Part shown: positions 1 through 64,000 of the stretch, in pieces | Layout: every line of letters begins with the position of its first letter | Position numbering within the stretch: position 1 is the stretch's first letter | NCBI RefSeq assembly: GCF_037975245.1 | Contig: NC_092573.1 | Span: forward strand, 20,615,265-20,679,264 | Direction: 5' to 3' | Length of the DNA: 64,000 nt | Source: Apostichopus japonicus | Taxonomy: Eukaryota; Echinodermata; Holothuroidea; Aspidochirotida; Stichopodidae | Notes under the pieces: generated by a model | What the model was told of the DNA's origin: nothing | The model's input: the letters and a program-made list of their open reading frames with translations, nothing else | The model's database searches: none | Made by a program: the position numbers and the translations under genes

Positions 1-380
1 CGACATTACTACTGTAAAAGAGAGTTTTGACATAAATGGATCTGTATGGTTTTTCTCCATCTACATAAGACATTTGGTTGTTTACATTAGCATCCGGCGG
101 TATAATGTGCGACTTTGACGGACCGTAAGGTACACTATGCCATGCAATGTAATGACCGATGCTTGCTTATATGATATTGGCATCGGTATGCTAAACGCGC
201 GCTTCGCGCGCGAAAAATTTGGGCTTTTTTTCGGGCAAGTCATTACAGCCCCCAAATCCAATTGGGCTCCTACGCCTCTGACTACACACATAGACAGTTT
301 TTGAGGCTGTTCATCGTGGAACATGCATGCATTGCTCACTGATATGATGTTATATCTGCTCTTTGCTTTACAAATTCGAA

Positions 381-622
381 CAGGCGTGTAGCTAGTAATT
401 GCCAAGGGAGGGGCGAAGCCTGTAAGCAAAATTTCTAAGCGAAGCGCCACCATGAGTTGGCGCGAAGCGAACATTAAAAATTTTGGCTTAAAATGCCTCC
501 CAGATCGCTGGAAATGACACTTTCCAGGCCTTGTAAGTTGCATCTAAGCATTGTATATTTTGAAATTACTAGCGATGTCATAAAGAAAATTTGCTCGGGG
601 GGGGGGCGGTCGCCCCCTTCCC
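381..622 (+). mobile_element. hAT-type MITE, copy A (right end lost)
   Basis: This stretch matches the complete element at 15406-15701 in the same orientation. The best block, around 488-543, is almost identical: it includes the words GCCTCCCAGATCGCTGGAAA and CTTTCCAGGCCTTGTAAG. The left end starts CAGGCGTGTAG, comparable to CAGGAGCATAG in the other copy. The right terminus (CTATGCACCTG in copy B) is not found, so this copy is truncated or badly diverged after the G/C-rich stretch at 598-622. There is no coding capacity. It is a nonautonomous repeat. Confidence 0.7.
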
Positions 623-904
623 GAAATGCGTCATGTTCTTGAACTCGAGTTCAAGACCAGCCACAGTTGGTTCCATATAGCACAATTGTACAATTGTTTA
701 AGGCGTCCATACACACACAGGCGTTATGATAAAGCATATATAGTATTTATATAGATACATTAGTGAGAGAGGAAAAATAGAAACGTCAAAAATGGAGATG
801 TCGGTGTAAGGGGTAGGGTGAGGCGCACACCCCCTCCGTAATCCTTGATCTGTCACTGGCTACCCTGTGTGTATAATAGGGATCAGCGCTTTAACTATGA
901 CTGT

Positions 905-1070
905 TCCTCTTTCTCTTCCCGAGGCCTTGGCTATCTTCTACTCCCTCCTTTTCTCCTTTTTCTCTCTTTTTTCTTTTTCTTTCCCCTTCCTTCCTCTCCT
1001 CCTTTTCTTTTTTCCCCCTCCTTTTCCCTTTTTTCTTCTCTTTTTTTCTCTCCTCTTTTCCTTACCCGGG
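905..1070 (+). repeat. Polypyrimidine tract
   Basis: About 165 bases of almost pure C/T on the plus strand. The open frames across it encode only Ser/Phe/Leu/Pro runs and are not genes. It ends in a G/C-rich palindromic patch followed at about 1091-1109 by CCCCCTGGATACGCACCTG. That word resembles the right end of the hAT-type MITEs in this window, so the tract may be the inside of another decayed MITE. Confidence 0.6.
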
Positions 1071-1404
1071 GGGCGCGCCCCCAACGCCCCCCCCCTGGAT
1101 ACGCACCTGATACTAGCTAATGACTCCTTTTTTTTTGTATTGTGAGATGGAATGTAGGGTACACCGACCCCTGGATCCGCGCTTGTTGTTGGAAACCACA
1201 TCAGACGATTTAGGTTGAGAAATTGTGTCTTGAGTTTCTACATTTTGCTAAAGCTGCTGAATATAAAATTTGTGTAACCTATATTATTGTCGTGAGCAGC
1301 GTACATCGGTAGGTACTATTTCTTATTCCTTAAAGTTGTTATTCCTTAAAGTTCCTTAAAGAGTGTTACTTACTGTAGGCGGTTACAATTGTTGAATCTC
1401 ACTC

Positions 1405-1795
1405 CACACTGAGGCTTAGGAGGTTACGTGGTGACTTGATTCAGGTTTTCAAGATTGTGTATGGTTTGGGTAATTTATCCTTCAATATGACTTTTTCATG
1501 TTTGCTAATAGTAGTTGTAGGCTACCAGTGGTCATTGTCTTTAACTCCCAAAGCCACAAAGTAGGATTAATATTCGGCATAACTTGTTTTCTAATAGGGT
1601 TATGAATGAGTGGAACGGTTTGTCTGAGACTAGTTGTACTTGCAAGTGGTGTGAATGGGTTTAAGAATGCTTTGGACAAGCATTGTAATCGAGTCCGAGT
1701 GTTTGTGTCTTCATTTTTTTTCCCTCTCCTATAGGGTCTTTGATGGGGACTGGAATGTCCCTCCTGATCTTTTTTTCTACTAAACTAAACTAACT
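1405..1795 (+). pseudogene. Decayed non-LTR retrotransposon (reverse transcriptase 3' end)
   Basis: Read in more than one frame, this region gives the typical C-terminal tail of a LINE ORF2. It has RRLRGDLIQVFKIVYGL near 1410-1470, then RHNLFSNRVMNEWNGLSE near 1580-1630, then GVNGFKNALDKH near 1650-1685. Frame changes and stops separate the pieces, so it is a dead copy. It ends in a short A/C/T repeat tail (ACTAAACTAAACTAAC) near 1782-1797. It is a different family from the LINE at 39683-40697. No 5' part was seen. Confidence 0.7.
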
Positions 1796-1799
1796 TATG

Positions 1800-4689
1800 T
1801 TTATACTTTATGAAACCCGATTCTGGCACGACATGATATTGTAATTAATCAGGGTGCACAAATGAGGGCGCACTTTATAAAAGAATATACTTTTGGTAGT
1901 ACATTCTTCTCATGTGGGAATTATTGTTCATCGGGTTCATAAGGGAATCTGATTTTCCACAAACACCTTTGCGCACAGATTCCTACATTAATTTCGATGA
2001 AGAACTGTCTTTTTGATATCTTAAGCCTTTGTTAATTTTAATATTTATTTTAATTATTTATTTTAGTCTGTACATGCTATTTTTAAAATGGCATCCCATA
2101 TCTTTTTGTAGCATGGTTAACAATAAACAATCTCAATATATAAAAAACAATGTTGCAGCACACCATAATAGTATTGATAGCAGACTAACACATCATATAT
2201 ATTTAAGTGATATGGCCGGTGTGTATCTGTTTATAGCATAACGAGTGGTGGTTGTGGAATGAGAAGTGCCCCTCTGATGTTGTGCCCCCTCACTTTTTTG
2301 GAAGCTCCCAACCCCCCTGGGTCAGGTGCAGTTAGATTCAAAGTTAGCATGGCTGATCTCAATGACAACATTTTGGAGTACAATATTTTGTTTGGTATAT
2401 GTGAAGGCAAGGTATAATAATGGTCTATAGAGAGATATCCAGAAATATTGGCTATGAAATCTTGACCTTAGGAAACTGATGGTCAAAGATAAAACAAGGG
2501 ACAGGAAAAGGGGACAGGACCCCAGTAAACCTTTTGGAATGTGGAAATCTCACTTTGATTAGTGCAATATATTGCAACGCTTGTAACACTAAAAGACGTA
2601 AAAAACAATAAAAAATTGGTCGTAGTTTTTTCTTTCTTATTTACACTTTTTCATACAAATATATTGAGTTATATCTGACACAATTTCAACTTTGATAGAA
2701 CAAAGCAAAGAAAATAATACAGAACTGAAGTATTCATAACTGTAAGAGGAACAAAAAATATGATCCACTTCACAAGGAAAATATAAAAATAAGATCAAGA
2801 AAGAGGAGTACAAATGTGCCACTTATATCTGAATATCTTCAAAATGACTGAAATGTGAAAAAACTTTCAAAAGGAAAGAAACGAAAGAAAAAACACAGGA
2901 AATATGAAGAGGGAGAGGAATAGTAACTACTTAGTCCATCTCTCTCTCTCTCCATGCATCCATGATACTCATATCTGCTCAGATTAAAACTCCTTCTTTA
3001 TAACTCCGCCACACTCTACTGGCCTCTCACGTCATGCTTCAAAGCACTCGTACTGACAGCATGAACAGTTCTTAGTGCCAGTCATCTGCTCAAGCATGTC
3101 AGTGCAAGTAACCATATCAATGTATTGTTTTTGTTGTTTTTTTGGTGATATTCGACCAAGGGTTTAGAGTTTAACATCCCCTGCAGCATGACAGATCATT
3201 CCCTGCCGAGAATAAAATATTCACCTTTGAAAACTGGCATATGTGACTGCACCTACCACCCTCTGGCCTACGGGCCTGTGCACATGATATTTAATCCTCT
3301 AGGTAGGCTTATATTGCATAATGTACAACTATTCAATATCGTCAGTTTTTGAGTCATATTATATCAAGAAGAATACCGCCCTTTTCCCATCCCATCCCCT
3401 CCCCCCCCCCAACAAGAAGAAAACAGAAGACTTAGACCTCATATACACTATATCTGTAGCTATATTTTCAAATGTTTACAAGTTGGAGAAGAAATGAAGA
3501 CTACCACCCCCCTCCCATTCACTGCAATCCCTTCCCTCCCCTACCTCCTAGCAATTGCACACAGATATAAACACAACCGTTACCACAACATCCTATAATT
3601 AAAAAAAAAAAAACATAGAGCAATTAACGAAACTTTTACACAGGAAAAAAAAAGGCCCCTCCTTTTCTTCTTCTTTTTTTGAATAAAATTTTCCTGCTGT
3701 CAAGAAAAGCAAAGTAATTGCTTGTTCATTTTAAGACCAAAAAAAAAATATTTTTGATTAATCTATAACACAACATCAGGTGTATGTTTACCCTAAGCCG
3801 ACCAATCTAGCAGGGAAATATGAAAACCTATATGAAAATTATTCAACTGTAAGCATGAAATTATGAAGTAAACCGCCTTCCAAAATTTGTACGACAGCCA
3901 AAAACAGAAATGGTAATCATTCATTATCGCAAAGTTAATAATATGATGAATGAGAATTTCAGAGGTAAAGTTCAAACCAGGCAGTTTTTTTTCATAATTG
4001 GAGATTATTAGCTCAATGTACAGTATGTATGAATCATGCGTGCACAGAGAGACATTTAACATTTTTTTGTTTGTTTTTATTGTTAAATTATCTTTAAGAA
4101 ACAGGCAGTTATTTGAAATTTTATTAACCACACACCGCTTTTGTGTGGTTGACAAATCACAAAAAAGGCAACGGAATGAAACTGGCCGCTTTATGACGAG
4201 CGACGAGTGTCATGTCGGTTGTTCATTAACCTGCAATTATTCTTGACTGAGAGCTTAAGTTGAATTTGTATAGTAAATGTCAACAAACAAGTCTGGAAAT
4301 TTGACCGATGGCTTGCTATCATTTCATCCGTCATTATTAACTATGACAGTCGTTCTGGAAGGCAGTTGTCTTACAACCATTTACATTAGAAGAGACATGC
4401 AAAAATATATGTGTGGAGAGGTCGGACAAAATACTGTATGTTTGAGCCTGTGCTTAAAGAAAGGCAGTGTATAGTAAAAGAGCGCCACCACTAGACAACA
4501 TGTAGTTAGAAAGAAATCATGGTTAATAATATAAAGACTTCTTCAGAATATAAAGAATCTTTTAGAATGGCCTTTTGGTATATTCTCTGACAAAGATCAA
4601 AACAACTGTTTACCAGTTTTATGTTTAGCTGTTATGAATTTATAAAGAAATATATATATATTTCGTATATATATATATTATATATATAT

Positions 4690-4728
<39 letters not shown>

Positions 4729-5690
4729 TATAAAAAAATATAAGGAAACAGTTTTACATGAAAACGTACAGTATTCATTAAAACAAAGTGTTGAGACAGA
4801 ATATTGACCTGACCTCTAAACATTTATAATACTTGTTGAATCCAATTATCTCGCACAGAAATGTGAAATATTCTCTCATTGCAAGTAACATTTGGAAAAC
4901 AATTTTGACCTACAAAAGAGAGCTTCAGAACGAATTTCTTTTGAACTGAAGTTGCTATGACAAGCAAATATTCTTACAAAGATCTGTACTTTTATAGTAA
5001 ACAAATATAACCCATTTGCCCTTGCGAGCGTTAACATGGACAAGGTGAAGGTCACTGCATACACCGCTGGAGATTTAAGTGTTGAAATTGCTCTCAACTG
5101 AAAATGACAATTATTTGAAATTTAAACACTTAAAAAGAAACGTAACGAAAAAGATACAAAATTCATCTAAAAATCAACCCTGATAAAGTATGCAACGCCA
5201 TAGTACCATAACACAAACCCCAACAACATCTTGAGTCTAGACTGACAAGTTGAGACACCTTTTCCATACCCTTCTACATATCTTCCACTCCAACAAGTTT
5301 TCAACCCAGCTTTAACTCTAACCAACCAGTTTTTGAAGGGAACCTGGACAAATTAGGTGCGACAATATTTTTCATTAACCCCGGCCACAGCAGTACTGAC
5401 AGAATCACAAAGCAACCAATTTAGATTTGACAACCCCAACCCACACAATACCAACAGTAAACATCTTAGCTTCAAATTTTGATTAGTTCTCGTTGAGACA
5501 CCTTCCCCCCCCCCCCATGTTACTATCCTGTTTACATACAGATTCATTTTGGATATGGTAACGATTGTCCAACACCCCATATGCATCCACGAGTGTCCTA
5601 CCGATACCGAGACGCTGACCGATCATCCACTTCCATTTCTCGCACCTGCACCATCAGACAAATACGATCTCACCCTACAAAAGTATCTCC
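1800..5690. other. Intergenic, no gene recognised
   Basis: AT-rich sequence with short simple repeats. The longest is an AT-rich (TA)n-like block at about 4650-4722. Part of the left-hand portion of 1800-5690 may be 3' untranslated sequence of the minus-strand glycosidase gene at 5691. The first minus-strand AATAAA that I find after its stop is at about 4120-4125, which would imply a UTR of roughly 1.6 kb; this is only a candidate. Open frames here are short and without recognisable domains. Confidence 0.5.
4650..4722. repeat. AT-rich microsatellite
   Basis: Interrupted (TA)n tract with short TTATA breaks, visible directly in the sequence. Confidence 0.9.
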
Positions 5691-7844
5691 CTATACCCTG
5701 ATAAGATATGGTATCGTCTCAGACTGAAAAGTGATGTCCTCCCACTGGCCGCCGGTGTACAGGACTCCGGTGCCCGGTTGCTGCCACTTGCCGGAGGGTA
5801 AGTAAACCTGTCTGGACATGTGCCCCGGGGCAACTTTGGGTGCCACCAGGATGTCGTCTCCGACTAAAAACTGGGAATTGATGGATGCCGTGTCTGCGTT
5901 GTGTTCCAACCACCACAGTGGTCTGATGATCGGTAATCCCGTACGGAGATAACGTACCCCTAGGTCCGAGACCATGGGTATGATAACATTCTGGTGAAAG
6001 TCTATGTACTCGTGGATGAGATCTTTCACTTCTGGACCGTACTCTAAAGCCGTCGTCGGTATCTGCATGACCGGGAGGCAGGCGCTCAACTGGATGTAGC
6101 TCAGGAGCATTTCTTTATCGACTTGCTCGCTCGAGAATTCCTTCAAGTCCAGGGCCATGAACGGGTACCCTATTAAACCTAGATTGATGATGGACGGTAT
6201 CACGCTGGCGAAACCGTTCTCCGTGTCCCACGAAATCTCCTTCGGGTAAGTTCTGATTACGATCGGGATGTGCTGACTCTCGTACGCCGATCTGGTGACC
6301 ACCGTCTCCGTGACGGAGTTCGCTATCTCTATGTAGCTATGGGTGAACTGTGACGGATCGTCCAGCTCTGTGTTGATCTGGTACCCGTAGGGCAGGTAGC
6401 TGGCTTCCCCGTAGTCGAACGTCAGCGATTCGAGTCCCTGAGAATCCTTGAAAGCTCTCAGGCTGTTTCTATAAGAAAGTACTGCTGTGTTGTCAGTGAA
6501 ATCAATCACGCCCCCTATTTTGTCAGCCCACATGGTTAAGCCTGGGACTTCTCCCCTTGGGTCCATCACCAGGTCACCCCGGAGGGCACCGCTCGTGAAT
6601 GCCACAGAGTCCACGCTGACGAACGGCGTCACCGACGCCATCACTCTCAGGCCGATCCGATGGACGAATGGAACGAACGAGTCGTTGAGAGGGGTACCTT
6701 TGAAAGTGAGGTCACCCTCGTTGACCGCAAAGCCGGACCTTATGTCGATGTACCCCACTGGATGCAGATCGTACAATTCTTGTACGACGTGGAACGGTCG
6801 AGTATCGTTGTTCACGTAGAGTGACCAGAGCGGTTCTTCGAGCAACAGTGTGTTTGGAATGATGGGTGGTATAGGAAATGCCTTGGTAGAGTTGAATAGT
6901 TTTAGTAGGTCATTGTTGGCGCAGACGGCATACTCCAAATGAGAATCGGAAGAATTATGATCGTGGTGGATGGACTCCCAGTGCATCGACTCCAGACACA
7001 ACCGTTGCTCGTCGTTATCCATGCTGACCAACAAGGGAGACCTGTCGGCCACTTTGATCGACACGTTCCTCGTCGACAGCCAATAGCGTTCCACCACCGA
7101 ACCGAACTGGCCTCGTCTGTCGCTGGTGACGAAGGCTGTCATGGGAATGTTCATCGATTCTATGGGTACGTTTTGATCCTTCGTAACCCCACCGCCGTAC
7201 CAGTGGGAATTCGTCATGGAGAAACAGTCCTTGATGGATCTTTCGGGAGCGAAGGTCTCCCAGCTGACCTTGTAACAGTCGATCCCTACGTGGCTTAGAT
7301 TTGTGTCGTATTTTATCCTGAGTTTGCCGTAGTCCTTCCAGCTCAGACACAACCTCTCGCTGTCTCCGAGCATCGAGCAGGCGGCCGGCGCCTCCATGGG
7401 CGCGAACAGACCGATCTGCCCTCGTAGCCGCTCTCTCCCTTCGAAATCGATGACCATCTCTTTCTTGTCGACGTAATACGTCAGAGATCCCAACACGTAG
7501 TGGAACGGTTCCTCCTTGTAGTAGACCAGGATGAGAATCGTTCCGACCAGGATCAAGACGAACAGACACATGACGGTAAATTTCAGCTTGATCTCTCGTG
7601 GCGTTTTCAGCAGCCTGATGGGAGCGGTGAGGTCCACTTTAGCCGTCGGGAGCCCCTGATTCGGCTGGGTGCCATTGATGGAATGGGAGGGTGGTTCCTC
7701 TGCCGTGGGTACCTCCTCGTCGATGATGGCGGCCTCCACCGTGAATCTACTGCCGGGCTGGGACGACATGCTGTGGTGTCCTGTGACCAATGGTGTAGAA
7801 ACATCGGATGAATCCGGTGACGTTAAAGTGAGCAGTTCACTCAT
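5691..7844 (-). CDS. MYORG: MYORG-like glycoside hydrolase family 31, type II membrane protein
   Basis: A 717-residue uninterrupted frame, close to the length of vertebrate MYORG (myogenesis-regulating glycosidase). The protein has a cytosolic, Ser/Thr/Pro-rich tail (1-88), one membrane segment (about 89-108, VMCLFVLILVGTILILVYY) and a lumenal part with GH31 features. HWYGGG lies at 214-219. The expected nucleophile is Asp477 in TFDYGEASYLP, and the expected acid/base is Asp540 in SWDTENGFAS. A C-terminal beta region holds FLVGDDILVAPK (659-670). Several N-glycosylation sequons lie in the lumenal part. Vertebrate MYORG is an ER-resident alpha-galactosidase-type enzyme; the substrate here is inferred from family. 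The start was chosen as the first ATG (CAAGCATGAG on the minus strand), which leaves an N-terminus typical of the family. No intron interrupts the coding region. A 5' UTR exon upstream is possible but not shown. Other open frames over this interval are shadows. Confidence 0.93.
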   Translation of the reverse strand: MSELLTLTSPDSSDVSTPLVTGHHSMSSQPGSRFTVEAAIIDEEVPTAEEPPSHSINGTQPNQGLPTAKVDLTAPIRLLKTPREIKLKFTVMCLFVLILVGTILILVYYKEEPFHYVLGSLTYYVDKKEMVIDFEGRERLRGQIGLFAPMEAPAACSMLGDSERLCLSWKDYGKLRIKYDTNLSHVGIDCYKVSWETFAPERSIKDCFSMTNSHWYGGGVTKDQNVPIESMNIPMTAFVTSDRRGQFGSVVERYWLSTRNVSIKVADRSPLLVSMDNDEQRLCLESMHWESIHHDHNSSDSHLEYAVCANNDLLKLFNSTKAFPIPPIIPNTLLLEEPLWSLYVNNDTRPFHVVQELYDLHPVGYIDIRSGFAVNEGDLTFKGTPLNDSFVPFVHRIGLRVMASVTPFVSVDSVAFTSGALRGDLVMDPRGEVPGLTMWADKIGGVIDFTDNTAVLSYRNSLRAFKDSQGLESLTFDYGEASYLPYGYQINTELDDPSQFTHSYIEIANSVTETVVTRSAYESQHIPIVIRTYPKEISWDTENGFASVIPSIINLGLIGYPFMALDLKEFSSEQVDKEMLLSYIQLSACLPVMQIPTTALEYGPEVKDLIHEYIDFHQNVIIPMVSDLGVRYLRTGLPIIRPLWWLEHNADTASINSQFLVGDDILVAPKVAPGHMSRQVYLPSGKWQQPGTGVLYTGGQWEDITFQSETIPYLIRV

Positions 7845-10800
7845 GCTTGCTGCTAATGGTGTGTGAGCTTGCAGAGTGTACTATTAGGTGATGCCATACG
7901 TGCCAGCATGAAGGAAAATGTTAAGCAGTGCTTTAATTCTGAAGTAGAAAGATGAAGAGGAGAGAGTGGTAGGCAGGTAGGTGAATTAAAAAATGACGTG
8001 GGAGGGGGGCGGAAATTTTGTTTCAAAAATGTTAGCTTCAAGAAATCGGTAAGTAGCAAATATTAAACGATACCACACTCACTGTTTCGAATTTCTGTCT
8101 CTCAACCGGCTTTCGGCTTGCTTTGCTTTTAAATGTTAACAGCAGAAAGTACTAATTGCATTAGTTGTGCATTTCAAAATAAATCTTCGTAATGTGCGTA
8201 TCATTCTCAAAGTAGTTTTTCCACAATTTCTCAAAGCACATGTCAAGCATGAACAGTTTATTAATTTTCAATATTAATAATTATTAATAATTTAAATAAT
8301 TACTCCCAGGAAGGTACCAAGTAAAATATAAAATAAAATAAACTCCTTGTTGCCAGAGTCTCAGTAAACAGCAACAATGAACCAGGGCAGTAGTAGTGAG
8401 CCCTGATGTCAAATTCACAACCCACAGAGAAAGGCCTGAGAGGAGGGGATGTCACTCCCCACCCCCTCCCCCTTTTCCAAGCGGGCAATAAGAGGATATT
8501 TACATTGGGAATAACTACACCACTGCTATGGGTAATCATATCCTTTTCAAACCACTTTTAGTTGTGAAATAGTGCATTCTGCAAAATATTTAGGCTTTAA
8601 ATTTATACCTGTAGGTATACAGTATATAATTAGGTCAAGGTAATACAAATAACAACTTTCAACTTTTGTGTGTTTGGTTGCAGAACAAAAACTGTATCTG
8701 TGTCAGATATCTGGTTATTAAAACACATTGTAGCAAACTCAAGAACAAAGTATGCTGCAGTTTCTTGCTTTAAGTTTTGGAGTTGATTTGTTCGTACTGT
8801 CAATATTAGGTAGTGATGAGAGTTATTGTCAACACCAGTTCTTCTCGGGGAGATGAAGCACAAGTTTCAACATACAGCCTGGTTTCATACAGTACTTTAT
8901 ACTGATCCTACTGAAAACATAACACTAAGTAATATCATTTGGAGCAAATCGATAATCTTGTGTAGTCCAAGTGGAATGTGGGTAATTTTAGAGAAGACCA
9001 CAACCAGGTACTGCTGCAACATTCCATTACAAACACATAACCTTTATACTGATGGTGTCCCTGGGACTAAAGTATGTCCTAGCAAAAAATCACAAAAGTC
9101 GTGAGAAGATACTTTTTTTTTGTCAAACCGTGTCTTGTTTCGTTCACTTACAGAGGCAACTGTTCTTGTTCAAAACATTAATTCGAGGTATGCTTTCAGA
9201 GCAAAATGTCTTGACATTATTACCAAATCATGCAAAACAATGTACCCAGTGAACAATGTTCACTTGGATTCGGTAAAGTCGTGGATTCAACTGCCAGCTA
9301 AGCTAAGCTGTCTCAAGGGCAATTGTAAAATGTCTTTGGAACGGCTCGCAATGCTATGGAAACTATATTAGAGAGACAGTCAGAGATAGACCTGAAATGG
9401 CGAAAGTTTGTGACAACCATTGCATAAATAGTACTACTGTAGACATGTGTATGGTTATTGTGTGAAATGTGTTATCTCAGCATCGTATATAGGATTATTA
9501 CTGTATGAACCGTACAGTTATGAAATGAAACTATGTGAAAACCTGCTTCTCGGGTGTGCATTTGAGTAAATGTATTGAAAAAGGAAAATGAACAAGGAAA
9601 ATTGGTTAACATTTGGACATTTTTAATTCACTTAATCTCTAAGAATGGGCCAAGATTTTGGCAGAAACGTACATCATGATTTTGGCGATTATTTGCTCAC
9701 ATTTATTACCACAAAATAGATGGAAAAGATGGTATGAACAATGCAACTGGAAACAATTTTGGCGTTGGGTGGGCGACGTTCCGCAAACCAAGTGTGTATT
9801 AATAAAACTAATATTTCTATTGATCGAACACTGACGCCCGCCTGGAATTATTTTTTTTACTGATTCAATTCTCCACATTTTGTCCACCATGCAGGCAATT
9901 TATCAAATTAGTATATTCATTAAATATAAAAGAAGCAAACTAGAAAATTTCAAATCTTTTGCGTTTTACATCTTTCTTTGATTTGCGACTACACTACATA
10001 CTTGATATGCATTTGTGGCTCATTAGTTTGCGGTATTATCGTTATTGATATTTTCTCTTTATAACTATTAAACATCATTAATTACATAACAGTATTACTA
10101 CTCCTCCACGAGGATCTGAAACCCTTCGACCCTCTGTATTTTTAATATAACATTTTCAATTTCAAAATGTTAACAGTGTTGACACAGAAAACCAATACAG
10201 TCATTAGTTCATGTTCAATATGTTAGAATCAGCCTTTTTCTCGAAACATCAAAATTGAAGGAAATGTGGCTGAATGATATCATACTTTGACTTGATCAAG
10301 TCTCCAGCCTTGTGTATATATGAAGGAACATTAAATCTGTGATGTATCTCTAAAGTGGAATAATGTTTTTCTTTAGCTGTTTGAGGATGTTATACATGAC
10401 ATTTAAAGCAGCATTTTGCGTTTGGTCGCCGTTTTCCACGTTTTTGACAAGTCCATCAAGTTTTTTACATATATCAATCACAAAACAACAAACTAAGATA
10501 ATAGCCAAGTTTTTTCCCTGCCAAAAGCGTTAATTGGCGAGTAATTAAGGACATTTGCAGATAATGAGAAAAGTGTCCTCCAACAAATTACACATTTAAT
10601 ATTAATCGCATACAGTTCCCCAACCCACTAGTTTGAATTCAACCAATCAGAGATGCATGTTTACTTACAGAATGAGCCGTTGCTAAAACTAGATTCAAAA
10701 CGTCAAGTTGGTAACTTGGTACAACCAGCGAGCTGGACTCTAACAGCTCCCTGGTACAACTGCCGTAGACAATCTACACAAATTAATCATGGTGTTGTAT

Positions 10801-12690
10801 TACGTATTACGCCAATGACGTTCATAGCATTTAAATATTCATATTATGGGCGAGGTTTATTTGGATCCCAACGGAAAATATCTTCGAGAAAAACAAAGTT
10901 GAAAGTTGTAAATTTTTCAACTTTTATGCCACCATTTGAAGTAAGATTTGAATACATAAGCTAGTTATGTATGTCGTTATGGCATCGTAGAATCAGTGAG
11001 GTTGAGAAAAACCATAGAAAAGGACAAATAATGCTGCTTTAATCTCACTTATTTCTATCATAAAGATCAATAATGATGGCAGGGAGTTGTGTCTCCTTAA
11101 AAGGTATTGCATACAATAAATACAGTGTAACAAGTTTAACAGACAAAGTTGAAATATAGTTCAGTGAAACACATTTGAAAGTGTTTATTTAATTTTACTG
11201 TCATTTCTGTCAGAATAGCCCTGTTATCAACACCAATTACTGTATTAATTTCAGAGCCACATCTTTCTCATAGAGTAGTGCCTGAACGTTTCATCCCATT
11301 CTGCGGTAGGTTTCACTATTATCATCACTAGCTTTGTTCTCTACCTCATGATTTCTCCATCATTTCTGCCTCTTATGGTACTACTTTATATACTGTACAA
11401 TCTTAATTAATCTATCAATGACTGAACTTCATCCAGGCTTTGATTTAAAATATCATCTTGCCATTAAATTACCAGTGAGGCAGTCTGAAGCAAAGCTGTC
11501 CTGATGGTCGTCAGGGTCAATGCCTGTTGGTTAAGACTTTTTCTCTGAAAAGATCATTGATTTACAACTGACAGTATGGGTCAATTCCACTAAGGAGATA
11601 AAATGGAGAGTAATTTTTCACTTCAGTCCTCCATCCAGCTCTAATTAATATTTCCAATACCAACAAGAGGGTGGTCTTGGCTTCCATGAGATCATTATTA
11701 AAGGGAAAGTATTTAGTTTTTCCCATAAGGGAAGCTCAGAGAGTTGAAAGGTCATCGTTGAAACTATCCAGTAAGACTCGGTTTACACTTAGGATCAGAC
11801 CCAATGCTCTGCGGGTTCAGCTTTAAAGCAAGATAAAATTGTTTTCGAACCTCCTTCCTAACTTCCATCGACCCCTTCTTCGCATTCATTGTAAGATGTC
11901 ACAAAATTGGTGTTTTGTCAATTTTCTCTCAATTGCTGTTATATAATTTGTGTAATAAACCTTGAGGAGAAAATGAAGATATACTTCCTTGAAAACACTA
12001 TTTGCTGGTGCTATATGAACAACAAATTTTGTGGATTAAAATCAACCATGATATCAGTATTGTGTACTTTCTGAATGAATCTTTACTTTCAGTGTGATGG
12101 AGTTACGATGATGTATACATACACCTCTGCCATAAGTTACGAAAATCTGGTGGATTCACAGCGACGTCAAACCTTGGTGGATGTCGTCACTTAATTATAT
12201 CATTTAATAAATATTCAACTATACAACTAACTAACAATATATAGGCTTTATATACTTAATACTGTAAAGTGTATAAACTGTATAGCAGATGAAAATGTGT
12301 AACACTAGGCTTTACGTTTACTGTTTAGGGTAAGAAAATGTAACATGTTGATTTTTATTTTAAAGTACTGTATGGAATATTTATTAAAGATTCTAGAAAG
12401 TGAAGGAAAACCCAAGGAAATTTCACTTTCAAGCAGTCATTTTGTTATCAATACAACTCCTTGTTGCAACTGTCATGAAGTGATATTATACCCCCTTTAA
12501 GTTCCTCTCAAACTCCTGCAAGGTCTTTAAGCCATTGCACTTTTGACCTTCAGGTTTCCCCTCGTTTAATCCCCCAGATCCCGAATAAAGAAATACATTT
12601 GAAATTGTTTGGTCTACTTTTAGACTCTAGCTTAGGAGCCTGTATTTTCAGGCAGAGAAAAAAAAAAAAATTAGGACCATTTTGTTGGTT
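7845..12690. other. Intergenic, no gene recognised
   Basis: AT-rich sequence with short open frames only. The first few hundred bases probably contain the promoter and 5' UTR of the minus-strand glycosidase gene, but no core element could be assigned. One stretch near 9136-9371 reads like protein and is listed separately. Confidence 0.5.
9136..9371 (+). other. Possible coding fragment or relic exon
   Basis: About 78 codons are open here, ending at a TAG. They follow a plausible splice acceptor (TTCGTTCACTTACAG, about 9139-9153). The translation contains phrases such as NINSRYAFRAKCLDII and SLERLAMLWKLY, with a normal mix of residues rather than low complexity. I do not recognise a family. 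No partner exon was found on either side, so it may be a relic or chance. Confidence 0.2.
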
Positions 12691-12697
12691 TCTCACT

Positions 12698-12773
12698 CAT
12701 GATTGGTTCATTCAGTAAAGATTTGATGAATATTAATGATGTTCCAAAGTAGGTAAATATTGAACCAATCATG
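12698..12773. repeat. Inverted repeat, 13-bp arms
   Basis: CATGATTGGTTCA (12698-12710) and its exact reverse complement TGAACCAATCATG (12761-12773) flank a 50-base AT-rich loop. Each arm carries a CCAAT-box core. It may be a tiny MITE remnant or a hairpin. Confidence 0.6.
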
Positions 12774-14783
12774 GATCAGATGCCCTTTCACATGTGACCC
12801 CAAGCTTTGCAAGTTCTGAGCAGTATTTTACAGAGGCGCAAATTAGTTCTGGAAAAGGAATCATCCTGTACTCACCATCGGTAAATCATGGCCAAATAAT
12901 TGATATCTATTTATCAGTATCTTGAAGTAATTTTACAGCGATTAATTAAACTTTTAATCGTATCACGGAGAGAAAAAGTCATCTTGATATAACCAGAATG
13001 GTTTAATCATTTATTTGAATGGAGCTTCTTTGGAGCTAGGCTTCCAAAATGGGCCTACCAAATAAATTTTCTTTCATGGGCAACGATAGCACCATCTCTA
13101 CCGAGCTTACAGGCGATATTCGCCACATTACTCCAACGTCAACATGGTAGTACATTCAAGTGCTATTGCACTGCAAAATATTGACCATATCAACCAAAAT
13201 GCTCAATGGTACATACGTCTACATAATCTCAACACGCTGCAAGAATTCTGCTTAAAATGAGCTAAAATTACTAAACCTCCCTTCCCATATTGTATATTGT
13301 AGCTATGAACTAATGAATTATTAATTTGGCAACGAGTCTTCTGCTATAATGTAATAAATATTATTACCTACTGTACATATTTACTTTCTCTCAGCTGTAA
13401 TACCATCTTAAATTCTCTGTAAAAGCCACAAACCAGTGTCATCTATTCGTTGTTAAAAACAAACACCCGTACATTTCAAGGTTTCATACCAGTTAATATG
13501 TCACCAATGAATTAAAACAAATCCCCTAATATCAGCCAAAAAAACAAAAAAAACATGCTACATTTTCCGTTGCCAAATTCGACTCGACCGGTCTTTTTCG
13601 TAAACACGACGTGGAAAGACGTGCGTGGAAGAAGAGTCAATTTACTATTGTTAATTGTAAGGTTCATTAAACGTCCATTAGGCTCGAAGGTCCGATGAGA
13701 GACAGTTTGTAATTGCATCCCGAAGGTCAAATTAAGAGTAAAGAAATAAACAAACAAAAAGAGAGAAAAAAGTCCGGATTTTGAATCAAATATTGAAATA
13801 GCTTCCTCTCTAAAGATTTTGCACCCTAGGGGGTTGTTAATTAATAACCGAAATAGAGCAAAATATATCCGAAACGAGGATACTGTGGGGATTTAAATTT
13901 TAAGCAAACAGCACGATCGAAAGGATTGTACGTCGTTTTATCTTATCAATTACTCTACGTTTATGTTTATGTTTCGTGAGGAGAACCTTATTGCCAAAGG
14001 GATGACTACACGTGCAATAGATTTACTGTACAAAATGTACTGTGTAAAAGTACCCACATGAAAGAATCATCATGCTTGATTTAACGTACTATGCACAGAG
14101 GTCATGGAAGGGAAAAGCCACTTTTTTTTATTTGTCTTACAAGGAGCTGCTTTATCCTTGACAAATAAATTCACCTTTTTAAATTTCCTTAAAAGCTGAC
14201 CTTTTAAGGAATCTAGCATTTTTCAGATCTTCTGTACACATCTTCTGTACACATACACACACACATTGTAATTTCCCTGCTAAACTTCAACTACTATTCT
14301 GATTTATGATGTGGCATTTTTTTTTGGGGGGGGGGGTTTGGCTAAATTATCAAACCAAAGATGAGATGCACTCACCACAATCATGAGAGTAATTTCACTT
14401 AATTAGAATGCAGAAGTTATGCACAGATCTGTCAAAATGTTTCTAAAATTACAATAAAATGGCTAAAATGCAATTCCTCCATAAGGCTGCGGTATTGAAA
14501 TGTCCTTGTTACCGTATATATACAGTATGCTGAAGCTATTCTACAAGGTTTCTTGATGTGGCTTGAGAGGCTTCAGAAGCAATCCATTAAAGTGATACAC
14601 AATTTGATATTTGAACACTACAACTGTCAACTGCAATGCTCAGTATGTATGTATAACATGAATAAATACCATATGAAAAGAACAGTATTATGTACAATCA
14701 CTAAGACTGAAAGTCTTCAAGACTAAAGTAGTGGAGTGTAGCGTTGCTGTGTTGTGGTGGTGTTGTTGTATATTTAGTGAAGT
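12774..14783. other. Intergenic, nothing recognised
   Basis: AT-rich unique-looking sequence without recognisable coding, RNA or mobile features. A short poly(G) run lies at about 14326-14337. Confidence 0.5.
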
Positions 14784-15032
14784 TGTGGAGTGTTATAGCT
14801 CAGTGGTTAACGCCGGTGCCTTCCAATCATGTCCCCGGTTCGAGTCACTCCAAGATTAATGTGTCGTCCAGTTACAGAGTTGTTGACAATTCATTATCAT
14901 GGACGTTAAATATGAATGTAACAGACTGACTTCGGTCAGCTTGCGGCTTTGATAAGCCAATGATGGCTTCTTCGCGAGTTCCTGTTAGCAGGAGGATCTA
15001 AAATACATACATACATATTACATACATACAAG
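14784..15032 (+). mobile_element. tRNA-derived SINE
   Basis: The left part looks like a tRNA gene. It has an A box, TAGCTCAGTGG, at 14796-14806 and a B box, GGTTCGAGTC, at 14837-14846, about 30 bases apart, as in RNA polymerase III type 2 promoters. It does not fold into a full tRNA with a normal acceptor stem. A non-tRNA body of about 150 bases follows, then a simple ATAC-repeat tail at about 15003-15032. This layout is typical of a SINE. The exact left edge and target-site duplication are uncertain. Confidence 0.75.
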
Positions 15033-15405
15033 TAGGATTTGTTGCTACATCCTAGATTTTTGAATGAAAATAAACTTTTATATTTAAGTAAATAAATAAT
15101 TCCATAACCTTCCCCTCCATTTAATTCTGTAATTTACTTGACCATCCAAAAACCAAGACAATTTTTTCATATGAAACACCAACAACTATTAAAAGCACAT
15201 TAAATATGAAACAATAATTCTGTACCGTAATCAATGACATTACATTGTAATAAAATATTTCATAAGTTAACGATGAAATAGGATAAAATATCTTGACTCT
15301 ATCCAAAACTAAAAGCTACTTTAAATCAGGAAACAGTAAACTTTTATCTAGCAAAGTAACCCGGTCGTACGAAAACAAATCTACGTTATTCCCTTTGAGT
15401 TGAAC

Positions 15406-15701
15406 CAGGAGCATAGTGAGGAATTTGCCAAGGGAGGGGCGAAACTGTAGGCAAACCATCAGACCCGTAGATACGTCATTGCAAACTATCTAAGCGTAGA
15501 GCCACCATGGGTTGGCGTGAAACGTACAAGAATATTTTGGCTGAAAATGCCTCCCAGATCGCTGGAAATGGCACTTTCCAGGCCTTGTAAGTTGCATCTT
15601 AGCATTTTCTATTTTGATATTACTAGCGATATCAAAAAAAAAAAAAAAATGCTCAAGGGGGGGCGGCTGCCCCTTCGCCCACCCCCTTGGCTATGCACCT
15701 G
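15406..15701. mobile_element. hAT-type MITE, copy B, complete with 8-bp TSD
   Basis: A 296-bp element with imperfect terminal inverted repeats: CAGGAGCATAG at the left, CTATGCACCTG at the right. It is flanked on both sides by the exact 8-bp direct repeat AGTTGAAC (15398-15405 and 15702-15709). An 8-bp duplication and CAG...CTG termini are the hallmarks of hAT transposition. It has no coding capacity. The interior shares a highly conserved core with copy A at 381-622. Confidence 0.9.
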
Positions 15702-17274
15702 AGTTGAACAGTATGAACCTGAGCTTATTCTTCCCAAGAATATGCACAAAACATGAATGATCCATGTAGTAATACTAAAGTATAAACAAATTGAGGACAA
15801 AAAAAGAAAATGCCAAAAATAACTTCCCCTGCACAGAGTCACACTTGAATTGACTTAAATCGTAATTTGATTTAAATGGGGGAATGCTGTTTTTCCAACA
15901 AGACTAATTAAATTCAAAACCAATGCCCTTTTCTTTGTAACACATTCTTGACGTGAATGTGTCACATGACACTGTCCATATCAAAAGGGCAATCTTTTAA
16001 CTGTCAGTTGGTTATTGGTTATTTCTAGCGGAGGGTAAACTTAACCATGTTGCCGAAAATAGATACAAAGTGGAAGCAACCTGGTACTACATATTATTTC
16101 TTTTCTTTTTTTTTGGCTCCAGTGGAGCAAATCACACATACAGTGTGCAGTACTGTAGGTATGTATGTTCTTGTAGGTACACACTGACTGAAGGCAAAGT
16201 GCAAACGATCATGTATTTTGAAAACTTCAAAGAATTAAACTGATCTGTACGTGACACTTACGGGAGCCTATAAAGGTCATCGGTATCGGCCCCAAATTTA
16301 GCCAGCTTACAGTACATTCCTTTTTTATCAATTTCTACAATGTTTGTTTCCTGGGATAGAAAATCCTCACTCTCCAAGTAATGCACAGACTTTTATCACA
16401 AAGATTCAATATTAGCCAATTAATTTTATCTGCAAGCCAAAGAAGATAAGGTTACGAAGGGAGATAATTTTCACAACGAATGATATTGGAAGTCTATCCC
16501 GAAAATGACGAAAACAGTCAGTAGAGTGGAGTACTCTGGTGTAACGATATTTAGTCAGTTATTGAATGATGTAACTTTGTACAGGTGCCTTAAGGTAAAC
16601 CAAAAAGCTTATGTGATTGATCGCCAGACAGTTTGCTCAAAATTTAAAATAACTATCTGACTAATGTACAGCAAGTGAGTTAAATCTGTCTAAGATGTAA
16701 GTGAGAACCAGAAAAGATTTGTAAGCGATCTCGGGCATCAACCATGTCATTGAGTATGAAGGTCAAGAAAGATGTACTTCTTGTGTTATCATCTTTCATA
16801 TTTTCAGACTTTACTTTTTGTGGGATAAATGGTAGATAGACCTGCAATAATCAGCAATTAAATAAAATATAGTGAAGTTCCTGTCATGTGATCGGTAGAG
16901 GTTGCTTGCTTTGTGATGGGAATATCAAAACTGATACATTACTTATATTATAAGTATATACACATTATATTTGATCTATGTATGGCATGAATATATATAT
17001 ACACAGTTACTGGAAGCATGGAACAACTGGGAACATCCGCATTTTGGATACATATAAAAAATGCTGATGTATTATGTATGTATATATACATATATATAAA
17101 TATATATATTAGCTCACAAATTACCATAATAGTAATACAGAGTGCTATAATTTCACTTCACATAGTGAAGCAAATTTGCTGTTTTTCAACACAGTATGCG
17201 TCCATTTGCACACATAATTGACTACACACTACTTATTACTGTAAAAAGAATGTCGAGTTGTCAAATTTGTCATT

Positions 17275-17313
<39 letters not shown>

Positions 17314-19256
17314 AATGAAAATCTGGAAAATTGGTAAGTAATCACAAACCACCTACAGTATAAGTGTCACTGAGGTTAAAAGGAAAAATACTGTAATCAC
17401 ATTTTGCGAAATGTAATTGGAATGTCGTGCTCTAGGCTAGTAACTTTGTAAGCTTTACGATGGAATCCAAACGTTTCTAAAGGTCACAGAACTGTGAACT
17501 GTACCACACCTTAAGTCTTCAAGTCTTCTCGGATCATATCTTGAAATAGTAATGCTGAGTCTGACATTTCATGCCCTCCCAAAAAAACAGAAAAAAATCA
17601 TTATAGATACTGCACACTGCATCTTCAGCACTACTTGGACAGTATACGTCTGTATGGAGTAACTGAGAGATGATACATTAATAATGCAACATCCCAACAC
17701 ATTACTACAGTATACAAGGGTATAGTACTTTGCAGCATATGTAGTGAATTAAAAAATAAGTCTTCTTATTGAATATAACAAACATGTTGAGCTACAGTAC
17801 ATATTAAAACGCAATTTATATACCAGTGAACCATACTGTACATCAGCCACCTGTGTATGAAACCAAAACATCCATCCTCCGCCCCCCCCCCCCCCCCCCT
17901 GTAAGAGCCAAGAACAATATATAGCATTCACCATAACAGTGATCATGTTAGTTTGACTGGAAGGGCAGACGTATAATTATGCAGCAAAAGTGTTAATTGG
18001 ATAAAACAAAGAGAAAGGGGCCAGAAACATTTACTGTATATATAGTAAACGTAAAAAAAGTTTTGGAAGGATATGATCATTATATATGCAAAAAATGAGA
18101 TGGTGCAATGTTACATGAGAATAATTAGTCTTGCCACACACCATGTAAACATATGCATTACATTACACTAGTTGTAAAGCTTTTTTGTTTTGTTTTTGTT
18201 AGTTTTACACAGCTTACCGTAGCTTTAAGATAACAAAGGCGATGATGGACAGGAAAATGAATGTGCAAAATTTACAAAACTAACACTATAAAGCAACTTT
18301 TTGCATTTGTGTTGCTGAACATCTCAGGAATTTTTTAATTTTTTGTTCAATTTAAATAAGAGCAAACTTTCAGTTTAAAAAAAAAATAAACAAAAACAGC
18401 TAATTTCAAAGAAGGGCATTACATTGTTACGATCGCCCTCTTAGCTAATGGAAAAGCATTGCTGTGGGGTTTGACAATCAACAATTGACCAAAAATAGAC
18501 TTGAAAATGCTCTTCAAAGATGTGTTAATTGTCTGAGCTACAGAATCCTTTTAGCTAATCAACAGCATTGCTATGGGATTTCAGTATCAAAAGGTGACCA
18601 AAAGTTGCTCAAAACTTGCGAAATTGGTATTGTCTGTTTACACAATCCTTTCAGCTAACGAACTGCATTTTCTTTATCAAATAAGTATCAAATAAAATAG
18701 TATTGAAAATTGACCCTCAGTGGATGTAATCCCGAACTGATTTCAAGGTGGGTAACTGTCAATTTGCAAGTCCATTGAATTCACTACCAAGTGAGACAAT
18801 GGTGTCTCCTTTACAGTATTGTATGTAATAGCATGCCTGTTAACTGGCACAGTATTACAGAGAGACTCACAGTTTTATGTATCGTCTGAAAGTGACTCTC
18901 ACACTATCACCAAGGAAAAATCATCAGTTTGAGCAGTTAAAGCAAATGAAAACATATTTTGATGAAAGTTGTGGATGTTTTCAAAATAATGGAATCCTAA
19001 TAGAGAAGTGACAAAACATTTCAGAAAGTCACAGAAAGGTGCCAAGATAATACAAATGCTGACAACAAATCACTTGTTAGAATCTTAAAAATGATGAGTT
19101 TTATTTGACATTAGGATGTTTCGTTTTAAAACTTCAGGTTGTTAATACCAATCTTTATGGTTTTTTGCTTTGAAATGTCCAGGTTTACACTTTGAGGGAG
19201 TTGTCAGGTCGGTAGCAGTCACTGTTCATGACATATGGATAGTGAAATCAACACCT
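15702..19256. other. Intergenic, simple repeats only
   Basis: No gene is recognised. It holds a poly(T) run at 17278-17312, TA-rich blocks near 16985-17110 and a poly(C) run near 17881-17899. Confidence 0.5.
17278..17312. repeat. Poly(T) tract
   Basis: About 35 consecutive T on the plus strand. No retrotransposon body was recognised beside it. Confidence 0.95.
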
Positions 19257-19690
19257 GTTTCATATAGTATCATACAATATTATTGTATGATCATAATAAT
19301 GTAATATAAAACATCCACAATAATATTGTTGCCTAAAGTATTACCGTTTCACATAGTATCATACAATACTATTGTGTCGTAATAATGTAATATAAAACAT
19401 CCACAATAATATTGTTGCCTATATAGTATTACCATTTCATATAGTATCATACAATACTATTGTGTCATAATAATGTAATATGAAACATCCACAATAATAT
19501 TGTTGGCTATAGTATTACCGTTTCATATAGTATCATACAGTACTATTGTGTCATAATAATGTAATATGAAACATCCACAATAATATTGTTGCCTATAGTA
19601 TTACCGTTTCATATAGTATCATACAACACTATTGTGTCATAATAATGTAATATAAAACATCCACAATAGTATTGTTGCCTATAGTATTAC
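19257..19690 (+). repeat. AT-rich minisatellite, five ~86-bp units
   Basis: Five head-to-tail units start at about 19257, 19346, 19434, 19520 and 19606 (lengths 89, 88, 86, 86 and 85). Each unit contains TTTCATATAGTATCATACA, a TAATAATGTAATAT core and CATCCACAATAATATTGTTG. The first unit holds a perfect 23-bp palindrome at about 19267-19289 (arms ATCATACAATA and TATTGTATGAT). Units differ by single substitutions and small indels. No open frame runs through it. Confidence 0.93.
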
Positions 19691-20554
19691 ATGGTTCAAT
19701 GATATATTATTATAACAATTATATCGTTATTTTTATAATATTTTATTGCATTTTGTATTGTATACTAGCATGTGAATTGACTGGCATATAAACGAGTAAG
19801 AAAGTCAATACATGATAATAATAGCAGGGTTGATATGGTGGCCTTTTTTAAAGCCAAGTACAGAAAAGTTTTGCTTTTTTCTAGATTTGTTGGCTTGAAA
19901 CAGTCTGAAGGGAAAAAGAGTACCAAGTTTAGATTGCTTTGATTTGCCTACCTGCAACGTTGTTAGCCGGAAAACCAAATTTTTTGCTGAATGTTGTGCA
20001 ATACCCTAACTTTATTGCTACACATTTTTAGGTCATGGATTTGTAATATTTTAAATTTTCATGTAGTATTTAGCTACTCTCCAGAAATCATAAAAACAAA
20101 ATTGACATCATTATGACTTTAACTTTTAATATTAGTTTAATATTTTGGGTATTCAGAATCGGCTGAAATTAAGGACACTCTCGGTACATTTTCCTACTAG
20201 ACTGTATAATGCTAGAGCTACTGTTCATAACTACAGTATGTAGCCTACACAAAGTTTATAAAGCTATACAGTACTTTGAGTAATCAAAACTGGTGATGCT
20301 ATATTGATTACATTCAATATTAATTGTGCTTGGTCAATGTTCATGATGTTAAAATCAACTTTGACAACTTTCCAAACAGAAATCACACATTCCATGTAAC
20401 ATGAGGAAGCTGCAGAGCCGACGCGGACAATTATTATTGCTCTGCTCAGTTTAAATGATTCCGTAACAACTATTCCAGAGGGCTGACTCTAAAGATTTAT
20501 ACAACTGCTTGTTGAACACAACCTCAAAAAATGTTCTTGACTGTCTCAGGTACA

Positions 20555-21075
20555 ACTGTTATATTTGGAGTTATTATGTTTAAAAACTTTTCAGACTTTG
20601 ACACCTGTTGACCTCTTTTGACCTCTACAAATTTCAATGGGGTTTTTGCACTCACCAAGCTGGATCTACATTCTAAGTATGAAGTTCAAGATAGACGCAC
20701 TTGAGTTATCATGTTTATAAGATTTTCACTTTGACTTAAATGGAGACCGCATAAAAACTTTGACCTCCACCAATATGTTTAAAAGTTTTCAAACTTTGAC
20801 ACTTGTTAACCTCTACCAATTTTGATATGGTTCTTGCAATCACCAAGCTGGATCTGCATACCATGTATAACTATAAAGATCAACAAAGATGTACTTTATG
20901 AGTTATCATGTTTACAGAGTTTTCAGACTTTGACCTCTGTTGACCCCAAATGACCTTTGAACTTCACAGAAATCAATAAGGTTCTTTGACTCAGTGAGAC
21001 TGATTCACTGACCAAGTATGAAGAAGTTAATCCACCAAGAAGTTTTTGAGTTGCGTTGTTTACAAGAAAGTGTCA
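20555..21075 (+). repeat. Diverged tandem repeat with TTTGACCTC words
   Basis: Roughly three to four degenerate units share the order GAGTTATCATGTTTA, TTTTCAGACTTTGACC, TGACCTCTACCAATTT and CACCAAGCTGGATCT. A further single unit-like stretch is at about 16735-16815 (GTATGAAGGTCAAGAAAGAT and GTGTTATCATC). The units are old and have lost strict periodicity. No function is evident. Confidence 0.7.
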
Positions 21076-22285
21076 CACACATACACACACACACATGCCA
21101 TCACTATCGCATAGATTCCTTCTGCCTCTGAAAAGGAATCAAACACTTGCAGCTTTCTTTGGCATACAGTATACAGTACTGTACTGTAACACCTTCACAG
21201 CAGGTGTACTCACCGAAGACTAGCCTTATAGGAAAAAATATAAGATTTTATGCAAATTTACTGTCGAATACCCCAGCCAATTATCGGGTAACTAATTGGC
21301 CAATGTTTGGGAGGATTAAATTTATGTGTTTGTCAAGTTAATACAAAGCAATGCATTAGTTAATAACATCAGTGATTAAAAAAGAACAGCTGAATCTTGT
21401 GAGTAGGGGCTCAACTGGTATGACCTTTAGTAACCAATCAAACCTGCAGTTCTCAAATAACTCATAGGATAGAACATCAGATAATTACAGAATTCTCTGG
21501 GGTTTTGGGGTTTTCTTTGTCTTTACTGTAGAAGTGAGCAGATGTGATGTAATGAGAGCTGATTCTGCTAAAATGAAATGTTTGTAATGACATGTTAAAG
21601 AAAAGTGAGCAATCGACGGTTAAAATATCAACAAAAATCTTAACATATAATTAAATTGTTCACATTGAATTAACTGTTACTGTAGTTTTGTGTCACTCTG
21701 GCCAAGCAAGATAATATTCTCACATTTTATGGGAATCTCTTTAATCTATACACTAAGGACTATATGTCATCAACCAATTGACTGCAGATAATTAGCACTT
21801 TGCTGATTGATTGATTTCATCAGATCACAGACAAATCTTTTTCCCCACAAATTTAAAATTAGTGCTATTTTTTTATTTTTCATTGGGCAGACTTTTGATC
21901 GTTTGCCTAATGTCATCCTTCCTTTGAGTTTCTACTCTGTAAGGTACCACCCACCACATGGTGGTAAATTCAAGGCAAAAACATGGCTATAAAATTACTT
22001 GTATTTGAGACCCTTTCATGACTTGATTTTCTTAAACTACAAATTGTTCTCTATCATCTTGCTTTTATGCAGCCATAACACTACTGATCTTATACACTAG
22101 TATACCCTACTTGAAGCTGTCCGGTTTTCAAAGCACAGAATCTGTCAACTATTCTAGTGACTTGTAGCATGTACAGTCATGTACTGGATGAGTTCATTCC
22201 GGATTGATATACTTATTATCTGACATATGAGAGTACGATTAAAACGTGTTTCCTAAAATTCTTGGTTATTTAATATTAAAGCCAA
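21076..22285. other. Intergenic, nothing recognised
   Basis: AT-rich sequence with no supported gene or repeat beyond a short CA run at about 21077-21092. Confidence 0.5.
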
Positions 22286-22289
22286 ACTA

Positions 22290-22676
22290 AAGGCCAGCCA
22301 CACTCTGTGCCACTGATCCCAACCCGACTCGACTCCACCGTCGTTACGTGGAAAATCTTTAATCTAAGACTAACGACTCATCCTCCTACGCCCCCCCCCC
22401 CTTCTGAATACTGGCCGACTACTGATCAGTGCACACTACGACTAGTTGTGCTGTTTATGACCGGAGCTCTAACACTTTCAAAACACAAATTTTGCCGCAC
22501 ACTGCACGACAGCCAGTGTGGAAAGGCGCTGTGTGTTCAGTTTTCCCGACCTAAGCCAGCGCAACTTCGGTTGTAGTCTTTGACCTACCTTCACTGTCCA
22601 ACTATTCATGATTTTGCCAGGTAACAACAATCGAGTTGCACCTGGTCCTGATTAGTCGTACAGTGTGAGGCTTAAC
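22290..22676. mobile_element. Possible degenerate MITE
   Basis: A GC-richer island of about 390 bp in AT-rich flanks. Its ends are loosely inverted: AGCCACACTCTGTGCCACT at the left against AAGCCTCACACTGTACGACT read from the right on the other strand, followed on both sides by an ACTCGA word. No clear target-site duplication. Weak evidence. Confidence 0.3.
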
Positions 22677-25600
22677 GCATAATAAGCCCTTTGGATCTGA
22701 AACCCACTCAACTGCAGTAATTACTGCATCAATGTTATCTTACAGACCATAACATGCTTGGTAATCTCACAAAGGATATTAACTGAACTTCAATTATTTA
22801 CCAAATTTCATGTTTCAAAAGTGTGCATTTCTTGACTAATCTGGTTATAAAATTGACCTACTGTAGGTTTCTCTGACATTTTTCTGATGAATAATAGTAT
22901 TTAACACTGCATAAGAACAGCAGGTATCTCTCAACAACAGTGTACCATAGTTCATGTTAGACAATACTATCTACATATTTATAAAAACTTACTTAGCTTA
23001 TTATGTTAAAATACTTACTGTGTTTATTTAACTTAATTATAAAACAGATTCCTTGTTTTAATCATCTCTGTTTCATAGCGTACAGCTGACACTGTTTGAA
23101 GAATCACAACGCAGATTGATTCACGAAGAAGCCAAATATTGAGGTCCTCGTCTTTTTACTCTGGGAGTACAGTAGCTCTCATGCCCCAGGGTATATAAAA
23201 GCCTGTTATCTGTAGAGGATAAGAGAGGGAAAAGAGGACAAGGTTATGGATAAATTACAGTCTGTATGAGTTCATTTCAGAGGCCTGATGCTCCAGGATT
23301 TGTAAAAATTCTTATCAATGCTGGGTGCGGATGCACATGTCTTATCCAAAACCTTTAGCACGCTAAAGTGCTGTTGACTAAATTTTAATCACAAGGCTGT
23401 CTTAATATGTCCTGATGACATATAGTATTCATACCATTGAGACCCTACAGATTGAGGCCTCTCCTCATCTTTTCAGTAATGTATATAAGTTTTATGTCTG
23501 TCTAGAGTACAAGTGGTCATTCATTTCTACAGTTTCTTTGCCTGCCTAGGATGGAGTGGAGTTGGCAGAAGTGGGGGGGGGGTGGGAGGGAATAATAGGG
23601 TGGAGGTAGGAACATCAGAAGATAAAGCACCAGTACCATCTAACCAAGTTCTAAAGTAAAAACAGACAGTTTCAGACTGACTCACAGCAGTACTGTGCAC
23701 CTGCAAGGACAAATATTTTCTTTATCATTAATTACAAAAACAACAGAGAACGGTCACACCACAATCTGTGGACCAGATGTAGTCTAATTCAGACAGACTC
23801 AAGCAACCAAAGTTTCATACACAGATGGAAGCTTGATCCTTCTTTGTGGAGGAGAGTCAGACCTATATCATCCATGTGCATGGCTTTGTGCGGTAGTAAG
23901 TAACGTTGAAACATTGATCAAACAGCTTAGTTCAAAATGGCTGGCAGCACATGTATAGATCTACTGTACCTGTACGTGTGTAGAACACATCACACGTCTT
24001 CAAATACTGTATATCATACATACTGTACAGATGACTCTAGACAAGGTAGAGATAGTGCTGAGCTTGCGAGGAGGCAGGTAAGCTAGGAAGCGACGTATAT
24101 TTAATGAGTCTGCAACGAATGACATCCCACCCACTGGAAGACTGCAAATGGTGCACAATACATCAAAGACTATTCAATATTATATTGTCTGTATGTACAG
24201 TACTGCGCATTTGTCCAAATGCAGCTGTTACCGTTTAATTTAAATACTCCCACTCAGAAAGAAACAGTTGAGGAATCAATACCATGAAATTGACTTGAAA
24301 ATGGTTTCCTTTCTGCAAACAGTATTCTGCTCAGGCTTTGACAAAATTTAACGTTACCTCCAAGGCTTGAAATCGGTTACTATTTAAAGATTGAATCCAT
24401 TTCTCAAACTCATGCAACAAGCTGCTTATAAGTGTTCATGATGGTGAGAGTACAACCTGCTCTGGTTGTTCCCTGAACCAGTTACACAGCTGATAATTGT
24501 AAATCAATCTAATTATGCCACAAAAGATTAAAAAAATCAGTTCCACCTCATAAATTTACTTGACCTTTCAAACTTCAAAATTCTTAGATGAATTTTTAAC
24601 ATGCTGATGAAATGTCAAAAGCTTTTGAACGAATTCCTCTTCTGAAATGTCTACATGGATGACAAACCTTTTCTATTTCACTGTGCATGTACAGTTCAGT
24701 ACTAGCTCTAGAGAAGAATGGTAAAACATGAACTTTTTCACTCGTTATTGAGCACCTGAATCTTTATACTAATCTGTCTGACAAAAACACCCGAACATAC
24801 ACATTATGAGCTCCTCTGGCCTACAAGTTTCTATGTAACCCCAAAACTTACATAGCGCCACCAAGAGGAATGGGTAGATCCGGAAGGAGAAGGTCATTGG
24901 TGGCGCAATACAAGAAATGTTACCAGTTAGTAGGCTAGGGTAAATTGGTGTGCGTAGGGAGCCAAGTAAGTATCGTCGTTCGTAAATGTTCTGTATATGA
25001 CAATGACTATAGTATACCGACTCTACAATCTGCAGATTACTTCAAGTTACAAAATAACAGTTTCTTAACTTCAGTAAGCCAAGGAACTTTCTGCAAACCC
25101 CTTCACTAGTGCTTGGCCCTCTGGATATAAACAAATGGGACATTCTTACCCAGGGATATACATTCCCATATGATAATAAAGTTTTTTTTTCTCCCCCTCT
25201 CTTATCTTTTATGCTAGATACAAGTCATCAAAAGTGTCTGCTTAACCACTCGTCAACTACTGTACTTCATCATGCCTAATCCCACTAGCGGCTGACATTT
25301 AAAGGTTATTTGATACCCGTTGTTAAGTTGTACCCTACATTACATTGAATAACTTTGACCAAAGTATTCACATGTAATTCGACAAATCACAATCTTAACT
25401 GACTGGATCAGTGTGGTTATGGCCATTTGAGTACCCCAACTGAGGGAAATAAAAGTCGTTTAAATAACCTACCAATCTAATCATGGTATGCTTTATACTT
25501 CTTCATTTGTAAATGGTGAAGCGTCCTTACAGTGTAAGTTTGGTGGACCAAAGATTTGTTTTGCTAGTACTTCATCATTCCTTTTAATATGGCCCAGTAT

Positions 25601-26734
25601 GAAAACAGCTGGTTACAGCAAAAGTCCAACCTTCCATACATAAAACAAATTCATCCATCTTTAACATAATCACATTGGGGGAATATATCACTTTACACCA
25701 TCTGACAAGCATTCTAAACACGGGCATCAGTACCAGCGAACTGAAAGGCCAAACTGATGCCTTTGTTAAATAAATTTTAGCCTACTTTATAGTTTATATA
25801 ATTTCTTATTCTTAACACTGAAAATTTTTATACATGTTAGCAAAATTGGGATTTATGTGAAGGTTCTAACAAACTCACTATGTATGCTACAGTATTTGAT
25901 ATGATGCCCCAAAAGTATCAATGTTATTCATAAATATTCAAATTCAACTCAGCGCCATGGACCAGAGATGAAAACAGTGATACTAATGTATAAACTATGA
26001 TTATTGTCCCATGCTAAAACTTATCATGTACATATTCAACAAAGTTTCAGCAATACTGGGTGGAATGCTTACATTTCTGATATATCATACATTGCAAAGA
26101 GAATTTTGGTGGAATCTCATTAATGCATCTGGCAACATTACTGTAGAATAATGAGCAACATAATATAGCTAATTAATGCAGCACATTTGAAGCATGTTGT
26201 CTTTTACACCATAAAAAAAAGTCCTACCTGTACATCCACAGAGTCCAAAGATAAAAGCTAGAAATTCCATAAAGCATTGTATAAAACATATATATCGACT
26301 ACAAACTGTCTTACAGTAAAGCAACCTATACATGCATATGTCACATTTAGAGCAAAACTGAACAATAACAACAGATGAGGAGTAAATGGAGTTCTGGAAC
26401 AACTTCCGCAAAGTTTTTCTTATAAATAACATTATGAAATGTAACTGGTTTTAAACGAAATACCAACTTACCTGTAGGTCACACCAGTTCATAAAACCAA
26501 TACTTCCCAAAATGCATTCCGTAAAGCTCTTCAAACTATAGCAAAATTAATCCAGGGATATTGACGTTTACTCTCTTGTTTACCTTTCCTTTTTTCTGTG
26601 TTCACTCAAACAAAAATATAAAAGTCATTTGACCTATCATAACAAAGGTGTGTGAAATATCTAGCACCCATCAATCGGACAATTCACTGTGGGGGTGTAA
26701 AGTTGGTCAAATGACGATAGGAATTTGAACTCTC
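22677..26734. other. Intergenic, nothing recognised
   Basis: AT-rich sequence with short open frames only. It contains one short perfect inverted repeat at 24855-24906, listed separately. Confidence 0.5.
24855..24906. repeat. Short hairpin, 10-bp arms
   Basis: GCGCCACCAA (24855-24864) and its exact complement TTGGTGGCGC (24897-24906) flank a 32-base purine-rich loop. Too short for a typical microRNA precursor stem. Confidence 0.5.
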
Positions 26735-26810
26735 AACGACCTGCAGCACATAACCATGTTAATTAATCAGTTAACGACCTGCAGCGCATACCCATGTTAA
26801 TTAATCAGTT
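26735..26810 (+). repeat. 38-bp tandem duplication
   Basis: Two adjacent 38-bp units, 26735-26772 and 26773-26810, differ at only two positions. Each starts AACGACCTGCAGC and ends TTAATTAATCAGTT. Confidence 0.9.
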
Positions 26811-27770
26811 AAGTGATAAAATTCCATCCATAGAAATTATATATTCATTCGAGCACAGTTATCCCTTGTCACATACGAAACAGATCTGAGAACAAAGAGA
26901 ATCCGTTCTAAGATACCTCTGACACACTGTTCTCTCCAGTTTCTTATCCACTTACACATACGCCGTAACTGTAACACAGTTATTGTGTGGAAAGAAAAGA
27001 GAGGTCATATTGACATGCCGTAGATCGGAATTTAATTGTCACATCCTCACCCCTCACAATCTGATAGATCTTCGGTGGAGACAAAAGTACACCGAGCGAT
27101 TATTAAAAGTATGTGACGGATGGATTTCATTCGTCACCTGACGCAGCGAGAGACCTCTGCTTCCTCGGCACTGTCGGGGGTATCATCTACCTAAGATAAC
27201 GGTCTCAAAAATGCCTCGCATGTTAATCCAATGTTTCATTAACCTCATCAGGAGAAGAATTAAGATACTTCTGTTTCAATTTATCACTGAAATCCTATTC
27301 CGGAGAGCTTCGATCTGTCTCTTGGTGGGGGGAGGAAATCGTGGAGCAACGGCATGAGTCACCGGATGAGAGTTTTCAGAGGAGATAAGACGTTCGTATC
27401 GCTCGCAGATGGGACGGCAGCAGGACAGAATTAGACCACGAGCCCAAATATTTTGCTAATGTTTAGTATCGGGATTAATTAACTGCTTAATTTATTGAGG
27501 TGAGCTGTAGTCATCGAGGAGGGATATTTTACTGGAAAATGTCAGACTGCTTCTAGTGTATCTTCAGATTATAACTTGGTACTGTACATGATCATATCTC
27601 TTGAGGAAGATGAAAAATTATGCTACTACATTATTTATCAAACAAATCAGATGCCAGACAATCCAAGTATATGAAATCCCATGGTTTGTGTTCCAGATAT
27701 TTTATACACTTTAGAAATCAGGACAAGTTTTAAAGTGTATTGTACTGTAGTTTTCTGTAATTTAAATTTC

Positions 27771-27925
27771 TGTTGGGAAACCGAAATCAGCTGTGTCGTG
27801 CGGTGAACGACAAGTTATTGAAATCAATTTCAGATTGCATTAGAGTTTGTGTAAATAATTTAAGTTAAATTTTAATTTGTTATCAGTACTGTTGTTCTTT
27901 CAGCAACCTTCACATCTTTCCTACA
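27771..27925 (+). repeat. Unit 1 of a ~192-bp tandem repeat, split by an insertion
   Basis: It matches 30547-30705, with shared words such as CGACAAGTTATTGAAATCA, TTTCAGATTGCATTA and CACATCTTT. The unit ends at TTTCCTACA, exactly where the 2.58-kb element begins. The continuation of the repeat resumes after that element at 30510. Confidence 0.85.
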
Positions 27926-30509
27926 GGGCCATTCCACACCAAGTGGTCCCACCATGGCAAAATTAGAAAGGGTTATTAGATGTCTCTCTTTGTGTATAAT
28001 TGAAAGTAAGAAGGTTAGACTTTCTTAAACTGTTAAAGTTTTCTTCTGATAACTCAATCTTGTGTTATAGCAAAGAGTATACATCTCAAATTGTAGGCAC
28101 CTTTACTGTGATTTATCAAACAATAATTTGAAGTAGAAAAAATCCTTAAAGGAAAGATAAGTACAAGCTTTCTTTTCATGTGGCAGTTAAATGCAGTCTG
28201 CTAATCTATTTAATAACACAATTTAACAAATTTTCTTTGTTACTGTTAACACAGATTATGTCAAAAATGCCACACTCTGGCTGTGACTTACGTGACAAGA
28301 ATAAAACCAAATGTTTTCCTCAAATGATATGTAGTGTGCTAGAGCAAAGTGAGTTACAATTGAAAAGGTAGCTATAAAGGTTGATCTGTAATACCACCAC
28401 TTTTGATCAATTTAACAAACTTTAACAAATTTATGGACTCCAGAAAAGTGTGACTTACGTGACGTCACATAAGTCACAAAGGGAAGTGTAACTTACGTGA
28501 CAAGTTAATTCTCAACACTTTCACATAGTTTTGATGTCTTTTTTATACTATAACAGGTTTATAACACCTTCCTCTTTATCAAAGATACCTACTCAGTTCT
28601 AAAATGCAGTAACAATATTTATCATGTGAAGTAAACTTGGAAGGTAACATAAAAGTGAATTGCAAAAAATGGCTCAAACAGCTCAAACTTAGAACAATAT
28701 TACCTGTTATCTTAAAATCTCATTACGTGTTTGCCAAATTTAAACTTTGACTTTTCCAGCTTACTGCACTGAAAGCTCAGTGAAATGACACCCTTCAATG
28801 CAATTTTCATAACAATATTCATTATTTTTATTGAGTTATATGTCGTTAAACAACATATTTATTAACGAATCGGTAGTTTCTAAAAATGTCAATCAAAATT
28901 TGCAAGCCCCACCTGACAGATCATGCACCAATCAAATCTCTCTGTTTTGTTTACAACCGTTAGTCCTAGCTATAGACTACTTTCACTTTCCTGGGTATAG
29001 CCTGTGGTAGGTACATTCTCTTGAATAGTATCTTTCTTTTGGTCTTACAGATATAGATTTCAAATTTGTGTCATTTCCTTCCATTGCAATGAATAAACAG
29101 GTATTTTCAAACATTTTTTCTGTGGAATTGGGTCAAAAAAGTGGAAGATACAAGTATATATGTAGGTTACATTAAGTTTAATGAACATGTTGATATGGGC
29201 GGTCGCAATCATTTTACAGTAAAACTTTTGCACCATTAGGGCAACAGAAAACAAGTTTCCTTTTGTCGCAATTCCATTAAACCCACCTGGTCAGAGTGCA
29301 TTTAGAATAAGAAACATTGAATCTGCTTCTGAAAGAGGCCATTACCATGTTGTGTTGGTTGCAGGCACCATTACACTGACCTCTGTGTCTTTGCCTTTTA
29401 TATTTGTAACCTCTCCTGTGTGAAGTATATCATCATATTTAACAACAACAACCCAGTCATCTACCTTAGTATGACAGGTCACAGCTGGAAGTACAACATA
29501 ACTAACTGAAATTAGTAGATCTCATTAAGTATCTAATGCAGTTTTCCACATACACATCTTGCCACCTTCTGCCTTTACCACATGGATTTTATATGGATTA
29601 ATTATATAATCCAAATTTACCAAAAGGGTTCTGTATTAAGTATTCTTTAAAAAAAACTAGATGACTCCTAATTAAGAAACTATTTAGCTAGCACTTAAGT
29701 TAAGATATTTTGCAGAACTAGTCTATAGGACTTTATATGTACAAGTGAACTTCTTGATTTGAACTTACTCTGTAATTTAAATCACTTAAAGCAAAATGAC
29801 AACATTATTAAAAGCACCCATGAATGTCAGAGTTCCTTGCACAATGTGACTGCACATTTTATTTTTAAACTTACATTTTATTTGCACCACCAATTAAAAT
29901 TCTTCCAGCAACTACTGTGTGATATGAGCTAGTGTACAATGAACTGACATGTGCTCTTTCTTGCCACTATTTTATGTGGAATAGACCCCTCCCCTTTCCC
30001 CTATCTCAATATAATGAACTTTAAACATGTCCTTAGCCTGTGTTACCTTGTATCTTTGGAAACTGTGAGAGGAAAATGAGCAGTTTCACACGCGTGACTT
30101 ACGTGACAATTTCTTGTGACTTACGTGACGTCGCTAATTTGCATACGAATATCGGTATAAAACATGTATCAATTAAATTTTACCTTGAAGTTATTCCTCA
30201 ATGTGTCCTTTTCAGATAAAATAGGCAACTTATCAGATTTTCCTCAATACTTCACAGAATTTATTGATTTTCTCCAAAGAGTTGAAATTCTTCATTTCTC
30301 TGCGTGACTTACGTGACAAATGTTGAGGGCGCTATAATTCGCAATAAGACAGCATTAGTGTTTCGCAGTGGTAACAGAATTTATTGTGGGTTAACAAAGT
30401 TTAGGAACTATAGGCTTTTGACTTAACTACAAACTTGCACTGAACTAGAGATCGAAAACAAGTGTAAAATTTCGCTCTGATTTGTGACTTACGTGACGTG
30501 GAATGGCCC
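27926..30509. mobile_element. 2.58-kb nonautonomous DNA element with TIRs, 4-bp TSD and eight internal GTGACTTACGTGAC motifs
   Basis: The ends are a perfect 12-bp inverted repeat: GGGCCATTCCAC (27926-27937) and GTGGAATGGCCC (30498-30509). Both sides carry TACA (27922-27925 and 30510-30513). The host tandem repeat supplies an empty site, TTTCCTACAGTTTAC at about 30697-30711, with a single TACA; this supports a 4-bp target duplication. Copies of GTGACTTACGTGAC or a one-base variant lie at 28283, 28450, 28464 (inverted), 28488, 30094, 30116, 30304 and 30484, clustered toward the two ends. The last abuts the right TIR. The 28450-28477 pair forms a near-perfect palindrome. No open frame looks like a transposase. 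A 5'-GGG end with a 4-bp duplication would be compatible with a Sola-like superfamily, but that is not proven. Confidence 0.82.
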
Positions 30510-30760
30510 TACAGTTTACATTGATCATTTTTATTTTGCCACATTTTGTTGGGACAACCAAAATCAGCTGTGTTTTCCAGTCGACGACAAGTTATTGAAA
30601 TCATTTTCAGATTGCATTATAGCTTGTGCAAAATAATTCAAGTTAAATTTTAAGTTGTTATCAATGTTGATGTTCTTTTCACCAACCTACACATCTTTTC
30701 CTACAGTTTACATTGGTCATTTTCATTTTGCCACATTTTGTTGCCGGGGCAACCAAATTT
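30510..30760 (+). repeat. Units 2 and 3 (partial) of the ~192-bp tandem repeat
   Basis: TTTACATT at 30515 recurs at 30707, giving a 192-bp period. Unit 2 runs to about 30706. A partial third unit continues to about 30756, sharing GCCACATTTTGTTG. Unit 1 is at 27771-27925. Confidence 0.85.
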
Positions 30761-32840
30761 ACTGTGCAGACAACCAAATGTAAGGCATGGTTGTCTGAGG
30801 GACAGCCAGAAATAATCCTCAAAAATTTTGCCATGAAAACTGTAAACACTGTTAACTCATTAAAACATTTAAAATTTGCACTTCAAAAATGTACATCTAC
30901 TAAGCTCTACACTGTGACTATCTGTACAGACTTATAAGTGAATAAACCTTACATTCATAGTAAATTCTCACTTACTGTGCATGATTTAACAGATCGTGCT
31001 GTTGTCTAAATTAAGTTACATTCCACTGCCAGGCAATTTGAGTGTATCCCAAGTCTTGAGTTACTTTTATGAATGTAACTGCAGATTGTTCGAATCAATA
31101 TTTTTAACTAAAATTCTCAGCAAAATTGGTCGCTATTTCTGTTTACTTTCTACAACTGTATAGTAAAGCACTTGTAACTTTTAAAGTGTGCTGTACGTCT
31201 AGACTCAAATCTGAATTTAATTATAATAGCAATTCATACAACATTGACGACTTGACATGCACTGTACATACAGAGTAGTCAATAGCACACACAGCACTAT
31301 ACACTTTTTACTCTGTACATTGTTTACAAAGCAAACAGACCTTTACTGTACTTACAGCTTATACGTACACGTACAGTTTACATATTACGTCACCGCGACA
31401 GGAGAGTTGTCAAAACTAAAATATTGTTATGTAAATTGCCAATTGGGAAAATTTTCCACTTTTTACTTCATTATTTGAAATTAAAACCTTGGCAATTTTA
31501 ATCAAACTTTGGACCTACTGTTAATTTTTATCAGAACTGAGTATTTTACTTAAAAATCAACATCCACTAAAGTTGCTAGTTTTAAGGATTTTAGTAAAAA
31601 ACAATTGATGCTTCGAGATCTACTGTGGTGGATCATTATTACTGTATAAAGGTAGGTCTACCGTACAACTTCACTATGCACTAAAAACCAAGTGTATCCA
31701 TGGAGACAAAACTTACTACTACTGTACAATCACACTGTGGTTCACTTTATAATCGATTTAAATCACGAGCAGGAAAGCTGTTCACTGACGGCGTACCATC
31801 CTTACAACCGTTTGACGTTCCCACAAGTATTTCATCACACAATCAAATATTGTAGTTCCTTTGGCAGTTCTATTTCAGAGAATGCGTAGAATCATCACTC
31901 GTGACATCACTAATCCATGAATGCCAATTACGGAGATGTCGTCACACTCTACAAAATATTTCAATGACACTGGTCTCATTTTCAGTGCTACAGTTTAATA
32001 GTATTCCCATGACATTTTGCCATTAAAGAGCACATGTTACAAAATTTCTATTTGTTTTCAGGAATTTTTCAAATTAACTTCAGAGTTTCAGTTTAACAAG
32101 TCATACAGAGTTTAGAATGAAGGAAGCTAACCTTTCAAGTACATGAACTCATTCCTTGCAATGAAACTAATCAACTAAATTGAATAAAACTGCTTCTAAA
32201 GATGGCTTTCTTGTGCCTTCATAGAAGGATACATGTTTTTTCAGTGTTGTAGGACTTTGTACTATATATAGTTACAGTATGTATCAATGGTATATATTTC
32301 TTGATAGTTCTATCATACATTTTGTGTAACTTCTTAGAATTGCAAGTAGCCTGCAGTCTCTTTGTGACAAGTAAACTGGATGTAATGTGATACCATAAAG
32401 AAATGATATGAAAGTAAAATATTAACAATAAACAAAATCATGTTAAAGTTCATATTACAGCTTTAATTTCACAAACCTTTAATTATGATCATACATACAC
32501 AAACACATTGGCAATCTTGAATATTCCTTATCAATACCCAATGCCATCCATTGGTAAAAAACCTGCCAACTTTGCTGGGTTTTTTTTGCTCTTAAAATTT
32601 GATCTACTGTAGTGGCACAATACTGTACACACAGCACTGCACAGTACATCTTCAACAAATTTGGTATACACTGTCAGGGAACACTTTAAAATTTATTTTG
32701 TTGTTTAAACAATCTCAACATTGTTATGCTCATTCTATTTGTTTTGTCTTGTTTTCTGAGCAGATAACCATGGCACTATCTAATCCAGTTCACCTTTGAC
32801 TACTTCTTTATTATGTAAAATTATACATTGAAATGCTGTT
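30761..32840. other. Intergenic, nothing recognised
   Basis: AT-rich sequence; open frames are short and lack recognisable domains. Confidence 0.5.
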
Positions 32841-32848
32841 GTATATAT

Positions 32849-34125
32849 TAGTGATGATAGTCGTAATCGATTAATTGCCAGTAACCGCGATTACACTTTG
32901 GAAGTTTGATTAATCGCGCTCAAAACCTAAGTTGCGATTACTCGACTACATGTTAGCACTACACATCATCTGCTTTTGGAAAATAGCCTAACCTATAAAA
33001 ACAACACGAAAGCAGTTTGTCAGCAAACATCACAGAAGTATACAGGGTCTCACAATACTACACTACTCCCCAAATGTTATTTATCAGTGGACGATCCTGT
33101 GTCAAAACTCTGGATCACACCACCTTTCACTGCAACTAAGTACAGTTACTTATGCATTACTGTACCCACAGATCTATCACGCATACCGTTATAAACACAA
33201 ACCAGGGGGAGCCTCCCTAGCCTAGCCCTGCATAAACCCCCAGCCACATATTTTAGCAGTTACCCGCACTGATCAGTGTATGCCACATGCATAGCGACAA
33301 GCTTCGACATGTTCGTGGACTATTAATGAATACATAATATAAGAGAGTAATTAGATCGCTGTCATTGGTCAATAGTCTTTAGTTCCGCTGCAGTGTGTGG
33401 TAAATATTACTATCGGCCTTGTTTTCAAGTTAAGCTCGATACACGTGGTTTGCTAATTCTGTCAAGTAAAGCAAGTAATACGCTTGTTCTGCTGTGCAAC
33501 ATTCAGCATTGCGCATAATCGCAATTTCGTAAGTTCTTAATCTATTATGATTGCCAAAGTATTTGTCATTTCTTTATGTTTACAATTACTTTATTACTGG
33601 CCTGGTTCACATTTATCGGATGTCTGCTCGAGTGTGTCGATTGGGGTGAAGTTTAATTTCAATGTGCAAATATGTGCCTGTTATCGCACTAGGCTAGAGC
33701 CTAGCCTAGAACGTTGAACGCCCCTCTACAGAAAACTATTCCATACTAATCATCACACCGCTACAAGGTGACACATCTATTCACTGTTTGCACGTTTGCT
33801 TTCATTAGTGCTAGTAGTTGTAGTAGCCTCGTAGATACATTCGAAAGATTTTGATTTACTTTGAAGGATTTTAAGAAAAAGTGGTAGATTGAAAGTTGTT
33901 CAGAGTTTTTTTTTATGGTGGATATTTTAACATGATTCAGACACCACACATGTTAAGACACGAAAGAAAAAAACAAAGACCATGGAGAAAGATTTGTTTT
34001 GACTGTATATCTGCAATGTAAAATGACAGTGATGACGTCATAACTGTAACCGTGTAATCGCAGTAATCACAAGAAGAGCTATGCGATTAATCAACTACAA
34101 AAAAAAGGGTCGACTATCAGCACTA
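32849..34125. mobile_element. 1.28-kb nonautonomous hAT element with 8-bp TSD
   Basis: The left end TAGTGATGATAGTCG and the right end CGACTATCAGCACTA are inverted repeats over 15 bp with one mismatch. The exact 8-bp direct repeat GTATATAT flanks both sides (32841-32848 and 34126-34133). Subterminal ATTAATCGC and GCGATTA words repeat inside both ends, as hAT transposase-binding regions often do. No open frame resembles a hAT transposase, so it would depend on an autonomous relative. Confidence 0.9.
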
Positions 34126-34133
34126 GTATATAT

Positions 34134-35950
34134 AGCTTTATCACGACACTCGATTGTACAGGAATGTATAGAGATATTTGATTTTCTTCTAAAGACGTCT
34201 GGTTGATTACAGTAGTAGGAAGTATGCTGTCCTACAGAACTTGCAACCTTTGTGCAGCTGTATGTATATACATACATACTGTGTAGTTCTCATTACTGTA
34301 ACTGCCATGTTCAATACCGGTATCAAACCGGGTAAGTTGCAATCTAATACATGTTTTTATTGTACAAACGAGACAAAATGAAAAGCAAATTTTATGACAA
34401 ATATTAATATTAGCAAAATGTTCAATGGATTTTGCAAGGAAATTCATATGGATATGAAATAGTGATATATGAAATACTTGATGTTGGGATCTAATGGAAC
34501 AATGAATATGAAGTACAGCTTTCAATAATAATATCTACTTTTGATGTACTGTACAGTAATTGTCTAGACAGATCCATGTTATCTTTTGACTATGAACACC
34601 CTGTGTGTAGTATTAAAGTTTGTGTCCCCTGGGAAATAATAAAGCTAGCCTGAAACTGAGTTAATGAAAGAGTCAATTCATTTCAACAGAACATGTATAG
34701 ATCATTGAATACAACTATGCTTAAGTACATTGTAAAGTGCATAACCAAATCTAAGCTAATATTTCCAGATAAAAGATATGCCTTTCAAGTTGCAAATGAC
34801 AGATTTCTCAGTCAGGAAATCCCTTGGCTGGAATGAAAAATTGAAGGTCTACATATGTATCACTTTTTGAGGTTACAATGTTTTTGGCCTGATCATGTAC
34901 TTTGTCCTGCCATAGTGTCAGTCACCCAAACCACCCAGTAGCAATTGGACAAGAAATTTTGATTGGAGAATCAATTGTCATCCAACCTGACAACAATGTC
35001 AATTTAACAGAGTCAACTTACATTATCCTGTCGTACATAGAGTGTTTCCAGCAAAGATGCTTCATACGGTAGAAAACTTTACAAATACTGAACAGTGATA
35101 ACTACACCAAGTCACTGCTACTCAAAATGGTACACAATACACATACCGACCTTTACGGAACTTCACCATGGACATAACTGGTTGGTGCAATGACTGTATG
35201 TCAAAGATTATGGAACAGCAGTGCCTACTATAGCACTACACACTGCACATTGGTCACTGTGTCCATATGATCAAAGTTCAACCATTGTAAAAGTTTACGA
35301 TCTTACCTCAAGATTTACAGCTGGAAGGGATTATTAAGTAATTATGTGAGAAGATATTTGATACCAAACTGATCCAAAATAGTATGTACACCATATATAT
35401 GCAGTATGTTACGTTGTTAAACCTGAATTTGTGTGTTGATTAATACTGTACAAGTTTTGTTGGATAATGTCATATGAAGTTGTACCAATCCATATAAAAC
35501 TACTTTGTAATGTTTAAATGTCAATCTTGTGTTAGGGTTTATACAAGTATGCTTTCTCCTGATTCACTCTGAAAGACATTCTTTGTGGCTATAATAGTAC
35601 ATAACTTTAGCATACTCTTAGCCAAGAGACCATGTGTCTCGAGGATAAAAGCAAACCACATAAAACATTAGAAATGTTGTTATTAAACATCATCCAAACT
35701 ATGAGAATGTTTACCCTCTTAGAGTCAAAAAGTTGACATATATACTGTTTAATTTTCATCAGAAAGGAGCTTACTGTAACTGTACCACATGAAATAATGT
35801 TGCACAAAACATTTTGGATCCTGTCAGACTAACTGAGGCAAGCACTCAGCCATATTGAAAGAGAAAGAAATGTGTCAGTGAAAGATAAGAGCTCTAGCTC
35901 TCTAACGGGAAAATGTTGTTTTAGAAGGAGGGGGTATGGTCGCTTATCCC
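34134..35950. other. Intergenic, nothing recognised
   Basis: AT-rich sequence with short open frames only. Confidence 0.5.
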
Positions 35951-35956
35951 ATTTAA

Positions 35957-36313
35957 AGGGCGTGAAAACTCTCACACAAAGAAACGTCTCATGCCGGTTA
36001 TGTGACCTAGTTTCAAAATGAGGTGTAACAGAAGTGTTAGACACCACCATCGATCCCAGAAATTGCACACACAGCTTGCTACCGTCTGTAACTAGACACT
36101 AGTGTACAGTCAATACAAAAAGCTTCGGTCAATATCCACAACACAGTGTACATAGCAGCGATGCACATCTCAGGTCTAGATAAAAGATAACAAGGTATCA
36201 CGTTCATTACTGTCTGCATTTTGTAGAGACAAGAAGAAAACTTCACTTGCAAGCAACGGAAAGTTAACTTTTTCAGAGCGCCGCATGCGGTTTGGGGCGA
36301 GTCTTCAATGCCT
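35957..36313. mobile_element. TTAA-flanked MITE, copy 1
   Basis: A 357-bp element between TTAA at 35953-35956 and TTAA at 36314-36317. The left end is AGGGCGTGAAAACTC. The right end, read on the other strand, is AAGGCATTGAAGACTC. Copy 2 at 39270-39627 has the same length within one base and is highly similar throughout. TTAA duplication is characteristic of the piggyBac and Kolobok groups; which of these it belongs to is not decided. No coding capacity. Confidence 0.88.
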
Positions 36314-36317
36314 TTAA

Positions 36318-37790
36318 GTTTAAGCTTCCTAGTCTGACATGTGGCTTACTACTTACTAAGGCCTAATGAATTAACTGAATGTTAGATATATATGCCATTG
36401 TCATGCATGGTCAATCCTTTCTTAATGAAACAGTTCATTCACCTACTTTCCATATTGTAAGTCTATTGTACACTAACATGCTAGACATTAGCCTTCCCAT
36501 AGGACCTCCTAGCATTGCAGTACTAAGATCAGTTAAGGGAATATATGCAGTTGCTGTCTGATAAGCATAGGCCTAGGCTTGACACATAATATGGTGATAT
36601 CCAACAATCTGATGAGCTAGCCGGTTAACTTACTTTTTAGTTTAGAGTTTCCAACATAGTTGCTGGCACAGGCTAAGCAATCAGTCAAGTTACAAAGTAT
36701 CAAATTAACAAAAGCTTCTTGATATTACACACCCCTACACTCTAGGATGTAGTTTTAAACTGACAAAGGTAAGCTGGGGATGGAGGGGCCCATGATAACC
36801 TTGGCCATATAACTAGACTAAGGTCCAACTTACAACTAGAACTTCTAGCCTAGTAGAAGTTTGAACTAGATAGATGTGACTTTTAACTTGAACTTGGAAT
36901 TGACTTATTACTAACACTCCAGTTTTACCATTCCTCAGTCTTATCACACGCCTTAACATCGTAAACGGGAACACTCGCGTAAGCAAGCCTTCTCACTTAA
37001 TCTTAGGTCTGATACTAGTTAGGCATGGATTATCCCTTAATTAATCTAACTTTAACTTAGTTACTGTGGGGTTAAGCCTAACAAGTAACATTAACTCTTA
37101 GTAGCCTAGGCCGAACGAAGTACCACTACCAGTAGCCAAATAGCATGCACACCAACAACGAAATAATTGACACTTCTTACCGAAGAATTGTCAAGGTTTC
37201 TTATATGGAAATAATCACAGCTGCCTGGAGGCGAAAATTCATAACGGTTACCGTTGTGAGTCGTTCACGTTGCAAGTCAAATATTACTCGCCTAGGAAAG
37301 TCCGCAATGAAATTATGGTTGTCACTGGACTAAGAACTACATCTTTGGCGTGAATAAGATGTTTACCAATGTAGCTTCAGCCGACATGACAAACCTGGGT
37401 ATAGACTGCGTACCTCGTACTGTGTTAGCCCGAGTCTCTGCTATCTGTATTAACAAATGAATACTACAGCTCGCTACGCAATGTAATAATGTTAGAGGGC
37501 GTGTACGACCAACAACAAAAGTACGGAAAAGAAGAAATGCCATGGATCTGTAACGGTAAATATATAGTTGTATTTTCTGTAGTCCTTTTTTCTATCCCAG
37601 CTTCTCCTGAAAATTGGGGGCATTATGCTAATGAAGGGTCATGGTAATCATAGAGGGGTAAAGAATGCTTTAACTGCAATACTTCCAATAACGTACTTTA
37701 AAAGAAAAGTGAAATGGTCTACAGATCTAAAAAGCTGTTCCATTGTCTCTTATCAAGTTATTTCAGCCCTCTTCCCTTTTGATACTGTAT
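36318..37790. other. Intergenic, no gene recognised
   Basis: Moderately AT-rich, with several CTAGCCTAG- and TAGGCCTA-type words. No exon could be supported. Confidence 0.5.
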
Positions 37791-37791
37791 A

Positions 37792-37845
37792 GAGCCGTGG
37801 TTTTCAAAATGTGGGTCGCGACCCATTTTAATGATCGCCAAAACA
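37792..37845 (+). mobile_element. hAT-like terminal fragment
   Basis: CCGTGGTTTTCAAAATGTGG followed by GTCGCGACCCATTTTAATGA closely resembles the left terminus common in Charlie-like hAT elements (CAGTGGTTCTCAA..., then GTGGGTCGCGACCC). No matching right end was found nearby, so it is probably a remnant. Confidence 0.5.
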
Positions 37846-37911
37846 TGTTGGGAGGGAGGGGGGTAGTGTTAACGAAAAACTTCGGGTGAAGAATGATGTT
37901 GCAGAAGAGGA

Positions 37912-38225
37912 AGCCTTACCGAAATCCCAGATCTGGGCCAGATATAAGAACCCAGATCTGGACCAGATCTGGAATTTCAGTCTGGGCCAGATCTGCTCCA
38001 GATGTGGAATTAATATATGGCCAGATAAAAAATTGGTCACATATAACTTGATTTAAAATGAAGGTTTATATGGCCCATATAAAATTTTATCTGGTTAAAT
38101 TTGATGGCATCCATATCTGGGCCAGATAAATCTTTATCTGCATATCTCGATTGACTGTTTATCCTGTTAGGCTATATCTGGCTTTATATGATAAGATTAA
38201 ACTTTATTTGTATATCTGGAATAAT
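37912..38225 (+). repeat. ATCTGGCC-rich repeat, left block
   Basis: Dense in CCAGATCTGG, GGCCAGATA and TATATCTGG words. A segment at about 38120-38200 (TTATCTGCATATCTCGATTG, then ATATCTGGCTTTATATG) recurs in the same orientation at about 39190-39265. The outer edge AATCCCAGATCT recurs inverted near 40745-40757, so the block and its partners may be arms of one old element. Confidence 0.75.
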
Positions 38226-39164
38226 TGTATGTAAGGGGTTTTATGTCGATCAACTAGCCAAAACTAGATTACTGTTGAGAGTAACTTTCCAGCTTCATCA
38301 GTTATCTCTGTTCTGCAATACGGAGACGCAAACATAGAGCAGGACACATGTGAAATACAAACAAAGAACTTAACTGCATTGGAATATAGTAAAAATGTGC
38401 AAATTGATATATAAGACATTCAAATCTTGGGCCCAGGTATGTCATATAATATATAAATATACTTACTAAATTAAACTGGCACCGCGCTACCGGTACGCTT
38501 AAAATTGTACTTGAAGGTTAAGTTCTTTATAAAGAATATATTCTTCTTTGGTCCTGTAGATGTTGATACTATATTGCGTTGTGGAATTCCTTAATTTGTA
38601 ATATATTTGCTTTAATAAAGAAGTTCCAGGAGGGTGATATATGTTTCATTCAGTATCCAGCTTCAGTTCCAAAATATCTTCATTTTTTCCATCCGTTCCA
38701 AAACTTTCTTCCCTTACTTCCAACTGTCCAGTTCACTATAGAATCCTTTGCTAACTTGTCTTGAGATCAATAAGATATTTTTTACGAATCTCCGTCACCT
38801 TTTCTAAGTATACCAATCCTTTCTATTAAACTTCCTTCTGCTCTGAAGATCTTCTCCTACCATAATGTACACTCACTTTCCTATCTGGCTCCCATGTAAC
38901 AATACGAATAATTCCTTTGTCCATATGAATGAAGGCCTCTCACTCTTATCCTCTCAGTCATCCTTTTCCAGCTAAGAACCATATAGAACAAGTAGCCCAG
39001 TCAGAGTTAATCCCCCGACCCCTCCCCCACCCATCTGACTTAGTTAGCACAGTGCATTGCTTTACCATTGAAATATATATATTCATGTGCAGTACCACAA
39101 CATAGGGCAATGTAAACCTCTATGAAAATACACTATGTAAGAGCATACCGTCTTACATATATAT

Positions 39165-39269
39165 CAAGTTATATCTGGCTTGATATGGCCAGATAAAACG
39201 TAATCTGCATATTTGGATTGACTGCATAGTCCAGTTATATCTGGCTTTATATGGCCAGATAAAACTTAA
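39165..39269 (+). repeat. ATCTGGCC-rich repeat, middle block
   Basis: Two copies of TATATCTGGCTT(G/T)ATATGGCC lie here. The block is cut at 39269 by the TTAA MITE copy 2 and resumes at 39632-39680 and at 40698-40757. Confidence 0.75.
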
Positions 39270-39627
39270 AGGGTGTGAAGACTCGCGCTAAAAGAAACGT
39301 CTAATGCCGGTAATCTAACCTAGTTTCGAATGAGGTGTAACAGAAGTGTTAGACACCACCATCGATCCCAGAAAATATACACACAGCTTGCTACCGTCGG
39401 TAATTAGACACTAGTGTACAGTCAGTACATACAGCTGCGGTCAAGTGACAGCACAGTGTACAAACGATACAGCGATGGACATCTCAGGTCCAGCTAAAGA
39501 TAACAAGGTATCACGTTTATTACTGTCTGCATTTTGTAGCGACAAGCAGAAAACTTCACTGGAAGCAACGGAAAGTTAACTTTTTTTTCAGAGCGCGGCA
39601 CGCGGTTTGGGCGAGTTTTCAATGCCT
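39270..39627. mobile_element. TTAA-flanked MITE, copy 2
   Basis: A 358-bp element between TTAA at 39266-39269 and TTAA at 39628-39631. The left end is AGGGTGTGAAGACTCGC. The right end, on the other strand, is AAGGCATTGAAAACTCGC. It shares long identical stretches with copy 1, for example GAGGTGTAACAGAAGTGTTA and GTTAGACACCACCATCGATC. It sits inside the ATCTGGCC repeat and is therefore younger than it. Confidence 0.88.
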
Positions 39628-39682
39628 TTAATCCAGCCTACATATCTGGTTTCGAGGTATCAATTAATCTGGCTTTATATAA

Positions 39683-40697
39683 TAATAATAAGCAAATATT
39701 TATAGAGCGCTTTATGCAAAGGCCTCAAAGCGCTTAAACAAGTACACAAAAATGCAAGTCAAATCACTGTAAATTTTTGGAATAAATGAGTTTTTAAGAG
39801 ACGCTTAAAACAGTCAACCGATGGTGCATTGCGAATTGAAGATGGTAGATTGTTCCAGAGATGAGGTGCAACAGAGATGAAGGCTCTTTCTCCATAAAAC
39901 TTTGTGTTTGGGGTATGGCTGGTGGCAAGAAGACACTTTGTAGACGAGCGAAGTTGGCGTTGAGGATGATACTGAGGAATTAAATTTGTAATGTAACCAG
40001 GGGCAAGGGAGTGTTGTGATTTGTACGTTAAGAGGAGGAGCTTATAAATTGACCGTTGTTTTACTGGAAGCCAATGGAGTGATTGAAGCACTGGAGATAT
40101 GTGATCATGACGCGATGAACATGATATTAACCGGGCAGCAGAATTCTGAACAGTTTGAAGTTTTTTCAGTGTAGAGTCAGGAAGGCCAAATAAAAGGGAG
40201 TTACAGTAGTCAAGCCTGGGCATTATCAAGGAACATACAAGTTTTGTAGTTATATCGTTGGTTAAAAACTTCCGTATCCGGCTGATCTTCCGTACGGCGT
40301 TGTATGATGATTTACAAACAGCACTGACCTGTTGTTTCATGCTTAGATGGGGATCCAGTACAACTCCTAGACTTTTGACGTGCGTGGACGGAGTGATGGT
40401 GGTCTGATCAATTTTGACTGAAATAGATTTGATTGTTGTGGATTTAAATTGCGAGGTAGCATGGAGGATTTCAGTCTTTGAGTCATTGATAAAAAGATTG
40501 TTTGATATAGCCCATGATTTTACATCTGCAATACAGTTTTGGATTTTTTGAATAGCATCGGAACAATGATCAGGATGGAAAGATGTGAATAACTGAATGT
40601 CATCAGCATAAATAACAGTTTGCATATTAGCTGAAATGATTAAATCATGCAATGGAGCTACATACAAGGTGTAAAGTAACGGCCCCAGAACTGAGCC
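39683..40697 (-). mobile_element. 5'-truncated LINE (L2/CR1-type) with 3' tail
   Basis: An insertion of about 1.0 kb flanked by TTATATAA on both sides (39675-39682 and 40698-40705). On the minus strand it starts inside the reverse transcriptase, at the GSVLGPLL motif, and runs through the catalytic YADDIQLF and the LHWLPVKQRSIYK motif typical of the C-terminal end of L2/CR1-clade ORF2. The 3' untranslated part is only about 75 bases. It contains a stem-loop with arms AGCGCTTT and AAAGCGCT (39706-39734), then an ATT repeat. Truncation at the 5' end is normal for LINE insertion. Confidence 0.9.
39759..40697 (-). pseudogene. Partial LINE reverse transcriptase reading frame
   Basis: The frame stays open for more than 300 codons, from the GSVLGP motif (near 40696) to a TGA after FQKFTVI (39759). 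It contains YADD (about residues 20-23 counted from the internal Met at 40667), PRLDYCNSLLFGLP and HLWNNLPSSIR. The endonuclease, the RT fingers and any ORF1 are missing, so it cannot move on its own. The intact frame suggests a fairly recent insertion. Confidence 0.88.
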
Positions 40698-41015
40698 TTA
40701 TATAACCATATAGGCTTGATATGGCCAGATTAAAAGCAGATATAAAGCTAGATCTGGGATTGTACTTTAGAAGTAATTTGCGTTCATTTGAACATAAATG
40801 ACTTTAAAAGTGCATAATATTACACCAATACGCATACACACAGTGCACTGTATTTACATTAAACGGCTCTGCCTCAGGATTACAGTATTTCTTGTATCAT
40901 GCTTTTTTCATGTTGGTAACAGCATGGAGGTAAAACAGATGGTAACAGTAACCAATATATAGTCGTCCGCATCCAATTTCTTCCTCCGATAATTCGTTCT
41001 TTCATCGCGTCTGTG

Positions 41016-41164
41016 TTACTCATGGCAACAGTCGGTTATATCAGTTTGAGATGAACCACAACTGCACCTACACAGACATACGGCAAATGCACCTTTCAGT
41101 AAGCAGACGACAGCTAGAAATCCAAACGTGTAATGGAAGTTACCACTGATATCTCGCATTAGAC
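41016..41164 (-). CDS. Transporter exon 4 (last)
   Basis: Acceptor TTACTATTAG before 41164, stop TAA at 41016-41018. [20 protein letters not shown] matches the loop and TM12 of monocarboxylate transporters. Confidence 0.75.
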
Positions 41165-44100
41165 CTAATAGTAAGATAAAGTCGGTAAGAAAAAACAAGG
41201 TGAAACTAATAGGATATGCATATATGGATTACTTTGAGGCAAATTCAATTTAGGGGCAGTTAAATTTTGTCATTGGTAATTTTGCCCTCTACATGTTGTA
41301 ACAATGCAATTTCAGCCTCAGAACATTTTCTTTCTTCATATATCTTATTTTTTCTCACGTATTAAAATGTTAGATATAATCACATAATGGAATATTGCAT
41401 ATCATTATGATAACCAAGACAACAAACTTTTGCGAATGTCTGACTTTCGTGAACAAGAAATAAAATGAGTTGAAAAGAATGCCTTGTGATGAGCAAACTT
41501 ACATTTTAGACAACTTTGATAAGAGTATAAATACCACAAATATGCAGGACGTGCAAGACTATACTTCTGGCTTTCTACATAGCAAAACTTAAGCACTTGT
41601 CGATGTCAGTCAGAGATAAGAGTTGGTCCCAAAATTAAACTTATACGACCTTTTATATCTCATGTAATGTGTTACTAATGTCTAACGCTTTTCAACGACG
41701 CCATGCGAACAGTATATGTGCGGCTTACAAGACTATAGTGTGTAGGCTAAATTCCTTCAGTGCAGTCGGCGGGGTTAAACGATTAAAGGCACGTAAAAAT
41801 ATTAATGATGTAATGAAGACGGATATATATTTCAGCAAGAAATTCACCGAAAATGGCAAATAATTGTCATTACGGTATTTACATATAAGCCTATACAGAC
41901 ACACGTCATATATGGGAGTGTAAATACAGGATACCAGTATACTTGTAACCATGTGTTTGCATTACATTAGTTTGGACCGCTGTGTGGAGATTATGACGCG
42001 GCTTACATATATATCATAATATGTTATGCATATAGAGTCGCCTCGCATAGGTATCGCAATGCACAATTAATTGCTCCCATTGACTTACACACTAAACTTG
42101 TCACTTGCCAAGGCCGATAGAACATAGATAGAAGTTTTCAACTGACATGTCCTACCTAAGATGTGATAGCTAAGGGCTTGGGCTATCATAAAACATTCAA
42201 CTTTCGCCACCATGACCGTTTAGATTTTGAGCTAGAAGAGCTCAAAGTTTATCATAGTGCTCCCCCATGCCAGCTGACTTTGCGGAATCTTCCCAAGATA
42301 TTCTAAAATACCAATAAATCACCTTCGATCCTCCAGATTTTTAGACCAACAGTGGTTTATTTCATCCTCTTCAACATCCAAGCATCAAAATCAATGGTGA
42401 TGACTCAGAAAATGCCAAACAAATCAATACATTAGGGCACTTTAGGGCTATTTTCCGACAATGGTGAACCTCTCAGGCGGACGTGCACTACTCTAATTGT
42501 GGTGCGATACCTATATGGACTATTGCGCGCAATTTAAGTTGACACACAAGGCGCTCCATACAGTGGCGTCGCCAGGGGGTGGCCTGGGGGGCATATGCCC
42601 TCCCAAGAAAATCATGACCCCACGTGCCCCCCCCCCCCCATTGCGATTTGTAGTGTTACTCAAACATGTTACTCAAACAAAACTTTATCTGCCTCAATTA
42701 AAAACATAAATATCGGACAGACGAAGCTCGAAATTTCTTGAACATAAAGTTACTTCAAGTTGCAAAGTATAGCACCAGATTGCATCTACGGACCCTTAAT
42801 TAATAAAAAATAAAATAAACCTCCCCTTAGACCCCGCCCCAGGACGGCATTCACAAACAAACATTGTGCCCCCCTCCCCTTATAAAGTGATGTGTCCCCC
42901 AGTGCCCCCCTCCTCTCCAAGGTTGAATGGTCTGGCGACGCCACTGACATCATATAAGGGACTTTAATTTTTACCTGAAACTACTGCCCCGAATAACGTC
43001 GATAAACTCCTTAGGCTGAGCATCCAAGACAGAGACATATTGAAGTGGCTATTGCAAACAGTATTGTCCAAATTTGACGTGATTAATGTTACTTGTAATC
43101 CCACACAAAATCCGCTTATTGAAGTGATAAAAGCGAACACAAGAAACGTTTGCGTTGTAAGGAGTATTGAGTAGGAACCTGCCACAAGGAGTGACGAAAT
43201 TACTAGAAGGTACTCTAGTATTCGACGGTTCAAATAAGTCACAGTTATGAAAGCGGCAACTTTGCCAATGATTCCAAAAATACCAGAAATTGTAGACAGC
43301 ATAACTGCAACGTGAGACGGAACGCCACTAGCCTCACAATACGGAATTAGATACATCGACCAGGCGACATAATGTAGTTCCTCTAACGTGCCCACTAACA
43401 GGAGGAAAACAAACGCTGGGTGGGCCTTGAATACATCAAAGATCCCATGATGGCGAGCCCTTGTTGATTGGGTCTCGCGGACTTGTGACGTTGTACTCTC
43501 GTCACTATATTGTTGGTCTCTGCAGGTGAACGCAGATCCGACAAGGAAGCCAATAGTGACGGTATTCCACAAAATGGCTCCAAATATAAAAACTGCTCCT
43601 TGTATGCCATAGTATCTTTTAAGTAGACTCATGACAACAGGCAAAATAGCCATCCCCAAAGGTGAGAGACAATTGATCACGGCGTACGCTTTTCCAAATC
43701 TATCTGCGAAGGAATTTTTTAGCGATACCATGCTGAATAACTTTAAGCAGCTATGTCCAATTCCTGCAACGATAATTGAAAAGAAACATATATGAGGTTG
43801 AGTAGAAACTATATACTGGTATAGCTCCTTTTTTCTTCTTCTTTTTTATTAATGTCAGATTATAAATAAATATAACATATTTGAGAAAGACATTTTATTT
43901 AAAAAACAAAAATCCAACATGGATTGACCTATCATACTTATAGCGTTTTTTTATAGCATTTATGATTGATATATACTATTTCAGGACAATCAGTTACTGC
44001 ATTTGCAGGGTTCGTTCCAAATATGTATTATTCTGAAATATTTCAGAGCTAACCGACCGTACTATTAAATATTGCAAGCCCACCAGCATTGAAAATGGCT

Positions 44101-44817
44101 CAAGAGAACAAAACCTGACCTTTATTTCACTTTCTCATATAGGTAACAATACAATCAGTATAAGAACAGGTATAGGACGTCCATGTATATGGCCTAGGAT
44201 AACAATGTTATCAATATAATGGACCTAACATCTCTTTTCAATGTTAAATGTGACAAGAACAGATTATCTTTGAAGCTATAGAATCTGTAGAATACTTTAC
44301 TGTGTATGCAGGTGGCTGGCTGTAGGAGCCGAGCCGGCCATGTGGACAATTAAGTCAGCGATAGCCCCCGATCCTCACTCCCCTCCCCCTCCCTCTCCTA
44401 CCTATCTCCATTTCTCAAAGTTCGTTAAATTCCCCTATGATGATAATAATTTCAGGTGTAAATCTCATTTAGATGGTCATAAAAATTGATGTTAAACGTT
44501 TACCTGAAATTGAAGTCATCATTAGCATGACCAAGATTCCTGAAATGAAACAAAACGATAGACCGATGAAACCGGCTCCGACAAGGACACCGGCCGATAT
44601 CGCCCAAAGTCGGACCCGGTTAAATCGCAACAGGTAAGATGCCAGAAGAGCTATGATTTAAAACAGAAAATAGAATGTAAAATTAATTAGAAATCGTCAA
44701 GTTATAGTCTCTATTGACGTACACCCCATGCCAAACGTACTTGATCTAGACAACAGCATAACTTAATACGCGTGTATATATTCGAATTAATACGTGTATA
44801 TATTCGAATTAATACGC

Positions 44818-44901
<84 letters not shown>

Positions 44902-45399
44902 ATTGTTTGTCCCACATGCCTTGCCATGTACATGTCCCATATAGTCATGGTACACATCAAACTTGAGTTCTGTATATAGTTATTTGTCTATCATTTAGAC
45001 CACCCTGTAGTCGTGCAAAAATTTGACATTATTCGACATATTTTCGGTGCGAATCATTGACGATATTCAATGTATAACATGTGGGCTTGTGGAGCCAGTG
45101 GGGGGGGGGGTGGGTGGCGGGTCACATGGGACACGACCCCCTATACAATATACAATATTTACATGAAATAAAATGAAATACTTACTACAGGCATTTCTGA
45201 TCATTAATTGCCACGAAAAAATGAGTCCCATCGACCAGTAAGGAAAGTCATTCTGGATACCAAGTGGCTCTATTATCACGCTAAATATTTTAGTTGTCGA
45301 ATCGAGGAAGAATTTTTCGATACAGTTTGCTAAAAAGGCACAACTTTGGCTTGCGTCTAACGGAAATATCGACAGTGTGGAAGAGGATGCCATTTTCAT
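41016..45399 (-). CDS. SLC16/monocarboxylate-transporter-like MFS gene (four exons joined)
   Basis: Exons on the minus strand at 45186-45399, 44504-44650, 42975-43763 and 41016-41164 have GT-AG borders, all phase 1, and join to 432 residues. The chain reads [21 protein letters not shown] (TM1-2 region), then [20 protein letters not shown], then a family-like segment [21 protein letters not shown] at TM5, a hydrophilic central loop (about [11 protein letters not shown] to ARHHG), six further membrane segments, and a short Cys-rich tail. Order and spacing match monocarboxylate transporters, which move lactate, pyruvate or other small solutes across the plasma membrane. The substrate cannot be predicted. 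The conserved DGGWGW-type signature of TM1 is absent from the chosen first exon. The sequence before the first ATG (TTTCTTATCTCTGTTTGGCA then AAAG) could be a splice acceptor, so an upstream exon may exist. Gene symbol withheld. Confidence 0.78.
42561..42946. mobile_element. hAT-type MITE in transporter intron 3
   Basis: Perfect 15-bp terminal inverted repeats, CAGTGGCGTCGCCAG (42561-42575) and CTGGCGACGCCACTG (42932-42946), bound a 386-bp noncoding element. The flanks (GCTCCATA and ACATCATA) agree at only five of eight positions, so any 8-bp duplication has decayed. CAGTG...CACTG ends are typical of hAT. Confidence 0.85.
42975..43763 (-). CDS. Transporter exon 3
   Basis: Acceptor TCGTTGCAG before 43763, donor GTAAAA after 42975. 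Encodes the TM4-TM11 region, including the central loop. Reading past the donor meets a stop after three codons, which supports splicing. Confidence 0.82.
44504..44650 (-). CDS. Transporter exon 2
   Basis: Acceptor ATCATAG before 44650, donor GTAAAC after 44504. Encodes two membrane segments around [20 protein letters not shown]. Confidence 0.78.
44770..44897. repeat. 22-bp tandem repeat leading into (TA)n, transporter intron 1
   Basis: About three units containing TTAATACG(C/T)GTATATATTCGA run from 44764 into about 80 bases of pure TA (44818-44897). Open frames of repeated Tyr-Ile here are artefacts. Confidence 0.92.
45186..45399 (-). CDS. Transporter exon 1 (as modelled)
   Basis: Starts at ATG 45397-45399; an in-frame TAA lies 24 bases upstream. 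Ends TGT A before the donor GTAAGT at 45180-45185. Confidence 0.65.
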
Positions 45400-45637
45400 C
45401 TTTTGCCAAACAGAGATAAGAAATTACTGCATGCAGACAATATTTAAGCGACCTACATATTAAACAATGCCAGCAATAATGACTAACGTGTTGATCACGT
45501 GACACATATTAATATAAATAGTATGAATTGTGATCAACTTTTATTTGCTATTGTTTCCCCTTTGCTTCCTGTACTTAATTAATATCTAATTGATGGAATT
45601 ATTCTATGTTGTTTTATTTTATAGACAACAATCATTT

Positions 45638-45789
45638 TCTGCAAATTGACGAGTTGCACACTTACTACCATCTCGACAAGATGACAAAATTCAGAAAATT
45701 TATGCATTGACGAGATCCGTTATCTCGTCAAAACGTCAATTTTCTGAATTTTGTCACGTTACCATCTCGTCAACTCGTCAATTTGCAGA
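45638..45789. repeat. Large inverted repeat rich in TGACGAG/CTCGTCA
   Basis: Outer arms TCTGCAAATTGACGAGTTG (45638-45656) and CAACTCGTCAATTTGCAGA (45771-45789) are perfectly complementary. Inner arms GACAAAATTCAGAAAATT (45683-45700) and AATTTTCTGAATTTTGTC (45738-45755) are also perfect. The intervening spacers differ in length (26 and 15 bases). CTCGTCA or its complement occurs repeatedly in and just after the structure. It lies about 240 bp upstream of the modelled transporter start. Confidence 0.92.
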
Positions 45790-48050
45790 TAATTGCCGTT
45801 TTGTCAAGTTGGTAACTCGTCAATGCAATGTCCTTTCTACGCTTCCGTACATTATAGACATAATATACCTGTATATTGTGCAGGTATACAATAGATCTAT
45901 GTGGTTAAACGTTACATACATGTCATTTGAATGCTTATAATACTTTGTGAGTTATTTACCGTTTTCTCAGGTATACAGACATTTTGGTACCCTATACAAT
46001 ATTTAATATATAACTATTTTTTTACGTTTCTTTGTTTTGTTTTTGTTTGTGATAACGCTAGAAGTTTTTGTCTATAATTTCATCCTGCCCAAATGAGACA
46101 TTTGTAGACTTAAATACGTTACATGAAATCGTTTAAGGGACCTCCAGTTTTGATATCAATATATGTTTAAACATATATACTTGAATATTTATTAATGTAT
46201 TTGTGGTTTCAATAGTTTCAATTATTTATTTGTTTGGTTCGCACACAATCATTTATTTTCTTATACATTTTTTTATTGTCTTCTTCGATGAGGGTAGTCC
46301 TGCTCAGTGCAGAAGCACTGTCAGTTTCCAGAGGAGCCCTCAATACAAAATACATATACAATATTATGCAGTAAAAAAACGGTAAACATACAAAAGCACA
46401 AAAAGGACGGCAAAAAGATAGACAAACAAATATCAGACATCTAAACAAAATATATAAGTTTTCATATTGCCTTTAGAAATATAAACATTTGGCAAGCATT
46501 TCAAATTTAGGGGGAGACTGTTCCATGACCTGCCTCCTGGACCTTTTACCATTCCAACACAAGGCCGGAGACTTGAACAAGTCTAAGTATGACATCATTG
46601 ATCTACATGTGCTTCATTGTTTTATTTTCTCTTTTATTTATTTGAATGTTTATATGTAGTAATGGAGGTGGGTTTTGCAAAATGGCGAATCGAAAAGATT
46701 GAACATCTTAACATAACCTGATATGATAGCACTAGTTTTTTTTTTTGTGCCGAACACTGTTAACATTTTATCCTATGAAAATATGAAAAGCAAAAACAGA
46801 GAGATAGTATAGAAGGTTCCACATCCATTTCAGACGTCACAGATGTGCAATATTTATCTGACACATGACCCATTAATCAACAAAATATAAATAAATCACC
46901 CAAATTAATATCGCTGGCAGGAATGTATATGTGGGCACTAACTATATTATTTGCTGCACAATATCAATAGCAAAAGGATTACCCATTTATTAACAATTTT
47001 CAGACAAGACTATATTATTGAAAAACAAAATTTCCATGGAAACTCACAGGATATATTTCAATACTCGTAGGCCCATTATTTAACTTTTAAACTATGCAGA
47101 AACTAGTTGTCGTTATACTATTATATCAAGTATATATGGTACTCTATTACTTTATTTCATATAGGCGGAAGACGAGAGTTAAATCGTTTGGGTGCGTGAG
47201 GAGGGGGGGGGGGGTGGTGCCACGAGCTTTGAAGGGAATTGGCACAAGAAAGTTTGATTTCATCAAGCAAGTATGCAGCAAAACAACATCGAATCGTCTT
47301 GGGTAAGATGTACCCTCTTTGAATTCTGAACCACAAACTTCAGTGTTTAAATGGTTTTCAACAAAACGTCAACTTTTTTTTGTTTAAAACTTTTTAATGA
47401 AAAAATTCTTTTTAAAATAAACAAATGGTATTCTTTTCATTACAGAATTAGGAAAAGGAGTACTTTTCATTAACAAGGAAGGGGCGATTCTTATTAATGA
47501 AGAGGAGCACTTTTGCGGTTTCTCAATAATTTGCATCTGGGGTACACCCTCTCTCCTCCCCCACCCTCACATCGTCTCCTTTGTTATACTAACCGTTGTC
47601 TGTTGCTTTAAAACCTACATCCAATTAGCTGTGTAAACATATAACCGCAACATTAAGACATGTTTCTCCGTTCTAAAACCCTACATCCAAATAAGATTTG
47701 CATAGTTTTCTCCCAACTATAGCTGTGTATACAAACAGGCAACATTAAGACATGTTACTCCGTTCAGGTTAACAAAAGACTTCATTTACAGATTCTCTGT
47801 AGAGTACACTACAAGCTACCGTAGTGACTCTGTCCAACGTATGACATTTGACCTATAAACAAACCACGCTTTTTCGTAAGCCTCGTGTATAAAATAAAAA
47901 AGACCCCGTACGTTACGAGATTTGTTTGCTTCACAGTACGTAGTAGTGTTTTATATACATATACAATATACCGTACCATGTACACTGTGCATGTAGTTTG
48001 CATACATGCTACTAGTACTAATGAATAGTTGTAGACGTTCCGTTTGCACA
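45790..48050. other. Intergenic between transporter and ZFR
   Basis: Heads of the two genes face apart (divergent). Apart from the remnant at 46215-46400 and an approximate ~95-bp direct duplication at about 47625-47760 (ACATTAAGACATGTT in both copies), nothing is recognised. Confidence 0.5.
46215..46400 (-). mobile_element. Possible LINE 3' end remnant
   Basis: On the minus strand this reads TTGTATTGAGGGCTCCTCTG, then a small hairpin CAGTGCTTCTGCACTG, then ACTACCCTCATCGAAGAAGA and an A-rich end. This layout resembles 3' ends of some metazoan LINEs. No coding part is attached. Confidence 0.3.
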
Positions 48051-48069
48051 GTGCGTTGTAGGGTTTATG

Positions 48070-48227
48070 TGTTTTGATTGGTTCAATCACGGTATTTGCC
48101 CTGAATTGGTCCTAGCTTCTCTGACTTTTGGAAATTTTAATCGCTCATAGATCATAAAGTGAACTCCGAATCGATGAGGTGACGGCCCAACACGAATCTA
48201 GCGAACGCAAACAAAGAAATCTGAAGA
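48070..48227 (+). promoter_or_regulatory. Candidate ZFR proximal promoter with two inverted CCAAT boxes
   Basis: ATTGG occurs at 48077-48081 (TTTGATTGGTTCAATC) and at 48105-48109 (CTGAATTGGTCC), about 150 and 120 bases before the ATG and 28 bases apart. Paired inverted CCAAT boxes are common NF-Y sites in housekeeping promoters. No TATA box is evident. The transcription start is unknown. Confidence 0.4.
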
Positions 48228-63932
<15,705 letters not shown>

Positions 63933-64000
63933 GTATGGTCTCAGCGTTAGCATTAAATTTATATAAATCACACCTCAGGGACCACCTCTGTGGTCTACTG

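Follow-up and report, generated by a model that had tools for sequence, protein, structure and literature searches.

A non-autonomous DNA transposon of Apostichopus japonicus with eight subterminal, probably transposase-binding sites in a layout that recurs in related families

In a 64,000-nt stretch of Apostichopus japonicus DNA (GCF_037975245.1, NC_092573.1:20,615,265-20,679,264, forward strand; hereafter the window), a 2584-bp element with short terminal inverted repeats (TIRs) carries eight 14-bp sites near its ends. Based on sequence comparison, we estimate at about 0.83 the probability that it is a cut-and-paste, internal-deletion derivative of the family of L028, an element elsewhere in the genome, and that the transposase of this family binds the eight sites in a constrained layout for pairing of the ends. 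The element bears the signature of mobility and has a partner element, its sites and their positions are conserved between copies, and a similar layout is found in other transposon families. The transposase as the bound protein, the action of the sites in end pairing and the cut-and-paste mode are what we infer.

The features of the element, in window positions, are as follows.

27922..27925, unstranded: left target duplication TACA (flank sequence, copy comparison)
27926..30509, unstranded: non-autonomous DNA transposon, family A, 2584 bp (TIRs, duplication, blastn to copies)
27926..27937, plus strand: left TIR GGGCCATTCCAC, perfect, 12 bp
28283..28296, plus strand: site 1, GTGACTTACGTGAC, exact
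28450..28463, plus strand: site 2, exact, adjoins site 3
28464..28477, minus strand: site 3, inverted, one mismatch
28488..28501, plus strand: site 4, GTAACTTACGTGAC, one mismatch, spelled alike in L028
29312..29593, minus strand: remnant of the transposase C-terminus, broken and containing stops, 73% match to L028 protein residues 553-644
30094..30107, plus strand: site 5, exact
30116..30129, plus strand: site 6, exact
30304..30317, plus strand: site 7, exact
30484..30497, plus strand: site 8, exact, adjoins the right TIR
30498..30509, minus strand: right TIR GGGCCATTCCAC, perfect, 12 bp
30510..30513, unstranded: right target duplication TACA (flank sequence, copy comparison)
30702..30705, unstranded: TACA of the empty site, neighbouring repeat unit (flank comparison)

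The first-pass annotation had correctly given the edges, the perfect 12-bp TIRs and the TACA flanks, and its empty site was recovered as well: when joined, the flanks of the element are 86% identical to the uninterrupted neighbouring unit at 30631-30766, with TACA at 30702-30705. Its eight copies of a 14-bp motif are borne out when one mismatch is allowed (six exact, two with one mismatch), as is their clustering: the outer 576 bp at the left hold four sites and the outer 416 bp at the right hold the other four, of which the last (30484-30497) touches the TIR. The 28-bp near-palindrome that it had noted lies at 28450-28477 and is a perfect palindrome in L014 and L028. The word TTACGTGAC occurs seven times exactly in the window, always within 27926-30509, where 0.34 occurrences are expected and the maximum among 100 shuffles was two. 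With its broken C-terminal transposase remnant (G000:C13:20644576-20644857 in genome coordinates), the element is evidently a deletion derivative. Elsewhere in the window, long minus-strand frames match glycosyl hydrolase family 31 (5691-7880), reverse transcriptase (39759-40697) and the major facilitator superfamily (42964-43845).

Other copies with the same ends exist in the genome. In 671.6 Mb, the 12-bp TIR word is present at 157 places (reversed control, 9), the 14-bp motif at 282 (control, 9) and a family A right-end word at 39 (control, 0). Among the TIR matches listed (100 of 157), 16 pairs 2.3-2.8 kb apart and 11 pairs 5.6-7.5 kb apart were fetched, and the right-end word gave 15 further short loci and L028. 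The window element is 84-92% identical to 16 other family A copies by blastn over the conserved terminal parts. The 39 right ends represent 22 independent loci, with two clustered groups each counted once, and a perfect 4-bp duplication flanks 20 of the 22, the exceptions being L025 and the insertion on G000:C17. Neither outcome that the first-pass annotation had named as refuting its reading, an absence of further copies or flanks lacking a 4-bp duplication, was observed. On that contig, 12 right ends between 6.02 and 9.49 Mb (L027, L029-L039), mostly in one orientation, have a common right flank, whose first 12 bases are identical in 11 of the 12, with one change in L038; the group reads as a single insertion copied with a dispersed segment across 3.5 Mb. 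On G000:C12 (28.953-28.985 Mb), seven right ends lie in the same orientation, 4.5-6.6 kb apart. This is probably a tandem array, judging from L024, the one copy whose sequence was fetched, and we infer a single insertion in counting it as one. Copies mostly agree in how many sites they have and where these lie: eight exact occurrences of TTACGTGAC are present in 12 of the 17 two-ended short copies (the 16 fetched pairs and the window element) and six or seven in the other five, and some of the later-fetched C17 copies have lost more sites or the left end.

The autonomous relative with the same ends that the first-pass annotation had proposed to look for is L028. A 493-aa piece of L007, a member of a second family (see below), gave 84 matches in the genome, one of which, on C11 (26% identity, E 3.8e-8), sits in a 674-aa open frame between occurrences of the motif. 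The enclosing element, L028, is 3820 bp long, is flanked by AAAT/AAAT, has near-identical ends with one mismatch in the left TIR, and carries all eight sites at the same offsets as the short copies. Its single uninterrupted frame, on the minus strand, encodes a DDE-like protein and is the only full-length family A frame among the 66 matches listed; many short family A copies keep a C-terminal transposase remnant with stops.

An alignment of nine transposases (L007 and L050 partial) contains 13 invariant positions, including D362, Q372, E374, D440, K447, HGK476-478 and DG482-483 (L028 numbering), of which D362, D440 and D482 form a putative catalytic triad. Pfam returned weak matches for the L007 pieces and L028, all below the cut-off, and for the nine proteins six families, each in a single member (best E 0.022). 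A PDB search with the L028 protein gave no match, and the hits of a PDB profile search (a ribosomal protein and huntingtin, E 0.036 and 0.067) are too weak to be believed. An AlphaFold model of the L061 protein alone (mean pLDDT 36) is too poor for use. Of relatives in the genome collection searched, one was found, L061; among viral contigs, 61 pattern matches included no relative. L045-L048, whose ends were not recognised, contain stop-free frames of 818-930 aa for related transposases, and downstream of the gene in L048 a ATTGGACGGACA-like motif is repeated. No convincing ends were found at the five transposase loci L044-L048; in L044 a B-like motif occurs twice. L051 is 59% identical to residues 1-293 of the L028 protein and has two A-like sites 22 bp apart, with no ends recognised.

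Several families of this protein lineage can be distinguished. Family B, the long group, comprises 11 copies with the TIR of family A and perfect duplications in 10 of 11; its members are 95.7-99.98% identical to L004 in aligned parts, and blastn of L004 gave no match in the short copies. A 1.56-kb middle part of L007, absent from the other B copies, has open pieces of 441 and 493 aa with one stop between them. L004 and L009, on different contigs, are 99.983% identical across 5935 bp, which suggests recent movement. The subterminal motif of family B, TTACGTACGTAAC followed by AAGGACAGA, is unlike that of A.

Family C is represented by L049, with ends GGGCAATTCCGTAAA and TTTACGGAACTGCCC, duplication ATTT, sites GTGACGGACGTAC and a 737-aa open frame whose identity to the L028 protein is 29% across 624 aligned positions. 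Its site word is present at 319 places in the genome (control, 25), and eight of nine shorter copies are two-ended, with perfect duplications and, at corresponding offsets, 6-9 exact sites; in the remaining one, L053, the left end is not recognisable. Family X (L061) has GGGCAATTCCAT at both ends and sites GTGTTGGACGTACA. Its 690-aa frame shares 51% identity with that of C and 30% with that of A, and the bases on its two flanks (AAAT vs TTCT) do not form a duplication. The L061 record, JAAEPJ010000558.1, is titled 'MAG: bacterium isolate Cli_8' and carries a transposon of this lineage; our guess is host DNA in a metagenome bin.

Family E was first represented by L050, a decayed element with no matching duplication and four of the eight sites (GTTACTCACGTTAC with at most one mismatch). 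One of these lies 370.5 bp from one end, and three lie 20.5, 381.5 and 396.5 bp from the other; where the remaining four sites would be expected, the best matches have 5-8 mismatches, similar to background. Four more loci (L063-L066) were fetched by transposase similarity alone, without the motif. L063, L064 and L066 each have ATAT/ATAT duplications and eight exact sites and, as copies of one family, are counted as one further family. The decayed L065 has two sites spaced by 20 bp, which are off the layout and closer to the end than those of L066 by about 100 bp; the other end of L065 was not found. The family E word is present at 237 places in the genome (control, 8). A further element, F (L062:151-4763), encodes a related transposase with one stop, and is flanked by ATCT; its inverted ends, as estimated from matching points, span roughly 600 bp or more. 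This is a different end architecture within the same protein lineage, and the element has none of the three site patterns tried.

Within family A, the sites vary less than their surroundings. In 16 copies (the window element and L012-L026), the 112 site columns hold five private variants and one shared variant, compared with 235 private and 134 shared variants in 1194 other columns, and L028 differs from the majority of these copies at none of the 112 site columns and at 109 of the 1194 others. Fisher values are about 1e-5 (private), 7e-5 (shared) and 5e-5 (L028), approximate because variants were counted as columns. In a 22-copy set that adds L028 and L039-L043, the last five chosen by a word containing the last site, random placements of 14 bases reached the conservation of the sites in 3 and 1 of 20,000 trials at the two ends. 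The corresponding figures for family C, 70 and 114 of 20,000, are biased since the copies were chosen by motif. Selection acting only at the moment of jumping would not make private variants rare unless lineages jumped often; the rarity of private variants too thus means either that copies kept jumping or that another factor also protects the sites.

The sites of families A, C, X and E lie at similar distances from the ends. The centres of the sites, given as distances in bp to the nearer end, are:

A (L028): 368.5, 535.5, 549.5, 573.5 / 19.5, 199.5, 387.5, 409.5
C (L049, turned round): 369.5, 525.5, 545.5, 558.5, 573.5 / 20.5, 189.5, 378.5, 399.5, 434.5
X: 370.5, 526.5, 547.5, 561.5 / 20.5, 189.5, 377.5, 398.5
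E (L063): 367.5, 532.5, 549.5, 569.5 / 20.5, 198.5, 386.5, 401.5

The common layout is about 20, 190-200, 378-388 and 399-410 bp from one end and 368-371, 526-536, 546-550 and 559-574 bp from the other, and, with the gene as reference, the two end patterns of A are exchanged with respect to those of C, X and E. When each family was compared with every other in both orders (12 comparisons), seven or eight of eight sites (8-9 of 10 from C) agreed within 11 bp; this tolerance and the number of mismatches allowed (2 in A and E, 3 in C and X) were chosen after the sites were seen. Uniform random placement reached the observed value in 0 of 20,000 trials and independently shifted site sets in 4-39 of 20,000, with the better of two orientations permitted for data and controls alike. 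At a 2-bp tolerance, X and C agree at seven of eight sites and A agrees with C or X at only three of eight. The layouts of A/E and C/X are about 8-11 bp apart in the long intervals, suggestively close to one helical turn, as expected with bound faces in phase; that these intervals, 156-189 bp, approximate nucleosome size is speculation. Family B, whose sites lie 194.5 and 549.5 bp in from one end and at least 434.5 bp in from the other, and F are off the layout, so the layout is not general among related transposases.

Shared spacing could instead reflect descent: the sites would be those of the transposase, with similar distances merely inherited from a common ancestor without constraint. The transposases are homologous, the elements look similar at their outermost ends, and an alignable stretch of 40 bp is left at the right ends of C and X. 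Yet those 40 bp are the only blastn similarity (plus strand, E <=0.01) between A, C, X and E in the terminal 640 bp, and C and X, whose proteins are 51% identical, agree within 1-3 bp at eight common sites; we consider unconstrained inheritance very unlikely. Whole elements show short between-family matches, for example 34 bp over a site pair in L014 and L049, as well as coding matches. Amplification of the motif as a short tandem or satellite-like repeat that came to lie inside the element by chance would fit the C12 and C17 copies, which were amplified with their surroundings, but the sites keep fixed, separated offsets, no common sequence extends beyond about 15 bp around them, and 20 of the 22 independent loci have duplications. 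The constancy of the offsets among separate insertions refutes this explanation, to which we assign hardly any probability.

The first-pass annotation had also likened the core to bZIP/E-box-type sites that the element could spread, and a host bZIP/CREB-type factor recognising the ACGT core could use the arrays as a promoter or enhancer for the transposase gene or its neighbours. The spellings of A, C and E contain ACGT, the abutting site pair includes TGACGTCA, which we take to be CRE-like, and few private variants in the sites are what in-place selection would give. Against a host factor, the arrays stand at both ends rather than just upstream of the gene, they persist in copies without an intact gene, and site spelling is uniform within each family and different between families of one genome. 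Family-specific spelling argues for a family-specific protein, the transposase, over a host-wide factor, making regulation by the latter very unlikely. Because spelling tracks the transposon family, the spreading of bZIP/E-box-type sites is not supported as the main function; the element's sites may have a side effect on host genes. The evidence favours fixed-layout binding by the transposase over host bZIP sites, and the proposal that the array binds the transposase appears well supported by the same array in L028, the retained number and positions of sites, their low variation and the layout in other families.

In fixed-layout binding by the transposase, the enzyme would cut at the short TIRs and would also bind eight 14-bp sites of GTnAC type, four at each end with spacing that differs between the ends, and the bound sites would allow assembly of a complex that recognises and pairs the ends. 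Constrained distances would keep the sites in place while the intervening DNA diverges, and a change of binding specificity in a lineage would be followed by change at all its sites. More tentatively, and with somewhat less than an even chance in our judgement, this would be a eukaryotic transposase lineage that assembles an asymmetric complex over eight sites at fixed distances (about 20/190-200/380/400 and 370/530/548/566 bp), with long intervals near whole helical turns and nucleosome length, and that has switched specificity several times, all sites being rewritten together, with the end patterns of A exchanged relative to the gene.

Inverted ends with a fixed-length duplication, together with a transposase-encoding relative, identify a DNA transposon with TIRs. 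hAT elements make 8-bp duplications; those here are 4 bp, and no Pfam hAT or BED match was obtained. Kolobok and piggyBac were rejected, with no TTAA among the duplications listed. MITEs are very short (below about 800 bp) and non-coding, and the window element is non-coding but, at 2584 bp, too long. The ends of Mu and Tn7 likewise have several transposase sites each, arranged differently at the two ends, an analogous arrangement in bacterial systems that use accessory proteins. The family's motif is not described within the literature searched: the 12-bp TIR gave no transposon work by title among its matches in literature text, GTGACTTACGTGAC and GTGACGGACGTAC gave no match, and the sole match of TTACGTGACGT was on kiwifruit.

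By published description, the families resemble Sola2 in TIR length and duplication: the passages on Sola2 in PMC3627910 give 12-13 bp TIRs, AT-rich 4-bp duplications (AWWT) and an 888-aa protein, and here TIRs are 10-15 bp (12 in family A) with 4-bp duplications, AWWT in eight of ten perfect B duplications and in all three two-ended E copies (ATAT). Differences from Sola2 as presented there (PMC3627910) are that AWWT is found in only two of 20 family A duplications (ATAT, AAAT), that intact frames are 674-930 aa compared with 888 aa, and that those passages describe no subterminal array. Passages of PMC3985635, PMC9587614 and PMC10294476 contain nothing that decides superfamily membership. 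For many sites per end, a working analogue is Hermes (hAT), whose transposase octamer, according to the summary in PMC10368747, contacts the left end asymmetrically through several DNA-binding domains. Buster1 (hAT), as outlined in PMC4298943, has short subterminal repeats common to long and short copies; those are tandem, have another motif and belong to another superfamily.

Changes in transposase specificity that require many sites to change together are hard to study. Here a single genome contains three site spellings on the same conserved layout, and two of the three come with an uninterrupted transposase frame (L028 and L049), so that binding, cross-mobilisation and spacing rules are directly testable. 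The layout itself may serve as a signature for related elements that have no DNA similarity.
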